Of a stretch of 64,000 nucleotides of DNA, positions 1 through 64,000 are shown piece by piece (the first letter of the stretch is position 1; each line of letters opens with the position of its first letter). A model generated the notes under the pieces. That model saw nothing but the letters and a program-made list of their open reading frames with translations. It was not told where the DNA came from and searched no databases. Source of the DNA: an uncultured Lachnospiraceae bacterium (GTDB lineage: Bacteria; Bacillota; Clostridia; Lachnospirales; Lachnospiraceae); NCBI GenBank assembly GCA_945919075.1, contig CAMEIX010000011.1:29112-93111 (forward strand). The letters are read 5' to 3'. The translations under genes were made by a program, and so were the position numbers.

Positions 1-895
1 CATCCTGTGCATCCATCATTTCTTCCGTCAGTTCATAGTATTCCACAATGGAAGGTCTGCCGTCTTCCAGACACATAACCCCGACCTTTTCGTCACGGGC
101 ATTTTTGCGTACTACCTTGGCACCCACGGTACAATTCCTGTCAATTACGGCACCCGTAAACACCGGGTCTGCAATTTTTTGCAGTACATTGTCAACGGCA
201 AATACATTAAGCCACTCAATACCGGCCTTTAATACCACATCCCGAATTCCGGCACGTACCATGGATATGTACCATCCGCCGTTTCCGTTAGGTGAGGTAG
301 ACATTTTGCCCTTGCTTTCCATATAAATCTTTCCGTTATAATCTGCCGCCGGCGCCATATCCTGCTTGAAGAAATGAATATACTCTTCGTTGTATCCGAA
401 ATAAGCATGCTCTCTGAAAAAACCGGTGGTCGCCTCATGATTCTTATCGCTGGTCATCACAAACAGATGAATCCATGCATCTGCCGCTTTCACCACATCC
501 ATAAGATTTTCAATCAGTCTCTGGAAAATAAAGACATCTTTAGTCAGACCGATATTATACATTCCTTTTGGATCATCAGAACCCAGTCTGGTTCCCATTC
601 CGCCTGCAAGTAATACAGCACCTACCTTACCTGCCCTTATGGCATTAAGCCCGATTGCGGCAAACCGCTCCTTTTCTCTTTCAATCTCCGTAAGTTCCAT
701 GGCAGAAAGCGGTGTAATAACGCCTCTTTCCGCAGGTTTCCCTGCCTTACTGCACATTTTTGTAACCGAGAAATCAGTTTCCTCTATCTGCTTTAACAAT
801 TCCCTCTTGGACGTTTCATCTAATTCTTCATAGTACCTGAGCACATGTTCCTGCCCGTATTCTTTCAGTTTGGCCCTTGCCTCCGATAAATTCAT
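1..895 (-). CDS. UDP-sugar pyrophosphorylase (UDPGP family), 3' end outside window
   Basis: The reverse strand reads open from an ATG at 895 to the window edge, about 298 residues. It carries the UTP-binding signature LAGGMGTRLGSDDPKG near residue 100, as in eukaryotic-type UDP-N-acetylglucosamine or UDP-glucose pyrophosphorylases, which make UDP-sugars from UTP and a sugar-1-phosphate in the cytoplasm. A strong GGAGGAG site sits 5 nt before the ATG and fixes the start. Family members are usually about 400 residues, so roughly a quarter is missing beyond position 1. The gene diverges from the Ca2+ ATPase across a 224-nt gap. The exact sugar (GlcNAc or Glc) cannot be told from this part. Confidence 0.88.
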   Translation of the reverse strand, partial: MNLSEARAKLKEYGQEHVLRYYEELDETSKRELLKQIEETDFSVTKMCSKAGKPAERGVITPLSAMELTEIEREKERFAAIGLNAIRAGKVGAVLLAGGMGTRLGSDDPKGMYNIGLTKDVFIFQRLIENLMDVVKAADAWIHLFVMTSDKNHEATTGFFREHAYFGYNEEYIHFFKQDMAPAADYNGKIYMESKGKMSTSPNGNGGWYISMVRAGIRDVVLKAGIEWLNVFAVDNVLQKIADPVFTGAVIDRNCTVGAKVVRKNARDEKVGVMCLEDGRPSIVEYYELTEEMMDAQD

Positions 896-989
896 AATAC
901 TCCTCCGATTATCCTTTAATCCCGACATTTACTTCTTCTCATAGTATACATGGAAATGTTACTTTATGCAAGCAAGTGTACCCTTCCTG

Positions 990-1066
990 TTTTGTCACTT
1001 TTTGTCCCGGTTTTGTCAGTTCCTGCTCCTGTTTTGTCACATTTTCTTTTCTGTGTATATTTTGTC
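990..1066. repeat. phased TTTTGTC heptamer array
   Basis: Five exact copies of TTTTGTC start at 990, 1000, 1011, 1032 and 1060, all on the same strand. The first four are spaced 10, 11 and 21 nt, close to whole DNA turns. The array lies between two divergent genes, ending 54 nt before the ATPase start. It may be an operator cluster, or the left-over end of a mobile element with repeated transposase sites; no transposase is present nearby. Confidence 0.55.
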
Positions 1067-1119
1067 CTCCTGTTTCATAGTTTTTTGTAGACCATTATTT
1101 CAGACGGAAAGGCAAAATC

Positions 1120-3738
1120 ATGCAGGAAAAACGAGGTCATAACAAATTAAAGGAAACACCGCCTAAAAGTGTCGCAGCACGCTTTGTGGAACAATTAAAC
1201 GATCCTCTGATCTTTGTCCTTTTTGTGGCGGCTGCCATTTCCATGCTTATGCGGGAATTCGGGGATACCACCATAATCCTTACTGTCATCCTCATGAATG
1301 CAACGATCGGTGTGATTCAGGAGGGAAAGGCTGACCGTGCCCTTGCCGCACTAAAGGACCTTTCCGCACCCAAGGCATTTATCCGCCCTGCCGATACCCT
1401 GCCGGATCACGAAGTCTGGAATGAAATTCCGGCTGCGGATCTGATTCCCGGGGATATTGTTCTGCTGGAAGCCGGAATGCAGGTTCCCGCTGATTTGATT
1501 ATACAAGAAGCAAACAGCCTGAAAATCGAAGAATCCGCTCTGACCGGGGAATCCCTCCCGGTGGAGAAAAATCATCATGACCGGGCTTATATGTCCACTA
1601 TGGTTACCTCCGGGCGGGGTATCGGTGAAGTAAGTCTGATTGGTATGGACACCGAAATCGGGAAGATTGCGGCACTGATCAATGAAACCAAGCCGGAGAA
1701 TACCCCCTTACAGAAAAGACTGGGAGATCTGGGAAAACTGTTAAGTATTCTTTCCCTGGTACTCTGTGCCCTCTTGTTTCTCATAGCCCTGCTGCAAAAG
1801 CGGGATATTCTGGAGATGCTGTTAACCGCTATTTCTTTAGCCGTAGCCGCCGTTCCGGAGGGTCTTCCCGCCATTGTGACCATGGTACTTGCCTTAAGTG
1901 TTTCCCGCATGGTAAAGGCCGGCACCATTATCAAAAGGCTTCCGGGAGTAGAAACCTTAGGCTGCGTCAGTGTGGTATGCTCTGACAAAACCGGGACCCT
2001 GACCCAGAATAAAATGACCGTTACCAACTGCTACACCGGAACCGTGCCCGGCAAGGTTCGTCCCGTCCTTTCCCTGAATGCCCTAAAGGACCATCTGTTT
2101 TTAACCGGTTTTGCCCTGTGCAACGACGCCGTATTATCCTCGGAAAAGGATTTTGGTGACCCCACGGAGCTGGCACTTTTACATATGGCAGAGCAGTATC
2201 ATTTGTCCCGGGCGGAATTAGAAAAGAAATATCCCCGCATTGACGAAATCCCTTTTGATTCGGAGCGGAAAATGATGACCACCGTCCATGAACACGGAGG
2301 ACAGAAAATTTGCTTTACAAAGGGTTCCCCGGACGAAATTTTAAAACGCTGTCATGCCATCCGCATTGCAGACCGGGATGTTGTGTTAAACGACCGTTAC
2401 CGGAAAAGCATACAGTCTGCCATCGCCGAAATGTCCTCCATGGCACTCAGAGTCCTTGCACTGGCAGTGCACACCCTGCCGGATACTTCTCCGGCCACTT
2501 CCGGAAGCCGGAATCACTACGAAAAGGACCTGGTTCTCTTAGGTCTTGCCGGCATGAAGGACCCCTTAAAGCCCGGGGTAAAGGAAGCCGTCTTGGCCTG
2601 TGCCGATGCCGGAGTAAGCACCGTCATGATTACCGGGGACCGAATCGATACCGCTTTTGCAATTGCAAAAGAATTAAACATTGTTTCCGATATTTCCGAA
2701 TGCATGAAGGGTGCCGACTTGGAAAGGGTGCTGAAGGAGAAGAATTCTTCCTCCGAATCCCGAAATATTCTAAAGAAAGTGCGGGTTTTTGCACAGGTTA
2801 CGCCAAGCCATAAGACCCAGATTGTAAATTTTCTTAAGGAAAACGGAGAAATCGTAGCCATGACCGGAGACGGGGTAAATGATGCGCCCTCTCTTCGGGC
2901 TGCGGATGTGGGCATTGCCATGGGAATTGCCGGTACCGATGTAGCCAAAAATGCCTCGGATATGATCTTGACCGACGATAATTTTGCCACCATTATTGCA
3001 GCCATCGAACAGGGACGGAGCATCTATGCCAACATCAAGAAATCCGTATTATTTTTGCTTTCTTCCAATTTCGGAGAAATCATTACCATGCTCATTGCCA
3101 TGCTCCTCGGATTTGGTGCCCCTCTAAAGCCAAGCCATATTCTCTGGATTAATTTAATTACCGATTCCCTGCCCGCGCTGGCTCTCGGGACGGATATTGA
3201 TAACAAACAGCACATGAAAAAACCACCCCGAAAAAAAGAGGAAAGTCTCTTTTCCGAAGGTGGTCTTGCCATTACCTTGTTTTATGGAGTTTTAATTGCC
3301 GCAATCAGTCTGGCCGCTTTTCTGCGTCTGCCGATCCGTAGCCTTACCCAAAACAATCTGCCCGTTACCGTGGAGAATATCCGGCTGTTATTACAAAACC
3401 CTGCTACCCTGACCTCCTGTCAGACCTATGCCTTTATGGTACTGGGCATTTCCCAGTTATTCCATGCCATCGGCATGCGGGATGTGGAATGCTCCGTTTT
3501 GCGGATGAAGCATTTTGCAAACCGGCTTATGATTGTGGCCTTTTCCCTGGGACTTTTTCTCCAGTTTACGGTCACAAAATTCGACAGCCTGATCCGCGCT
3601 TTTGGGACCTGTGCCTTAAGCCGGTCCGACTGGGCATATCTGCTGCCGCTGTCAGCACTCCCGCTTCTTGCCCACGAGGCCATAGTCCTCTTGCTTCGCT
3701 TATCCTTGGGCGAAAGAAAAAAGAAATCTATGCATTAA
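1120..3738 (+). CDS. P-type Ca2+-transporting ATPase (P2A/P2B type)
   Basis: An 872-residue cation pump that exports Ca2+ (or a similar cation) at the membrane. It has the actuator TGES at about residue 142, the phosphorylation motif CSDKTGTLT with Asp289, the nucleotide-domain KGSPDEIL, the hinge TGDGVNDAPSL and a C-terminal block of membrane helices. TM1-TM2 (NDPLIFVLFVAAAISML) are present. The N-terminus begins at MQEKRGHNKLKE, so about 25 residues of the usual cytoplasmic N-domain are absent. A TAG at 1078 closes the frame and no upstream start exists. The ribosome site (AGACGGAAAGG) is only fair. It overlaps the convergent ROK gene by 11 nt. Confidence 0.95.
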   Translation: MQEKRGHNKLKETPPKSVAARFVEQLNDPLIFVLFVAAAISMLMREFGDTTIILTVILMNATIGVIQEGKADRALAALKDLSAPKAFIRPADTLPDHEVWNEIPAADLIPGDIVLLEAGMQVPADLIIQEANSLKIEESALTGESLPVEKNHHDRAYMSTMVTSGRGIGEVSLIGMDTEIGKIAALINETKPENTPLQKRLGDLGKLLSILSLVLCALLFLIALLQKRDILEMLLTAISLAVAAVPEGLPAIVTMVLALSVSRMVKAGTIIKRLPGVETLGCVSVVCSDKTGTLTQNKMTVTNCYTGTVPGKVRPVLSLNALKDHLFLTGFALCNDAVLSSEKDFGDPTELALLHMAEQYHLSRAELEKKYPRIDEIPFDSERKMMTTVHEHGGQKICFTKGSPDEILKRCHAIRIADRDVVLNDRYRKSIQSAIAEMSSMALRVLALAVHTLPDTSPATSGSRNHYEKDLVLLGLAGMKDPLKPGVKEAVLACADAGVSTVMITGDRIDTAFAIAKELNIVSDISECMKGADLERVLKEKNSSSESRNILKKVRVFAQVTPSHKTQIVNFLKENGEIVAMTGDGVNDAPSLRAADVGIAMGIAGTDVAKNASDMILTDDNFATIIAAIEQGRSIYANIKKSVLFLLSSNFGEIITMLIAMLLGFGAPLKPSHILWINLITDSLPALALGTDIDNKQHMKKPPRKKEESLFSEGGLAITLFYGVLIAAISLAAFLRLPIRSLTQNNLPVTVENIRLLLQNPATLTSCQTYAFMVLGISQLFHAIGMRDVECSVLRMKHFANRLMIVAFSLGLFLQFTVTKFDSLIRAFGTCALSRSDWAYLLPLSALPLLAHEAIVLLLRLSLGERKKKSMH

Positions 3739-4591
3739 GTGCCAGTTTGATGCATCCCAGTATTGCCTGGTTATCCGAAAGACTTGCGGGTACGATGTAA
3801 TTTGTAATATCCGCAAGTTCTTTGGTTTGGATATAGCCCGCCATCAGTTCTTCAAATTTGCTTCGAATCATGGGGAGAAGCATATCTTGTTTGAGCACCC
3901 CTCCACCAAGCACGATTTTTTGCGGGGAATAGGTCATGCAGAAATTCACACAGGCCTGCGCAATATAAAAGGCCTCCATTTCCCACACCTTTTCCTCACA
4001 GGAAAGTTCCGCTCCCTTCCTGCCCCATCTCTTTTCAATGGCGGGACCTGCTGCCAATCCTTCAAAACAGTCCCCATGGAAGGGGCAGTTTCCGGCAAAT
4101 GTATCCTCTCTGTGGCGTTTTATCATAATATGCCCTGCTTCGGTATGCATCATGCCGTGAAGCAGACTGCCATTAAGGTAAACTCCCACACCGATTCCGG
4201 TTCCCACCGTTATATAAATGCTGCAGTCGAGCCCCTGCGTGATTCCAAAGGTTGCCTCTCCAAGTGCCGCCGCATTGACATCCGTATCAAATCCGACGGG
4301 ACAGGAAAGTGCCTCCCCAAATGCCTTTACTATATTAAAATTCTGCCACGCAATTTTGGGTGTGGAGGTGATGCACCCATAGTTTTCCGCAGTTTTATCC
4401 GGCGCAATGGGTCCAAAGCATCCGATTCCCAGCCGTTCTACCTTTTCATTCTTAAAGAAAGCAATCATCTCCGGCATCGTGGTTTCCGGAGTTTTAGTTG
4501 GAATACTGATTCGCTTTAAGATTTCTCCCTTTTCATTTCCGATGGCGCATACCATCTTGGTACCGCCTGCCTCCAATGCACCGATAATCAT
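3728..4591 (-). CDS. ROK-family sugar kinase (fructokinase/glucokinase-like)
   Basis: About 287 residues beginning MIIGALEAGGTKMVCAIG, the phosphate-binding loop of ROK kinases, which phosphorylate hexoses with ATP in the cytoplasm. Other marks are the FDTDVNAAALGE block with its catalytic Asp, the TVGTGIGVG loop and the zinc-site pattern with GNCPFHGDCFEG. EAGGTK and the HGDCFEG element fit the fructokinase branch best, but the substrate is an inference. An ATG further upstream exists at 4618, yet the start at 4591 has a GGGGAGG site and shares ATGA with the stop of the transporter before it, which implies translational coupling. Confidence 0.88.
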   Translation of the reverse strand: MIIGALEAGGTKMVCAIGNEKGEILKRISIPTKTPETTMPEMIAFFKNEKVERLGIGCFGPIAPDKTAENYGCITSTPKIAWQNFNIVKAFGEALSCPVGFDTDVNAAALGEATFGITQGLDCSIYITVGTGIGVGVYLNGSLLHGMMHTEAGHIMIKRHREDTFAGNCPFHGDCFEGLAAGPAIEKRWGRKGAELSCEEKVWEMEAFYIAQACVNFCMTYSPQKIVLGGGVLKQDMLLPMIRSKFEELMAGYIQTKELADITNYIVPASLSDNQAILGCIKLALNA

Positions 4592-6069
4592 GATTTTTTC
4601 CTCCCCAGACAAAACCATGCCACAATGGCAAGGAACAAAAATGCAATCCCCATCCAGGGTAATAGATAATGCAGTCCTTTGGGTGCAAAAGTGTCATAAT
4701 AGCCCTTCAGATAGATGACTACAATAATAGCAGGAAGAATATAAGTCATATAGAACTTCATCTTCCCGGGAAATCCCATGCCCTTTCCGGTATTGGCTTC
4801 CGCCAGAAAATTGGAAAATCCCCAACCGTTTTCCGATACGCAGAACAGAACATATACCAGGGACCCAAGCGGCAGCAGATTATTGGATACCAGAAAATCT
4901 TCCAGATCCATGAGATTGCTTCCCGGTCCTAAAGGTTCCAGACCCTTCAGGATATTAAAGCCCATAATGCAGGGAAGGGATAATAAAATAATCAGGACAA
5001 TATTGACCAAAACCGCCTTCTTTCTGGAAAATCCCCAGAGATCCATGGCAAAGGAGATAATATTTTCAAATACTGCAATCACTGTGGAAAGCGCCGCGAA
5101 GGAAAGGAACAAGAAGAACAGACTCCCCCAGACTCTCCCTCCTGCCATCCGGTTGAAAATATTGGGCAGGGTGATAAAAATAAGGGACGGCCCCCTGTCC
5201 TGTGCAATATGGAAGGAAAAGCATGCCGGTATAATAATCAGGCCCGCACAGAGCGCTACAAAGGTATCCAAAATCGTAATACTTATGGTCTCTCCCGCAA
5301 GGGAGCACTTCTTGTCCAGGTAACTTCCGAATATTGCCATGGAACCGATACCTATGCTTAACGTAAAAAATGCCTGTGACAATGCACCAAATACCACATT
5401 GCCGATTCCCTGTTCCTTCATAAGTTCAAAATTGGGAATCAGGTAGAATTTTACGCCCTCTCCGGCTCCCGGCAGGCTTAAGGAATGTACCACAAGCACA
5501 ATAATCAGGCCAAGAAGGAGGATCATCATCACTTTGGTGATTTTCTCCACTCCTTTTTGTACTCCCAGGGAGCAAACTCCAAAGGCAAGCAGCACTGCCA
5601 CTACCATCCAGAAAGTCATGGTACCAAAGGAACCTGTCATTTCCGTAAACTTTTCCGTAATCTGTTCTGCCGTCAGAGCCGTCTTGGTAAATTCTCCTGC
5701 GATGGAACGATAACAGTAATACAGCATCCATCCCGCCACCATGGTGTAAAACATCATAAGCAGATAATTACCAATCATGCCAAATTTGCCGAAATGGTGC
5801 CATCTGGTTCCCTCCGGTTCCAACACCTGAAAGGATGTTGCACAGCTTTTCTGGCTGCCCCGTCCTACCGCAAACTCGCAAACCATAATCGGGAATCCCA
5901 GAATCACCAGGAAAACGAGATAGATTAAAATAAAAGCTGCTCCACCGTATTGTCCGCACATATAAGGAAATTTCCAAACATTTCCAAGTCCAACCGCACA
6001 ACCGGCGGATACCAGAATAAATCCTAATCTGGAGCCGAATTTTTCTCTGCTTTTTGCGTTATTTTCCAT
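4588..6069 (-). CDS. NSS-family Na+-dependent amino-acid transporter
   Basis: A 493-residue polytopic membrane protein of the neurotransmitter:sodium symporter family (LeuT/MhsT/TnaT type). The N-terminal FGSRLGFILVSAGCAVGLGNVWKFPY segment is the diagnostic TM1 with the unwound substrate- and Na+-binding stretch, and about 11-12 hydrophobic helices follow. It imports amino acids or related amines using the sodium gradient; the substrate is not evident. It overlaps the barstar gene by 11 nt and the ROK kinase by an ATGA, so all four genes are probably one transcript. Confidence 0.93.
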   Translation of the reverse strand: MENNAKSREKFGSRLGFILVSAGCAVGLGNVWKFPYMCGQYGGAAFILIYLVFLVILGFPIMVCEFAVGRGSQKSCATSFQVLEPEGTRWHHFGKFGMIGNYLLMMFYTMVAGWMLYYCYRSIAGEFTKTALTAEQITEKFTEMTGSFGTMTFWMVVAVLLAFGVCSLGVQKGVEKITKVMMILLLGLIIVLVVHSLSLPGAGEGVKFYLIPNFELMKEQGIGNVVFGALSQAFFTLSIGIGSMAIFGSYLDKKCSLAGETISITILDTFVALCAGLIIIPACFSFHIAQDRGPSLIFITLPNIFNRMAGGRVWGSLFFLFLSFAALSTVIAVFENIISFAMDLWGFSRKKAVLVNIVLIILLSLPCIMGFNILKGLEPLGPGSNLMDLEDFLVSNNLLPLGSLVYVLFCVSENGWGFSNFLAEANTGKGMGFPGKMKFYMTYILPAIIVVIYLKGYYDTFAPKGLHYLLPWMGIAFLFLAIVAWFCLGRKKS

Positions 6070-6388
6070 CGTTTATTTCCTCATTTTCCTTTTCATCTTC
6101 CTCTTTATTCTCTTCCTCATCTGCCATTCTTTCTTCCCGGATAACCAGCCCGGAGTTTGCTTCGGCTGCCTCTAAGAAAGTCCGATATACCTTGGCGAAG
6201 TAATTCTCCTTTTCCAGTTCTTCCCCTGCATGATAAAATTCCACCTGCGCATCCTTTAATTCTGTCAGGCAATCATAAAGAGCATCCAGATTTCTTCCGT
6301 AATAATCCGGAAATGCAAACATTTCTTTCAGGTATTGATGTGCTTCTTTCCGGGTTGTCATCTTTTCCGCTTCCAATATCAGATTCAC
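6059..6388 (-). CDS. barstar-family ribonuclease inhibitor with acidic tail
   Basis: A 109-residue cytoplasmic protein matching barstar: FPDYYGRNLDALYDCLTEL is the conserved helix and loop that plugs the barnase active site. Barstar is normally about 90 residues. Here a tail of nearly only Glu, Asp, Asn and Lys is added (residues ~88-109), and it is encoded partly in the 11-nt overlap with the NSS transporter. The gene begins 2 nt after the stop of the barnase-like gene, the classic toxin-immunity order. It presumably protects the cell from unexported or re-entering RNase. Confidence 0.9.
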   Translation of the reverse strand: MNLILEAEKMTTRKEAHQYLKEMFAFPDYYGRNLDALYDCLTELKDAQVEFYHAGEELEKENYFAKVYRTFLEAAEANSGLVIREERMADEEENKEEDEKENEEINDGK

Positions 6389-6390
6389 GC

Positions 6391-6939
6391 CTATTCCTCC
6401 CCATATAACAGTTCAAAGGATTCATAATGATCCTCGGTATAATAAATCAGCCCATCATCGGAATAGACTATCCGTTTTCCGTTTCGAAAGCCGCCCTCAA
6501 AGTCAATGTCACACTCATAATATTGCCTTCCTGTCTTTTCCGGTAAAAGACCTTCCCGGTTTCCAAATTTATCGCCCCCGATACTCTTTCCGGGAGCCAC
6601 TTCCCACAGATTTCCTTCCTTGTTATCCCAGCCAAGTTCCTGGGCTACTTTTTTGGTAATAAAGTTAGGCGGCAGATGCCCGAATTCATAAATATAGGCG
6701 GCCACCTCTTCCTTAGATGAATACGCTCCATCCTCCTTGGGCAAAGTGCTGTCTTCCTCCGTCATTTCTGCATCGGTTGCTCCTGTGTCAGTCACTTCCG
6801 ACGCATACATACTTTCGACAGGGGCAGTTTCCGGGACAGTGTCCATCTTTTCGACAGCATTCGATTTGTCACTGCATCCACTGCAAAGCAATGTAATCCA
6901 AAGTAATATGCTTAAGAATATTCGGATTCCCTTTTTCAT
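6391..6939 (-). CDS. secreted barnase-type ribonuclease lipoprotein
   Basis: 182 residues: a signal peptide ending in an LCSGC lipobox-like site (Cys22), a Thr/Glu/Asp-rich linker to about residue 74, then a complete barnase fold. The domain aligns directly with barnase: APGKSIGGDKFGNREG, then Glu142 (barnase Glu73), Arg152 (Arg83), Arg156 (Arg87) and His171 (His102). All catalytic residues are present, so guanyl-preferring RNase activity is likely. Lipid anchoring to the outer face of the membrane is an inference, and Cys at the -3 lipobox position is unusual. The start has an AAAGGAG site. Its barstar partner follows at once. Confidence 0.9.
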   Translation of the reverse strand: MKKGIRIFLSILLWITLLCSGCSDKSNAVEKMDTVPETAPVESMYASEVTDTGATDAEMTEEDSTLPKEDGAYSSKEEVAAYIYEFGHLPPNFITKKVAQELGWDNKEGNLWEVAPGKSIGGDKFGNREGLLPEKTGRQYYECDIDFEGGFRNGKRIVYSDDGLIYYTEDHYESFELLYGEE

Positions 6940-6952
6940 TTTCGGCTCCTTT

Positions 6953-6984
6953 CAAAAAAAGTGCTGCTATAACACAGCACTTTT
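6953..6984 (-). terminator. Rho-independent terminator of the HD-GYP gene
   Basis: The 10-bp stem AAAAGTGCTG (6957-6966) pairs with 6975-6984 around an 8-nt loop. On the minus strand it is followed by seven U. It sits 11 nt after the stop of the HD-GYP gene and just ahead of the barnase ribosome site, separating the two units. Confidence 0.85.
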
Positions 6985-6994
6985 CTTTCGTTTC

Positions 6995-8641
6995 CTATAC
7001 TACTGCTTCAATTTCATTAATGTTATCAAGGAATACCTGAACAATCACAGGGTCAAAGTGAATACCGGCTCCCTCCTCAATTATCTGACGGGATTTTTCT
7101 TTGGAAAAGCTTTCCTTATAAGTCCTCTTGGAACGTAATGCGTCATACACATCCGCCACTGCCATGATGCGGGCACAGAGCGGAATCTTGCTTCCGCGAA
7201 GCCCTACCGGATAGCCGGTACCATTCCACTTTTCGTGGTGATACAATGCGACTTCCTTGGCAATCTTGATGTATTCTTCACTTTCCATTCCCCGAAGGAT
7301 TTCTTCGATAATCTGACTTCCCACCTTGGGATGGGTCTTGATTGCGTCAAATTCTTCCTCCGTCAGCTTGTCATTCTTTTTGAGTACCTGGTCCATGATG
7401 GCAATCTTGCCTACATCATGAAGAGGTGCCACGTCAATTACGGTGGCAATATATTCATCCGTCAAAATTTCCTTGTATGTACCGGTCTCCTTCAATCCAT
7501 TAATCAGAATCCGGACATAGGCACTGGTGTGTTTGATATGCTGACCGGTAATACCGTCACGTGCTTCAATCATATTGGCAAAGCTTTCGATAACGGAGCT
7601 TTGCATATTCTTAATCTGTCTGGTCTTCTGCTCCACATCACTTTGGAGACGGGTTGCATAATTGTAACTGTCCGTCACATCTATGATCTTGTAAGTACGT
7701 CCGTAAGCAATTCCTTCCTGCATGATGGGCTGCTTTTGAATGGTAAATACCTTCTTCTTGTAGAAGAGGTTCCCCTGTGTGCTTGCGTGATCGCTGATTT
7801 CTTCCAGCACTTCCTTATAGTCCTCCGTAGTAAGCGCCGGATAGATTTCTTTTGCCAGGGAATTGGAATAAATAACCATATCACGATTGTCTACAACGAT
7901 AAGACCATCCTGATAATCGTTCAACGCCTTTTCTTTTGCAAGAGTCAGTACCTCAAACAGACGATACCGGAACACAGACACTGCAAGAAGCACCACGTTG
8001 ATCAGATAAGCAATCTGAGTGGTATCGTATCCGCCCGTAATGCCGCTCATGTAAACGCCCATACCGGCTGCAATGGTAATCACCATTAACAGAATATACA
8101 CAGCCTGCCGCTTTTCCACCCTTGTCTTGGACTTGATCCACTCTCCAACGGAACACCAGACACAAACCGTGGTACCGCATCCTATAAGCAGAAGATAGCA
8201 CAGGTATAACGGTCCGGGTTCGCACACCAGATGGGAAAATCCACCTTCCTTAATGTACGATATGGATTTAAAGAATAACTGATGCTCGTCACAGGTGAAT
8301 ACGGCAAGTGACATCACGATGTGCATAATGATGAGCAATGCCGATGTCTCCTTGCGGATACTGACGCGGCAATAGGCCATGACAAAGAAAAACATGCCCA
8401 GCGCAATAAACGGTTTCCCCAAATAGGCAAATTTCATACCCATAATTGCCGTTTCCATGGAGGATGCTGTGATCTCCATCAGATAACCGATATAATTAAT
8501 CAGTGTAGCGGTTGCCGTGCAAAGCAGGATTACCTGTAGTCTTGAGGCCTGTTTATTCAGGACAAAAAGAATTTCCGCAATCAAAACGGCAATGCCCACA
8601 TATTGAATTGCCAAATATACTTCATACATGGAAGCTATCAT
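6995..8641 (-). CDS. membrane HD-GYP phosphodiesterase with 7TM-type sensor
   Basis: About 548 residues. The first ~220 form roughly seven membrane helices like the N-terminal 7TM region of some histidine kinases. A PAS-like stretch (IVVDNRDMVIYSNSLAKEI) follows, then a C-terminal HD-GYP domain with HDVGKIAIMDQVL and HHEKWNGTGYP. HD-GYP proteins hydrolyse cyclic di-GMP at the inner face of the membrane. The metal-binding HD and GYP motifs look intact, so an active enzyme is likely. The start at 8641 is preferred over longer ones because of GGAAGGGG 7 nt before it. The ligand is unknown. Confidence 0.87.
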   Translation of the reverse strand: MIASMYEVYLAIQYVGIAVLIAEILFVLNKQASRLQVILLCTATATLINYIGYLMEITASSMETAIMGMKFAYLGKPFIALGMFFFVMAYCRVSIRKETSALLIIMHIVMSLAVFTCDEHQLFFKSISYIKEGGFSHLVCEPGPLYLCYLLLIGCGTTVCVWCSVGEWIKSKTRVEKRQAVYILLMVITIAAGMGVYMSGITGGYDTTQIAYLINVVLLAVSVFRYRLFEVLTLAKEKALNDYQDGLIVVDNRDMVIYSNSLAKEIYPALTTEDYKEVLEEISDHASTQGNLFYKKKVFTIQKQPIMQEGIAYGRTYKIIDVTDSYNYATRLQSDVEQKTRQIKNMQSSVIESFANMIEARDGITGQHIKHTSAYVRILINGLKETGTYKEILTDEYIATVIDVAPLHDVGKIAIMDQVLKKNDKLTEEEFDAIKTHPKVGSQIIEEILRGMESEEYIKIAKEVALYHHEKWNGTGYPVGLRGSKIPLCARIMAVADVYDALRSKRTYKESFSKEKSRQIIEEGAGIHFDPVIVQVFLDNINEIEAVV

Positions 8642-8720
8642 AAGAACCCCTTCCGGATCTATTATATTTTTACAACACTCAAACAGATTGTACACTATTT
8701 TGAGTAATAATTCCATCCTT

Positions 8721-10490
8721 TTATGGAACTATTTTATCTGTATATTGTCGAAGCCAGATTCTCTCCTCCTCGGACATACGGGGAGAAAGAGTCCGGTAAA
8801 CCATTTCATGATAATCATTCAACCACTCAATTTCTTCTGTATTAAGCATGGATACATCCAATCCGTCCCGGTCAAAGGGAACCAGTGTCAGCGGTTCAAA
8901 GGCCAGCAATCCGTTTTTTTCGGTTCTGGTCACCAGAATCAGATTCTCATGACGGATACCGAATTTTCCGGCAAAATACAATCCCGGCTCATCGGAGCTT
9001 ACCATGCCCGGCTCCAGTGTTGCCTGCTTCACCCCGGGCAGAACCCTCCAGTGAAACCTCTGGGGTCCCTCATGTACATTTAACAGATATCCTACCCCGT
9101 GACCGGTCCCGTGATTATAATCCAAGCCTTCTCTCCAAAGCGGCTCTCTCGCCAGAACATCCAGATTTGCACCGCAGGTTCCCTCCGGAAAAACGGCCCT
9201 TGCCAGCTGAATATGTCCTTTCAGTACCAGAGTGTAGGCATGTCTTTCTTCTTCCGTAAGTTCCCCCATTACAAATGTACGGGTAACGTCCGTGGTTCCA
9301 TCCACATACTGGCCGCCGGTATCACACAGGCACAGGCCATGATTTTCTATCACGGCATCGCTTTCCTTCGTAGGTTCGTAATGCACAATGGCCCCATGTG
9401 CCCCATATGCAATAATGGAAGTAAAACTGGGTTCCAGAAAGCCATCCATTTCCTTCCGGAATTCTAAGATGCTCTCCGATGCCACAAGTTCCGTCAGTTT
9501 TTCCTTTGGCGCTGTTTCCTTCAGCCAGTGCATGAAACGGCAGACTGCAATTCCGTCCTTTATATGGGCTTCTCTGATATGGCTGATTTCAGCAGGATTT
9601 TTGATGGCTTTCTTTAAGATAACCGGACTGTCCATATCCATACCGTTCTGAATGGACATTGCTATCCGGTAATTAGCCGTCCCGCTGTCATACCATACCT
9701 TCTGCTCTTTCGATAGTTTTGACAATGCTTCGTAGATCGTATCATAAGGTTTGATTGCAATACCGTCCCTGCTAAGGTGACTGCGAACTTCCTCGGGCAG
9801 AACCTCTTCCTGTACAAAAAGAGTTGCCTCCTTCTCTTCTATTAACATAAAAGCCAGGAAAACCGGCGTATATTCCACATCATGTCCACGCAGATTTAAG
9901 ATCCATGCAATTTCATCTAATGCCGTTAAAAGCAGGAAGTCAGCACCGCTTTCCCTTAATTCCTGCCGGATTTCCTCCATTTTTTCCGTTCTGGTCTTTC
10001 CTGCAAATTCCGGTGTCATTTCCCTAATCGGTTCTTTGGAAAGGGCGGGACGCTCCTTCCAGATTGCATCCACCAGATCCTCATTCCCGGAAAACGTAAT
10101 GTTCTTGTCCCATACCGCTTCACGGATTCTCTCTGCCATCCGGTAACTTAAGGTTCGGCCGTCAAAACCGATTACCGCATTTTCGCACAGCTTGTCTGCC
10201 AGATACCGTGGAAGTGTGGGCACCCCGGGCTCTCCCGCCTTCATCAGAAGAATCCCGCTGCCCTTTAACTGCTCTTCTGCCTGCAAAAAATAGCGGCCAT
10301 CCGTAAAAATCGCCGCTTCTTCCTTCAAAACAACCAGGGAGCCTGCCGAACCTGTAAATCCGGACATAAACTCCCTTTCCTTAAAATAATCCCCCACATA
10401 TTCGGAGCCATGAAAATCATCTGTCACAATCAGGTATGCATCCATATTGTGACTCGCCATGGCCTGCCTAAGCAATTCCAGCTTTTCCAT
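8721..10490 (-). CDS. Xaa-Pro aminopeptidase (M24B, aminopeptidase P family)
   Basis: A 589-residue cytoplasmic metallopeptidase that removes N-terminal residues before proline. It has the two creatinase-like N-terminal domains, then the pita-bread catalytic domain with metal ligands visible in LCDTGGQYVDGTTDVTRT, the His of NHGTGHGVGYLLNVHEGP, SSDEPGLYFAGKFGIRHENL and the final Glu. The length fits the large (~600 residue) bacterial class. It ends about 80 nt before the start of the HD-GYP gene on the same strand, so they may share a transcript, although the functions do not suggest a link. Confidence 0.93.
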   Translation of the reverse strand: MEKLELLRQAMASHNMDAYLIVTDDFHGSEYVGDYFKEREFMSGFTGSAGSLVVLKEEAAIFTDGRYFLQAEEQLKGSGILLMKAGEPGVPTLPRYLADKLCENAVIGFDGRTLSYRMAERIREAVWDKNITFSGNEDLVDAIWKERPALSKEPIREMTPEFAGKTRTEKMEEIRQELRESGADFLLLTALDEIAWILNLRGHDVEYTPVFLAFMLIEEKEATLFVQEEVLPEEVRSHLSRDGIAIKPYDTIYEALSKLSKEQKVWYDSGTANYRIAMSIQNGMDMDSPVILKKAIKNPAEISHIREAHIKDGIAVCRFMHWLKETAPKEKLTELVASESILEFRKEMDGFLEPSFTSIIAYGAHGAIVHYEPTKESDAVIENHGLCLCDTGGQYVDGTTDVTRTFVMGELTEEERHAYTLVLKGHIQLARAVFPEGTCGANLDVLAREPLWREGLDYNHGTGHGVGYLLNVHEGPQRFHWRVLPGVKQATLEPGMVSSDEPGLYFAGKFGIRHENLILVTRTEKNGLLAFEPLTLVPFDRDGLDVSMLNTEEIEWLNDYHEMVYRTLSPRMSEEERIWLRQYTDKIVP

Positions 10491-10550
10491 AATCTGTATA
10501 ATCCGCTTTCTTATCAGAATTTTTTATAGGCTTTCCCAAAATATATGAAT

Positions 10551-11222
10551 TTATCCTTTGTAATTTGTCTTATAGCCACTGTTATATTCCGGTCTGTAGG
10601 CATTCGGATATTCGATATCGGACTGGATATCACGAACCGCTTTCTGCAGCATATTAAATACCTCCTGGTAATCCGGGATATCCAAAATACTGTTGTTGCT
10701 TCCGGTATTAATGGTGCGTCCGTTTCCATAGGGCATTGTGCTATTGCAGATCATAATATCTCCAACACCAAGTATACGATCAATGACTCCCACATGCAGA
10801 TGTATATCCCCAATTTCCTTGTAATAAATATTTTGATATTCATATCCCACAAAACCGCTGCGGATCAAAATTCTTTTATCCGTAATGGCATACTCGGTAT
10901 TTTTCCATCTTGCCGCTGCTGTTAACATATTATAAAGCCAGATCCAGACTGGCATCAGATGAAATGCAAAAAAGATAATAAAAAACAATCCCATATTCCC
11001 TGTTCCGAAGCCACCCGGTACGGATAACATGGTTCCGATGAAAACGCCGTCAAACAAAAGCCATATCAATGCAATCGGTGCCATAACGATACATTTATTC
11101 AGAATAAATGCACTCTTCTTCGGTTTCCCGGTCCACAATAAATTCTCGTCATCCGTAAGCATTCCTCTGATCTTGCTTTCACCGTCCGTATAGTTGTAAT
11201 ATCCGCTGCTGTATTTGTCCAT
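10551..11222 (-). CDS. membrane protein with bacterial PH domain
   Basis: 223 residues. A cytoplasmic N-terminus (DDENLLWTGKPKKSAF) leads into two hydrophobic helices (~residues 42-95), and then a PH-like domain with the typical YAITDKRILIRSGF strand pair and EIGDIHLHVGVIDRILGVGDI. Proteins of this bPH2 group are widespread in Firmicutes, but a role is seldom known. The C-terminal tail is Tyr/Asn/Gly-rich. It stands alone between the peptidase and the ABC operon, with about 107 nt of featureless AT-rich sequence upstream. Confidence 0.8.
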   Translation of the reverse strand: MDKYSSGYYNYTDGESKIRGMLTDDENLLWTGKPKKSAFILNKCIVMAPIALIWLLFDGVFIGTMLSVPGGFGTGNMGLFFIIFFAFHLMPVWIWLYNMLTAAARWKNTEYAITDKRILIRSGFVGYEYQNIYYKEIGDIHLHVGVIDRILGVGDIMICNSTMPYGNGRTINTGSNNSILDIPDYQEVFNMLQKAVRDIQSDIEYPNAYRPEYNSGYKTNYKG

Positions 11223-11329
11223 ACATCCTCCCCCTTATAAAAAGCAACATACTGATGTTTCATTATAACACATATACCGGATTTTGACTATAACTTGTTC
11301 CGATTTCGTCAGAAATCGAAAACTTCCGA

Positions 11330-12307
11330 TTATATCTGTTCCGCATAGGCAATACGGATGATATCCTCTATTTTGGTCTCTTTAATGGTGGCATCCTTAA
11401 ATTTCTTTTTTTCAGAGAGGTCACAGATTAATCTTGCTCCGGTCATTTCCTTTTTTTCGAAGCGATAGGTGACTATATTTCCCTCTCTCGATACAATTTC
11501 TGCCTTCTCGTGTTCTGCAAATTCCTCATCAAAATATACCACTACCAGTTCCTTGTAAGGTGCAATCCGGTCTATCAGAGCTTCCAAGGGTCCATCTTCC
11601 ATTATTTTACCGCGGTTAATGATAATCAGACGCTTACAAAGTTCTTCAATGTCCTGCAAATCGTGTGTGGTCAGGATAATGGTGGTCCCCTTTACCCGGT
11701 TTATCTCTTTGATAAATTTCCGGATAGCGTATTTTCCCTCCACATCCAGACCGATGGTAGGCTCATCCAGAAAAATAATATCCGGAGAATGAAGCATAGC
11801 TGAAACCAGATCCCCCCTCATCCTCTGCCCCAGGGACAGTTGTCGGACCGGAGTATTGATAAACTCGGAAATCCCCAGAATCTGATCCATCATTTTCATA
11901 TTTTCCTCATACAGGGAAGGTTCGATCTGATAGATATGACGCATCAGTTCAAAGCTTTCTCCCAGTCGCAGATCCCAGTTTAACTGGGTACGCTGTCCAA
12001 ATACAACCCCCAGATTCTGTACCACTTCCTTTCTCTGGGTAGCCGGATTTTTCCCTTTTATCAGTACACTTCCGCTTGTAGGGGTAAGAATTCCGGACAT
12101 CATCTTCACCGTAGTACTCTTCCCCGCTCCGTTTGGTCCGATAAAGGCGGTAATCTCTCCCTTGGGGATTACAAAACTGATGTCATCCACGGCACGCACC
12201 ACCTCTTTTTTAGGTGCAAACAGCCCCTTGACTGCACCGCCCAGCCCTTTTTCCTTTTTCACAATCGTATATTCTTTTACTAAATGTTCCACTTTAATTG
12301 CTTCCAT
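11330..12307 (-). CDS. ABC transporter ATP-binding subunit (ABC-2 exporter)
   Basis: About 325 residues. It has Walker A GPNGAGKSTT, a Q-loop in GVVFGQRTQLNWDL, a signature region LSLGQRMRGDL, Walker B DIIFLDEPTIGLD and the H-loop TTHDL. A C-terminal extension after residue 245 has no motif. ATP hydrolysis would drive the two permeases encoded just upstream. The segment AVKGLFAPKKEVVRA between the first strands is an insertion typical of this subfamily. An ATG 12 nt upstream is unlikely because GGAGC lies 6 nt before 12307. Confidence 0.92.
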   Translation of the reverse strand: MEAIKVEHLVKEYTIVKKEKGLGGAVKGLFAPKKEVVRAVDDISFVIPKGEITAFIGPNGAGKSTTVKMMSGILTPTSGSVLIKGKNPATQRKEVVQNLGVVFGQRTQLNWDLRLGESFELMRHIYQIEPSLYEENMKMMDQILGISEFINTPVRQLSLGQRMRGDLVSAMLHSPDIIFLDEPTIGLDVEGKYAIRKFIKEINRVKGTTIILTTHDLQDIEELCKRLIIINRGKIMEDGPLEALIDRIAPYKELVVVYFDEEFAEHEKAEIVSREGNIVTYRFEKKEMTGARLICDLSEKKKFKDATIKETKIEDIIRIAYAEQI

Positions 12308-12367
12308 AAAATGCTCCATTCCCTCTGCTGACTTAGCTAAATCTGCACCCTCGGTTCTATTTTACGC

Positions 12368-13162
12368 TCAATGCCCCGCACTTTCATATCTTGTAAGTCC
12401 GTACTGAAAGAAAATGCCGGCAAAAGCAAGAACCACAACTCCGATAAAAAATGTAAAGATAACCCCTGTGTTAATGCCTTTTAACAGCCCTTCCGCAGGA
12501 TAAAAACTGATCCACCCGATAGGGATGAGGTAGGTCAGAACAAACTGCATGGCTTTCGGATACATGGTCAGGGGGTACATGGTGGTTTTGTCAAAGAATT
12601 CCTGGGTAAAGCCTGCAAAATCATTGACACTTTTGGTCCAGAAGGAGAAAGTTCCCATGAAAATGTAAATTCCTCCCCGTATCATGGTAGCTCCCGCAAT
12701 CAGCAAAAGGACTGCTGCCACCCGGCTGATATTCCAGGCAAAATGTACCTGCATGCACCCATATGCAAAAACACAGATTCCCGGAATCAGATCCGTAATC
12801 CCAAATACATTAAAATTGGTGAAGAAAAACTGATAAAGCACGCTTAAAGGCCGCAGCATATAACGGTCAAATTCTCCCTCTACCACGTAATATCCCATAA
12901 ACCATCCCTGCACAAATAACATCATGGAAAAAGCATGACTGATTACGGAAATTCCATAAAGAAAAGCAAGCTGTCCCTGGTCCCATCCGTTAATGGTTCC
13001 AAACTCCTGCACTACAAAACGGATGGTGGCAAAACCTACCACAAACTGAATCGGATTGGAAAGCAACCACCCCAGAAAATCCCCGGGATACTCTAAAATC
13101 GTCATAAGCGCCAGCCGTATATTGTAAAAAGTTACGTCCAGATAATGTCTTACACTTTTCAT
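12368..13162 (-). CDS. ABC-2 type permease, second subunit
   Basis: About 264 residues with six predicted membrane helices, starting MKSVRHYLDVTFYNIRLALMTILEYPGDF. It matches the ABC-2 permease family that pairs with a second, similar permease. The longer reading frame upstream lies inside the neighbouring permease gene; GGGAGGGTGAGT before the ATG at 13162 and a 2-nt gap after the previous stop support this start. It forms one exporter with the genes on either side. The cargo is unknown. Confidence 0.88.
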   Translation of the reverse strand: MKSVRHYLDVTFYNIRLALMTILEYPGDFLGWLLSNPIQFVVGFATIRFVVQEFGTINGWDQGQLAFLYGISVISHAFSMMLFVQGWFMGYYVVEGEFDRYMLRPLSVLYQFFFTNFNVFGITDLIPGICVFAYGCMQVHFAWNISRVAAVLLLIAGATMIRGGIYIFMGTFSFWTKSVNDFAGFTQEFFDKTTMYPLTMYPKAMQFVLTYLIPIGWISFYPAEGLLKGINTGVIFTFFIGVVVLAFAGIFFQYGLTRYESAGH

Positions 13163-13164
13163 AC

Positions 13165-14022
13165 TCACCCTCCCTGTACCATAACTTTTTTGCGGACTGC
13201 CCCCTGAAAATATAAAAAGGCGGCAAACAGAATTCCTATCCACAAAATCTGGATTCCCATCCGTGGCAGTGCCTCCATGGGTGTGATTTTGCCGATATAC
13301 AAATCCAATGGTAACTGATAGATGTAGACAAAAGGCAGGCACTGCAAAAATCCCCTAAGCCAACCCGGAAAAAACCAGATCGGAATAATGCTTCCGGAAA
13401 GCAGTCTCAGTACATGCTTTTTCACCTGAATCAAAGGAGACATGTCCATGGCTATAAATGCAATCAGGGAAAACAGCGCCGCAAACAGCCAGTTCACAAA
13501 GAAGGACAGCAGAAAGCTTACCAAAAACAGCAGAAAATGAACCCCGCTTGCCGGAACCGGTATGGTAATGAACAGACATCCCACCAGTAAAATGGGGAGG
13601 CCGTTTAAGATTGCAGAGGTAGTAATCGTTCCCAGGTCTTCAAAAAAATAGATGAAAAATAAAGGAATCGGCTTTAACATATCCGTTGCCACACTCCCCT
13701 GTCTTACGCTCTCCGCCACACGATTCTCCACACCGGTTAATAACAAAACCGACATCATGGCAGAAACAATTGTATAACTTAACATATCCTGCACTGCCAC
13801 ACCGTTCACCACATCATAGCCCCGGTAAATCGCCTTCCAGAAAAATGCATTGGCAAACATGGCAATACACTGAAAAATAATATTGGAGAAAACATCAAAG
13901 CGGTATGCCAGTGTTTTCTCGATACGCATTTTATAAATAAAGAAGCAGGCACCTGCCGTTTTACCTTTTTTTGTCTTCTCCCTCATGTTTTTTCCCATGT
14001 CTTTCTTTTTGGTTTTTTTCAT
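13165..14022 (-). CDS. ABC-2 type permease, first subunit
   Basis: Up to 285 residues: a Lys-rich cytoplasmic N-terminus, then about six helices from RIEKTLAYRFDVFSNIIFQ onward, related to the second permease. The start is uncertain. An ATG at 14022 would overlap the AraC gene by 62 nt; in-frame ATGs at 13998 and 13986 would reduce this. None has a strong ribosome site, so coupling to translation of the AraC gene is likely. It would form a heterodimeric channel with the next gene. Confidence 0.85.
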   Translation of the reverse strand: MKKTKKKDMGKNMREKTKKGKTAGACFFIYKMRIEKTLAYRFDVFSNIIFQCIAMFANAFFWKAIYRGYDVVNGVAVQDMLSYTIVSAMMSVLLLTGVENRVAESVRQGSVATDMLKPIPLFFIYFFEDLGTITTSAILNGLPILLVGCLFITIPVPASGVHFLLFLVSFLLSFFVNWLFAALFSLIAFIAMDMSPLIQVKKHVLRLLSGSIIPIWFFPGWLRGFLQCLPFVYIYQLPLDLYIGKITPMEALPRMGIQILWIGILFAAFLYFQGAVRKKVMVQGG

Positions 14023-14902
14023 GACTTTCTTCTAGTCCCTTTACATATGCCCGATATTTTGTGGGGCTTACACCCTTCATCCTCCGAAATGTTTCGGTAA
14101 AGTAGCTGCTCTCGGAAAATCCGGACTCGTATGCTATTTCCGTAATATTAAGGTCCGTCCTCTCCAGCAGTTCCATACTTTTCTCAATCCGGTAATACTG
14201 CACATATTCAATGGGTGTCATATTGATATATTCCGCAAACAGGGTAGAACATTTTGTCTTTCCCACATTCCCAACGGCACACAAATCCTCCAGATTAATC
14301 TTTTCCCTGTAATTTTGCTGAATATAGGTGATAATTCTTTTCAAGATGGCAAGATTTTTTCCGGTCCGTTCCTGTCCCGAACTGTCTGAAGGCACATTCT
14401 GCACCAGTTTTGCCCATATATGATACAAATGCATCATGGTAATCAGTTCCGCTCCGTTCTTATGCCTGCAATCATAAACATCCTTAAGCCCAAGCAGAAT
14501 CTCCTTCTGCCAGTCCACTGTTTCGCTTAACATGATATAAGGCTTGTTTGTAATAATATCTGATAGGTAGCGGCCAATTTTATTGCTCATGGCCTCCAGA
14601 ATCATTGGGTGAAAAATGAGGCAGTAAAGTTCACAATCTACATGGTCCGTCACAATCAGATGCAGTTGTCTGGAGTTTACGAAAATCCCTTCCCCTGCAC
14701 GCATACGCACAATTCTGCCGTTTAACTGATATCGGATGCTTCCACTCTCCACATACAGAAATTCCACTTCATCATGCCAGTGAATAGTCATACCTTCATC
14801 AAATATATAATCTCCGGGAATAAAATTCTTTCTGATAAAGACGCGAAAATCCGGATCATCATAATGAAATACTTCGGAATTGTCGGAACGAATATCTGCC
14901 AT
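13961..14902 (-). CDS. AraC-family transcriptional regulator (cupin + HTH)
   Basis: 313 residues. The N-terminal half is a cupin-like sensor domain (MTIHWHDEVEFLYVESGSIRYQLNGR) and the C-terminal half holds two helix-turn-helix units, ending with the family signature ITEIAYESGFSESSYFTETFRRMKGVSPTKYR. It likely senses a small ligand and controls the exporter genes that overlap its 3' end, which is an inference from position. The last 30 residues are unusually rich in Lys, Glu and His and are coded in the overlap with the permease. Confidence 0.9.
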   Translation of the reverse strand: MADIRSDNSEVFHYDDPDFRVFIRKNFIPGDYIFDEGMTIHWHDEVEFLYVESGSIRYQLNGRIVRMRAGEGIFVNSRQLHLIVTDHVDCELYCLIFHPMILEAMSNKIGRYLSDIITNKPYIMLSETVDWQKEILLGLKDVYDCRHKNGAELITMMHLYHIWAKLVQNVPSDSSGQERTGKNLAILKRIITYIQQNYREKINLEDLCAVGNVGKTKCSTLFAEYINMTPIEYVQYYRIEKSMELLERTDLNITEIAYESGFSESSYFTETFRRMKGVSPTKYRAYVKGLEESHEKNQKERHGKKHEGEDKKR

Positions 14903-15162
14903 AAAACCCTCCTGTCAATAGGTAAGCCCCTCTGCCCGGCACGTATACTACATTACCGAAATCCATGATACACAATAATTTCCGCTGTCACCATGTCAAT
15001 TGTTCGCTCTTTTATAACAATCGTTCATTTTTTGTATCAAAAAAGAGGGGGTATTATGGTTATATTTTATATTAAGCAGAATGAGTTGTATATAAAAATC
15101 AAATGTGATAAAATAAATTCGTTGTGAGCCTTACTTTTTAGTGAGACAGAAAGGAAGGATAT

Positions 15163-15543
15163 ATGGGATTTTTTGAGAATTTATTTAATACCTCTTCGAA
15201 AGATGAGAAGCCCTGCAACGGTTCCGTTTCCGAAATCAGGAAACGAATTGAAAAGGCAATTGCTGTGCGCCCCGGCTACAGTATAAAGAAAAATGTACCC
15301 CTGACCAATTATATAGTACCTGCCAAATCCTGCAGAAAAGGAACCATCGATTACATAATCTGCAATGAACTGGGCATCGAAGTTGGCGCTATTCTGCTCA
15401 TCACCCATCCCATGCAGAATACAACATGGTTCCATGATTTAAAAGATGCGTTGGATGCACAGGGTATAAAATCCTTCCATATGTACACCAGTATGCACAA
15501 TAAACTCAGCTATATTAATTACAAACTGGACCAGATTTTATGA
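15163..15543 (+). CDS. small protein of unknown function, possible nuclease-like fold
   Basis: 126 residues, not recognised as a known family. The pattern GTIDYIICNELGIEVGAILLI followed by LKDALDAQGIKSFHMYTSMH recalls the strand-turn-strand core of PD-(D/E)XK-like domains such as DUF2726, but the second acidic residue and the Lys are not in place, so catalysis is doubtful. AAGGAAGG lies 6 nt before the ATG. It is monocistronic, and its stop is the first base of a short tandem repeat and then a structured element. Confidence 0.5.
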   Translation: MGFFENLFNTSSKDEKPCNGSVSEIRKRIEKAIAVRPGYSIKKNVPLTNYIVPAKSCRKGTIDYIICNELGIEVGAILLITHPMQNTTWFHDLKDALDAQGIKSFHMYTSMHNKLSYINYKLDQIL

Positions 15544-15568
15544 TGTCTGTTTTGTGATGTCCGTTTTC
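15541..15568 (+). repeat. tandem 14-nt repeat after small ORF
   Basis: Two adjacent 14-nt units, TGATGTCTGTTTTG and TGATGTCCGTTTTC, begin at the stop codon of the small ORF, and a third partial unit (CAGTCCGTTTTACA) follows at about 15586. The function is unknown. Confidence 0.4.
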
Positions 15569-15614
15569 GGTCCGGCAATTTTTGTCAGTCCGTTTTACAA
15601 TCTTAGTAAATCCT

Positions 15615-15771
15615 GGGGAGAGAAACGCAGCGTGCTGCGCCCGTGAAGGATGAAGCATATCTCAGAAAGAACCATACGGTTTTCACCATTTTGCGGGCAA
15701 TGGAGATATGTTCAGTCCGGTAGATAATCAGCATATGCTGATTATTCAAATCCTTTTCTCTCCCCTTTTTT
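15615..15771 (+). ncRNA. candidate structured leader or small RNA with intrinsic terminator
   Basis: An 11-bp perfect stem joins GGGGAGAGAAA (15615-15625) to its complement at 15755-15765, followed by six U. It is extended by GGAT (15648-15651) with ATCC (15750-15753). Inside are the hairpin CGCAG/CTGCG (15626-15639), CATATCTC/GAGATATG (15656-15663 with 15703-15710) and a 22-nt perfect palindrome (15724-15745). The run of U ends 31 nt before the oxidoreductase ATG, which suits an attenuator or riboswitch-like leader, or an independent small RNA. It matches no riboswitch that I recognise. Confidence 0.5.
15724..15745. promoter_or_regulatory. 22-bp perfect palindrome
   Basis: The half-site ATAATCAGCAT is followed directly by its exact complement. 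It can be a hairpin within the structured element above or a dimeric operator for the downstream oxidoreductase; sequence alone does not decide. Confidence 0.5.
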
Positions 15772-15802
15772 AATGATAATACTGCGAATGGAGAATCAGG
15801 TA

Positions 15803-16801
15803 ATGAAACGAATCAATATGGCAATATTGGGAGCGGGAAATATAGCCGGCCACATGGCGACAGCCATTCAGGGCCTGAAGAAGCAGGTATGTGCTTATGC
15901 AGTAGCTTCCCGAAGTCTGGAAAAAGCGGAAGATTTTGCCCGGAAGCATCATTTTAAGAAGGCTTACGGCTCCTATGAGGAATTGGTTTCCGACCCGGAA
16001 GTGGATCTGATTTACGTAGCTACTCCCCATGCCATGCATTATGAAAATGCAAAACTGTGCGTAGAACACGGCAAAGCGGTGTTAGTGGAGAAGGCTTTTA
16101 CAGCCAATGCGAACCAAGCCGGTCAGTTGATACAGCTTGCGGAGGACAGGAATGTCTTTCTGACAGAGGCTATCTGGACCCGATATATGCCCTCAAGACA
16201 ACTGGTAGCCGATTTACTGGCAGAGGGTACAATCGGGGAGCCTCTCTTACTGGAAGCGGAATTTTCCTTACCCATAAGTCAAAAGCCGCGGATGTATGAT
16301 CCTGCTCTGGCCGGAGGTGCTTTGTTGGATCTGGGTATGTACTGTCTGACCTTTGCATCTATGTTCTTTGGAAATGCTATAGCGGAGGTTCATTCCCATT
16401 GTGAAAAGCTTAATACCGGTGTAGATGCTACTGATGATATTTATTATACCTATCAGGATGGTAGAAAGGCCCATTTGCGTACGTCCATGGTAAGCGGCCC
16501 TGTCAACCGCGGAGAAATCAGAGGAACCTGCGGCCATATCGAGGTAGATACGCTGAATAATTTTTCCGCAATCCGTGTATACGATAAGACAGGGAATTTG
16601 CTTCGGGAGGTGGAAATACCACCTCAGATTAATGGCTACGAATATGAAGTACTTGCCTGTATCCGGGCAATGGAAGCAGGCGTATGTGAATGTCATGAAA
16701 TGCCTCATGGCGAAACCTTGGAACTTATGCGACAGATGGACCGTCTGCGCCGGGATTGGGGCGTAACCTATCCGTTTGAGTTTCCATCCGATACTATATG
16801 A
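15803..16801 (+). CDS. Gfo/Idh/MocA-family oxidoreductase
   Basis: About 332 residues with a Rossmann start MAILGAGNIAGHMATAI and the family motif VEKAFTANANQA, where Lys is the catalytic residue (EKP in most members, here EKA). The C-terminal α/β domain carries GGALLDLGMYCL. These NAD(P)-dependent enzymes oxidise or reduce sugars, inositols or dihydrodiols. The start at 15803 has GGAG 9 nt upstream; an ATG 30 nt earlier has no site. It appears monocistronic and may be controlled by the structured element before it. Confidence 0.9.
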   Translation: MKRINMAILGAGNIAGHMATAIQGLKKQVCAYAVASRSLEKAEDFARKHHFKKAYGSYEELVSDPEVDLIYVATPHAMHYENAKLCVEHGKAVLVEKAFTANANQAGQLIQLAEDRNVFLTEAIWTRYMPSRQLVADLLAEGTIGEPLLLEAEFSLPISQKPRMYDPALAGGALLDLGMYCLTFASMFFGNAIAEVHSHCEKLNTGVDATDDIYYTYQDGRKAHLRTSMVSGPVNRGEIRGTCGHIEVDTLNNFSAIRVYDKTGNLLREVEIPPQINGYEYEVLACIRAMEAGVCECHEMPHGETLELMRQMDRLRRDWGVTYPFEFPSDTI

Positions 16802-16837
16802 AAAATATAGGCAGATTTAACATATTCTGTTTCCGTA

Positions 16838-17145
16838 GGCACACTGCAACTTGGGAGTTATCAAATGCGAGAGCGTTTATATATATTTTATCATTTTTCG
16901 CTGATGCTTATTTTGAGGAAATAGGTACGAAATTTATTTTTCTCTGAATACACTGACATTTTTTACTTTTCTTTCAGCGTTTTTTCTAATTTAAAAATTC
17001 CTACCTACATTTATTGCTAAAAGGTCAGCGTATTTTCTCTTTTTTCTAATAAGCGCTGATTTGGACCTCAAAAAACTCAGCGTTATTAATCAATTTAGAA
17101 AATAACGCTTATTACGGTGCAAACGGTTGCATGCCTATGACCACC
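16838..17145 (+). repeat. dispersed ~310-bp non-coding repeat, copy 1
   Basis: This gene-free stretch (16802-17209) is filled by a sequence that recurs in inverse orientation at 36308-36622 with about 80% identity by eye. Exact shared blocks include 30 nt (16899-16928) and 23 nt (16995-17017). It contains alternating TCAGCG and CGCTGA motifs that can pair with one another, and no open frame. The ends read GGCACACTGCAACTTGG and ATGCCTATGACCACCT. After it, 17148-17182 can form a CGGCT/AGCCG hairpin before the next gene. Confidence 0.8.
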
Positions 17146-17209
17146 TTCGGCTTGTAATATCTTGATTTCCGGTATACAGCCGTGATCCTTTTTAAACAGG
17201 AGGGCAGAT

Positions 17210-17929
17210 ATGGACATTATTTTTCAGAAGACTTCATTAGATGATGAAATATCAAGCATGGTCAATCTTCTTTTATTAGGTAATGAGCATATCAGAGTAA
17301 AAAAATATATTTGTGAATACTTTGATCTGCCAATAGAAATAGTTTCCCAAAGGGATAAAGATGCTTTAGTAGAAATAATAACTCCAGTTATTATGACAGA
17401 GCAGGTAAACAATGCAAATGTGATAGACGAGAAAATTAAGATTATCGCTGCTTTGTGGGATACGAATAGTGAAAAAATAAATAAGATATTTTGTAATGTA
17501 TTTGAGAGTCCGCAGAATACGTCTGTAATAGAAGCGTTTATAAGTGTAAATTGTGTATGCCCATACGATTTTGAGAAAAAACGAATTTATATAAATTATA
17601 GAAAGTCCGGCGAGGAGATGCTGGAGGCTTGTGTTCATGAACTGATTCATTACTACTGGTTTGATAAATGGTATAAATTATTTTCGAAAAAATATGAGCA
17701 ATCTATTGTCTGGTCTTTCTCTGAAATAGCGGTTGACGCATTATTTTTCGAAACGGAACTAAAACAATATTGTGTCAGAGAATATCCGGCGCATAAGCAT
17801 TTTTATGAAATAAATTATAATGGTCAAAATATGATGGAGTATTTCAGAAATTTGTACAGAGATAATTCTATCGTCGAATTCATGCGATTGGGAATAGAAA
17901 TTATACAGAATCTCAATATAGAAATCTAA
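17210..17929 (+). CDS. HExxH protein, putative zinc metallopeptidase of unknown family
   Basis: 239 residues, clearly richer in A and T than the genes around it, which suggests recent acquisition. A central VHELIHYYWF (His143, Glu144, His147) followed by SEIAVD (Glu172) fits a gluzincin-type zinc site. No signal peptide or membrane helix is seen, so it is probably cytoplasmic. The N-terminal ~110 residues are helical and unrecognised. CAGGAGGG lies 7 nt before the ATG. It is 70 nt upstream of the reverse transcriptase on the same strand and may act with it. Confidence 0.62.
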   Translation: MDIIFQKTSLDDEISSMVNLLLLGNEHIRVKKYICEYFDLPIEIVSQRDKDALVEIITPVIMTEQVNNANVIDEKIKIIAALWDTNSEKINKIFCNVFESPQNTSVIEAFISVNCVCPYDFEKKRIYINYRKSGEEMLEACVHELIHYYWFDKWYKLFSKKYEQSIVWSFSEIAVDALFFETELKQYCVREYPAHKHFYEINYNGQNMMEYFRNLYRDNSIVEFMRLGIEIIQNLNIEI

Positions 17930-17999
17930 TGATTGCATATCGATACAAAACCCTTTAGTAGCCTTTAGCAATCTGTAGAAAAAGAAAGGTGGTGCGACT

Positions 18000-19259
18000 T
18001 TGGAAAAGATGATGGACCTGGCAATGAAGCCGGAATGCTGGAATAACTTCTTTACCTTTAAGAAGGAGCACCGCCTTCTTAGCACAAAAGAATTAAATGA
18101 GATGCAGGCTTTTGTAGATGAAAAACGCTATCTGTCCTGCGTAGAATCCTGGGAAAATCATACTTTTCCTTCCACCCTCCCGTTAAGACGGTCCATCAAC
18201 AAAATGGGAAGCGGCAAAAAACGGGTGGTCTACTCCTATCAGGGGGATGAAGGTCTGTTCCTTAAATTTATTGCCTTTAACCTCTTTCGCTATGATTATC
18301 TTTTTTCTTCCAATTGCTATGCCTTCCGCAGAAGCATCGGCGTAAAAGATGCCATCATGCGTTTACGTCTGACACCTGATTTATCGAAAAAGCATTGTCT
18401 GAAAATTGATATCAGTAATTATTTTAATTCCATTGATGTGAATCTGCTCCTAGGTAAACTTTCTTTTTTGCAAGAAGACGACCTCGCTTTGTATGAACTT
18501 TTTGAAAGAATATTAAAGAATGACAAGGTGGTGGATTCACATTCTAAAGACGATGGTAAGTCCGGTAACCTAAAAATCATACCTGACAAATGCCATGGTG
18601 TCATGGCAGGCACCCCTACCTCTGCTTTCTTTGCAAATCTTTATCTTGCCAGGGTGGACCAATTTTTTGAAAATGCAGGCATTCTATATTTCCGCTATTC
18701 CGATGACATACTGTTTTTCGCGGATACCCGTGAGGAGTTATTCACATACCGGGAAGTCCTGTATGACATGATCTCGAAACTGGGACTATCCGTAAATCCC
18801 GATAAGGTAAAAGTCTCTACCCCCGGAGAGGAGTTTGAATTTTTAGGCTTCTCTTACCGGGATGGCCGTATTGATCTTTCCCCTGCAACCATCCGCAAGA
18901 TGAAGAGCAAAATAAAGAGAAAGGCGGATGCACTGCGCCGCTGGCAGAGAAAAAAAGGGCTTACTCCGGACAAAGCCGCCATCGGTCTCATTAAGGCCAT
19001 GAATCACAAATTCTACGGAAACCCGGAAAACGATACCGACTCAAACGACTTCACCTGGTCCCGCTGGTTTTTTCCGAACCTGAATACCGACAAGGGATTA
19101 AAAGAAATCGACACCTATTTTCAGGAGTATATCCGTTATACGGTCACCGGACGCCATTACAAAGGAAATTACCGCATAAGTTATGAACAATTAAAAGAAT
19201 GGGGTTACAAAAGTCTGGTGCACGAATACTACGAAGCACAGAAAAACGGCAACGTTTAA
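18000..19259 (+). CDS. stand-alone reverse transcriptase, unassigned class
   Basis: 419 residues with ordered RT motifs: basic RVVYSY (~75-80), CLKIDISNYFNSID with catalytic Asp137, GTPTSAFFANLYL (204-216), FRYSDDILFFA with Asp235-Asp236, and FEFLGFSYRDGRIDL (~279-293). A C-terminal ~120-residue domain is basic and then aromatic (W-FFPNLN, EYIRY, YEQLKEWGY). No endonuclease, maturase zinc finger or retron NAxxH is visible. Translation appears to start at a TTG, with AAAGGTGG 7 nt upstream; an ATG occurs at 18009. It resembles group II-like or defence-type RTs, but I cannot place it. Confidence 0.85.
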   Translation: MEKMMDLAMKPECWNNFFTFKKEHRLLSTKELNEMQAFVDEKRYLSCVESWENHTFPSTLPLRRSINKMGSGKKRVVYSYQGDEGLFLKFIAFNLFRYDYLFSSNCYAFRRSIGVKDAIMRLRLTPDLSKKHCLKIDISNYFNSIDVNLLLGKLSFLQEDDLALYELFERILKNDKVVDSHSKDDGKSGNLKIIPDKCHGVMAGTPTSAFFANLYLARVDQFFENAGILYFRYSDDILFFADTREELFTYREVLYDMISKLGLSVNPDKVKVSTPGEEFEFLGFSYRDGRIDLSPATIRKMKSKIKRKADALRRWQRKKGLTPDKAAIGLIKAMNHKFYGNPENDTDSNDFTWSRWFFPNLNTDKGLKEIDTYFQEYIRYTVTGRHYKGNYRISYEQLKEWGYKSLVHEYYEAQKNGNV

Positions 19260-19276
19260 TACGCTGCCGTTTTATT
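19243..19276. terminator. bidirectional terminator between RT and S41 gene
   Basis: AAAACGGCAACG (19243-19254) pairs with 19262-19273 with one mismatch around a short loop. T-runs follow on both strands, so it can end the reverse transcriptase on the plus strand, overlapping its last codons, and the S41 protease on the minus strand. Confidence 0.85.
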
Positions 19277-19286
19277 GTTCAATCTC

Positions 19287-20930
19287 TTATTTTAACAGGT
19301 TCTCCACCACGTAGTTGAGTGCATAGTCCTCTCCGTCATCAAAGAGACTATAAACAGCTGCACTGTCAAGCGGAATCTGCACATCAAATGCTACATTGGA
19401 TTTATGATCCTTTCCGGTATCAATGTAGATTTCTCCGTTTTCATCCAGCGAAGGAACCGAAGAAAAGGTAAGAACTCCTCCTGCTGCCACAGTGGAGCAG
19501 ATTGCCTGACCGCTTGCATTACTTTTCGTAAACCCGGTTACTGTCACATTATCCATGTCACCCATTACCTGCACAAAATGGTCTCCCGCACTGATACATT
19601 GCCCATTTACCAGAAGAATAATCTTCCTGTCTCCCCAAAGGTTTTCACCCGTAAAACTAATGGGGTCACAAACAAGATATTTCCCGGTTGTTTCCTCTTT
19701 CATAAACTTGCAGGTCTTCTCATCTAATACTGCACTCTGGCAATAGAAATGAGATTCTTCACTTCCCAAAAGCTCTGCCATAGCCATAATCATCTGAGGA
19801 GAACCGCCACCATTACATCTAAGGTCAATAATCAGATTTTTCATTCCCGCTTCACGATATTTCAAAATCTGCTGTCGAAATTCTTCCTTAAATTGTGAAT
19901 GATCCCCATTCATATAGGATTTCTGGTCGTAACTCATCCCCTTAATCCGATAAAGTACCGTATCCTCATTTACCACATGGAAAGTTAAAGTTCCGATGTT
20001 CATCCCCTGATCGATGGTCTCAAGGGTTGCTTTGAAACGTTCGTAATAATATCCCTGTGCCTGTAACCTTACCTGCTTCGCATTTCCATCCTTATCGACA
20101 AAATCCACCATCACCTGCTCGTCACCCATTCCGGCAACAGCGAGCATATTATAAAATTCCTCATTCCCTGCATCCGGCATATTCATAAACGGATACGGAA
20201 AGTCTTTTGCCAGTTCTTTAGGGTCTTTTCCATCCCACAAAGTAACAATCGCACCATTATAAAGTCCTGCTTTTTGGGCTTCGCTTCCGCTCTCCACGTT
20301 GGCTGCTGCCACACGCCCGTCAGAAAGAAGGACCAGGGAAAGTCCGAAGTCATTCCCGTATGCCCGGTTTCCTGCTTCCTTTGTTATCTCCTCATCTTCT
20401 GTACTGTAATACACATGTCCGTCATAAAATTCTCCGGTAAATTCCACCCATGCAAGAAGATTTTCCACTTTGTCATGATTCTTATTTGCACTTTCAAACT
20501 TGGCACGATATTTCTCATGCAGTAAATCCCAATCGATTCCCTTATGCTCCGTCAGACAATAATGTTCCCTCATAGTTGCAAATGCGTTTTCAAATTCTGC
20601 CACAAAGTCCGGCATCCGATATCCCGGATACACATTGCAAAGCAGGATGGCGAAGGCCGTTAATCCCGCACCAATCAGACAGGTAATCCTTCTTATTGAT
20701 ACCTTTTCATATAAAAATCCGGCTGCGACCAATACCGCAGCAATATAGGCAGGTATCAGTGCCACCTCAAAACCTGCAAGCCATACAAAGAAAAATACAA
20801 TAAGTGCGGGAATCAGGTATAAAAGCTTCCACATACTGCTTTTTACTTTCTCCGCATACCCGGCGAGGAAAAATAATCCGACGGCAGACATTATCAAAAT
20901 TACAACCATTTGCAAATCATTCGTTATCAT
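19287..20930 (-). CDS. membrane-anchored S41-family peptidase
   Basis: 547 residues. Four or so membrane helices occupy residues 5-110, followed by an extracellular tail-specific protease part: a PDZ-like region (VSGSEAQ...-type: VESGSEAQKAGLYNGAIV) and the S41 core with LIIDLRCNGGGSPQ and the nucleophile region LVNGQCISAGDHFVQVM. The Ser of ISAGD is the expected nucleophile. It is the last gene after two ABC-2 permeases, an ATPase and a two-component system, and probably shares their regulation. The substrate is unknown. Confidence 0.85.
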   Translation of the reverse strand: MITNDLQMVVILIMSAVGLFFLAGYAEKVKSSMWKLLYLIPALIVFFFVWLAGFEVALIPAYIAAVLVAAGFLYEKVSIRRITCLIGAGLTAFAILLCNVYPGYRMPDFVAEFENAFATMREHYCLTEHKGIDWDLLHEKYRAKFESANKNHDKVENLLAWVEFTGEFYDGHVYYSTEDEEITKEAGNRAYGNDFGLSLVLLSDGRVAAANVESGSEAQKAGLYNGAIVTLWDGKDPKELAKDFPYPFMNMPDAGNEEFYNMLAVAGMGDEQVMVDFVDKDGNAKQVRLQAQGYYYERFKATLETIDQGMNIGTLTFHVVNEDTVLYRIKGMSYDQKSYMNGDHSQFKEEFRQQILKYREAGMKNLIIDLRCNGGGSPQMIMAMAELLGSEESHFYCQSAVLDEKTCKFMKEETTGKYLVCDPISFTGENLWGDRKIILLVNGQCISAGDHFVQVMGDMDNVTVTGFTKSNASGQAICSTVAAGGVLTFSSVPSLDENGEIYIDTGKDHKSNVAFDVQIPLDSAAVYSLFDDGEDYALNYVVENLLK

Positions 20931-20942
20931 TTTCCCTGCCTC

Positions 20943-21725
20943 CTATTTTAAGTCATCTTTTTCAAAGAATTTATAGCCAATCCACAAGAACACAGCACCT
21001 GCCAGTACCGAAATGATAATGGTCAATACAGCAACCTTACTATCCACCATGGACTCATAGACAGAAAACTGTTTTAAGTCCTTCATCCTGTAGGTACTCC
21101 AGCCATCAAAACGGAATAGCTGCAGGAGATTGCTGCCGGAAATCAGATAGGGACATCCAAGCGCTTTCATTCCTCCTATCATTCCCACAATAACCGTCAC
21201 GACGAATCCTATAACCGATGCCAGCAGTCCGTTCTTTACGATGCAGGTAAGTAGAATCATCTCACAGGATACTTTCATAAGTGGAAACATACATAAAACA
21301 ACTCTTAATACCATCCCCGTAAATGTAATCGCATCCCCCCAATATCCCATTGCCGCAAAGGCGACAAGCGGGATAATCATCAAAATCAATGCGCTAATCA
21401 GAGAAACACCGATTGCCGCAACAGCCCTCCCCAAAAAGACATCTTTTCTGGAGTGACCACTTAAAAGTTCGTGATTGATTGTTCTGTCCGCAAAATCATT
21501 TCCACATATTTCTGCAGTTGCAATCACGATAAAAATCACTACAAAACTAAGAAGATTTCCGTATTCTCCACCGACAATAAACTCGCTTAAGCCTTCGAAC
21601 CCGTCATCCAGGATAACATTCACATAAATAATCAGAAAATTAAAAGCTAACAATATAGGAAGTAGTTTCTTCCAGATATAGGGTAATTTCATTTGGTAAA
21701 ATTGTGATTTCAGAATGCTTTTCAT
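20943..21725 (-). CDS. ABC-2 permease, distal subunit
   Basis: 260 residues with about six helices, beginning MKSILKSQFYQMKLPYIWKKLLPILLAF. It is similar in layout to the next permease upstream (AQCYQLKKDRFTICALL) and has the NDFADRTINHELLSGHSRKDVFLGR segment that marks lantibiotic-immunity or bacitracin-type ABC-2 permeases. It likely pairs with the other permease and the ATPase at 22613-23533 in a peptide-resistance or export complex. Confidence 0.85.
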   Translation of the reverse strand: MKSILKSQFYQMKLPYIWKKLLPILLAFNFLIIYVNVILDDGFEGLSEFIVGGEYGNLLSFVVIFIVIATAEICGNDFADRTINHELLSGHSRKDVFLGRAVAAIGVSLISALILMIIPLVAFAAMGYWGDAITFTGMVLRVVLCMFPLMKVSCEMILLTCIVKNGLLASVIGFVVTVIVGMIGGMKALGCPYLISGSNLLQLFRFDGWSTYRMKDLKQFSVYESMVDSKVAVLTIIISVLAGAVFLWIGYKFFEKDDLK

Positions 21726-21789
21726 GTTTCTCTCCTTTGCCTGTTCCTCCCTGGAGGGAAAAGAACCTGTGCCTATATGGGCCTTCCCT

Positions 21790-22569
21790 TTATTTCATAT
21801 CTGATTTCTTAAAAGACAGGTATGCCAAAACCAGAAAAAGGGTTCCTAATGCAGCGGAACTAATAAGCAGATTCCGGACAACAACCGGGGATAACTCAGA
21901 AATCAAAAAATTAACTTCCTTTCCGCCCACGAATACGTTTTTTGAATTTGAATAGGATAAAAGCTCCAACATTTCATTGAAAGAAGACGTCCACAATATG
22001 TTTTCATTATTCTCAATAAGTGAGGATGGCATAGCCAGGATTCCTATCCCAAAATAGCCGAAAACCATTGTAATATAACTGTTTCGAATAAGAAAAGACA
22101 AAAGAATAAACTCGGCTACCATTCGCAATAGCACTGCATATTCCAATAAAATGCGAAACAAAGTGTCCGACATATTCAGATTGGGGCCCCAGCCGCCCAT
22201 CATCACGCCGTACAAAACCGGTACGCCCCACAAAAATGTGAATACTACCGGGCACAAAGCATAACTCAACAGGCTTCTTGCTCCAAAAACCTCACCACGC
22301 TTATGTCCGAAAGCCACTTCGTAATTAATCGTTTTATCCTGAAAATCCCATGCACAGATTCTGGCTGTGAGAATCAATGTAATCAGTAATGCAAATACAC
22401 CTAACATTTCTGAGGAAGCATAAAACATCATTCCACCATTTATGTCTTCCATGCCCATTGCAGTATTTATGACAAACGCGGTATAAATTCCCGCACAGAA
22501 TAGCAGTGCACATATGGTAAACCGGTCCTTTTTCAACTGGTAGCACTGTGCCTTCATTATATTCCACAT
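21790..22569 (-). CDS. ABC-2 permease, proximal subunit
   Basis: 259 residues, about six helices, with the conserved WDFQDKTINYEVAFGHKRGEVFGAR segment matching its neighbour. Such duplicated permeases usually form a heterodimer with one ATPase. It lies 43 nt downstream of the ATPase gene. The role in antimicrobial-peptide response is inferred from the two-component system upstream. Confidence 0.85.
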   Translation of the reverse strand: MWNIMKAQCYQLKKDRFTICALLFCAGIYTAFVINTAMGMEDINGGMMFYASSEMLGVFALLITLILTARICAWDFQDKTINYEVAFGHKRGEVFGARSLLSYALCPVVFTFLWGVPVLYGVMMGGWGPNLNMSDTLFRILLEYAVLLRMVAEFILLSFLIRNSYITMVFGYFGIGILAMPSSLIENNENILWTSSFNEMLELLSYSNSKNVFVGGKEVNFLISELSPVVVRNLLISSAALGTLFLVLAYLSFKKSDMK

Positions 22570-22612
22570 AACCCGTCCTCACTTTTTCTGACAATTCCAT
22601 TCTTCTTTGCTT

Positions 22613-23533
22613 TTATTCCTTGGGGTCGGCAACCATTTGCATGTAATATGCTTCCAGGTTTGCCTCATTCATACCAAGCTCTAAAGGAATTACACCACTC
22701 TCAAAGAGTGTCTTAGAAACCGTCTTAATATCATTCAATTTCTCATAGAGCCGGATACTGCCATCCTCTGCTACGTCCACATTTTTGATGTCCAGTTTTT
22801 CCTGCAGGCAGGTAAGTGCTAACGGATCATTGTCGGTATGAATCCGATAGTACTGCTTACATTCTTCAGAAAGTTCCTCAGACGTAATCTTTTTAATGAT
22901 TTCTCCGTGATGGATAAACACATAATCTGTACAAAGAAGACTGAGTTCACTTAAGATATGAGAGGAAATAATGATGGTCATATGTTTTTCCCGATTCAGT
23001 TTCAAAAGCAGTTCCCGGATTTCCACAATTCCTTCCGGGTCCAGTCCGTTAATAGGCTCATCCAAAACCATAATTTCAGGTTTGGACATAAGCGCCGTAC
23101 CGATTCCCAGTCTCTGTTTCATACCAAGGGAAAAATTCTTAACCATCTTTTTTCCTGTATGGTCAAGCCCTACGGTTTTTAGAATTTCGTCCACAATCTC
23201 TTTATTCGGAATCCCTTTCTGCAGCCGGTTCTTCTCCAGATTCTCCCTGGCGGAGAGATTTTCTTTTGCATAGGGTGTCTCAATCATGAAACTCATACGT
23301 CCTCTGGCTTCCACCAGATCCTTCTCATCGGATTTCCCATAGATACTGATACTACCTCCTGTGGGAATCACCAGTCCTCCCATCATTTTCATAATCGTGG
23401 TTTTACCGGCTCCGTTAGGACCGATGAGCCCCACAATGGAGCCTTCCTTTATCTCAAAGCTCACATCCTTAATGACCTTGTTTTTCATGTACTGTTTTAC
23501 TAAGTTCTTAATTTCTATTACATTGCCTGCCAT
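22613..23533 (-). CDS. ABC transporter ATP-binding subunit (BcrA/LanF-like)
   Basis: About 306 residues. It shows Walker A GPNGAGKTT, NFSLGMKQRLGIGTALMSKPE for the signature, Walker B IMVLDEPINGLDPEG and SSHILSEL for the H-loop, a set typical of BcrA/LanF ATPases that confer peptide resistance. The true start is 23533, with GGGGAG 8 nt upstream, rather than 36 nt earlier. The gene follows the histidine kinase after 125 nt that contain no evident terminator. Confidence 0.92.
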   Translation of the reverse strand: MAGNVIEIKNLVKQYMKNKVIKDVSFEIKEGSIVGLIGPNGAGKTTIMKMMGGLVIPTGGSISIYGKSDEKDLVEARGRMSFMIETPYAKENLSARENLEKNRLQKGIPNKEIVDEILKTVGLDHTGKKMVKNFSLGMKQRLGIGTALMSKPEIMVLDEPINGLDPEGIVEIRELLLKLNREKHMTIIISSHILSELSLLCTDYVFIHHGEIIKKITSEELSEECKQYYRIHTDNDPLALTCLQEKLDIKNVDVAEDGSIRLYEKLNDIKTVSKTLFESGVIPLELGMNEANLEAYYMQMVADPKE

Positions 23534-23694
23534 AGTTTCTCCCCTCTCCGTCCTCTTTGTTCTTATCATAAAAGCAAATCTTAAAGAATTTCTTAAATCC
23601 TTAAATTTTTTTCAAAAAAATACCAACCTCCAATTGTTAGATATCAGGTCCAACTCTTGGGGTCGGTACATTCTACGTGACAGCCCGGTCTTCT

Positions 23695-24711
23695 CTATTC
23701 TGCAACGGGATAGAAAATCTCGATGTCGAGAATCTCCTTTACTCCATTGGGGGCTGCTTCCGTTCCTATGGTTACTTCTGATTTGATGGCTGCTTCCGGT
23801 TTGATGGTGGCTTTCACCCGGGCTCTCTGTTTTTCAGCAAGCAGTTTGACAATATAAAGCCCCAATCCCCCGACACCGCCACCGGTTCTGGCTTTGTCCC
23901 CCCTGTAGGTTCTTTCAAAAATATGCTCCGTATCAGGAACATTTCCGGGGTCAACCGGATTTGCAAAACTTATTTTTACTGCTCGTTTATTCGTTTCTTC
24001 CTCCCATGTTTCTTCTATGGAAAAGGAGAAGCCTTCCTTCGTGTGCCTCATGATATTATTCAATAAATTACCAAACATTCGGGATAGAAGCTGCTCATCC
24101 GCCATAATAAACAAACTTTTGGGAGGCAGAATGATATTCGGTTCTATTCCTTTTTCCCGAATTACCGCTTCCTGATCCACAAAAAACTGGGCGGCAAAAT
24201 TTGTCAAATCCATGCGCTTTAGAGGTACATCATTCAACTCACTTTCATAAAAAGAAAGTTCAAAGAACTCGTCAATCATGGTCCTTAGAGTATCCGTCTT
24301 TTCACTGCATATCCTGACATATTCCAGGTCCTTAGCGGATAACTGTCCATCCAACATAAGTCGCTGCAAATTCCCCTTCATCACGGTAACCGGAGTCCGA
24401 AGATCATGCGCAATATCCGAAACAGACTGCTGAAGCTGCTTCCTGGAGCGCTCGACCTCCAGCTTCAACTCCTTCTGGTAATCCAGACTTTTATTATATT
24501 CGCTTGCAAGTTTCGTCAGGTCCTCATCCATAAGAGTGACCGACATCTGTTTATTATAGGACCCGTCGCGATTTTTGATTAACTCCTTCGTCATCCTGCG
24601 CATCTGGACTTTTATTGTCACCAGTCTCACCGCCAGAATACAAATTCCCACAAGAAGAAGTCCAATCACTACGATCGTCCATATAAGATTATTTTTAATA
24701 AAGGCATCCAA
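23695..24711 (-). CDS. sensor histidine kinase (short, two-helix or one-helix input)
   Basis: 338 residues: one N-terminal helix (LIWTIVVIGLLLVGICILAVRLV), a linker, then HisKA with VSDIAHDLRTPVTVMKGNL and HATPase with LLNNIMRHTKEG, TGGGVGGLGLYIVKLL. The small extracellular part suggests that it senses within the membrane or through the ABC transporter, as BceS-like kinases do. A C-terminal repeat of short ATI/VTIGTEAA residues is low complexity. It is encoded 30 nt after the response regulator. Confidence 0.9.
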   Translation of the reverse strand: MDAFIKNNLIWTIVVIGLLLVGICILAVRLVTIKVQMRRMTKELIKNRDGSYNKQMSVTLMDEDLTKLASEYNKSLDYQKELKLEVERSRKQLQQSVSDIAHDLRTPVTVMKGNLQRLMLDGQLSAKDLEYVRICSEKTDTLRTMIDEFFELSFYESELNDVPLKRMDLTNFAAQFFVDQEAVIREKGIEPNIILPPKSLFIMADEQLLSRMFGNLLNNIMRHTKEGFSFSIEETWEEETNKRAVKISFANPVDPGNVPDTEHIFERTYRGDKARTGGGVGGLGLYIVKLLAEKQRARVKATIKPEAAIKSEVTIGTEAAPNGVKEILDIEIFYPVAE

Positions 24712-24741
24712 AATGCAATCTCCTTTAAGAGTTACTGTCCG

Positions 24742-25419
24742 CTAATACTCTTTTAACCTGTACCCGATTCCCCAGACCGTTTCAATATATTCCTGTCCGG
24801 TTTCCTTCTTCAGCTTACTTCTGAGGTTACTCATATGCACATTAATCGTATTATCTTCATAATAATACACGTCCTGCCAGACCGTTTCATAAAGGTTCGC
24901 TTTGGAAAAAGTCTTTTTCGGATTTTCCATCAGAAGTTTCAAGAGGAGCCATTCTTTTTGCGTGAGAGATATATTTTTGTCCCGGAACACCACGCGATTC
25001 TCATCCGGGTATAAAACCAGATCTTTGCATTGATAAATTTTGGACTTTTCTTCCTCTTCCGGCATAGTACGCCGCAGTACCACTTCCATTCGGACCAGTA
25101 CCTCATTTAAGTCAAAAGGCTTTAATATGTAATCATCCGCCCCCATCCGAAGCACTTCCAGTCTGGTTTCCATCATGGACTTTGCCGACAGCACGATTAC
25201 CGGAACTTTGGAAAACTCCCGAAGCTCCCTTACCAGAATTTCCCCCGGCTTAAAAGGTAACATCAAATCCATTAAGATTAAGTCATATTCCTCTTTCAGT
25301 TTCCGGGATGCCTCCCGTCCGTCGAATACAGAGATAACTTCATATCCCTGCTCCTCCAGAAAAGAGGACAGCATCTTATTAATTTCCTTATCATCTTCTA
25401 CGACTAAGATTCGTTTCAT
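24742..25419 (-). CDS. OmpR-family response regulator
   Basis: 225 residues: a receiver domain with acidic pocket VEDD and phospho-acceptor Asp in YDLILMDLMLPF, a Lys in ILKPFD, then a winged-helix DNA-binding domain (LTQKEWLLLKLLMENPKKTFSKANLYE, NTINVHMSNLRSKL). It likely activates the downstream kinase, ABC-2 and S41 genes. It starts the operon; 64 nt separate it from the M56 gene upstream on the same strand. Confidence 0.93.
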   Translation of the reverse strand: MKRILVVEDDKEINKMLSSFLEEQGYEVISVFDGREASRKLKEEYDLILMDLMLPFKPGEILVRELREFSKVPVIVLSAKSMMETRLEVLRMGADDYILKPFDLNEVLVRMEVVLRRTMPEEEEKSKIYQCKDLVLYPDENRVVFRDKNISLTQKEWLLLKLLMENPKKTFSKANLYETVWQDVYYYEDNTINVHMSNLRSKLKKETGQEYIETVWGIGYRLKEY

Positions 25420-25483
25420 TGAAAAACTTCCCTTTTGTACTATATAAATCTAATCATACCATAAAACTTTGCGCATGAGTAGC

Positions 25484-27355
25484 CTACTTAAACTCCATAT
25501 GCCCCGTATTATAACCACAATCAACAACATAACTTCTGGTCAGGGATTTTCCGTTTTCATCCTGCCCATAAACATAAGTAAATACCAATTGTTCATCTTC
25601 ATATGATAATGTAGGCTCATCGGCAGGTGATCCGGTGTACAGCCAGGATTCATATACGTAATTCCAGTTAGCCTCCCCGTTAATCCTATCATTTAAAAGC
25701 ATACCACAGGTACCCAATTCCGGACTCATGACACCGTATATTTCATATCTTTTTGTCGGATCAACTGCCATTTGAATCAGAACGGAGGCACCGGGTTTAA
25801 AATCAACCGTATTACTCCATTTGTATGAGACATCAGCAACATCTCTATTTCCGGCGATTCTTGAAACAATCTTCCCAAGGTCGGGCATTTTGTTTATATC
25901 AGAAAAATCCGTTTTGGGATCATACGGAAACATTTCTATTTTAGATAAATCAATCGTATATTTTTTTTCATCATATGCCTCATCTAGCAGGTTGTCTGCA
26001 TATCCATATAATATACCACCATCTTCTGTACGTTTATATATTTTAGTGTGTTGTCCACCATCCGCCGCCCAAATTGCATTATTAATAAGTTCCGGAATTC
26101 CGTCCCCGTCTACATCTACCGAATAAATATCTCCGGTAGCTAAAAGAGCCGGATTTCCGTTCTTATAAAAAAGAAAATGAAACGGCAATCCACATTCAAC
26201 AACCGTATAGTCTAAAGCAGTCTTACCGAACAAATCGGTCACTTCTGATAAGCTCCCCCTGTTTTCCCAATCATGATATACTTCAGAACCAGGGATGTTC
26301 TTATCTGAAATAAAGCTATCCGGAATCTTTGCAAATAGGTATTCCCCATCCTCAAGCGTATTCTTAATAGCATAATAGGGAAGGGACATTCCTAACGCAT
26401 CATTTGGAAGTTCTGTCGATTTTGGATTTGTCAGAAAGCAAACAACTCCAACTATCAGTGCAACAACAGAAATAATCACTATCCAGAACGCCGGTTTCTT
26501 ATAATTCATCACATCCTTAATTCTTGTTTTTACACTGTTCTCACCAAAAGCAATAGGACATGCTGTAATCATCATCCTGTGGTGAGCACTGCAATGAAGG
26601 AGTGCCATAGAATAGGCTTTTCTTTCATCCAATTCCATATCTTTTATTACTTTTTCATCACAGGCAGCTTCAATATCCCTGCAAAGGAAAATATATGCAA
26701 TCCACAAAACAGGATTAAACCAATAAACGGACAGTAACAAAAAGCCTAACGGTTTCCACAAATGATCTTTTCTTCTAATATGAGCTCTTTCATGGGCCAG
26801 AACATATGTAAAATCGTTCTCTGAAATTTTATATGGCAGATAAATTATTGGTCTGATTATTCCGAAGACAAAGGGCGAGTCAATTCTCTCACTCTGCTTT
26901 ACCCCCTTTTGTAATAAGGTAGCAGTGGACAATCTGTGCATAAGCAATAAGGCACTGACCAATGCATATACTATCATGACAATCACACCTATAATCCAAA
27001 TCCTTGATGCGATATGGGCAAAAATCTGTGTAGGGTTAGCACTCGCCGAAGGTGCTGGTTCGAGAGTTTCAGAAACAACCGGATTAATAGAATAATCTAC
27101 CACAGGTATTCCAACATTCATGGTAAGGTTTTCTGAATATATCATATTCTGAGGCAATGGCTCTGCACTTGGAATCAGACTCAGCGTGCTTTCAACAGAG
27201 AATGGAAATATCAGGCGAATAGCTACCAATGACCACATAAGACAAATCAACCACTTAGGTGCTTTTTTAATAAACAGACGAACAACAAGGATTGCTAATA
27301 CCACATAACTTGCCACAAGACTATAATTAGCCAAACGCAAAAACACTTCTTCCAT
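25484..27355 (-). CDS. BlaR1/M56-family membrane protein with large extracellular domain
   Basis: 623 residues. Four membrane helices hold an M56 zinc-protease core with AHERAHIRRKDH and the downstream EAACDEKV, which in BlaR1/MecR1 relatives cleaves or triggers release of a BlaI repressor. After a helix near residue 315, the last ~300 residues face outside but are not a penicillin-binding domain. They contain SVDVDGDGIPELIN, a calcium-loop-like DxDGDG. The signal sensed is therefore not obviously a β-lactam. It lies 12 nt after the BlaI-like gene. Confidence 0.88.
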   Translation of the reverse strand: MEEVFLRLANYSLVASYVVLAILVVRLFIKKAPKWLICLMWSLVAIRLIFPFSVESTLSLIPSAEPLPQNMIYSENLTMNVGIPVVDYSINPVVSETLEPAPSASANPTQIFAHIASRIWIIGVIVMIVYALVSALLLMHRLSTATLLQKGVKQSERIDSPFVFGIIRPIIYLPYKISENDFTYVLAHERAHIRRKDHLWKPLGFLLLSVYWFNPVLWIAYIFLCRDIEAACDEKVIKDMELDERKAYSMALLHCSAHHRMMITACPIAFGENSVKTRIKDVMNYKKPAFWIVIISVVALIVGVVCFLTNPKSTELPNDALGMSLPYYAIKNTLEDGEYLFAKIPDSFISDKNIPGSEVYHDWENRGSLSEVTDLFGKTALDYTVVECGLPFHFLFYKNGNPALLATGDIYSVDVDGDGIPELINNAIWAADGGQHTKIYKRTEDGGILYGYADNLLDEAYDEKKYTIDLSKIEMFPYDPKTDFSDINKMPDLGKIVSRIAGNRDVADVSYKWSNTVDFKPGASVLIQMAVDPTKRYEIYGVMSPELGTCGMLLNDRINGEANWNYVYESWLYTGSPADEPTLSYEDEQLVFTYVYGQDENGKSLTRSYVVDCGYNTGHMEFK

Positions 27356-27367
27356 ACATTTGTCCCC

Positions 27368-27718
27368 CTATTTTTCGATAATCCGTTTAATCTCTTCAAT
27401 CTCTGCATCTGACAACTTTTGTCGCTTTGCGAATGCTGCAATAAATGCAGGAAGAGATCCCTCGAATTTCTTTTCAACCATTTCATCAATTTCGGATACT
27501 TGTACTTCTTGCTTGCTGACTAAAGATGTCACCATTGAGTTTTCATTTTTTAGAACTTTTCGCTCTCCTAATCTTTTAATTACCGTATATGTGGTTGTTC
27601 TGCTCCAACCTAATTCTTCCTTGCATATTGAAGCAAGCATAGAGCAACTGATTGGTTCATTTTTCCAGAGTATAAGACAAAAACGATATTCGCTTTCAAA
27701 AATCTTTGGTGTTTGCAT
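27368..27718 (-). CDS. BlaI/MecI-family repressor
   Basis: 116 residues of winged-helix DNA-binding and dimerisation domain (ELGWSRTTTYTVIKRLGERKVL, then SDAEIEEIKRIIEK at the end). AGGAGG lies 6 nt before the ATG. Two near-identical dyads just upstream are its probable operators. The M56 protein that follows would relieve repression. Confidence 0.92.
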   Translation of the reverse strand: MQTPKIFESEYRFCLILWKNEPISCSMLASICKEELGWSRTTTYTVIKRLGERKVLKNENSMVTSLVSKQEVQVSEIDEMVEKKFEGSLPAFIAAFAKRQKLSDAEIEEIKRIIEK

Positions 27719-27733
27719 TCTTGTCCTCCTTTT

Positions 27734-27772
27734 GTCTAATGCATTCGACGCATTTAGTCTAATGTATTAGAC
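27734..27772. promoter_or_regulatory. double BlaI-type operator
   Basis: Two 16-bp dyads: 27734-27749 (GTCTAATGCATTCGAC, one mismatched pair) and 27757-27772 (GTCTAATGTATTAGAC, perfect 7-bp arms). Their centres are 23 bp apart and they lie 16-54 nt before the BlaI start, where a repressor would block transcription of its own operon. Confidence 0.75.
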
Positions 27773-27807
27773 AACATTTGTCAAGCTATATAGGTATCAC
27801 ACAACGC

Positions 27808-27852
27808 AAAAGTTCCAAGAACCGCTTAAAATAAGCATTCCTGGAACTTTTT
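27808..27852. terminator. terminator hairpin after LacI-like gene
   Basis: AAAAGTTCCA (27808-27817) pairs with 27842-27851, with a nested GCTTA/TAAGC stem inside. U-runs are present on the plus strand and shorter on the minus strand. It separates the LacI-like gene from the BlaI operator region. Confidence 0.75.
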
Positions 27853-27874
27853 CTCTTTCATGGATATCTTTCGG

Positions 27875-28726
27875 TTAACTAAATATCCTGCCGATGGTCT
27901 TTCCCTTCTCCAATTCTGTTTTTACTACAATATTTCTCTTGCCCTGACGGCCCCCTGCCTCCATGTCGGCAAGCAGTTCTTCCGCAGCAATTCTGCCGAT
28001 TTCCGTTGTGTTCTGCTTCACTGTGGAGAGTCTGGGTTCATACAGCCCCAGAATATCCAGTCCGTCGTACCCCGCCACAGAAATATCGGTGGGAATATCA
28101 TAGCCTCTTGCATGGAGCACATTGATTCCACCGATTGCCGCATAGTCATCCGAATACAGGATACAGGTGGGAGGAGAAGGCATACGCAGGAGTTCCTCCG
28201 TGTAATAAGAAGCACGGTTCATATCCCGGTAATAGGAATTTTTGACATAATCTGCCGGAATACTGATTCCCCTCTCTTTACAGACATCAATAAAGCCCTT
28301 CAGACGCGCTTTGGTGACTGTATTATCATCCCCTATAATATAAGCAATTTTGGAATGTCCCATATCACAGATATATTTTACCAGATCCTTAAGGCCCTCC
28401 ACATTGTCAGACTGGACATTGATGACTCCGTCAATATCCTCATCAATGACAGCAAGAGGGATATCACTCTTTACAAGTTCCTGTACTTCTTCATCCTCAA
28501 ATTCTATACAGGCAATGACAACCCCTGCATAAGCATTTTCTCTGGTCTGTTCCAGATAGGACTTTCTATTTTCTCCCTGCTTATTGCTGTTCAAAAATGC
28601 TATATCGTATCCTTTGGCCTCTGCCGCTCTCTTAAAACTGTCCAATACACCGGAAAAGTACGCGTGTGTCAGACCACTGTTTGATTTATCTGCAAACAAA
28701 ACTCCTATCATCTTGCTTTTTTCCAT
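27875..28726 (-). CDS. LacI/periplasmic-binding-like protein without DNA-binding head
   Basis: 283 residues starting MEKSKMIGVLFADKSNSGLTHAYFSGVLDSF, which is the first strand of the effector-binding domain of LacI-family regulators. The fold continues through AYIIGDDNTVTKARLKGF, CILYSDDYAAIGGINVLHARGYDIPTDISVAGYDGL and LSTVKQNTTEIG. The usual N-terminal ~55-residue helix-turn-helix is missing and there is no signal peptide, so it is a cytoplasmic ligand-binding protein. It is co-transcribed with a PocR-type hybrid kinase and may report a sugar or nucleoside to it; that link is an inference. Confidence 0.85.
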   Translation of the reverse strand: MEKSKMIGVLFADKSNSGLTHAYFSGVLDSFKRAAEAKGYDIAFLNSNKQGENRKSYLEQTRENAYAGVVIACIEFEDEEVQELVKSDIPLAVIDEDIDGVINVQSDNVEGLKDLVKYICDMGHSKIAYIIGDDNTVTKARLKGFIDVCKERGISIPADYVKNSYYRDMNRASYYTEELLRMPSPPTCILYSDDYAAIGGINVLHARGYDIPTDISVAGYDGLDILGLYEPRLSTVKQNTTEIGRIAAEELLADMEAGGRQGKRNIVVKTELEKGKTIGRIFS

Positions 28727-28753
28727 TGTCTCTTCTCCTCCTTTGACAGGCCA

Positions 28754-31459
28754 TTATAATAAATTCTTCCATTTTTCAAGCAATTCGGTACAACTGTCCA
28801 CATCGATGTTTCCAACGGCATCCTGCAGTTCCTTAAAGAGCGGCATTTGTTCCTCGGGGTAACGATACTGCTCCATCTCCACCATCAGTTCCTCCATCCG
28901 GTCCAAATCCAGTTCATCCACTGCTGCAAGCATCTGGTCGAATAAAATCAGGAGTTCTGCGGTATCGATTCCGGTTTTCTCTTCGGTAGCCATCTCAAAT
29001 TCCCTCTCGCCCTTTTCAAAATACGGCTTCAATACATCGATATAGTCCGTATATTTTTGGAGCATGGCATCTGTTTCCAGTGCAATGGTCTTTATATCCT
29101 GTGCATTCCCGGCCTGCTCCAGTCTGGCCGCCATTTCGGAGAGTTTAACCGCCCCGATCTGCTTGGAGGAACTCTTAAGCGCATGTACTTCAATCGTATA
29201 ATTCTTTACATCGCCCCGAAGCTGAAATTCCTTGATTTTGACAGATTTCTCTTCAATTTTATTGTAATACTCTTCCAATATGTACCAGAACAGTTTTTCA
29301 TTTCCCAGAAGCTGGATGGCCATTGCCGTATCCAGATCACCCACTATAATTTCGCTGCTTCCCGCACCGGGCTCCTCTATTACGGTGGCATTGCCTTTTA
29401 CAATTTTATCCTTGGGGAGCCATTTTTTAATGGTCTTAACAATGGTTCTGATTTCTATGGGCTTTGCCACAAAATCATTCATGCCTTCCTGAATGAACAT
29501 GTTTTTCACGTCACCTACCGCATTCGCCGTAAGGGCAATAATTGGCGTGTCGTTATAGGAAGGATGAAGACGGCGGATAATTCTGGTGGTATCCACCCCA
29601 TCCATTTCCGGCATCATATGATCCATAAAGATAATGTCATATTTATTTTTGGTAATACAATCCAACGCCATTTTGCCGCTTGTGGCCTTCGTAATTTTCA
29701 TCTTGAGAGGCTCTAAAAGTCCCTCCGCCACAGTCAGATTAATCTCGTTATCATCCACGATCAGAATTTCCGCAGTGGGTGCCTGGAAATCAAATTCGAA
29801 AGATTCTTTTACTTCTCCGACATGCACATTTTTGTCATTAAGTGCCATGGCAATGTGCATGGTGGAAAGCGGCTTGCAAACCACTCTTAAGTTAGGCTTG
29901 TTTGACTTTCTGGTGAAATAAAATCCGGTCAGCAGTATAAAGGTGATTTCCGGGTAAGAATCCACCACCTTTTCCATTTCCTCATCATAATAAAACTCGT
30001 CCACAAAGAAAAACAGCTTCTTACTCAGGAATTTGTCATGATAAACATCCAGTATATTTTCCAGTCGGTCCAAAGCCGGAAGAGCTGCGGATAAGACCTT
30101 AAGACGGTCGGTATCGGAATAAAATTCCCTTGCCAGATGGGCATTGCTGAGATACCCGATTGCCGCCTTTTTCTCTGCGTCCTTTACCTGCAGACAGGGA
30201 GACGGATCGATGACCTCCTGGGGCAGATGAAAGTAGAAATTACTTCCCTTCTCGTAAACACTTGATACACTGATTTCCCCTCCCATAAGAGATAGAAGCT
30301 GTTTGGTAATGGCAAGTCCCAGCCCGGTGCCTTCCACATTCCGGTTCCGTTTGCTGTCCACCTGCTGGAAGGACTGAAACAGACTCGCTAAATCCTCTTC
30401 TTTAATTCCGATACCGGTATCCTGTACGGAAATCTGCAGGTCAATGTGCTTTTCATCCAGTGGCGCAAAGTCTACCACAATGGCGACCTTCCCCCTCTTG
30501 GTAAATTTTTCTGCATTGTTTGCGATGTTAATGAGCACCTGACGCACGCGGAGATTATCTCCATAAAGTCCCGCCGGAAGATTGGGATTGACGGATAAAA
30601 GAAGCTCCACATTCTTATCCTTTAACCGGGTCATCACAATATTTATCGTATCATGGAATAAAGAAAGCGGTTCATACTCCACGGGTACAATATTCATTTT
30701 GCCGGACTCAATCTTGGAAAAATCCAGAATATCATTAATAATATTTAAGAGTGCGTTGCCGGAGGATTTAATCTGGGCAAGACAGTCCCTCGCCACCGGA
30801 GAAAGTTCCTCACGCATGGCCACTTCCGCCAGACCGATAACCGCATTCATGGGGGTACGGATTTCATGACTCATATTGGCCAGGAAGTCTGTTTTCATCT
30901 GGGCCGCGCGTTCCACCTCTTTACTGGCAACCTTTGCCAGATATTTTTCCCTTGCAATGGAGGAAATCAGATCCGCCGTATCGCGTAAGACATCGGACAG
31001 AATTTCCATTCTTTCCGGGGTAATAACCGGAAGTTTCTTTGCCGCTTCCCAATATGCCTCCGGGTTAATGCCAAGGTCCCTTGCCACAGAAATAACCAGA
31101 TCTTTATTAGGTTCTTCCTTAAGCACCTGTCCGGCAAAAATGCAGCCGATAACGTCCCCGTATAAAAGAATGGGAAATGCGATTTCATAAACTCCTGCGT
31201 GACACTGAAACACTGCCGGTTTTCCATTCAAAAGGGAGGATTGCAGTCCGATACGATTACATTGCTCGCAGCGTTCTCTTCCCATTTCATTCTTTCTGGT
31301 ATATTTTTCGCAGAAATCAGAAAACAGAGTGCCCTTTGTTACGGCCACTCCGTTTATATCTGTGATAAGGGAAGCTACTCCCGTGATTTTAGAAAATGAA
31401 TTTTGTACTTTCTGAAGAAGATGTTCCTCTACCAGGTCTGTGATGTATATTTCTTCCAT
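28754..31459 (-). CDS. PocR-domain hybrid histidine kinase with receiver and Hpt domains
   Basis: 901 residues, soluble. A PocR ligand domain (~1-165, with the CxxC pair in RERCEQCNRIG and CHAGVYEIAFPI) comes first, then HisKA (FLANMSHEIRTPMNAVIGLAE) and HATPase (NAEKFTKRG, GTGLGLAI). A degenerate receiver-like stretch follows, then a true receiver (ILIVDDNEINLTVAEGLLEPL, IIFMDHMMPEMDGVDT) and a C-terminal Hpt domain with HALKSSSKQIGA. It forms a full phosphorelay in one chain. PocR domains commonly bind small carbohydrates or diols. Confidence 0.92.
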   Translation of the reverse strand: MEEIYITDLVEEHLLQKVQNSFSKITGVASLITDINGVAVTKGTLFSDFCEKYTRKNEMGRERCEQCNRIGLQSSLLNGKPAVFQCHAGVYEIAFPILLYGDVIGCIFAGQVLKEEPNKDLVISVARDLGINPEAYWEAAKKLPVITPERMEILSDVLRDTADLISSIAREKYLAKVASKEVERAAQMKTDFLANMSHEIRTPMNAVIGLAEVAMREELSPVARDCLAQIKSSGNALLNIINDILDFSKIESGKMNIVPVEYEPLSLFHDTINIVMTRLKDKNVELLLSVNPNLPAGLYGDNLRVRQVLINIANNAEKFTKRGKVAIVVDFAPLDEKHIDLQISVQDTGIGIKEEDLASLFQSFQQVDSKRNRNVEGTGLGLAITKQLLSLMGGEISVSSVYEKGSNFYFHLPQEVIDPSPCLQVKDAEKKAAIGYLSNAHLAREFYSDTDRLKVLSAALPALDRLENILDVYHDKFLSKKLFFFVDEFYYDEEMEKVVDSYPEITFILLTGFYFTRKSNKPNLRVVCKPLSTMHIAMALNDKNVHVGEVKESFEFDFQAPTAEILIVDDNEINLTVAEGLLEPLKMKITKATSGKMALDCITKNKYDIIFMDHMMPEMDGVDTTRIIRRLHPSYNDTPIIALTANAVGDVKNMFIQEGMNDFVAKPIEIRTIVKTIKKWLPKDKIVKGNATVIEEPGAGSSEIIVGDLDTAMAIQLLGNEKLFWYILEEYYNKIEEKSVKIKEFQLRGDVKNYTIEVHALKSSSKQIGAVKLSEMAARLEQAGNAQDIKTIALETDAMLQKYTDYIDVLKPYFEKGEREFEMATEEKTGIDTAELLILFDQMLAAVDELDLDRMEELMVEMEQYRYPEEQMPLFKELQDAVGNIDVDSCTELLEKWKNLL

Positions 31460-31473
31460 AGGATTTTTCCTTA

Positions 31474-32277
31474 TTAACCGATGAATTTCTCAATAGTTCC
31501 TAAAAGTTTATCCTTGTCAATGGGTTTGAGCAGATAGCCCTGCGGTTTACAAAGAAGTGCATTTTTAATCTTCTCCTTATCCGTTACACCGGTCAAAAAT
31601 ACTACCGGCAGGTCTTCATAATTGCCGCTCTCCCTTAATTTTTCAAGAAATGCTGGGCCATCCTCCTCGGGCATGTTATAATCAAGCAAAATAAAGTTGG
31701 TCTTCTTATTTTCCAGGAATTTACGGGCAATCTTTCCGCTGATTGCAGTTGCCACATCATAACTTTCATGCAGGTATTCCTTAATCAGTTTTAACTGCAT
31801 CGGGTCATCATCCACCACAAGAACATGTTTCCTGTCTTTCTGTTCCTGTACCTGCGCCAGTTTTTCCTGCAGCCTGCGCTGTTCTTCCTTTTCCTTCTCC
31901 ATGCTGTGTACATATTCCATAATTTTATCCCGGATAGCACTGATAGTAATCGGTTTTAGCAGGGTCATATCCGCCATGTACAGAGCTACTTTATTAAACA
32001 GTTCGCAATCTTCTTCCGATCCGATAATGATTGTGGAAATATTCTTTTTTGTAAGAAAACGCTTCAGTTCCTTAACAACCAGCAGTTCTTCCCTTGTTTC
32101 GGAATTTAAACAGCACACAAACACATCCGGCTCAAACAGTTCGATATGCCCCTTCATATCTTCCATTCTGGTGGAGGTTGTAAGAAGCTCAAAAATATCG
32201 GTCAGATGATGAAAGAAATCATCGATGATCATTTTATTTTTCCCGGTTACAAGAACGCGTATTTTTTCAGATGCCAT
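31474..32277 (-). CDS. double-receiver response regulator, first receiver degenerate
   Basis: 267 residues. The C-terminal receiver (KHVLVVDDDPMQLKLIKEYL, NFILLDYNMPEEDGPAFL, LLKPID) is complete. The N-terminal one keeps the receiver layout (RVLVTGKNKMIIDDFF, TLLKPITISAIRDKI), but the phospho-acceptor region reads DVFVCCLNSE, without the usual Asp. A charged coiled coil (MEKEKEEQRRLQEKLAQVQEQKDRK) joins them. There is no output domain, so it likely works in a phosphorelay with the hybrid kinase 14 nt downstream. Confidence 0.88.
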   Translation of the reverse strand: MASEKIRVLVTGKNKMIIDDFFHHLTDIFELLTTSTRMEDMKGHIELFEPDVFVCCLNSETREELLVVKELKRFLTKKNISTIIIGSEEDCELFNKVALYMADMTLLKPITISAIRDKIMEYVHSMEKEKEEQRRLQEKLAQVQEQKDRKHVLVVDDDPMQLKLIKEYLHESYDVATAISGKIARKFLENKKTNFILLDYNMPEEDGPAFLEKLRESGNYEDLPVVFLTGVTDKEKIKNALLCKPQGYLLKPIDKDKLLGTIEKFIG

Positions 32278-32279
32278 AA

Positions 32280-33566
32280 TTACTGATCCTCCTTAGTCTC
32301 TATGGGTTTATGATTAAACACTTCCCGATTCAATTCTTTGTTCTGATGTGCCACGATAGTGGTACATACCGCATCACCCGTGATATTAACAGCAGTTCTG
32401 AGCATATCTAAGATACGGTCAATCCCCATAATGAGTGCAATTGCTTCCACGGGGAGTCCGACTGCATTAAATACCATGGAAAGCGTTACCAGACCTACGG
32501 AAGGAATCCCGGCTGTGCCAACGGAAGCTAAAGTTGCCGTAGCAATAACGGTCAGATACCCTGATAATCCCAGATGAATTCCATATGCCTGTGCGGCAAA
32601 GACAACCGCAACTCCCTGCATAATGGAGGTTCCATCCATGTTGATGGTGGCGCCGAGCGGAATGGTAAATGAAGAAATCTTTCTGGAAACTCCTACCTTT
32701 TCTTCCAAAGTGTCAATATTCATGGGAATGGTTGCATTGCTGGTTGAGGTAGAAAATGCAAATGCCATAACCGGGAAAAACTTCTTTATAAACCGAAACG
32801 GATTCAGCCTCGTAAACACGAACAACAATATCATGTAAATCACAAAGCACTGGACAAACAAGGCAAAGGTGACGCTTCCCATGTATTTTAAAAGTGGCAC
32901 GAAAGCATTGAAACCAAGATTGGCAAATGTCCTTGCAATCATACAAAAAACGCCGATGGGTGCCAGATTCATAACCAGATTGGTCATTTCCATCATCAGT
33001 TCATTCAGCTGGTTCATCAGATTGGATACCATTTCGGCACGTTCACCCATTTTCGCCAGTAAGATACCCACGACCAGGGCAAAAAAGATAATCTGAAGCA
33101 TGTTGCCGTTTGCCAAAGAACCGATGGGATTGTCCGGGATAATGTTAAGAAGCGTATCCGCAACTGTGGTACTCTCCGTCACCTTTACTTCGCTTACTTC
33201 AATGGCATCCATGTTAAGGCCGATACCGGGACGAATAACCGAAGCTACCGTAATTGCCACGGTAACCGCCAGTGCTGTGGTCGCCAGATAAAAGATGATG
33301 GTCTTACCACCCACTTTACCGAGAGACATGGTATCACCGATGGCAGAACTGCCGCATACCAGAGAACAAAAGACCAAAGGTACCACCAGCATTTTCATCA
33401 GCCGTATAAAACCATTACCAATTACATTGAAGATACCATCTACAAAAATCGTGTCCCTCACGTAACTTCTCGGTACAAATAAATTGAATACTATACCAAG
33501 AATCAGACCACCGATTAATCCAATAAAAATTTTGGTAGTCAGACTCCATTTTTTCTTTTTCTGCAT
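32280..33566 (-). CDS. dicarboxylate/amino-acid:cation symporter (DAACS)
   Basis: 428 residues, about eight helices plus two re-entrant loops. Family marks are the serine-rich FAFSTSTSNATIPMNID hairpin, PLGATINMDGTSIMQG and DRILDMLRTAVNITGDAVC. Such GltP/DctA/SstT-type proteins import glutamate, aspartate, serine or C4-dicarboxylates with H+ or Na+. It ends 2 nt before the double-receiver gene and is thus the first gene of the regulator operon, which could sense its substrate. Confidence 0.93.
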   Translation of the reverse strand: MQKKKKWSLTTKIFIGLIGGLILGIVFNLFVPRSYVRDTIFVDGIFNVIGNGFIRLMKMLVVPLVFCSLVCGSSAIGDTMSLGKVGGKTIIFYLATTALAVTVAITVASVIRPGIGLNMDAIEVSEVKVTESTTVADTLLNIIPDNPIGSLANGNMLQIIFFALVVGILLAKMGERAEMVSNLMNQLNELMMEMTNLVMNLAPIGVFCMIARTFANLGFNAFVPLLKYMGSVTFALFVQCFVIYMILLFVFTRLNPFRFIKKFFPVMAFAFSTSTSNATIPMNIDTLEEKVGVSRKISSFTIPLGATINMDGTSIMQGVAVVFAAQAYGIHLGLSGYLTVIATATLASVGTAGIPSVGLVTLSMVFNAVGLPVEAIALIMGIDRILDMLRTAVNITGDAVCTTIVAHQNKELNREVFNHKPIETKEDQ

Positions 33567-33588
33567 TCTATATCTCCCTTATGCGAAT

Positions 33589-34431
33589 TTACATTTTTAT
33601 CCGGGCAGCATAAGCCTTGATGGCATCCACCCAGTCCGGCATCTCATAAATCCCGGTCATCTTCATCATAAGATTTTCCAACACTGTGCTGGAGGTTATT
33701 CCGTTTTCGGAAGAAATACCCTGAACCAGATTGGAATCATAGTCCATCAACTCTAAGATCATTTTGGCAAATTCGTATCGGGTACATTCACCCTCACAGG
33801 ATGCATGAAAAAGTCCGTATTCATTTTTGTCAATCAGACACTCCACAAATTTTGCCAGTTCCTGCGCACTGGTAGGTGTACTGAACTTGTCTGTCGCGGC
33901 GCCGAAATTTTTTCCGGCCTTTGCCTGTTCCACAACGTAAGTGAAATAATCCCCCTTTGCGGCACCATATACCCAGGAACTTCTGATAATCACATGTTTG
34001 GGGTTTAATTCCCTCACAAAATTCTCACCCGCAAGTTTGGATTTGCCATAAACATTCTGCGGGTCCGGTGTATCAAATTCCGTCATCCGTCCGCCGGTCT
34101 TTCCGTCAAAAATATCATCCGTGGATAACTGTATAATTTTGGCATTGATTCTTCTTGTGGCGATTGCCAAGTTTCGTGCCCCCAAAGCATTTACACGGTA
34201 GGCTTCTACCATATTTTTCTCGCAATAATCCACATCCGAAATGCTTGCACAGTTGATGACCACCGTAGGTCTGTAAACATCAATGGCATGATCCACTGCA
34301 TGCATGTCCGTGATATCCACATCCATGTCAGTGTCAATTACCTTATACTCTTCATTTGCACGAAGACGCTTCAAAAGTTCCGCCCCCAAACGGCCCTCTG
34401 CGCCCGTAATCCAAATTGTGTGTTTTGTCAT
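33589..34431 (-). CDS. RmlD-like dTDP-4-dehydrorhamnose reductase family protein
   Basis: About 280 residues, NAD(P)-binding short-chain reductase: ITGAEGRLGAELL at the start, then CASISDVDYCEKN, the catalytic Thr/Tyr/Lys in QLSTDDIFDGK and NVYGKSKLAGE, and VIIRSSWVYG. This family makes dTDP-rhamnose or related sugars. No rfbABC partners are near, so the true substrate is open. The start at 34431 has GGAGGGG 7 nt upstream; the longer frame is not supported. Confidence 0.9.
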   Translation of the reverse strand: MTKHTIWITGAEGRLGAELLKRLRANEEYKVIDTDMDVDITDMHAVDHAIDVYRPTVVINCASISDVDYCEKNMVEAYRVNALGARNLAIATRRINAKIIQLSTDDIFDGKTGGRMTEFDTPDPQNVYGKSKLAGENFVRELNPKHVIIRSSWVYGAAKGDYFTYVVEQAKAGKNFGAATDKFSTPTSAQELAKFVECLIDKNEYGLFHASCEGECTRYEFAKMILELMDYDSNLVQGISSENGITSSTVLENLMMKMTGIYEMPDWVDAIKAYAARIKM

Positions 34432-34536
34432 TTTATACCCCTCCAACATTATTACATCTATTTTATAACAAAATGTCATATTACGCAACAAAAAGGGGAG
34501 TCCTTTCAGGCGCCCCATACCGTGTTTGCACGAAGT

Positions 34537-34565
34537 TTGCTTCTCCTTTTGATTTATGATATAAT
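34537..34565 (+). promoter_or_regulatory. sigma-A-type promoter for SecB-like gene
   Basis: A perfect -10 box TATAAT (34560-34565) lies 17 nt after TTGCTT (34537-34542). The predicted leader of about 85 nt has two small hairpins (CAAGC/GCTTG and CATAGC/GCTATG) before the ribosome site GGAGG. Confidence 0.65.
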
Positions 34566-34656
34566 GTGCGCAGGAGAAAACCAAGCGTAGCTTGTTCATA
34601 GCGTGATTGCTATGTAACAAAATATTTATTCTAAAATTTGTAAATGGAGGAATCCC

Positions 34657-35043
34657 ATGAAAAGTGTACAGGTTACTATTAATCCCACAGAAATCAGAAG
34701 TGTAAAATACTTAAACAACTTTAGCGTAAAGTCCGGCGAAAAAATCAGTCTGAAAATTCAGAATGAAGTTGGCATTAAATTAAACCCGGCCAGTCCCCTG
34801 ACTGCTGCCGTGCTCATTAAATGCATGGTAACCGATGAAGAAAGCAAATGCATCGAAATGGAAATCGAAACCATTACCACGGTGGTTACCAGCACCTTTG
34901 TGGATGATCTGGAACTCTATATCAAACAGAATTACATGCCCGTAATCATGCTCGCTTCGAACGAAAAGGTCCGTACCTTAAGTGCACTTATGGGCACACC
35001 CATCCGTCTCCCCAATCCCGGTTTCGGACTGAATTTAAATTAA
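34657..35043 (+). CDS. SecB-like chaperone-family protein
   Basis: 128 residues. The C-terminal ELYIKQNYMPVIMLASNEKVRTLSALMGTPIRLPNPGF resembles the SecB-superfamily end and the preceding strands are compatible. SecB chaperones hold unfolded proteins for export, and SecB-like forms in Gram-positive bacteria are sometimes part of chaperone-toxin-antitoxin systems. GGAGG sits 6-7 nt before the ATG. It converges with the RelA/SpoT gene, overlapping by 9 nt. Confidence 0.65.
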   Translation: MKSVQVTINPTEIRSVKYLNNFSVKSGEKISLKIQNEVGIKLNPASPLTAAVLIKCMVTDEESKCIEMEIETITTVVTSTFVDDLELYIKQNYMPVIMLASNEKVRTLSALMGTPIRLPNPGFGLNLN

Positions 35044-36051
35044 ATCATTTTGGAATCTGCTTAAATGCTCGTAGGGCATAATCAACCGGCCACGGAATAA
35101 TCCGCATCCGTCATTGATGAGGGAATTGTTTACTGCAGCAAACATATTAACATCCAGTTCATTAAGCTTAAGACTTTGGAGTTTTGCGACCCTTTCATAG
35201 GCATCATCAAAATATTGGCATTCCCCAACCGGGATTTCATCGCGGCGGGCACGCTCCTCTTTCTGCCTGTCTTCATAGCCCAAATGATTGGCCGGTCCGA
35301 TTTCCGCAAATACATCCATTTCATAGGTACGTAACTGCACCTCAATATAACTGCGCGAGATGTTGTCGTAAAACGTTACATGCAGGGACTGATAGCCGCT
35401 GGGACCGGCATTTGCAATGTAATCTTTGTAATAAGGACGCACTTCTTCATCCAGAAGAGTACTTTGTTTTTCCGGTGCTTCCTGCGGCTCTTTACCATCT
35501 CTGCCGGCCCACTGAACCGGCTGTACATCAAAACCGCGGTCCTCCAGAAAAGCCGGCAGTTTATTGGCAATGTCATAAAGATACGCAAGCTCCTTTTTGC
35601 GACGTTCCCCTTCATCCTTTTCGTGGCATTTGGGCATGGCAATGATAATCCGGTAGGCTATCAGATCCTTCATCCCGCTAAGGCGTTCCTTAATCTGGGC
35701 TACACTCGGATATTCTCTGTTTTTCCTGTGATAATCATATATGTAGGAAACAATCTGTCCGTTAAATTTAGCCTCTGCACGAATCAGGGATTTAATACGT
35801 CCCTTGAATGTAAATGCCAGATCCGGATAGGTTTCCGTCATATACTTATAAAATTCCCTCATACGCTGTGCCTGCGAAGTAAGGAAATCATTGTGTTCCA
35901 GGATTTCTGTCATCTGTAGCAAAAGATTGCTGTGCATGCTGTCTATCAGATTACCGTTTTTCTTTGCCTCCGTACGCAGGTCAGTCGTGTAATTATGCAA
36001 AATCTTAATAACAGTGTCCCCATTATATAAATAATCATTCAGTGATATCAT
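35035..36051 (-). CDS. RelA/SpoT-domain protein, putative alarmone synthetase
   Basis: About 338 residues. The nucleotidyltransferase domain is seen in FKGRIKSLIRAEAKF, MKDLIAYRIII, the GYQSLHVTF strand and IEVQLRTYEMDVFAEIGPANHLGY, the last matching the EVQLRT motif of (p)ppGpp synthetases. An N-terminal helical extension of ~80 residues precedes it, and there is no HD hydrolase, TGS or ACT domain. It may make (p)ppGpp or a related nucleotide. GGGGGGA lies 5 nt before the ATG at 36051, which is preferred to the codon 15 nt earlier. Six 21-bp iterons precede it. Confidence 0.85.
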   Translation of the reverse strand: MISLNDYLYNGDTVIKILHNYTTDLRTEAKKNGNLIDSMHSNLLLQMTEILEHNDFLTSQAQRMREFYKYMTETYPDLAFTFKGRIKSLIRAEAKFNGQIVSYIYDYHRKNREYPSVAQIKERLSGMKDLIAYRIIIAMPKCHEKDEGERRKKELAYLYDIANKLPAFLEDRGFDVQPVQWAGRDGKEPQEAPEKQSTLLDEEVRPYYKDYIANAGPSGYQSLHVTFYDNISRSYIEVQLRTYEMDVFAEIGPANHLGYEDRQKEERARRDEIPVGECQYFDDAYERVAKLQSLKLNELDVNMFAAVNNSLINDGCGLFRGRLIMPYEHLSRFQNDLI

Positions 36052-36135
36052 TTTATCCCCCCGCACTTCGTAAATTCCCCTAATTTATTACATGGTAACA
36101 TATTTTTAATACATCTGCATTCTTATTTGAAAAAT

Positions 36136-36275
36136 GTAATTCATTTTATTATGCGAGTTATTCATTTTATATTGGAAGTTATTCATTTTATTCATTAAGT
36201 TATTCATTTTATGCTGAAAGTTATTCACTTTATTAGCCCTACTTATTCACTTTATAATCTTATAAAATGAATAAC
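36136..36275. repeat. six 21-bp iterons plus one inverted half
   Basis: Six consecutive units of exactly 21 bp start at 36136, 36157, 36178, 36199, 36220 and 36241. The conserved core is GTTATTCATTTTAT, varied in units 1, 5 and 6, and the last 7 nt of each unit are free. At 36262-36275 the core recurs inverted (ATAAAATGAATAAC) and can pair with unit 6. The spacing equals two DNA turns. The array lies 85 nt upstream of the RelA/SpoT gene. Confidence 0.9.
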
Positions 36276-36307
36276 TCACTAAATATAAAGTCTCATTTTG
36301 GAATTTT

Positions 36308-36622
36308 AGGTAGTCATAGGCATATAAACCATCTGCTTAACTCCGTAATGAGCGTTATTATTTATGTTTGCAAAAAACACTGAGTTTTTAAAGATTCAAA
36401 TCAGCGCATATAAGAGAAAATAGAAAATAAGCTGACATTTTAACAATAAATGTAGGTAGGAATTTTAAAATTAAAAAAAGCGCTGAAAGTAGAGTGTAAA
36501 ATATCAGCGTATTCGGAGAAAAATAAACTTTGTACCTATTTCCTCAAAATAAGCATCAGCGCAAAATGATAAAATCTCTATAAACGCTCATTCGGTTGAC
36601 AACCACCAAGTTGCAGAGTGCC
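36308..36622 (-). repeat. dispersed ~310-bp non-coding repeat, copy 2 (inverted)
   Basis: On the minus strand this matches 16838-17145, with identical blocks at 36532-36561 (30 nt) and 36444-36466 (23 nt). It holds the same alternating CGCTGA and TCAGCG motifs and no open frame. Together with the iterons it fills the gene-free stretch 36052-36680. Confidence 0.8.
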
Positions 36623-36625
36623 AAT

Positions 36626-36676
36626 AAAAAACCCACGGGTGCATCCTTTGCTACTATAGGATACTCCCATGGGTTT
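36626..36676 (-). terminator. terminator of serine acetyltransferase gene
   Basis: On the minus strand ACCCATGGGAGTATCC pairs with GGATGCACCCGTGGGT with few mismatches, followed by six T. It begins 5 nt after the cysE stop codon. Confidence 0.88.
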
Positions 36677-36680
36677 ACAT

Positions 36681-37580
36681 TTATCTGCTTCGGATATTCA
36701 GTTCCGGCATCAATGCAGATACTCTTGTATTTTCCGGTACTGACTCTGTAATAAAGGTATTACCTGCTATTACGGAATTCTTACCGATTACGGTATCTCC
36801 GCCAAGCACGGTTGCATTTGCGTATATCACTACATTGTCCTCAATGGTGGGATGACGCTTGATTCCGGATAGCTGCTGCCCTTTCATGGTGGATAACGCT
36901 CCTAATGTTACACCTTGATAAATCTTTACATGATTGCCTATGGTGGTAGTTTCTCCTATTACAATACCGGTACCATGGTCAATAAAGAAATACTCTCCGA
37001 TATCCGCTCCGGGATTGATATCAATTCCGGTCAGGCCATGTGCATACTCCGTCATAATACGGGGAATGTAGGGCACTTTCAGTTTGTATAATTCATGTGC
37101 AACCCGGTATACAAAAATGGCAAATATTCCGGGATATGAAAAGATAATCTCTTCCCTGCTGGATGCAGCCGGATCACCGTCCAGTTCTGCCTCCACATCC
37201 TTAAGTAACAGTTCCTGTATGACAGGCAGTCTGTCAATAAATGCCAGGGCTAATGACTCCACTTCTTTGTCAAATGCTTCTCCACGTACTCTTTTTCCCC
37301 TAAATAAAAGCGAGGTTCTGATTTCCTCAAACAGTCTTTCGTAAATGATGGCAAGTGCACTTCCCGCAAAATTTTCAAGCCTTACATATGCAGAATTTTC
37401 TTCTCCGAAAAATCCCGGAAATACTACTTTTCTGATCTCTAAGAGGGTATCGATGATTTCAGACTTTTTCGGTAACCTTTCACCGATTCCGACTTCAAAG
37501 ATTTCCTGTTTTTTATAATTGTCATTCAGTCTTTCCGATGCTTTATCAATTCGATTTTTTACTTCGTTATTCTTACTCAT
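36681..37580 (-). CDS. cysE: serine O-acetyltransferase (EpsC/CysE type)
   Basis: About 299 residues. The C-terminal left-handed β-helix with hexapeptide repeats includes [31 protein letters not shown] and [19 protein letters not shown]. It transfers acetyl from acetyl-CoA to serine, the first step of cysteine synthesis. The N-terminal helical region is longer than in E. coli CysE, as in the EpsC branch. The start at 37580 has AAAGGATGG 8 nt upstream. No cysK is adjacent. Confidence 0.92.
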
Positions 37581-37679
37581 AGTGAAAACCATCCTTTTAA
37601 CAGGTATCACAAAAATTATATACGGAGTAAACAAATTTGGCAACGAAAACTTAATTTAATCTCCCAGGCTCTGCACGTA

Positions 37680-39002
37680 CTAAAATGTAACCTGTATGGT
37701 GGTACCCACACCGGGAGCACTGTCCAAAGAAATTCTGGCATCATGCAGTTCCACGATATGTTTGACAATGGCAAGTCCGAGCCCCGTACCTCCGGTAGCC
37801 TTTGACCGGCTCTTATCAACCCGGTAAAACCGTTCAAATATACGCTCCTGTTCGGATGCGGGAATTCCGATTCCATCATCTTTTACCACAAGTGTGGGTC
37901 TGTCCTTCTTGATAATCATGACTGAAACATTTCCTCCCGGATTATTATACCGGATAGCGTTCTGAACCAGATTTTCGGTAAGTTCCTTGATCATTTCTTT
38001 ATTTCCGCGAATCATGGCGGATTCCCCGGAAATCAAAAGTTTAATGCCGCGGTTATCCGCACTTATCATCAGACTTTCCATACAATCTTTTACAACCGCA
38101 TACAAATCAAGTTCTACAAAATCCGGGTCTTTCTCGCTCCGGTCCAGTTCGGAGAGCTTAATAATATCATTAATCAGTGAAAGCAGTCTGTCGGAATTCT
38201 TACGGATTTCCTGATAAAAATGATTTTTCTTCTCTTCTGTAACCATTCCCCCCGCCAGAAGTTCCGCATATCCGGAAATTGCCGTAAGGGGCGTTTTTAA
38301 CTCATGGGATACATTTGCCGTAAAATCCTGTCTTGCCTTGGCAGCCGATAAGATATCCGTGTGCTGCTTGCGAATCATCTCCGCAAAGGGCTCCAGTTCT
38401 TTATAAGGCGTGTCAATTCCGGCATCCTCGATATTTTCCGCCATCGTCTCAATAGGCTCAATCAACTGCCTGGTTAACATATGGGAAATGGCAACACACA
38501 TTCCGATAATAAACAAAATGATTAATGCAATCATAGGAGTAGCCGAGAACAAAACCGACCAGATACTTTTTGCATCCGTGGCAACACGAAGTACCGTATT
38601 GTTGTCTAAAAGCACTGCAAAATAGAAAGTATTCTTATTCATGGTATCGGAGTTTCTTACTGATTCCCCAATGCCGGTTTCAAAGGCATCCCTTATCTCC
38701 GGTCTGTCCAGATGATTCCCCAGTTCTACCGTACTGGCGTCATTATCGTATAATACCGTACCATCGCAGTCAATCCAGCTTACCCTCAGTTCCTCAATAT
38801 CTGTCGACAAATCGATGTCATCCGAATCCGTATTTACCGATTCAAAGTAATGGGTATCCTTAAGAAGTTTGGCACTGACAGACAAATCCTTTCTGATCTG
38901 CTCTTCAAACAGCCTGTAATATATCGTTGTAATTCCTACCATGGTTGCAAGAATGGCAAGAATGGCGATTCCTATCAACCGTAAATTAATTTTTTTCTTC
39001 AT
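37680..39002 (-). CDS. phoR: PhoR-type sensor histidine kinase
   Basis: 440 residues: helix 1 (IGIAILAILATMVGITTIYY), an extracellular loop of ~130 residues, helix 2 (PMIALIILFIIGMCVAISHML), then HisKA with FTANVSHELKTPLTAISGYAELL and HATPase with NAIRYNNPGG and TGGTGLGLAIVKHIVELH. It senses phosphate state, most likely through PhoU and Pst encoded nearby. Its start overlaps the regulator stop by an ATGA. Confidence 0.88.
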   Translation of the reverse strand: MKKKINLRLIGIAILAILATMVGITTIYYRLFEEQIRKDLSVSAKLLKDTHYFESVNTDSDDIDLSTDIEELRVSWIDCDGTVLYDNDASTVELGNHLDRPEIRDAFETGIGESVRNSDTMNKNTFYFAVLLDNNTVLRVATDAKSIWSVLFSATPMIALIILFIIGMCVAISHMLTRQLIEPIETMAENIEDAGIDTPYKELEPFAEMIRKQHTDILSAAKARQDFTANVSHELKTPLTAISGYAELLAGGMVTEEKKNHFYQEIRKNSDRLLSLINDIIKLSELDRSEKDPDFVELDLYAVVKDCMESLMISADNRGIKLLISGESAMIRGNKEMIKELTENLVQNAIRYNNPGGNVSVMIIKKDRPTLVVKDDGIGIPASEQERIFERFYRVDKSRSKATGGTGLGLAIVKHIVELHDARISLDSAPGVGTTIQVTF

Positions 39003-39667
39003 TCAATCACATATCCTACATTTCTCACAGTCCTGATGCGGCTGCCATAGCCGCCCAGCTTTTGTCTTAAGGTCTTAATATGCATATCAAGGGTTCTCGA
39101 CTCTCCTTCATAAGCAAGTCCCCAGATATGATCCATAATGTTGTCCCGTCCCAAAACCAGTCCCTTGTTGATGAGAAGGTATTGAAGAAGTTCGTACTCT
39201 TTAAATGTCAGTTCCACCACATTGCCTTCGACCGTAACTTCCCGTTTCTCATTATTCAAAACCAGTTCATCCAGAGAGATTGTCTTAATCTCTTCCGGCT
39301 CCGTCCGGCGAAGCAGTGCCTTGACTCTTGATATCAGTTCCATTACGGAAAACGGCTTTTTAATATAGTCATCCGCTCCGTCTTCTATCCCTTTTACAAG
39401 GTCCAGTTCCGTAGTCTTCGCAGTCACCATAATCACCGGAAGTTTCTTGGTATCCGCGTTTTTCCGCAGTTTTCGCACAATTTCATTGCCGTTTTCATCC
39501 GGAAGCATGATGTCAATCAATACAAGCTCCGGTAAAATTTCATCTAACTTTTTATAAAAGCTCTTGGCATCCGGAAAGCCTACTACTTTATGACCCGCAT
39601 TCATCAATGCAAATTCTTCAATTTCCCGGATACTGTCATCATCTTCCACGATATATATTAGTGCCAT
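38999..39667 (-). CDS. phoP: PhoP/PhoB-type response regulator
   Basis: 222 residues: receiver (YIVEDDDSIREIEEFAL, ELVLIDIMLPDENG, Lys in YIKKPFS) and winged-helix domain (LTFKEYELLQYLLINKG, SRTLDMHIKTLRQKL). Position next to phoR and upstream of an Na/Pi symporter, phoU and pst makes phosphate control likely. Candidate binding sites of its regulon are listed separately. Confidence 0.88.
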   Translation of the reverse strand: MALIYIVEDDDSIREIEEFALMNAGHKVVGFPDAKSFYKKLDEILPELVLIDIMLPDENGNEIVRKLRKNADTKKLPVIMVTAKTTELDLVKGIEDGADDYIKKPFSVMELISRVKALLRRTEPEEIKTISLDELVLNNEKREVTVEGNVVELTFKEYELLQYLLINKGLVLGRDNIMDHIWGLAYEGESRTLDMHIKTLRQKLGGYGSRIRTVRNVGYVIE

Positions 39668-39680
39668 ATCCTCACTCCTG

Positions 39681-41477
39681 TTACTCTACTGTCTTCATTT
39701 TAGCATCATCTTTCTTAAATTGATACCTCTTTATTAGGGATTCGTATTCTTCTCTAAAGGCTTTTCTTTCCTTTTCCGTAAAACTCTTGAAATATTCATG
39801 GGTATTATATTCATTTTCATAGAGCGTAATCATTTCTACCGCAATATTGGAACAATGGTCCGATACTCTCTCTAAGCTGGAAAGAACATCCTCCAAAATA
39901 AATCCCATCTCAATGGTGCACTTTCCTTTCTGGAGCCTCTTTATATGATGTTCCTTAATCTGCTTGGAAAGACTGTCGATAACCTCCTCCAAGGGTTCCA
40001 CATGCATGGCCTTTCCGGTATCTTCACTGCAAAAGCTCTCTGTCGTCAGTCCGCATATGTCACTTACAGCCCTGCTTAATACCCGGATTTCGTCTGCCGC
40101 ATTTTTGGAAAAGGACAGTCCCTTCGTATGAATTTCTTTCGCCGATTCCACAATGCTCATGGCATGATCCGAAATTCGTTCCCAATCGCTGATGCTGTGC
40201 AGAATCAAAGACAGACTCTGGCTGTCCTTTGCAGAAATGTTTTTACCGGAAAGTTTTACCAGATAAGAACCTAATACGTCCTCGTACTGGTCTACAATCC
40301 CCTCAATCCGTATGACTTCCTTAGCCTTATCCGGATCATAGTGTCCAAGCATCTCCAACGCCAGAATAATGGCCTTTTTGGTAACCTCAGCCATTTCATG
40401 AACCTTCTGTCGGCAAATCTCCATGGCGAAGGCCGGTCTTTCCAGAAAACGTTCATCGATGGTAATCTTGTTTTCCGTATCCTCTTTTACAGGCTGTGCT
40501 TTTTCCGGTATGGTAATTTCAGCCAGTTTCACCAGGTAAGAAGAAAACGGAAACAGAATAATGGTAGCTCCGATATTAAAGAGACTGTGAATCATTGCTA
40601 TTCCTGCAGCACCCGCCGAACTTTCCAGGAATACAAAATCGATAAACCCGTTCAATGTATAGAACACGGACATAAACAGAATCGTTCCGATCAGGTTAAA
40701 GTATAAATGCACCATAGCTGCACGTCTTGCATTTTTGCTTGCCCCTACGGAAGAAATAATGGAGGTCACACAGGTTCCGATATTCTGTCCCATAATAATC
40801 GGCAGTGCCACACTGTAATGGACTGCCCCGGTAGAACAAAGTGCCTGCAAAATACCTACCGATGCCGAGGAACTCTGGATTACCGCAGTCAGTATCGCTC
40901 CCACTGCCATTCCCAATAACGGATTAGAAAATGCTGTCATCATACCCGTGAAGGCGGTATTGTCCGCAAGACCTGATACGGCACCACTCATGGTTTCCAT
41001 TCCAAACATTAAAACCGCAAAGCCAAGCAAAATGCTTCCTACGTCCTTCTTTTTGGATTCGTCTTTTCCCGACATGGTGAGAATAATGCCCACCGCTGCC
41101 AGAATCGGGGAAAAGGAAGATGGCTTCAACAGATTAATCCAAACATTGCTCCCCTGAATTCCGGTTAAGGACAACAGCCACGAGGTAATGGTTGTCCCCA
41201 CATTTGCCCCCATGATAATTCCTACAGCCTGCGAAAGATGCATGATTCCAGAATTGACAAAGCCCACAACCATAACCGTGGTTGCTGATGAGGACTGTAT
41301 GATTGCCGTCACCGCAGCGCCTAAAAGCACTGCAAATATTCTTTTAGAAGTCAGCTTCTCCAATATGATTTCCAGTTTGCCGCCTGCCATTTTGGAGAGT
41401 GCATCCCCCATTGTGCTCATCCCGTATAAGAAGAGCGATAGCCCTCCTATCATACTCAACACATTAAAAATATCCAT
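39681..41477 (-). CDS. Na+/phosphate symporter with PhoU-like domain
   Basis: 598 residues. Two inverted repeats of the NptA/PNaS family, each with QSSSATTVM- or QSSSASVG-type motifs, make up residues 1-310; then a cytoplasmic PhoU-like helical domain (~340-570). It imports phosphate with Na+. It lies 14 nt after the phoP stop on the minus strand side and is preceded by a perfect 11-bp tandem that resembles a Pho box. Confidence 0.92.
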   Translation of the reverse strand: MDIFNVLSMIGGLSLFLYGMSTMGDALSKMAGGKLEIILEKLTSKRIFAVLLGAAVTAIIQSSSATTVMVVGFVNSGIMHLSQAVGIIMGANVGTTITSWLLSLTGIQGSNVWINLLKPSSFSPILAAVGIILTMSGKDESKKKDVGSILLGFAVLMFGMETMSGAVSGLADNTAFTGMMTAFSNPLLGMAVGAILTAVIQSSSASVGILQALCSTGAVHYSVALPIIMGQNIGTCVTSIISSVGASKNARRAAMVHLYFNLIGTILFMSVFYTLNGFIDFVFLESSAGAAGIAMIHSLFNIGATIILFPFSSYLVKLAEITIPEKAQPVKEDTENKITIDERFLERPAFAMEICRQKVHEMAEVTKKAIILALEMLGHYDPDKAKEVIRIEGIVDQYEDVLGSYLVKLSGKNISAKDSQSLSLILHSISDWERISDHAMSIVESAKEIHTKGLSFSKNAADEIRVLSRAVSDICGLTTESFCSEDTGKAMHVEPLEEVIDSLSKQIKEHHIKRLQKGKCTIEMGFILEDVLSSLERVSDHCSNIAVEMITLYENEYNTHEYFKSFTEKERKAFREEYESLIKRYQFKKDDAKMKTVE

Positions 41478-41558
41478 ATTTTTTCCTCATTTCGTAATTA
41501 CAATTACACCTTGACAATGGTAGTGTACCTATAAAAAGTAAAAAATATGGATTGTTTA

Positions 41559-41580
41559 TGTAAATTCTATGTAAATTCTA
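41559..41580 (-). promoter_or_regulatory. candidate Pho box before Na/Pi symporter
   Basis: TGTAAATTCTA occurs twice in direct tandem (41559-41569 and 41570-41580), that is TTTACA half-sites 11 bp apart on the minus strand, the spacing seen for PhoP/PhoB dimers. It lies about 85 nt before the symporter start and touches the stop of the HD gene. Confidence 0.6.
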
Positions 41581-42234
41581 TAGAACCTTGTTACCATTTA
41601 CGACCAGTTTGAAAGTGGCTCCCAACAGTTCCGAGGCTTTTCTGCACATCATCATTCTGCCAAGAAAAATATCAAAATATTCATACATGGTACAGATGGT
41701 TTCATCAACTTCCAAATGCAGGGAAAGAACCATCTTTTCTATGTTGATTTTTAATTCTGACTTCGTAACAGCAAAGTTTACCCGGTCATGTACATCAAAA
41801 CTGGCTTTCGGCTTCTCCCTCACCCGATTTCTTCTGACATCGGTCTTATCCGCTATAATAAGAGCCGCAGATACAATATCAATGGCACCTCCCGTGGATT
41901 CGTCATGATGACCGATGGCCGCAACAATGGTAAGTCTGTCCTCTGTCGACAAATCGTAGGATTTCAAAATATCATTTGCAAGCAGTGCTCCATATTCCGC
42001 ATGATGGTTGCGATTTACCACGTTGCCGATATCGTGTAAGAGTCCGGCTATTTTGGCCAGTTCGATTTGTTTCTTCTTATATCCGAAAGCCTTTAGAATT
42101 GTTGCAGCCCTGTCGGCAACCAGACAGGCATGACCTTCCGAGTGATCCGTAAAACCCAGAATTTCCAGATTGGCATCGGCCTTCCTTATTAAAGCCTGCA
42201 CTTCCGGATTTGTTTTGATGTCATTATATTTCAC
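41578..42234 (-). CDS. HD-domain phosphohydrolase
   Basis: About 218 residues. The HD signature is seen in DHSEGHACLVADRAATIL, LHDIGNVVNRNHHAEYG and IGHHDE, so metal-dependent phosphohydrolase activity on a nucleotide is likely. It appears to start at a GTG whose bases overlap the PhoU stop (GTGA), with GGAGG 7 nt upstream. It is translated together with phoU, so a role in phosphate or nucleotide signalling is possible. Confidence 0.82.
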   Translation of the reverse strand: MKYNDIKTNPEVQALIRKADANLEILGFTDHSEGHACLVADRAATILKAFGYKKKQIELAKIAGLLHDIGNVVNRNHHAEYGALLANDILKSYDLSTEDRLTIVAAIGHHDESTGGAIDIVSAALIIADKTDVRRNRVREKPKASFDVHDRVNFAVTKSELKINIEKMVLSLHLEVDETICTMYEYFDIFLGRMMMCRKASELLGATFKLVVNGNKVL

Positions 42235-42878
42235 TGCTCTTCCTCCGTCTTCTTCAGGGAATAAATCACCCATTCCGCTATATTGGTCGCATGATCTCCG
42301 ATTCTCTCAAAATATTTTGCCACCATCAGAAGATCGGTTGCCTCCTCACCGGCATTGGGTTTCTTTAAAATCAATTGAATGATATCTTTTTTGGCCTCGT
42401 CAAACAATGCATCCACAATATCATCATGTGCGATAACCTCTTTTGCCTTTTCCTTATCACGCTCCACATAGGCCTCTATGCTGTGATTGAGCATCAGCAC
42501 GGTTTCTGCGGCCATTTTATTAATGTGTTCGAACCCTTCCACGGAATTATCTTTGCCCATAAAAATAGTCATCTCCGATATGTCTGCTGCATGGTCCCCG
42601 ATTCGCTCCATATCTGTAACCATTTTCATGGCTGCCGTAATCGTTCTTAAGTCCTTCGCTACCGGCTGCTGCTGAATCAGCAGATTAAAGCAAATGCCCT
42701 CAATTCTTTTCTGGGCGCGGTCCACCAGAGCATCTTCTTCCATGATTTTTTCAGCCAGTTCCTCATCCTTCTTGGAGAGTGCTTCCACTGCTCTGGCAAT
42801 GGAATTCTCAATCATGATTCCCATATCTATCATTTCCCTGTTCAGTTCAGCCAGTTGTTCATCAAATTTACTTCTCAT
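42231..42878 (-). CDS. phoU: PhoU phosphate-signalling protein
   Basis: 215 residues of two three-helix bundles with the metal-binding patterns MERIGDHAADISEM and FERIGDHATNIAEW. PhoU links the Pst transporter to PhoR and keeps the Pho regulon off when phosphate is plentiful. It follows pstB after two hairpins. Confidence 0.95.
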   Translation of the reverse strand: MRSKFDEQLAELNREMIDMGIMIENSIARAVEALSKKDEELAEKIMEEDALVDRAQKRIEGICFNLLIQQQPVAKDLRTITAAMKMVTDMERIGDHAADISEMTIFMGKDNSVEGFEHINKMAAETVLMLNHSIEAYVERDKEKAKEVIAHDDIVDALFDEAKKDIIQLILKKPNAGEEATDLLMVAKYFERIGDHATNIAEWVIYSLKKTEEEQ

Positions 42879-42916
42879 ACATTGCTCCTTTCAGAAACTT
42901 ACCACATTTTCGAGAA

Positions 42917-42988
42917 CGTCAGCCCATGCAAATTCGCCTTCGGCGAAGGGCTGACGCTACGTGGTACATTTTTACAAAAATGTACCAC
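42917..42988 (-). terminator. double hairpin between pstB and phoU
   Basis: The first stem from the pstB side is GTGGTACATTTTT (42961-42973) with its exact complement at 42976-42988, beginning 2 nt after the pstB stop. The second is CGTCAGCCC (42917-42925) with 42948-42956, capped by an inner TTCGCC/GGCGAA. No long U-run follows, so it may limit read-through or protect the upstream mRNA. Confidence 0.65.
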
Positions 42989-42989
42989 A

Positions 42990-43754
42990 TTAACCAAAAC
43001 GCCCTGTTATATAATCTTCCGTTCTCTTGTCCTGCGGATAGGAGAAAACGGACTTTGTTTTACCGAATTCCACCATTTCTCCAACCAGGAAAAATGCCGT
43101 ATAGTCAGAAACTCTTACTGCCTGCTGCATATTATGGGTCACAACGACAACCGTGTATTTCTTTTTCAGTTCCTCCATCAGGTCTTCTATTTTGGTTGTG
43201 GATATGGGGTCCAGAGCGGATGTAGGTTCATCCATCAAAAGCACCTCCGGTTCCACGGCCAAAGCTCTGGCAATACAGATTCTCTGCTGCTGCCCTCCGG
43301 ATAATCCCAGTGCGGATTTCTTCAGCCTGTCCTTTACTTCATCCCAGATGGCTGCTCCACGCAGGCTTTCTTCCACAATCTGATCCAGTTTTCTTCTGTC
43401 CTTGATACCATGTACTCTGGGACCGTATACAATATTATCATAGATACTCATAGGGAAAGGATTGGGCTGCTGAAATACCATTCCTACTTTTTTCCGAAGC
43501 AGCGTAGTATCAATTCCCTTTCCATAAATGTCTTCCCCGTCAAGTTCCACGGTTCCCGTAATTTTTACATTATCAATTAAATCATTCATTCTGTTTAAGG
43601 TCTTTAAGAAAGTTGATTTCCCACATCCGGACGGCCCGATAAATGCGGTAATTGCCTTCTCCTCTATATCCATGTTTACATTTTTAAGAGCATGGTTGTC
43701 ACCGTAATACAGATTTAAATCCTTTACAATAATCTTTTTGTTATCCACTCTCAT
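42990..43754 (-). CDS. pstB: phosphate ABC transporter ATPase PstB
   Basis: About 254 residues with [19 protein letters not shown], the PstB-specific [53 protein letters not shown] and VVTHNMQQA. It powers phosphate import by PstSCA. The ATG at 43754 overlaps the pstA stop (TGATG); a TTG one codon earlier is also possible. Confidence 0.96.
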
Positions 43755-44614
43755 CAATCCTTTCTGCTTACATCAAAATGCTTGGTCAGTGCCTTTGTTC
43801 CCAGATTTATGAGCAAAACTATAATCAGAAGTACCACTGCAATTCCAAATGCCGTCTTAAAATCCCCTTCACTGGTTGCGGATAAATACATCTGAATGGT
43901 CAGGGTTCCTCCTGACTGGAGCGGTTTTGCCAATAACTGTCCCATGGTTTTAGGTAAAAGTTTTGCACTTCCCGCCGTAAACAGAAGTGCTGCTGATTCT
44001 CCTACGATTCTGCCGATTGCAAGAATTACTCCGGTAATAATACCGGGCATTGCACTGGGAATCAGGATGGTACGAATCATATGCCATTTTCCGCTGCCCA
44101 GACCGATGGCTCCGCTCCGATAAGTCATGGGTACCGTTTTTAATGCTTCCTGTGTATTTCTGGTAATGAGCGGTAATACCATCAGGATAAGTGTAAGGGA
44201 ACCCGTAAGTAAGGAAAATCCAAGTCCTAAAACTTCTCCAAAAAAGATACTGCCAAACAATCCGAAAATAATGGAAGGAATACCGGAGAGTGTTTCCGTT
44301 GCATATTCAATCAGGGTTACCAGACGTCCCGGTTTTGCGTACTCATTAAGATAGATGGCAGACCCTACGCCAATCGGCGTTGCAATGAGCATGGTAAGGA
44401 AAATGATAATCAGGGTATTTACGATATTTCCCGCAATTCCGACTGTTCCGCGCAGGACACTTGTAACCGAGGTTAAAAATGACCAGTTCACTGTCCCAAG
44501 TCCTTTGACGAACACATAAAGGATAATGCCGGCAAGGAGTACCACGGATAATGCGGAGCACAAATATATGGCCCCATAAGCAAGAATACTGTTTCGTTTT
44601 CTCTTTTTACTCAT
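43754..44614 (-). CDS. pstA: phosphate ABC permease PstA
   Basis: 286 residues, six helices, with the permease loop [47 protein letters not shown] (EAA-type loop reads [10 protein letters not shown]). It forms the phosphate channel with PstC. It overlaps pstC by an ATGA and pstB by a TGATG. Confidence 0.95.
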
Positions 44615-45510
44615 CCTGCTGTCTCCCCTTTCTTACGTGCCTTTAACAGTATAAAGTTTACAATCATAATGAATATGTAGAGTACCAGTCCCACGGTGAA
44701 AAGAACCTGTCTGTGTAACCCCTGTGCATATCCCATCTCACTGACAATCTGTGTGGTCAATGTTCTGACGGAATTAAATGGCAGCGGAATATTGACTGCT
44801 CCGCCGGCCACCATATTGATAGCCATAGCCTCTCCCAGGGCTCTTCCGATTCCTAAAACAATTCCGGTAAGAATACCGGATTTTGCCGCAGGTATTACAA
44901 CCTTAAATATGGTCTGTATTTTTGTTGCTCCCAACGCAAGAGATGCAGAGCGTAAATGATCGGGCACTGCTTTCAGTGAGGAAGTACTGACACTGATTAC
45001 GGTAGGAAGTATCATAATGGCCAGAACGATTATGGCTGCCAACAGGTTGGCCCCGCCGGTAAACCGGTGATCCGAATCGCCGGAAAAGATCGCCTTCTCC
45101 AGTTTATACATCCACGGATTTAAAACCATCATTCCAATCAGTCCATAAATAACGGAAGGAATGGCTGCCAGAAGTTCCACTGCCCCCCTTACAATGCTTC
45201 CCATTCTTTTTTCCGCTATTTCCGACAAAAACACCGCGGTAAGCAGACCGATAGGTACCCCTATGACAACGCTGGAAAGGGTTCCTACTACAGAAGCAAG
45301 AATAATATAAAAAATACCATAAGACGGGTTTTGTGCAGTAGGCATCCATTTGCCATCCAATAAAAGGTTAAAAACCCCGACTTCCTTTAAAGCCGGGGTT
45401 CCTTTTATGAACATGTAAACTGTAATGGCACACACTGCAAATATTGCCAAAGCTGCACTGATAAAGAAGATAAGCTTTGCGGTGTTTTCTACAATTTTCT
45501 TTTTGTTCAT
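44611..45510 (-). CDS. pstC: phosphate ABC permease PstC
   Basis: 299 residues, six helices, with the loop SLALGATKIQTIFKVVIPAAKSGILTGIVLGIGRALGEAMAI. It partners PstA. It begins 9 nt after pstS and overlaps pstA by 4 nt. Confidence 0.95.
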   Translation of the reverse strand: MNKKKIVENTAKLIFFISAALAIFAVCAITVYMFIKGTPALKEVGVFNLLLDGKWMPTAQNPSYGIFYIILASVVGTLSSVVIGVPIGLLTAVFLSEIAEKRMGSIVRGAVELLAAIPSVIYGLIGMMVLNPWMYKLEKAIFSGDSDHRFTGGANLLAAIIVLAIMILPTVISVSTSSLKAVPDHLRSASLALGATKIQTIFKVVIPAAKSGILTGIVLGIGRALGEAMAINMVAGGAVNIPLPFNSVRTLTTQIVSEMGYAQGLHRQVLFTVGLVLYIFIMIVNFILLKARKKGETAG

Positions 45511-45519
45511 ATTGTGCTC

Positions 45520-46332
45520 CTATTCCGGAATGATAAGTCCAACCTTTTTAATGATATCTTTTCCTTTATCCGATTTGATATAATCAAACCAGGCCTTAAC
45601 CAAATCATTCTGTGAATCAATATCTCCTTTGGTTGCCATAACAAAGGGTCTGGAAAGGAGATAATTTCCTGCAAGGATTTTTTCTTCTGTAGGCTCCACT
45701 CCGTCAATGGAAACTGCAATGACGGAAGAATCCACTACGTCCAGGGATACGTATCCGATTGCGCCTTCTGTAGAAGATACTTTTGCCAGAACCGCACCCG
45801 TAGAATCCAGTTCCTGTGCATATGCACATGCGTCTTTTACGCCCAGCAGTTCTTCAAATGCATCTCTCGTACCGGATCCGGCTTCTCTTCCGATTACAAC
45901 GATTGCCTCATCCTTGCCACCCAGTTCACTCCAGTTTTTGATTTCACCGCTGTAAACTTTTGCAAGATTTTCTGCGGAGATATCGGAAACCGTATTGTTC
46001 TTGTCGGTAATGACTGCAATACCATCAATTGCTACAACATTTTCTACAGAACCGGCAGCAATTTCACCATCCTTTAAATGTCTGGATGAATTCCCGATAT
46101 CCACGCTTCCTGCTGCCAGGGACTCAAGTCCTGCTCCGGAGCCTGTATATTCAACTGTTACGGTGATTCCCGGATTATCTTCCATAAATCTTTCCGACAT
46201 TGCTTCACATAATTTCTCCATGGAAGTGGAACCTGCCAAGGTCACTGTTCCGTTTAACTCTTTGCCGCAGCCTGTAAGTGCAAAAGCCATTGTACTTACC
46301 GCACAAATTACTGCCAATATTTTCTTTTTCAT
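45520..46332 (-). CDS. pstS: phosphate-binding lipoprotein PstS
   Basis: 270 residues. The signal peptide ends in a lipobox (ALTGC), followed by the phosphate-binding protein fold with AGSTSMEKLCEAMSERF, EYTGSGAGLESLAAGSVDIGNSSRHL and the phosphate contact loop GREAGSGTRDAFEE. It is anchored outside the membrane and delivers phosphate to PstCA. As first gene of the operon it is likely the most expressed. TGTAA half-sites upstream suggest Pho control. Confidence 0.95.
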   Translation of the reverse strand: MKKKILAVICAVSTMAFALTGCGKELNGTVTLAGSTSMEKLCEAMSERFMEDNPGITVTVEYTGSGAGLESLAAGSVDIGNSSRHLKDGEIAAGSVENVVAIDGIAVITDKNNTVSDISAENLAKVYSGEIKNWSELGGKDEAIVVIGREAGSGTRDAFEELLGVKDACAYAQELDSTGAVLAKVSSTEGAIGYVSLDVVDSSVIAVSIDGVEPTEEKILAGNYLLSRPFVMATKGDIDSQNDLVKAWFDYIKSDKGKDIIKKVGLIIPE

Positions 46333-46408
46333 AATAAATAATCCTCTTTTCTTTTATTACTTAACATCAAGCGCTTTTGTATGTTACAGACTCATCATAA
46401 ACAGCCAA

Positions 46409-46447
46409 TGTAAAATCGGTAACCATGCTTTTGTAATTTTTTTGTAA
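46409..46447 (-). promoter_or_regulatory. candidate Pho boxes before pstS
   Basis: TGTAA-like half-sites start at 46409, 46418 (GGTAA), 46432 and 46443, about 9-14 bp apart. On the minus strand these are TTACA elements 75-115 nt ahead of the pstS start. Confidence 0.45.
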
Positions 46448-46467
46448 AAAGGAGATAAAATCACATC

Positions 46468-46513
46468 AGGGACGTTCCTTTCGTCCCAAAAACAAGACAA
46501 AAGGAACGTCCCT
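46468..46513. repeat. GGGACGTTCC hairpin repeat, copy A
   Basis: An 18-bp inverted repeat (46468-46485 with 46496-46513, core GGGACGTTCC and TTTTGTC) overlaps the stop of the 79-residue ORF. A near-identical copy stands at 46846-46891. Such REP-like hairpins may serve as terminators. Confidence 0.8.
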
Positions 46514-46751
46514 AACGTCCAAACTCGTGATTATATAAATACAATATGGAACCGATAAGACCTGCAAACACCCCGGAATATCCCATAAAGCACAACAACC
46601 ATTCTGTTCCCGGCAGTAATAACCTTCCTATCAGAAGCCACAATGCTGCCCCCAACAGATTTGCCACAATAACGGATATCACAATAAATACGGTATTCTT
46701 GTTTTTCTCGTTAAGCGCAGATTTTTCCAGAAATAACCATAATTTCTTCAT
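46512..46751 (-). CDS. small membrane protein of unknown function
   Basis: 79 residues starting MKKLWLFLEKSALNEKN, then two hydrophobic helices (VFIVISVIVANLLGAALWLLIG and WLLCFMGYSGVFAGLIGSILYLY). GGAGGTGGG lies 5 nt before this ATG, so the longer frame is not used. It stands alone between two hairpin repeats, and four half-sites of Pho-box type lie just upstream. It may take part in the phosphate response; the function is not recognised. Confidence 0.7.
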   Translation of the reverse strand: MKKLWLFLEKSALNEKNKNTVFIVISVIVANLLGAALWLLIGRLLLPGTEWLLCFMGYSGVFAGLIGSILYLYNHEFGR

Positions 46752-46785
46752 CAATCCCACCTCCATAATCAGATTACAATACTTA

Positions 46786-46824
46786 TGTAAATTTTATTGG
46801 CAGGTATTGGTAAAGATTATGTAA
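46786..46824 (-). promoter_or_regulatory. candidate Pho boxes before small membrane protein
   Basis: Half-sites start at 46786 (TGTAA), 46798 (TGGCA), 46809 (GGTAA) and 46820 (TGTAA), spaced 12, 11 and 11 bp, directly upstream of the small gene on the minus strand. Confidence 0.5.
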
Positions 46825-46845
46825 AATACATTTCCACAAGACATT

Positions 46846-46891
46846 AGGGACGTTCCTCTTGTCTAAAAAACAAGACAAAAGGAACGTCCCT
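46846..46891. repeat. GGGACGTTCC hairpin repeat, copy B
   Basis: The same 18-bp inverted repeat (46846-46863 with 46874-46891), loop about 10 nt, starts 4 nt after the stop of the membrane protein gene at 46896 and may terminate it. Confidence 0.8.
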
Positions 46892-46895
46892 AACG

Positions 46896-47870
46896 TCATT
46901 TTTTCCGATTCAGCAGCATACCTGCCAGGGCGGCTACACCTCCCGCCGCAGCCACAATTAACAAATCGATGGGGGCAAGGACAATTCCGGGTATGCTGTC
47001 AAAAAGAAATCCGATCCCAAAGCTATACAAATGTCCGTGCAAAAGAATCATTTCACCGACATACATAAGGCCGGTCATTGTCAGAGCAACCATCACTGGA
47101 ATTCCTATGGAAATAAATCTACGTCTGCCGAGAAGGAAAGAAGCTGCATAAATCCCCGCAGTCAGACCAAAAAGAAGAAAGAACACTGCCATCAGTACAG
47201 CGGACAGGGGTGACACACGCTGGCTTCCGTCTCTCCAAAAAGCGGTAAAACAGGCAAGAATACAAAGTCCGAGGAAAACGAACGAACAAGCCGACTGCAG
47301 AACCAATGATTTCAGGCGTTTTTTCTCCCCTGTCTCTATCAATCGGGCAAAACCGTACAGGCTGTTCAGTATCGAGAGAATCAAAACTACGGAAATAAGA
47401 TAAAAATGTAGTTTAAAAGCGGGATTGTAATTCCCCATCAAAATGTCGACGGCTGTCTGTTTTTTATAAGTGGTGGTAACCGTTTCACTCCATCCTCCCG
47501 GCGGCACAGCACACATAAACATCTGCCAATCTTCCAGCCTTACTACCGTTTCCGGTGTTGTAACCACCACTCTTTTTTCAAACAGCATTTCCATAGCGAA
47601 AAATGTGCCGACAGATACAGCCGAACCACCGACAAGGGCAAAACGTCTGAATATTTTCATACACAAAGGCAGTATTAACACACCAAGCAGGATTGCAACA
47701 GAAATAGGTGTATACGGAATAATATACTTCGGATAATTCTCTTTTAAAACCGTTCCGTCCGAAAGCATGTCTCCAATCACCCGTATCCCCATATAAAGCG
47801 GATAAAAGGAAGCAACCAAACCCCCAAGACAGGCTAACAGGTAAAATTTTCGTAACCGTTTCGTTTTCAT
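46896..47870 (-). CDS. multi-helix membrane protein of unknown function
   Basis: About 324 residues with eight or so hydrophobic segments and an external region near residues 105-150 (FEKRVVVTTPETVVRLEDWQMFMCAVPPGGWSETV). No family is recognised. It is the third gene of a BlaI-M56 operon, overlapping neither but placed 14 nt after the M56 stop, so it is probably the effector controlled by that pair. The start at 47870 has AAAGGAG 7 nt upstream; an ATG two codons earlier is too close to it. Confidence 0.72.
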   Translation of the reverse strand: MKTKRLRKFYLLACLGGLVASFYPLYMGIRVIGDMLSDGTVLKENYPKYIIPYTPISVAILLGVLILPLCMKIFRRFALVGGSAVSVGTFFAMEMLFEKRVVVTTPETVVRLEDWQMFMCAVPPGGWSETVTTTYKKQTAVDILMGNYNPAFKLHFYLISVVLILSILNSLYGFARLIETGEKKRLKSLVLQSACSFVFLGLCILACFTAFWRDGSQRVSPLSAVLMAVFFLLFGLTAGIYAASFLLGRRRFISIGIPVMVALTMTGLMYVGEMILLHGHLYSFGIGFLFDSIPGIVLAPIDLLIVAAAGGVAALAGMLLNRKK

Positions 47871-47883
47871 TCTCATACTCCTT

Positions 47884-48807
47884 TCAGCCTGCATTTGTCA
47901 AAAGCACATAAAAGATTGCAGCAAGTAATGCAAGAAAGCCCGTAACCGAAAGCCATGTCATCCTTCGAAAAGACAAAATATTCTCTATCCTTGTTCTGAT
48001 TTTGGCACCGCCGAAGGCCGAAACCAGGACCTTTGTACTTTCCTTGCTTTTTAACAGGGAAAGCGCATAATCCTTTCTGTGAATATCGTTATGCTTAGCA
48101 AGGACACTTTCATCACAGGATAATTCCAAATCCGCAAGAAACTGTTTCAGAAAAACCCAGGAAAGCGGATTAAACCAGTGTACGGCTACTATAAGAATTG
48201 CTATCATCCGCCACAAATTATCGCCACGGCGGATATGCATTTCCTCATGCAGCAATACATAGGCAATATCTTGTTCCGCATAGGATTCGGGCAGAATTAT
48301 TTTCGGTCTGAGAATCCCATAAACCGCAGGATATACCATCTTTTCCGAAAGATAAATATTATCATGAAGAATATGGGCATCTTTCATTTCATGAAGTGTT
48401 GTAAAATAAATCACTGCAATGGCAAGAATAATTGTCAGCGATACTACAATCCAGATTATGGATGCTATTTGAAATATCCTATCCAGAAGGTCTGCCTTAT
48501 ACGTAATCGGGAAGTAACTGTCAGCCGCCATGACACTGTTCATCATGGAAAAGGAAATAGCATCGGCAGGTTGATATACGATGACCGTTTTTGTAGTAAT
48601 ACGGGATAACAGTGACATCAGACTATAGGGGCTGTTTAATCCTATCGGTACTATCATTCTGAAAAAAGGTATCAGCCAGAGAAATACTGTAATCCTTTTT
48701 GGAATCCTTCTTATCCTCCTGATAAGCAACACAACTCCACCGGTTATTCCGGCGGTAATACTCATATTGAAAACCCAATAGAAAACTTCCTGCAGCATGG
48801 TGATCAC
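47884..48807 (-). CDS. BlaR1/M56-family membrane protease
   Basis: 307 residues, four helices with LLHEEMHIRRGDNLW and ELSCDESVL as zinc-protease motifs. Unlike the gene at 25484 it has no large external sensor; it ends soon after the fourth helix (WLSVTGFLALLAAIFYVLL). It likely inactivates the BlaI repressor encoded just before, whose stop it overlaps by 4 nt. Confidence 0.88.
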   Translation of the reverse strand: MITMLQEVFYWVFNMSITAGITGGVVLLIRRIRRIPKRITVFLWLIPFFRMIVPIGLNSPYSLMSLLSRITTKTVIVYQPADAISFSMMNSVMAADSYFPITYKADLLDRIFQIASIIWIVVSLTIILAIAVIYFTTLHEMKDAHILHDNIYLSEKMVYPAVYGILRPKIILPESYAEQDIAYVLLHEEMHIRRGDNLWRMIAILIVAVHWFNPLSWVFLKQFLADLELSCDESVLAKHNDIHRKDYALSLLKSKESTKVLVSAFGGAKIRTRIENILSFRRMTWLSVTGFLALLAAIFYVLLTNAG

Positions 48808-49160
48808 CTTTTTTCAATCATCTTACGCAACGCATCTATTTCGTCTTCTGTTAACGGCTCCTCTTCAAGCAATGCCGAAAATAAAGCCTGTCGGGATCCT
48901 CCAAACACTTTCTTAACAAGAGAAACCGCTGCCACCTTCTGCATCTGGGTTTGTGAAACAAGGGGCGTGCAGATAAATCCCGGATCCTCCCGTCTTATAA
49001 AACCTTTCGCCTCAAGCTTTTTGATTACGGTATAAGTGGTATTTTTGTTCCAGCCAATAGTATCCGCCGCTATTAAGCTGATATCTTTTGCTGAAATCGG
49101 GCTGTTGGCCCAAATAATATCCATTACTTTGGCTTCGCTGTCAAACAGTCTTTCTCTCAT
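48804..49160 (-). CDS. BlaI/MecI-family repressor
   Basis: 118 residues from MRERLFDSEAKVMDIIWANSPISAKDISL, a winged helix (GWNKNTTYTVIKKLEAKGFI) and a dimerisation tail. GGAGG lies 6 nt before the ATG at 49160; an upstream start 60 nt away would run through the operators. It is the first gene of the operon. Confidence 0.9.
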   Translation of the reverse strand: MRERLFDSEAKVMDIIWANSPISAKDISLIAADTIGWNKNTTYTVIKKLEAKGFIRREDPGFICTPLVSQTQMQKVAAVSLVKKVFGGSRQALFSALLEEEPLTEDEIDALRKMIEKR

Positions 49161-49173
49161 AACAAACCTCCGC

Positions 49174-49207
49174 AGACTATCTCTATAGTCTATACTATTA
49201 CGATAGT
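49174..49207. promoter_or_regulatory. double BlaI-type operator, second set
   Basis: Two dyads: AGACTAT/ATAGTCT (49174-49191, 4-nt spacer) and ACTAT/ATAGT (49194-49207, 4-nt spacer), centres 18 bp apart, 14 nt before the repressor ATG. The arms differ from the GTCTAAT operators at 27.7 kb. Confidence 0.68.
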
Positions 49208-49232
49208 CTGTGTTTGTCAATAGAAAATCCTA

Positions 49233-50372
49233 TTAAGCCCGTTGTTTATGTGATAAAAGCAAACCGCTGGTAATGGCGGTCAGAGGTGCTACCGTCACCA
49301 GTCCGAAAGAACCAACGATCGTATGCACAATTTCCGCCGCCACATACTTATAGTTAAGCATCAGCGCAATCGGCGTACCTTGAGCCATAAAGACCATAAG
49401 AAGTGCGATGTAACTGCCTGAATAGGCCAGAAGAAGTGTAGTGGTTGTGGACCCACACGCAGCACGCCCCACTGCAAAGCCTGAGGCAATAGCTTCCTTC
49501 ACACCAATATCGGGTTTCTTCTCCACCACCTCACACACGGCAGAACAAATATCCACAGACAAATCCATAACTGCGCCGGAAGAGCCAAGGAATATGGATG
49601 CCACGAAAATTTTTGTCAGATTCAGATGTTGATATCCGGCATACAGCAGGCTTTCACTGGATTCCATCACAGCACCGTGAATCTGAAACAAATCCGTAAA
49701 AAAATATCCTAACACAGCTGTGACCAATATCCCCAGTGCTGCACCCAAAGTTGCAGCAAGGCACCGACGATCCCAGCCATAAATCAGACTCAGTACCAAA
49801 AAAGTAAGTAACAGCACCAATGCCATAGATACCCAGATCGGATTCCAGCCCTTTAACAGACTTGGAATCAGTACTTTCCATAGCAACAGAACCGTATCTG
49901 CAAACGACAAAATAGCTCTAAGCCCTGTCCCTCTTGCAAACAGCAAAAGCAAAAGAAGAAACAGTCCTGCGAGCAAAACTTCCTTACCAATCCGGTAATG
50001 ATCTGTCATGTACACTGTAGTAATCAAATCACCGGAATGACTGACTACCACAAAGGCACGATCCCCCGGTGAAAATAATTTATCCTCCGCCAGTGATCCA
50101 TTGAGCCGGTTTACAGCAGTGCATTCCGTATTCTTAAATTTGCCTGATAATATACGTACCTGGCATCGCTGCTCTCCACTTCGAACCAGCCCCGTATCCA
50201 CAATATCACTTTCGTTCGTGGAAAGTACCCGCGCATCCACGCGTTCCGCATTCTTGTAGGACATGGCACTTTCATATCCGGTAGGCATCCATAATAACAC
50301 AAGAAGCAGGATCAGCCAAAGAACCACCGGTCCCAATGTTTTACTTGTTCTTATCCTTTGAATCATTCTCAT
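49233..50372 (-). CDS. YibE/F-family membrane protein
   Basis: 379 residues. One N-terminal helix, an external β-rich segment (~45-125), then about seven helices with the YibE/F block SSGAVMDLSVDICSAV and GRAACGSTTTTLLLAYSGS. The family is common in Firmicutes but its transport or regulatory role is not known. It starts 17 nt inside a region after alkaline phosphatase, from which a hairpin separates it. Confidence 0.85.
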   Translation of the reverse strand: MRMIQRIRTSKTLGPVVLWLILLLVLLWMPTGYESAMSYKNAERVDARVLSTNESDIVDTGLVRSGEQRCQVRILSGKFKNTECTAVNRLNGSLAEDKLFSPGDRAFVVVSHSGDLITTVYMTDHYRIGKEVLLAGLFLLLLLLFARGTGLRAILSFADTVLLLWKVLIPSLLKGWNPIWVSMALVLLLTFLVLSLIYGWDRRCLAATLGAALGILVTAVLGYFFTDLFQIHGAVMESSESLLYAGYQHLNLTKIFVASIFLGSSGAVMDLSVDICSAVCEVVEKKPDIGVKEAIASGFAVGRAACGSTTTTLLLAYSGSYIALLMVFMAQGTPIALMLNYKYVAAEIVHTIVGSFGLVTVAPLTAITSGLLLSHKQRA

Positions 50373-50392
50373 TTACGCTCCATACATACAAT

Positions 50393-50419
50393 ACAGGGAG
50401 CGTTTAACACGCTCCCTGT
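50393..50419 (-). terminator. hairpin after alkaline phosphatase
   Basis: A perfect 11-bp stem, ACAGGGAGCGT (50393-50403) with 50409-50419, loop of 5 nt, 15 nt after the phosphatase stop. No U-run follows, so termination may be partial and the YibE/F gene could be read through. Confidence 0.65.
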
Positions 50420-50433
50420 TCTGCAGAAATTTC

Positions 50434-52035
50434 TTACTTTACTTCCAGTAAAACTGCAAGTTTATTATAGATATCCGTGTTGTCATAGTAGCCGCCAAAA
50501 TTTTCTGCTCCGTTTCCATCTGCAAAAACTGCTACCGGAAGTCCTGTATGGGAGTAACTGCTGAAGTCCACACCCGCCTTGTTATTCAGAATGTGTGTAA
50601 CCGTTACAGAGAATGGATTATAAGTTCCATAGAGTACATACTGCTCCTGTGTAAATTCGTTTACATCGTAGTCGGACATGGAAAGGTCATAGGCTGTACG
50701 CAGGCGTTTGTTTTCGTATTCTGTCAGCACTAAACGGTCACCTTCCTCACCGCTTATTTTCAAGCCAAAGAGACTTTCTACATCCTTCATGGCATCCTCA
50801 AAGGAAGTCCCATTTTCCTTATATTTTTTCACATACTGCTCGTCAAACTGTGCATAGGAAATAGTCTGATTTGCAAGTGTATCCAGATAAGTGTCGTAAT
50901 CTGTACCGGCAAACCCTATTGTTAAACCGCCGGTTTCATGGTCGCCGGTAACCAGAATCAAGGTTTCATCCGGATGTTTCGCCGCAAAGTCCATTGCAAC
51001 CTGTACTGCGTCTGCCATAGCCAAAGTATCGGTAACGGTAGCGCCTGCGTCGTTGGCATGGCATGCCCAGTCAATCTTGCCGCCTTCACACATCATAAAA
51101 AATCCGGTGTCATTGTCCAGGACCTCAATTCCCTTAGCAACATAATCTGCTAATGCCCATTCACCATCTTCACGATCCATATCATAATCCATTGCATCGG
51201 AATCAGCCAGATGTTCATCAATCAGGATCACCTTTCCATCATTAGCAGTAACCGCCTCGGCATCAGCCTGTGTGTATGTCACTTTGTAACCCGCATTCTC
51301 AGCCAGTTCATACAGACTCGTCTTATCCTTGTCTGCTCCGGTTACCTTTTTCAAACCGCCTCCTGCAAAATACTCAAAGTCTGAGTCAATTAATTCCAAG
51401 CCAATTTCATAGTAATTATTCCGACTGGCCTGATGGGCATAAAATGCAGCAGGTGTTGCATGGTTAAGATTTACGGAACTGATAACACCAACCTTCCAAC
51501 CTTTCTGGTCATGGAGTTTTTCTGCAATTGTTTCGTATGGTGTAGAACCGCTTTCATCCACATTGATCATACCGGAATATGTCTTTTTACCGGTAGCAAT
51601 GGAAGTTGCAGTAGACGCGGAATCCGGTGCAAAACTGCAGGAATCATAAGTCACTGCAGAACCGGCAACCTCAAAATTCATAAAGCTTAATTTTACAGGT
51701 CCGTCCAGTACTGCGCCTTCACGTGTATCATATTTCGTGCTGGGCAAAGCTTTTTCATAGTCGTTGTCAGCAATGGCGCCAAGATAATCTGATGCGGCCT
51801 GAAACTGCGGATAACTCATTCCGTCTCCAATAAATAAAAATACATATTTAGGTGCTTTCGTGGTCTCTTTCTCGACGGATGTCGGAGCCTCTTTCTCAAC
51901 CGGTTCCACATTTGCTATGGTATTTGTTACAGATTGTACACTCTTTTCTGCTTCCTGCTTCTGCGTACCGCAGCCGGTAAACATGCCCGCTGTCAAACAC
52001 ATAGTAAGAAAACCTACAATTATTTTTTTCTTCAT
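50434..52035 (-). CDS. phoA: alkaline phosphatase lipoprotein
   Basis: 533 residues: lipoprotein signal with FTGC, a linker, then the alkaline phosphatase fold with FLFIGDGMSYPQFQAA (metal Asp), the nucleophile Ser in CSFAPDSASTATSIATGKKTYSG, and LVTGDHETGGLTIG for metal-binding His. It releases phosphate from organic esters outside the cell. TGTAA half-sites upstream support control with the pst operon. Confidence 0.92.
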   Translation of the reverse strand: MKKKIIVGFLTMCLTAGMFTGCGTQKQEAEKSVQSVTNTIANVEPVEKEAPTSVEKETTKAPKYVFLFIGDGMSYPQFQAASDYLGAIADNDYEKALPSTKYDTREGAVLDGPVKLSFMNFEVAGSAVTYDSCSFAPDSASTATSIATGKKTYSGMINVDESGSTPYETIAEKLHDQKGWKVGVISSVNLNHATPAAFYAHQASRNNYYEIGLELIDSDFEYFAGGGLKKVTGADKDKTSLYELAENAGYKVTYTQADAEAVTANDGKVILIDEHLADSDAMDYDMDREDGEWALADYVAKGIEVLDNDTGFFMMCEGGKIDWACHANDAGATVTDTLAMADAVQVAMDFAAKHPDETLILVTGDHETGGLTIGFAGTDYDTYLDTLANQTISYAQFDEQYVKKYKENGTSFEDAMKDVESLFGLKISGEEGDRLVLTEYENKRLRTAYDLSMSDYDVNEFTQEQYVLYGTYNPFSVTVTHILNNKAGVDFSSYSHTGLPVAVFADGNGAENFGGYYDNTDIYNKLAVLLEVK

Positions 52036-52087
52036 AAAAATCTCCTCCTGATGTTTTGATCTTACGAATCAGAGCATAGCACCCTCA

Positions 52088-52115
52088 TGTAAAATGTAAT
52101 ATCAGCAAACTGTAA
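52088..52115 (-). promoter_or_regulatory. candidate Pho half-sites before alkaline phosphatase
   Basis: TGTAA occurs at 52088, 52095 and 52111, 53-80 nt before the start. Spacing of 7 and 16 bp fits less well than at the other genes. Confidence 0.35.
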
Positions 52116-52232
52116 AACCTTTCTAAAACTTGTTTCAAGTTTCACCGGACAATTTTTCGTTTCTGCAAGATCAATTGACAAACTAATATCAGGGTATTAC
52201 TCAACACTATCCGGGTATACGAGCGCACAAGT

Positions 52233-52286
52233 AAGGGCCTTAACAAAGCTGGGGTTAATACCGTGATAAGCTTTGCCAAGGCCCTT
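52233..52286 (-). terminator. imperfect hairpin after guaA
   Basis: AAGGGCCTTAACAAAGCT (52233-52250) pairs with 52269-52286 with two mismatches, 47 nt after the guaA stop. No U-run is present. Confidence 0.5.
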
Positions 52287-52332
52287 AAATGCAATGTAAA
52301 CGAGCTGCTTGATTAAATGATGTTGTCGTTTT

Positions 52333-53313
52333 TTATTCCCACTCAATCGTGCCGGTGGGCTTGGGTGTCAAATCGTAGAGGACACGGTTGATTCCGGGTA
52401 CTTCGGATGTGATTCTGCTTACAATCTTATCAAAGAGTGCGTAAGGAACCTCTTCAATGGTAGCCGTCATGGCATCTACCGTATTGACTGCGCGAATAAT
52501 GCAGGGCCACTCAAAGCTGCGAAGATTATTCTTTACACCTACGGACTTATAATCGGGAACGATGGTGAAATACTGCCATACCTTTCCTTCCAGACCCGCA
52601 TTCTTAAATTCCTCACGAAGGATTGCATCGGACTCTCTTAAAGCTTCCAATCTGTCCCTGGTAATGGCACCGGTACAACGAACCCCAAGTCCGGGACCCG
52701 GGAAAGGCTGACGGTCTACCATTTCAGAAGGCAGACCAAGAGCACGTCCGATTACACGCACCTCATCCTTAAATAACAGTTTAATGGGCTCTACCAGGCC
52801 CTCAAAGTGAATATCCTCAGGAAGTCCGCCAACATTGTGATGGGCCTTTACGGGACCGGATTCCAGAATGTCGGGGTAAATGGTTCCCTGTGCAAGGAAA
52901 TTCACATCTTCCAGTTTTCTTGCTTCTTCTTCAAATACACGGATGAATTCTTCGCCGATAATTTTACGTTTCTTTTCCGGTTCTGCCACACCTGCAAGCT
53001 TGTCTAAAAATCGATCTGTGGCATCAATATAAACCAGATTTGCGTCCATCTGATTCTTAAATACCTCAATGACCTGTTCCGGCTCACCCTTTCTTAAAAG
53101 TCCATGATTTACATGAACACATACCAGCTGCTTACCGATTGCTTTGATTAACAGTGCGGCAACTACGGATGAGTCCACACCACCGGAGAGTGCAAGAAGC
53201 ACCTTCTTGTCCCCTACCTGCTCCTTCACTGCTGCCACCTGCTCAGCGATAAACGCCTGTGCCTGCGCAGCGGTCGTAATACGTTCCATTGATTCCGGTC
53301 TTACGTCTGCCAT
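52333..53313 (-). CDS. guaA: GMP synthase, ATP-pyrophosphatase subunit only
   Basis: About 326 residues from [18 protein letters not shown]. It has the PP-loop [26 protein letters not shown] and the C-terminal dimer domain ending [11 protein letters not shown], all of normal GuaA. The ~190-residue glutamine amidotransferase domain is missing. An ideal AGGAGG before the ATG and only 75 nt to the next gene show this is the native start, so the enzyme would use free ammonia or a separate amidotransferase subunit, as archaeal GMP synthases do. Confidence 0.93.
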
Positions 53314-53387
53314 ATTATCCTCCTTAGTTTTATTTATAAATATTATACCCATTAATTGCCATTTTCACAATCCATGATATTCCGATT

Positions 53388-54314
53388 TCAGTCATTTACC
53401 TTCCTTATGATATCGGATACATCCTGTAAGGAAATAAAAGCGGAATCATCAATTTCATGTACAATGGATTTCAGTTTGTTAATCTGAAAGCGATTAATAA
53501 TAAAGTAAATAATTTCCTTTTCCTCCTTGGAATACCCGCCAACGGCCTTAACGATTGTGCCGCTTGTCTGAAAATTCTCCGCCAGGGCATACGAAATCTT
53601 GGATGCCTTGGTTGTCACAATCATTGCACATTTGGAACGGTCAATTCCCTCTACCACAAAATCAACCGTTTTGGAACCCACAAAGTATGTAACTATGGAA
53701 TACAAGGGTAATATCCAACTCTTTATAACCACTCCACAGATAACGTATAGAATCGTATTAAAGATCATCACAAACGTCCCCAGTGAAATCCCCAGCCTTT
53801 TGGCAAAAACCACGGACAAAACATCCACACCGTCAATGGCACCGCCAAAGCGAATGGTCAGGCCGCTTCCGATACCGGAAATGACACCGCCAAAAATGGC
53901 GCATAATAACAGGTCCGAACCTGCCAGGGGAGATACAAAGGATACATCAATCGGCAAAACGTCCATGATTAAAAAGGACATGAAGGAATATACCATTACC
54001 GTAAATACGGAATAAACCGTAAATGCCATTCCCTGTTTTTTTAATCCAAAGATAAAGATAGGAACGTTTATAATAATCAGAAACAGGGACAATGTTAAGT
54101 ACTCAGGCGTAATCTGGTCCAACAGCATGGAAACACCTGACACCCCACTGTCATATAATTTTACCGGAAAGAGAAAGAGCGTAACACCAAATGCATTAAT
54201 CGTACCGGCCACGATAAGCGCTATAAAATTAGATGGATTCAGCTCTCTGAGCGCATCTTTGAGTTTCGTTCTGAAGTATATACTTAACTTTTTTTCTTTA
54301 CCATCTTTTTCCAT
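53388..54314 (-). CDS. YitT-family membrane protein
   Basis: 308 residues, five to six helices (residues ~25-200) with GVSGVSMLLDQITPEYL and GSGLTIRFGGAIDGVDVL, followed by the soluble DUF2179 domain (MIVTTKASKISYALAENF, GTIVKAVGGYSKEEKEIIYFIINRF). The family is abundant in Firmicutes; its transported compound is not established. It lies 19 nt after the HD-GYP gene. Confidence 0.9.
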   Translation of the reverse strand: MEKDGKEKKLSIYFRTKLKDALRELNPSNFIALIVAGTINAFGVTLFLFPVKLYDSGVSGVSMLLDQITPEYLTLSLFLIIINVPIFIFGLKKQGMAFTVYSVFTVMVYSFMSFLIMDVLPIDVSFVSPLAGSDLLLCAIFGGVISGIGSGLTIRFGGAIDGVDVLSVVFAKRLGISLGTFVMIFNTILYVICGVVIKSWILPLYSIVTYFVGSKTVDFVVEGIDRSKCAMIVTTKASKISYALAENFQTSGTIVKAVGGYSKEEKEIIYFIINRFQINKLKSIVHEIDDSAFISLQDVSDIIRKVND

Positions 54315-54332
54315 TCATACCTCCGTAATCTA

Positions 54333-55637
54333 TTATTCTCCTGAAGCAATTTCCTTATCCTGTTCATAATATACAAGAACTTTATCCTTCGCATTCATAA
54401 ATAATTCCACTAAATCCGGGTCAAAATCTTTACCTGAGCCATTCTGGATAATCTGAAAGCAGGTCTCCACCGGCATGGGGTCACGATAACATCTTTTGGA
54501 GGAAACTGCATCAAACACATCCGCAATGGCCATAATTCTGGCATGAAGAGGTATTTCCCTGCCTTTTAATCCATCCGGATATCCTTTGCCGTTCCACTTT
54601 TCGTGATGGAATCGTGCCACCTCATAAGCAATCTGAAGATACTCCGGGTGATCCAGACTTGCAAAAGTTTCTTTTATAATGTCTCCTCCAACCGCAGCAT
54701 GCTGCTTCATAATCGCATATTCCTCATCCGTAAGCTTGCCGGGTTTCTGGAGAATATAGTCCGGTGTTGAAATTTTACCGATATCATGCATCGGAGCGGC
54801 ATCCACTACATTTCGTATATAATCCTTTGTCACGGACCGGTAGTAAATCGGCTGACGCTGAACTTCATCCAGAAGAATCTGTACATATCCCTGTGTTCTC
54901 CGAATATGCCCGCCGGTACTGTTGTCCCTGTTTTCTACCAGGGTTGCAAACCCCGTTACCATGTTGGCATTGTAACGGTGCAGACGCCTTAAGGACGGAT
55001 CTTCAAAATTTACATAGATTCCAATTATGGTAATCATAGGTACTACTGCAGAAATAAGGATTTCCGGCAGAAGAACCTGCGCAATTAACAGACACAGACT
55101 TAAAAGCAGGAAGGATACGATACTGGACCTTTTTTTCTTTTCCAACGTCCTTCTTTTTGTATAAATCAGAACGAGAATCATTACAAAATGGACAAATAAG
55201 GAAAGATAGCATGCAATTACAGCCGCCCCATAGGAATAATTTGTGGTCTCTCCGTGTATGTAATACAATTTATCCAGGGAACACAGCATAAAAAGTGTCA
55301 CCAGTGCTCCGGGTAAGATGTACAGTGCGAGCTGCTTTTTATTTCGGATGCCCACTGTCTGATTTATCATATACACAAAAATCAGAGACAGCAGAACATT
55401 CATCGATATCAAAAACAGCCCGTGGAACAACAGATTCAGCCAGTCCGGTACGATATCCATGTGATTCACCGTCCAAGCGGTGACACCGTCAAATATGATG
55501 GCCCATGGTGAAATTACAAGAAGTGCATCAAAATACCGGTTACAGGGGAATTGCCTATCCAGTGTATTTTTGACATAAATGACTGTGATGTACAAAACTA
55601 CGATGAGACACCCCAACTGCAGTTTAAATTCAAACAT
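54333..55637 (-). CDS. membrane HD-GYP phosphodiesterase
   Basis: 434 residues: about six or seven helices up to residue 205, then HD-GYP with PMHDIGKISTPDYIL and HHEKWNGKGYPDGL. It is a likely c-di-GMP phosphodiesterase similar in layout to the one at 6995 but with no PAS-like linker. AGGAG lies 6 nt before the start. It shares a strand with its neighbours and is probably in their transcript. Confidence 0.88.
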   Translation of the reverse strand: MFEFKLQLGCLIVVLYITVIYVKNTLDRQFPCNRYFDALLVISPWAIIFDGVTAWTVNHMDIVPDWLNLLFHGLFLISMNVLLSLIFVYMINQTVGIRNKKQLALYILPGALVTLFMLCSLDKLYYIHGETTNYSYGAAVIACYLSLFVHFVMILVLIYTKRRTLEKKKRSSIVSFLLLSLCLLIAQVLLPEILISAVVPMITIIGIYVNFEDPSLRRLHRYNANMVTGFATLVENRDNSTGGHIRRTQGYVQILLDEVQRQPIYYRSVTKDYIRNVVDAAPMHDIGKISTPDYILQKPGKLTDEEYAIMKQHAAVGGDIIKETFASLDHPEYLQIAYEVARFHHEKWNGKGYPDGLKGREIPLHARIMAIADVFDAVSSKRCYRDPMPVETCFQIIQNGSGKDFDPDLVELFMNAKDKVLVYYEQDKEIASGE

Positions 55638-55714
55638 ACTATGCTCCTATTCTTTGCCATTCAGCCAGATTTCTTTTGCAAAATCAAGCAGATTCCGGAT
55701 TTCCTCTTCAAAAA

Positions 55715-56683
55715 TTATATCGCTTTTTGTAATTCCTGTAAAGCATGGGATCCCGGCAGAATCACTGTGGCAATTTTTCCTAAAACCGTTCCGAAGGGCA
55801 ATAGTAAAAGCATGGTTACAACATTAAACGTGGTATGAAGATTTGCTATCTGGGCTGATGCATCTCCGGGTGTCCAGCTTTCCACCATGGTAATTAGCGG
55901 AGTAGTAAGACACAGGAAAGTAAATAATACCGTTCCGAAAATATTAAACATGAAATGAATCAGTGTGGTTCTCTTTGCGTTTCTGTTTGTTCCTGCCGAA
56001 GCCAGAAATGCGGTAATGCATGTACCAATGTTCTGCCCGAATAATACGAATGCCGCGCTCTTTAGTTCTATCACTCCGCTATCAGCCAGGGTCTGCAGAA
56101 TCCCGACAGAAGCGGATGAAGACTGGATTAATGACGTAAAACCTGCCCCTGCCATAATTCCCAATAACGGATTTTTAAATTTTGTCAGAAGATTGATAAA
56201 GCTTTGTGTATCTGCCAGGGGCGACATGGCAGCCCCCATCATGTCCATACCGATGAACAGGACTCCTAACCCTGCCATAATCTCCCCTACATACTTCAGC
56301 TTTTCGTTTTTGATAAATACAATGATCACAACACCCAGAAAAGCTATCATTTTCGCTATCTCTCCAACATCCAAAGCAATCAGCTGTCCGGTTACCGTTG
56401 TCCCGATGTTGGCACCCATAATAATCCAGATAGCCTGATTCAGTGTCATCAGACCGGAGTTGACAAATCCTACCACCATAACCGTTGTTGCTGACGATGA
56501 TTGGATAATTGCAGTAATCACAGTCCCTACCAGTACACCCGCAAATCGGTTTGTTGTCAGTTTTTCCAAAATAATTTTCAGTTTATCTCCGGCTGCGGCC
56601 TCAAGACCGGTACTCATCATATGCATTCCGTACAGAAACAGCGCCAGCCCGCCAAGTAAACCCATGACGTATGTAAAATTCAT
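55715..56683 (-). CDS. Na+/phosphate symporter family protein, without PhoU domain
   Basis: 322 residues with the same two QSSSATTVMVVGFVNSG / QSSSASVGILQTLADSG repeats as the gene at 39681, but it stops after the membrane part (LQELQKAI). In another frame the DNA goes on past the stop with a protein-like stretch to 55640, so a small frameshift at the end is possible. It begins 3 nt after pyk. Confidence 0.87.
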   Translation of the reverse strand: MNFTYVMGLLGGLALFLYGMHMMSTGLEAAAGDKLKIILEKLTTNRFAGVLVGTVITAIIQSSSATTVMVVGFVNSGLMTLNQAIWIIMGANIGTTVTGQLIALDVGEIAKMIAFLGVVIIVFIKNEKLKYVGEIMAGLGVLFIGMDMMGAAMSPLADTQSFINLLTKFKNPLLGIMAGAGFTSLIQSSSASVGILQTLADSGVIELKSAAFVLFGQNIGTCITAFLASAGTNRNAKRTTLIHFMFNIFGTVLFTFLCLTTPLITMVESWTPGDASAQIANLHTTFNVVTMLLLLPFGTVLGKIATVILPGSHALQELQKAI

Positions 56684-56686
56684 ATA

Positions 56687-58099
56687 TTAAATCCTTTCCA
56701 CCTTAATCATGTTTGTATTTCCTGTGTTTCCGTCCATTAATCCTCCTGTCAGGACCACATTGTCTCCCTCCTTAAGGCCAAATACTGCTCTTGCCCTTTT
56801 GAGGTCATTTTTAAACATATCCTCCATGGATGTAAACTTTTCACATAAAACCGGTGTTACTCCCCAACTCATATTTAGTTTTCTCCACCCTCTTTCGGAG
56901 GTTGTCATACCAATAATATCCACCGGACATCGGAATCTGCTGACCATTCTTGCGGTATGTCCCGTTAACGAATTGACCACAATGCATTTTGCGTTGACAT
57001 CAATTGCCATCGCACAGGCAGAATGGGATACTGCATCCAGATTATCTTTGATGGTAAATTCCGTGGTTTTGAAGTGTTTGTCGTAATGGATGCTTTTTTC
57101 CGTAAATGCTACGGTTTCCACCATGTTTTTTACTGCTGCGACAGGATATTTACCGGATGCCGTTTCTCCGGAAAGCATAACCGCAGACGTGCCATCGTAA
57201 ACCGCATTTGCAACATCCGATAATTCTGCTCTTGTAGGCCTTGGATTATGAATCATGGATTCTAGCATCTCTGTTGCCGTAATAACCCGTTTTCCAAGCA
57301 GTCTGCACTTACTGATCAGATACTTTTGGACGGCAGGGACCTCCATGGCAGGAATCTCCACACCCAGGTCCCCCCTTGCAATCATAATTCCGTCTGCAAT
57401 CTCACAGATTTCCTCAATATTTTCCACTCCGGCCCTGTTTTCTATCTTGGCGATGATATCAATATCCTTCCCACCGTTCTTATCCAAAAAGGCCCGCATA
57501 TCCGCTATGTCCTGGTTTTTTGACACAAAGGAAGCTGCTATAAAATCCACCTTGTTCTTAATGCCGAACAACAGATCTTCTTTATCCTGTTCGCTAAGAA
57601 ATTCATGCTTCATGACCTTGCCGGGGAAATTCATACTTTTACGATTGGATAATTCTCCCCCTGTCACCACTTTACATTTTGCCTCTGTATCATTTATTTC
57701 CACGACCTTAAAAACAACCAATCCGTTATTTACCAGTATGGTATCTCCCACTCTGAGATTTTCCATAAGCTGTTTATAATTCACGGACACCCTCTTTTCA
57801 TTTCCCTCAATCTCTTTGGTGGTAAAAGTGAATTCGTCACCTTCGTGTAGCCAAATCTTTCCATTCTCAAAGGTTTTTATACGATACTCCGGTCCCTTTG
57901 TATCCAACATAATGGGAATCGGCAGGTTCAACCTTTCTCTGACCTTTTTGACCGCATCTATCTTTTTCTGGTGCTCCTCATGTGTACCATGAGAAAAATT
58001 CAATCTTGCAACATTCATTCCTGCAAGACACATTTCACAAAGAACCGTAATTTCTTCGCAAGCCGGTCCAATCGTACATATTATCTTAGTTTTTCTCAT
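56687..58099 (-). CDS. pyk: pyruvate kinase
   Basis: About 470 residues from MRKTKIICTIGPA. It contains GMNVARLNFSHGTHEEH, IMLDTKGPEYR, IIAKIENRAGVENI with the catalytic Lys, IARGDLGVEIP and ITATEMLESMIHNPRPTRAE. It turns phosphoenolpyruvate and ADP into pyruvate and ATP. There is no C-terminal PEP-utiliser domain. GAGG is 9 nt before the ATG at 58099; a longer start is not needed and would cover the small ORF. Confidence 0.95.
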   Translation of the reverse strand: MRKTKIICTIGPACEEITVLCEMCLAGMNVARLNFSHGTHEEHQKKIDAVKKVRERLNLPIPIMLDTKGPEYRIKTFENGKIWLHEGDEFTFTTKEIEGNEKRVSVNYKQLMENLRVGDTILVNNGLVVFKVVEINDTEAKCKVVTGGELSNRKSMNFPGKVMKHEFLSEQDKEDLLFGIKNKVDFIAASFVSKNQDIADMRAFLDKNGGKDIDIIAKIENRAGVENIEEICEIADGIMIARGDLGVEIPAMEVPAVQKYLISKCRLLGKRVITATEMLESMIHNPRPTRAELSDVANAVYDGTSAVMLSGETASGKYPVAAVKNMVETVAFTEKSIHYDKHFKTTEFTIKDNLDAVSHSACAMAIDVNAKCIVVNSLTGHTARMVSRFRCPVDIIGMTTSERGWRKLNMSWGVTPVLCEKFTSMEDMFKNDLKRARAVFGLKEGDNVVLTGGLMDGNTGNTNMIKVERI

Positions 58100-58232
58100 C
58101 TCTGCATTCCTCACATTCATCTGTCTTATTTTTCTCCTCTTTTGCAAATGTACCGCCATTATCCACCCGCCAGCTCCAGATGCCGGCAACCAAAGCAATG
58201 ACGCACAATAATACCGCAATCATGTCCTGCAT
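58086..58232 (-). CDS. 48-residue membrane protein overlapping pyk
   Basis: A short frame with its own GGAGGAATGG site encodes MQDMIAVLLCVIALVAGIWS, one membrane helix (~4-20), then a charged tail with DECEEC. Its last 14 nt overlap the start of pyruvate kinase in another frame, which suggests coupled translation. It is too short for ordinary gene finding but looks real from site, helix and overlap. Confidence 0.65.
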   Translation of the reverse strand: MQDMIAVLLCVIALVAGIWSWRVDNGGTFAKEEKNKTDECEECRDEKN

Positions 58233-58248
58233 TCCATTCCTCCATTCC

Positions 58249-58284
58249 GGGCATAACAAATAAGCATACCCGCCCCGTATGCCC
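58249..58284 (-). other. possible hairpin before small membrane gene
   Basis: GGGCATA (58249-58255) can pair with 58278-58284, and GCATA at 58264 with the same strand, so two forms compete. It lies between the secreted protein gene at 58349 and the small ORF and may be a weak terminator. Confidence 0.35.
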
Positions 58285-58348
58285 CACCATTTTCATTTTT
58301 GCGTACATGAATAAGCCTGCGTTTTCCCAGGCCGAAAAATGGAGACTG

Positions 58349-58765
58349 TCAGATGTGCTTCTTTCCGTCAGATTTGTGAATATAGTTTATGACAAGTTCC
58401 TGCTGATTTTCCGATACGGATTGTATCGTCTCGAAATGTGTATAGAATTTTCCTTCGTTTAAGGAAACGATATTAAGACACAGCAGAGACAGGGCTGCCT
58501 TGGTATCCCTTCTCTGTTGCGCCAGTCGACCCATGAATTGTCCCTGACCTAAGTTTCCCCGGCTTCCTATTGTTTCTGCAGTGCATGACTTAGCATCTGC
58601 AATAACAGAATCCACAGGTACCATACTGGAAGCCGAAGCTTGTTCAGGTGCGCACACAAACCCGGAATCTACTCTGAAACTATCAAAGTACATCCCTGAA
58701 ACAAGTATAAATAGCATAAGCATTACACTTATAAGTCTGCTTTGTTTTTTACGCACGATGCCCAA
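58349..58765 (-). CDS. small secreted or anchored protein of unknown function
   Basis: 138 residues. A basic N-terminus and helix (SRLISVMLMLFILVSGMYF) act as signal or anchor, then a Ser/Ala linker and a basic soluble part with AQQRRDTKAALSLLCLNIV. Two or three Cys are present. I do not recognise the family. It stands between the GGDEF gene and the pyk operon on the same strand. Confidence 0.55.
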   Translation of the reverse strand: MGIVRKKQSRLISVMLMLFILVSGMYFDSFRVDSGFVCAPEQASASSMVPVDSVIADAKSCTAETIGSRGNLGQGQFMGRLAQQRRDTKAALSLLCLNIVSLNEGKFYTHFETIQSVSENQQELVINYIHKSDGKKHI

Positions 58766-58835
58766 CCTTTCCGGTCATTTCTGTTATTTATTTTACTGTA
58801 ATAATTCTGCAACGACCTGCTGCACTACTTTTCCA

Positions 58836-59879
58836 TTATTCTGTAATGACGATGTTACGTCCGCTTTCTTTTGCTTTATAAAGCTTTTCGTCCGCATCCT
58901 TAATATTATCTTCAATGGATTTGCCCGGATCAAGACGGGTAACACCAAAACTCATAGTTACTTTAATCTTAAGTTCCTCAAATTCGCATACGGAATCCAT
59001 AATCAGACATCTCATGCGCTCCGCAATCTCTGCCGCTCCCATCATGTCCGTATCCTGTAAAACCACGATAAATTCCTCCCCGCCCCAGCGGTATACACTA
59101 TCGCAGATTCTGAGATTCCTGGTAAAAATATCTGCCACATGACGAAGCACCGCATCTCCTGCATTATGTCCGTATGTATCATTTACTTTCTTAAAGAAAT
59201 CAATATCACAGATAAAAAGGGAAACGGCTCTGTTGCTTGCCGTATCTGCCAGAATCTTAGCAACACTCTTGTTATAGTCATTATAAAATCCCATACGATT
59301 CTTAATGCAGGTAAGCTTATCGTGCATGGAATCATCCAGGAATGCCTCTGACTCCAAAGTAATTCCACAAATAAATGCTGCCAGGGAAAGCCTTCTGGTA
59401 TCCTCTTCCAAATCAAATTTGCCGTCGTTATCCAGCTTATTAATGGCCTGATAAGCTCCGATAAACTCCCCCTTACAATTGGAAATCGGCATTACCAGGA
59501 TGGACTTTGTGACATAACCGGTACTCTTATCCACATCTGCGTTAAAATCCGGATTATGATAAGGGTCATGGGTAATAATCGTGCGTTTTTCCTTGAGTGC
59601 CTTTCCCACAAGTCCGGTACCCTCCGGAATGATAATCCGATCGGTTCCCACAGCCGCCGTGGTCCATAATTCATGCCTTCTTTTGTCCCATTTCCAGAAA
59701 CTCGCCCTGTCCGCATTGACAAGTGTTCTTCCGAGATCGGTTAAAAGTCTGAAAATCTGTGCATGGTCATTATTGGCCTGGTCATCCGCCTTGGACATTT
59801 CCTTATACAGGTTTTCCGTTATCTCAAAAATTTGATTTAACAGTTCTTCTGACGTTCTATTACCGATTTTATCACACAT
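58836..59879 (-). CDS. GAF-GGDEF diguanylate cyclase
   Basis: 347 residues: N-terminal helices, a GAF domain (ASFWKWDKRRHELWTTAAVG to AYQAINKLDNDGKF), and a GGDEF domain with the active-site RWGGEEFIVVL. It makes c-di-GMP from GTP, probably controlled by a small ligand at the GAF part. No RxxD inhibitory site is evident just before GGEEF. It counters the two HD-GYP enzymes of this window. Confidence 0.92.
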   Translation of the reverse strand: MCDKIGNRTSEELLNQIFEITENLYKEMSKADDQANNDHAQIFRLLTDLGRTLVNADRASFWKWDKRRHELWTTAAVGTDRIIIPEGTGLVGKALKEKRTIITHDPYHNPDFNADVDKSTGYVTKSILVMPISNCKGEFIGAYQAINKLDNDGKFDLEEDTRRLSLAAFICGITLESEAFLDDSMHDKLTCIKNRMGFYNDYNKSVAKILADTASNRAVSLFICDIDFFKKVNDTYGHNAGDAVLRHVADIFTRNLRICDSVYRWGGEEFIVVLQDTDMMGAAEIAERMRCLIMDSVCEFEELKIKVTMSFGVTRLDPGKSIEDNIKDADEKLYKAKESGRNIVITE

Positions 59880-60008
59880 GAACGATTTCTCCTTTCTATT
59901 TGCTCCAATATTTGGTATACTACATATAATAATATCAGTTTGTTCTCTATAAGTAAATTGTGTTTTTTAAAAAACCTTGTTTCGTTTTGTTATTTTTTGG
60001 AGGTGTTT

Positions 60009-61868
60009 ATGAAATCCCGGCAAAAAAACCTGTTCGCTATTGCGGAATTGGTGTTGGTTCTGCTCTTTACCTTTTCCATCACGTTTTCGGATGCATTATT
60101 TTCCGTAGACTGCCTTTTGCGGGACAAGATTTATCAATCTCCCCGGGGTATCAATAACAAAATTAAAATCATTGCCATTGATGATGAGACCTTGCGGCAA
60201 CTTGGTCCCATGGGTACCTGGGACCGCAGCATCTATGCCGATGCTCTGAACATTCTGGGCGATTATCCCGCTGTCATCGGTATGGATATTATGTTCTTTG
60301 GGGAAATGACTCCGGAGGGTGACCGTAAATTTATGGAGGCCTGTGCTTTGCATGACAATATTGTTGCCGGCTCCTACATTAATTTTAACAGTGTTTATAA
60401 AACAGATGAAAACGGTAACGGCTATATTGACCATTATCATGTGGAAGAAATTGAATTCCCCATTATTTCCGATATGTGTGAAACCGGTTTTGTCAATGCC
60501 TCCCCGGATGAAGACGGAGTACTGCGCTCTGCTCTTCTTACAATAGAAGTTCCTGAGCTATATGGAAACCGGACTTTTAACAGTTTTGCTTCCACCATAT
60601 ATACCATGTATTGCGAGCGCAACCAGATTGTCCCCCATGTATCTGCCTTAGACCACAACCAAAACATGTGGATTTCCTATGCAGGCCGCCCCGGTGACTA
60701 CGAAATCATTCCTCTCTGTGATCTTTTAAATGGAAACTACAATCCGGCTGTTTTTACGGACTGTATTGTCTTAATGGGTGCTTATGCCTCCGGTTTGTAC
60801 GACCAGTATTCCGTACCGAACAGTTCACAGCAGATGTTTGGAGTGGAAATTCATGCCAATATTATACAGGCCCTTCTGGATGGAAAAAATCCCGTACCCG
60901 CAGGCCGTTTTATGGTGTCTCTTATTACTGCCCTATTGGCAGTCCTTGCTTATGCTGTTTCCCAAAAAGGAAATGTCAAATTTTCCACCCCCTTTGTACT
61001 ACTCATTTTCATAGGGTGGATTTTGGGCTGTGTATTCCTTTATAATGCCGGTTACATATTACCGTTAGTTTACACGCCTTTGTTTGCCTTGGCGGGATAT
61101 ATAATCAATCTGGTGCGCCATTATGTGAAAGCAGCGGCGGAAAAAAGAAAAATTACCAACGCTTTCCGGAAATATGTGGCCCCCCAGGTAGTGGATGAAA
61201 TTGCCAAATCCGGCAAATACCACATCACTCTGGGTGGTGAGAACCGTAACATTGCCGTTTTATTTGTGGATATCCGTGGTTTTACCCCTATGTCCGAAAG
61301 TTTGGAGCCGGAGCAGGTGGTGGATATTCTAAACAGTTACCTGAATCTTACCACCAATGCTATTTTTAATAACGGAGGTACCTTGGATAAATTCATCGGA
61401 GATGCCACCATGGCAGTCTTCAATGCACCCTTCGACCTGGATGATTATGTTTTCCGGGCAGTCAAGACTGCTTATGAAATTGTACAGGGTGGAAATGCCA
61501 TTGAAGAGAAGTTTCTGGAGAAGTACGGAAAAAGCGTCAGCTTTGGTGTAGGTGTCAACTGCGGAAATGCGGTTGTAGGCAATATCGGCTGCGATTTTAG
61601 AATGGATTATACCGCCATCGGTGATACCGTAAACACTGCTGCGAGATTGGAATCCAATGCCAAACGGGGTCAGGTGCTTATCAGTGAAGCAGTTTACGAG
61701 AAGGTAAAAGATCGTATTACGGCAGACCCTATCGGAGAAATTCCTCTAAAGGGAAAATCCAAAGGTGTCTTTGTATATTCCCTAACTGAAATTACAGGTG
61801 ATATGAAACCAGAGCGTTTATCGGAAAGTACTCCGGAAAACAATACTACAACAGGAGATAAAAAATGA
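60009..61868 (+). CDS. CHASE2-domain class III adenylate/guanylate cyclase
   Basis: About 619 residues. A first helix, an extracellular CHASE2 domain (~30-290, with IAIDDETLRQLGPMGTWDR), three helices (~300-370), then a class III cyclase domain with NIAVLFVDIRGFTPMSE, KFIGDATMAVFNAP and DYTAIGDTVNTAARLES. Both metal Asp are present, so it likely makes cAMP or cGMP. The start at 60009 has GGAGGTG 5 nt upstream, better than the ATG 69 nt earlier. It overlaps the next gene by ATGA. Confidence 0.9.
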   Translation: MKSRQKNLFAIAELVLVLLFTFSITFSDALFSVDCLLRDKIYQSPRGINNKIKIIAIDDETLRQLGPMGTWDRSIYADALNILGDYPAVIGMDIMFFGEMTPEGDRKFMEACALHDNIVAGSYINFNSVYKTDENGNGYIDHYHVEEIEFPIISDMCETGFVNASPDEDGVLRSALLTIEVPELYGNRTFNSFASTIYTMYCERNQIVPHVSALDHNQNMWISYAGRPGDYEIIPLCDLLNGNYNPAVFTDCIVLMGAYASGLYDQYSVPNSSQQMFGVEIHANIIQALLDGKNPVPAGRFMVSLITALLAVLAYAVSQKGNVKFSTPFVLLIFIGWILGCVFLYNAGYILPLVYTPLFALAGYIINLVRHYVKAAAEKRKITNAFRKYVAPQVVDEIAKSGKYHITLGGENRNIAVLFVDIRGFTPMSESLEPEQVVDILNSYLNLTTNAIFNNGGTLDKFIGDATMAVFNAPFDLDDYVFRAVKTAYEIVQGGNAIEEKFLEKYGKSVSFGVGVNCGNAVVGNIGCDFRMDYTAIGDTVNTAARLESNAKRGQVLISEAVYEKVKDRITADPIGEIPLKGKSKGVFVYSLTEITGDMKPERLSESTPENNTTTGDKK

Positions 61869-62638
61869 GCCGTTTTCTAATCATTCCGGACAGGAATCAT
61901 TTGGCAGAAAGCCTCTCTCTATCTGCCCGCTACAATCTGGGTTTTGAATTTAATGATTTTTTTCTACCGGACGTATTGGACGATTCTGCACTGTGCCTGT
62001 CCGTTATCCGTCAATATAAGGAGGCCGGACTCCCCTCCCTTTGCACCTGTCACGGAGATTTTTTTGATGTCCTCGTATTCAGTGAGGATGCCAGGATTCG
62101 CCATATTTCCGAGATGCGGATTTTACAGAGTTTAAAGATTGCAGAACAGATTGGGGCATCCTCCGTCATATTTCATACCAATCATAACCCCATGTTAAAA
62201 GCGGAGACCTACATCCAAGGCTGGCTTTCCAAAAACGAGGATTTCTGGAGCCATATTCTGGAAGAGCAGCCCCATTTGAATATCTATATAGAAAATATGT
62301 TTGATGATTCTCCCCAAATGCTGCGGATGCTATCGGAAAGATTATGCCGTTTTGCCAATTACGGGGTATGCTACGATTATGCACATGCTGCCCTGTCCGG
62401 TGTACCGAATGAAATATGGAGCAGTACTCTGGCTCCCTATATCAGACATATACATATTAATGATAATGATCTTACTTCCGACCTCCACCTCGCCGTGGGA
62501 GACGGAAAAATTAACTGGGATCATTTTATTCTTGAGAGAACCCGCTATTTTCCGAATGCAACTGTTCTTATTGAAACTACCTCTTTGGAAAATCAGCGTC
62601 GTTCCATTGATTTTTTGAGTTCCAAAGGTTTACTGTAA
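61865..62638 (+). CDS. sugar phosphate isomerase/epimerase-like TIM-barrel protein
   Basis: 257 residues of the xylose-isomerase-like TIM-barrel group. SSVIFHTNHNP, IYIENMFDDSPQML, YGVCYDYAHAALSG, IRHIHINDND and VLIETTSLEN supply the metal-binding Glu, Asp and His pattern. The reaction is unknown. Translational overlap with the cyclase gene suggests shared expression, and the FecR gene follows 33 nt later. Confidence 0.82.
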   Translation: MSRFLIIPDRNHLAESLSLSARYNLGFEFNDFFLPDVLDDSALCLSVIRQYKEAGLPSLCTCHGDFFDVLVFSEDARIRHISEMRILQSLKIAEQIGASSVIFHTNHNPMLKAETYIQGWLSKNEDFWSHILEEQPHLNIYIENMFDDSPQMLRMLSERLCRFANYGVCYDYAHAALSGVPNEIWSSTLAPYIRHIHINDNDLTSDLHLAVGDGKINWDHFILERTRYFPNATVLIETTSLENQRRSIDFLSSKGLL

Positions 62639-62670
62639 CCCCACAACCCTATTCATCATGGAGGCTATTT

Positions 62671-64000
62671 ATGAAACTATTATCCTTACTAAAAAACAAA
62701 ATATTCGTCGTATGTGCATCCTGCACCGTTGTGGTAGCCACTGCAGCAGTTGTTGCCGGCGTGCTCAAAAAACCGGATTCCTACCGTCTTATAAAGGTTT
62801 TTGAAATGGAAGGAAAATCTACTGTAGACAGGAAATCAGCGGGTATTCTGGATGCCTATGTAAATATGAATTTAGAGAATGAAGATATCGTATCTGTGCT
62901 GGATAACAGTACTCTTAGACTGAATCTGGATAATGATAAATATATACAGCTGGATGCCGGCTCCGTTTTGGAACTGAATGCCACCGGAACTGCTTCCAAT
63001 AGCAAGACTACCCTCAATCTGAAACAGGGAACCATTTTAAATGAAATTACATCTCCCCTGTCAGACTCTTCTTCCTATTCGATAAACACTCCGAAGTCCA
63101 CTATGGCAGTACGAGGCACCAGTTTCATTGTATCGGTAGAAAAGCAGGCAGATAATAGTTACATTACCCGTCTTTATACCCTGCATGGTACGGTAGAGGT
63201 ACAGCTTTTAGATAAAAACGGAAATCCAAAAGGAGCTCCTGTTTTAGTAACAGAAGATCAGTCCGTTATCATCAAGACAGACCCGACCACAACAGGTTCC
63301 GTTGACCCTTCTGTGAACGGCTATTCCTACTTTGTTTTTTATGATAAATCCACCGGAGAATATAACACCGTGCCGCAAGGTACCAGTCCGGTTACCGGCT
63401 TTACCTATACCGATATTCCGGTTTCCATGCTGAATCAACTTTTGGATACCAATAACAATAGGGAAATCGTCTTAAATGACGTGGTCCTTGCTAAAATCAT
63501 GGATGCCCTGGACGGAGAAGAAGAACCGGTTGAAACCAGTTCTCCCGAACCCACAGAGCCTGCAACCGTTTCTCCTGAAGTTCAGACACCGGATCCCAGT
63601 GAGACGCCATCGATCATTCCGACAATTGCACCGACATCCACGCCCAAACCCACTGTAGCACCTACTGAAACACCTACGGTTTCGCCTACAGAGACACCTA
63701 CCGAAACACCTACTGCTACACCTACACCTTCAACGACACCTAACCCTACGAAGACACCTACGCCCTCGACTCCTCCTAAAGAGTCTCCGGCTCCTACAGA
63801 GACTCCTACTACGGGAACTCCGGCTACTACAGTGACTCCTGCTACTACAGAGACCCCTGCTACTACGGAAACTCCTGCTACCACGGAAACTCCGGCTACT
63901 ACAGTGACCCCTGCTACTACGGAGACTCCGGCTACTACAGTGACTCCTGCTACTACGGAGACTCCGGCTACTACAGTGACTCCTGCTACTACGGAGACTC
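62671..64000 (+). CDS. FecR-domain surface protein with Thr/Pro repeats (3' end outside window)
   Basis: At least 443 residues, running off the window. A short basic start and helix (FVVCASCTVVVATAAVVAGVL) anchor it, then a FecR-like β-domain (LDAGSVLELNATG, SINTPKSTMAVRGTSFIVSV, YTLHGTVEVQLL) lies at ~45-190. From about residue 290 the chain becomes Thr/Pro/Glu-rich (ETPT, TPTP), ending in an exact repeat of VTPATTETPATT. GGAGG is 7 nt before the ATG. It probably spans the wall as a stalk and may work with the CHASE2 cyclase. Confidence 0.87.
   Translation, partial: MKLLSLLKNKIFVVCASCTVVVATAAVVAGVLKKPDSYRLIKVFEMEGKSTVDRKSAGILDAYVNMNLENEDIVSVLDNSTLRLNLDNDKYIQLDAGSVLELNATGTASNSKTTLNLKQGTILNEITSPLSDSSSYSINTPKSTMAVRGTSFIVSVEKQADNSYITRLYTLHGTVEVQLLDKNGNPKGAPVLVTEDQSVIIKTDPTTTGSVDPSVNGYSYFVFYDKSTGEYNTVPQGTSPVTGFTYTDIPVSMLNQLLDTNNNREIVLNDVVLAKIMDALDGEEEPVETSSPEPTEPATVSPEVQTPDPSETPSIIPTIAPTSTPKPTVAPTETPTVSPTETPTETPTATPTPSTTPNPTKTPTPSTPPKESPAPTETPTTGTPATTVTPATTETPATTETPATTETPATTVTPATTETPATTVTPATTETPATTVTPATTET
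63904..64000 (+). repeat. 36-bp tandem repeat coding the Thr/Pro stalk
   Basis: Near-identical 36-nt units begin at 63904, 63940 and 63976 (the last is cut by the window edge) and encode VTPATTETPATT. Related 18-nt units precede them from about 63826. Such DNA often gains and loses units by slippage. Confidence 0.9.

Follow-up and report, generated by a model that had tools for sequence, protein, structure and literature searches.

Most copies of a dispersed non-coding repeat in a Lachnospiraceae genome have a near-palindromic end like those bordering gene-carrying units in related species

The window analysed here, a stretch of 64,000 nucleotides on contig CAMEIX010000011.1 of an uncultured Lachnospiraceae bacterium (assembly GCA_945919075.1), contains two copies of a non-coding repeat termed repeat A. 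Copy 1 (16838..17145, + strand) is located between the gene for a Gfo/Idh oxidoreductase, which ends at 16801, and the gene for a 239-aa protein, which starts at 17210. Copy 2 (36308..36622, − strand) is flanked by a hexapeptide-transferase gene (− strand, ending at 36681; serine acetyltransferase by eye) and a RelA/SpoT-like gene (− strand, starting at 36066). A first-pass annotation of this DNA had described two inverted copies of about 80 % identity with identical inner blocks and no ORF, and this description is upheld: identity amounts to 81.6 % over 315 columns (E 1e-82 within the window), blocks of 30 nt (16899..16928, + strand, with CGCTGA at its start) and 23 nt (16994..17016, + strand, including CCTACCTAC) are the same in both copies, and the longest ATG frame in either copy spans 22 aa. 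The motifs CGCTGA and TCAGCG, likewise reported there, occur in mixed orientation in both copies; the array of copy 1 (16899..17082, + strand) consists of CGCTGA (16899), a changed CACTGA (16951), TCAGCG (16974 and 17025), CGCTGA (17054) and TCAGCG (17077).

The 239-aa gene (17210-17929, + strand), whose product has no Pfam match, is followed by a gene for a UG26-class reverse transcriptase (18000-19259, + strand; PADLOC RT_UG26, E 4.5e-157) that starts 855 bp downstream of copy 1. An RT-5 RNA (RF03026; 15635-15758, + strand, 66.8 bits) is found directly before the Gfo/Idh gene, 2.2 kb upstream of the reverse transcriptase gene, and is possibly a partner RNA that became parted from the enzyme by other genes and repeat A. 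The position of copy 1 between enzyme and RNA is what speaks for one of three earlier guesses, namely that repeat A itself is the template or partner RNA of the adjoining reverse transcriptase; this is very improbable, however, since searching the genome yielded no RVT_1 gene besides the UG26 gene, which does not account for 21 dispersed copies of A, the others of which are located elsewhere. Nor does repeat A match any Rfam family above gathering score.

In total, 21 matches to repeat A were detected in its own genome (3.0 Mb, 55 contigs) at E ≤ 2.0e-8, distributed over 11 contigs and both strands; two more copies are cut by contig ends, and three further matches at E 0.07-0.8 were treated as chance. 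One of the 21 matches is diverged (L021, 68 %). This A-like locus (G000:C10:40800-40968; 68-72 % identity) carries six CGCTGA/TCAGCG motifs and lies beside three tRNA genes. The absence of further copies, named beforehand as the finding that would argue for a simple old duplication, is hence contradicted by the genome-wide count. A functionless old duplication would fit the pairwise identities of 73 to 98 % (median 84 %) among the 18 copies that were aligned (L015, L020 and L021 being excluded as truncated or divergent) and the truncation of several copies, but it has next to no probability in view of 21 copies in unrelated places, conserved motifs and common modular ends. Many copies abut other repeat modules of the same genome in varying order and orientation. 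In the flanks of L004, L007 and L018, hairpin-rich modules named C, D and F are combined with A in differing order.

Within the genomes and records searched, the core of repeat A is known from the source species alone. A first search of 60 other genomes returned short fragments in four of them, at E 7e-4 or worse, and a pattern of the core with two mismatches allowed occurs at 20 places in the own genome and at none in 60 other genomes of the same genus. With a longer query, seven other genomes were matched among 138 of the genus, own genome included and the best five candidates per genome scored; all seven matches fall within query bases 295-334 of 338, which is the right end of A. The phage and plasmid records searched held no repeat A. 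Four stretches bearing the core pattern, two in a collection of species genomes and two in viral contigs, were rejected after alignment to A, which yielded a 17-bp match for one and none for three. The relatives compared within the genus look distant from the source: the gene beside copy 2 has matches of 50-55 % identity in four of 24 same-genus genomes, and the relatives obtained with this gene in a search for empty sites, 48-57 % identical, are too distant for an alignment of intergenic DNA.

The body of repeat A is conserved above all in its motifs. The six consensus motifs, ordered + + − − + − in the orientation of the first-pass annotation, are conserved to 98.3 % over 36 columns versus 88.4 % over the 231 other columns (p = 2.9e-6). 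As RNA, copy 1 folds with a z-score of −2.3 (2 of 100 shuffles fold equally well) and a typical copy with −3.1 on the + and −2.9 on the − strand, i.e., about equally on both. Covariance folding of the aligned bodies, proposed as a check, found both sides changed in 2 of 35 predicted pairs and thus no compensatory support; as the motif sequence itself is conserved, the body yields no compensatory evidence.

The ends of units, the inter-unit boundaries and the heads of a structured end motif (S, see below) are versions of one near-palindrome of ~18 bp, resembling GACAAAT-NNNN-ATTTGTC and referred to as the joint. It was first spotted by eye and a matrix was built afterwards; a second matrix comprises 18 sites from other species, S heads included, with none taken from the own genome or from genome G092. 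At a threshold of 6.1 for ends of A, corresponding to the 99.9 % quantile of the background, copy 1 possesses a left joint (16845..16862, TGCAACTTGGGAGTTATC, score 12.3) located 44 bp behind the Gfo/Idh gene and a weak right joint (17139..17156, GACCACCTTCGGCTTGTA, score 6.7) located 54 bp before the next gene. The left joint of copy 2 (36598..36615, GACAACCACCAAGTTGCA on the + strand) scores 8.9-9.0, and the best joint score at its right end is 3.5, under threshold. The earlier remark that clear terminal inverted repeats are missing needs correction, as the left ends of both window copies match the near-palindrome (12.3 and 9.0); near-palindromic ends and terminal inverted repeats cannot be told apart by sequence alone. 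Among the 21 copies, joints above threshold are present at the expected left position (16) in 11, with ~1 expected by chance and two extra left-side matches at another position not counted, and near the right end in another count of 11, with ~1.4 expected. Six copies have a joint at both ends, 16 at one end or more, and five at neither. The 18 sites used for training included S heads, so the right-end matches of S-bearing copies are in part a reflection of homology, and the left ends constitute the cleaner test.

The joint is short, AT-rich and often degenerate. The whole window is not enriched in it, with four matches ≥ 11 versus 8.2 in shuffles, the sole intergenic one of the four being the left joint of copy 1. 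With the first matrix, five stretches gave 28, 24, 22, 12 and 25 matches ≥ 7 versus 22.2, 27.4, 16.2, 10.6 and 8.2 in mononucleotide shuffles, so that the last of these, from G092, is the only one clearly enriched. At a place in the own genome that follows a carB-like gene (by eye), a single joint serves both A and the module adjoining it. The ends of A exist in several versions: 11 of the 21 copies match S at the right end, and copy 1, copy 2 and L011 have a different right end in common (by eye).

The common right end of A is also present in other species, there without A. This end motif S, which is read in the opposite direction, comprises a conserved head, a small hairpin, the conserved stretch GAGGGATG and a second hairpin whose sides change together. 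In repeat A it occurs in an altered form, in the 11 copies mentioned and in the two copies cut by contig ends; neither the window nor L011 contains a match. Within A it scores 31-54 bits versus up to 93 bits elsewhere, and by eye the second hairpin is truncated within its 3' half. A second repeat family of the own genome, repeat B (~370 bp; L009 rel. 480-860, L056-L060, L064), has a right end that resembles the one of A, with weak S matches of 27 and 23 bits. One copy of repeat B is located inside a small gene (L106), and several B matches lie near contig ends.

In 12 S sequences, 23 cells changed on both sides of a pair, a number reached by none of 500 shuffles. Of the same 500 shuffles, 268 reached the number of pairs changed on both sides and 396 the number of further pair types. 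Model-fitted alignments, which lean towards the modelled structure, gave 109 and 86 such cells (0 of 500 shuffles each); for the 86-cell alignment, 59 of 500 shuffles reached the number of pairs changed on both sides and 376 the number of further pair types. Since the changes mostly separate two main hairpin types, they may represent few events. The compensatory changes asked after by the first-pass annotation are thus found for the second hairpin of S and not for the body of A. No Rfam match above gathering score was obtained for S.

A search model (R1) built from the 12 sequences detected S in at least 26 of 138 genomes of the genus (own included; best 36 candidates per genome) and in at least 33 of 392 genomes of the order (own included; best 12 candidates per genome), 32 of which belong to the family of the window; 22 of 173 genera are represented. 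S furthermore occurs on two megaplasmids of Lachnospira eligens, where it is immediately followed by a flavodoxin gene. Together with the few names returned by a protein search with the reverse transcriptase of the window, this would point to Lachnospiraceae as the likely family of the window. The exact S pattern matched nothing in viral contigs, but a looser one detected part of S in a single phage record. That record, MT837531.1 from human faeces, is 6.7 kb long and unannotated, and its positions 6581-6648, near its end, cover 76 % of the S length at 89.9 % identity.

Placement of S was assessed with naive frames of at least 60 aa, counting stop codons within −60 to +45 of the S head, an interval set after examples had been seen. 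Within the genus, a same-strand stop codon is near for 25 of 49 S; the opposite strand gives 10 of 49, and among random positions the count is 351 of 1960 (p = 1.5e-7). These 49 were drawn from 62 matches outside the own genome, the 13 omitted being mostly weak and three of them tandem or near partners of counted ones. In other genera the values are 18 of 31, 8 of 31 and 228 of 1240, respectively, for 31 of 44 matches, nine of them from one genome. The genes upstream of S comprise housekeeping-like as well as accessory ones (by eye). The excess of S sense to the upstream gene and beside its stop codon, together with its covariation, the higher conservation of the motif columns of A and the fold z-score of about −3 of a typical copy, would suit a structured RNA of 3' untranslated regions or operon joints, the copies of which would be kept because their transcribed hairpins alter mRNA stability, termination or translation and would spread by recombination only. 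Such an RNA is nevertheless improbable as an explanation of A: its body is almost devoid of compensatory change, folding is about equally strong on either strand, copy 1, copy 2 and L011 show no S and their neighbouring genes run opposite to the direction usual beside S-bearing copies, and gene units with sharp borders are found in unrelated flanks (see below). The guess of a structured RNA family made by the first-pass annotation is thus partly right: the end motif covaries, but the body does not, and no S was found in the window.

The bodies headed by S differ. In 15 of 26 bodies tested (three A-type, 12 from five other genomes, seven of these from G081), a hexamer occurs in both orientations beyond all 100 shuffles; the hexamers are CGCTGA in A, TGGGCA in G081 and G093, and AGTCGG or a shifted CCCGAC in G081, G080 and G099. 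A further one, TACAGG in G067, is located ~290 bp from S and is perhaps unrelated. The remaining 11 of the 26 bodies fail this 100-shuffle alternation test, including repeat B, which alternates by eye, and L209, the AT-rich motif of which was excluded by the filter. That bodies swap their whole motif set together would favour self-complementarity over a single protein-binding word. In G081, an element of ~510 bp carries S at both ends in inverted orientation.

Among the 40 pairs of S loci with the longest matches, two gene-carrying units were examined, and both have sharp borders within the joint. One unit of 763 bp, which encodes a NUDIX hydrolase (Pfam), is 99.6 % identical in G497 and G457, two genomes of one genus, and has unrelated flanks. 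The other, of 669 bp, encodes a 175-aa protein without Pfam match (membrane protein by eye) and is 97.6 % identical in G005, from the genus of the window, and G497, from another genus, again with unrelated flanks. Both units start at AATCGGRATTG and end inside similar sequence, and no target-site duplication or flanking direct repeat is visible at their four borders (by eye). Another pair of S loci matches over 563 bp at 93 % between G067 and G116, and unit ends of this kind are also located behind a GNAT gene in G487 and behind two genes in G092. Within 1500 bases of S, eight such unit ends are located downstream and two upstream.

Joint-like matches also lie between genes in some arrays. In an array of seven small genes in G092 (L278, G092:C26), which was picked after its joint matches had been seen, a joint ≥ 10 is present at all eight gene boundaries according to the matrix free of G092 sites. 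Boundaries make up 13.9 % of this sequence and hold 9 of its 11 matches, and shuffled sequence has 2.15 matches on average; at ≥ 12, the joint is kept at four of eight boundaries. An array of 30 genes in G101 has two intergenic matches ≥ 12, and the C6 array of the own genome has none; joints either erode or fail to explain all arrays. In G101, locus L152 (G101:C57:20000-38000) comprises ~30 small, tightly spaced frames on one strand, which by eye encode GNAT, kinases, a methyltransferase and others, and it contains S twice. A GNAT gene of G005 lies between two joint-like sites, one of which is not among the second-matrix matches ≥ 12, and a ribosome-binding sequence is located directly behind one such site (by eye).

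A lead, not a link, to a candidate enzyme of the joint is a tyrosine recombinase gene (Phage_integrase, E 6e-28) located ~125 bp from the 175-aa-protein unit in G005, with a similar recombinase fragment 3.7 kb further on. The contig of G497 that carries the same unit encodes a weak relative (E 3.7e-7), the sole one outside G005 among the frames of the loci compared.

Judged from these sequence comparisons, repeat A is best read as a non-coding passenger cassette that is probably moved at the joint by a putative enzyme acting in trans; a probability of roughly 0.5 is assigned to this reading, which draws on the presence, in 16 of the 21 copies, of a joint of the kind bordering gene units in related species. 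Among the three guesses of the first-pass annotation, the non-autonomous mobile element accordingly fares best, considering the 21 copies dispersed on both strands, ends common to other repeat families and two gene units in unrelated flanks. The exchange of units would take place inside the joint, in the manner of site-specific recombination and not of cut-and-paste at terminal repeats, which is suggested by head-to-tail units with one common joint and by the lack of visible target-site duplications at the four borders. A putative recombinase or transposase would act on the joint in trans, and insertion behind a stop codon could allow promoterless cargo to be transcribed together with the upstream gene. 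The hairpin-forming body of A would likely be cargo kept for its ability to pair, as several other S-headed bodies carry different, equally self-complementary motif arrays.

An ordinary MITE or mobile insertion cassette, in which the joints would be terminal inverted repeats of an insertion sequence served by a DDE transposase in trans, is a rather unlikely alternative to the passenger cassette moved at the joint. Repeat A agrees with it in size, in its AT-rich body and inverted ends, and in the dispersal and nesting of its copies, the G081 element with inverted S at both ends fits it as well, and MITE-like repeats are described in pneumococcus (PMC3049150) and such cassettes in Bacillus cereus (PMC6542083). 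The borders of the two gene units without visible target-site duplication (by eye) and the single joint that neighbouring units can share speak against it, and sequence searches with both ends of A returned repeats and solo ends only, a weak test in which the frames of the loci were glanced over for transposases.

Extending the cassette reading of A to the family, it is tentatively proposed, at somewhat less than even odds, that Lachnospiraceae may harbour an undescribed integron-like cassette system. Promoterless genes, S leaders and hairpin arrays would be interchangeable at the 18-bp joint, preferentially behind stop codons, by means of a tyrosine recombinase in trans, and A would be a non-coding cassette of this system.

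Comparison with known systems reveals partial likenesses. BOX elements of streptococci are non-coding, dispersed and predicted to fold, consist of a conserved end and exchangeable middle modules, have alternative end modules in S. suis, and form clusters and insert into one another (PMC3049150). Repeat A is likewise modular with conserved ends and an exchangeable middle, a likeness of design. Unlike BOX, similar ends here also border protein-coding units, the covarying end motif is common to several genera, the bodies include several arrays of complementary hexamers that are specific to their family, and neither A nor S has a match in Rfam.

Mobile insertion cassettes (MICs) carry passenger genes between the ends of an insertion sequence. 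MICs and MITEs rely on an active transposase (PMC6542083). Like MIC231-type cassettes and MITEs, the units described here are without a transposase of their own and would need one elsewhere; a parent insertion sequence was not found in non-exhaustive searches with the ends of A. Unlike in these elements, near-palindromic joints can be common to neighbours, and sense placement beside stop codons is in excess.

Integron attC sites, with RYYYAAC/GTTRRRY boxes (R and L) and a hairpin formed by the folded bottom strand, are located 3' of the gene. The present units resemble integron cassettes in their small accessory genes (NUDIX, GNAT, AAA-type kinase, flavodoxin), their single orientation in arrays and a boundary element similar to a recombination site. 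In contrast to integron cassettes, the ~18-bp joint does not have attC architecture, S is located 5' of the cargo, and S is also found after housekeeping-like genes (by eye).

REP and BIME elements are palindromic intergenic repeats in alternating orientation with a GTAG-type tag. A shares with them the palindromic, intergenic and alternating character; it is, in contrast, much longer, no GTAG-type tag was noticed, and Y1 transposase does not clearly track S. Mobilisation by RAYT/Y1 is not supported: Y1 transposase is present in 12 of 26 S-bearing versus 33 of 112 S-free genomes (p = 0.11), G081 has none despite 15 S matches, G067 has a fragment, and G000 has a single incomplete copy that contains a stop.

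Non-coding repeats that are mobile and have modular ends (PMC3049150) are already known, as are cassettes without transposase (PMC6542083). The combination of similar ends around single genes, around structured leaders and around hairpin arrays in several genera did not appear in the titles and abstract beginnings that searches of open-licence papers returned, nor was S, the joint or a cassette of this kind from Lachnospiraceae described there. Long same-strand arrays of small accessory genes occur in these genomes, and their assembly could not be explained here by known elements. If the proposed system holds true, joint-bounded units without an enzyme of their own would be exchanged singly between genera, a route beside integrons, conjugative elements and phages; bacteria would thereby gain a way to shuffle single genes, and the joint is a defined sequence on which this could be tested. 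Non-coding members, whose self-complementary motif arrays are family-specific, would be a good place to ask why bacteria keep hairpin arrays as mobile cargo.

Two other repeats of the window are located outside any copy of A: a 57-bp repeat of 91 % identity (46463-46519 and 46841-46897) and a repeat of 70 % identity at the window end (63685-64000).
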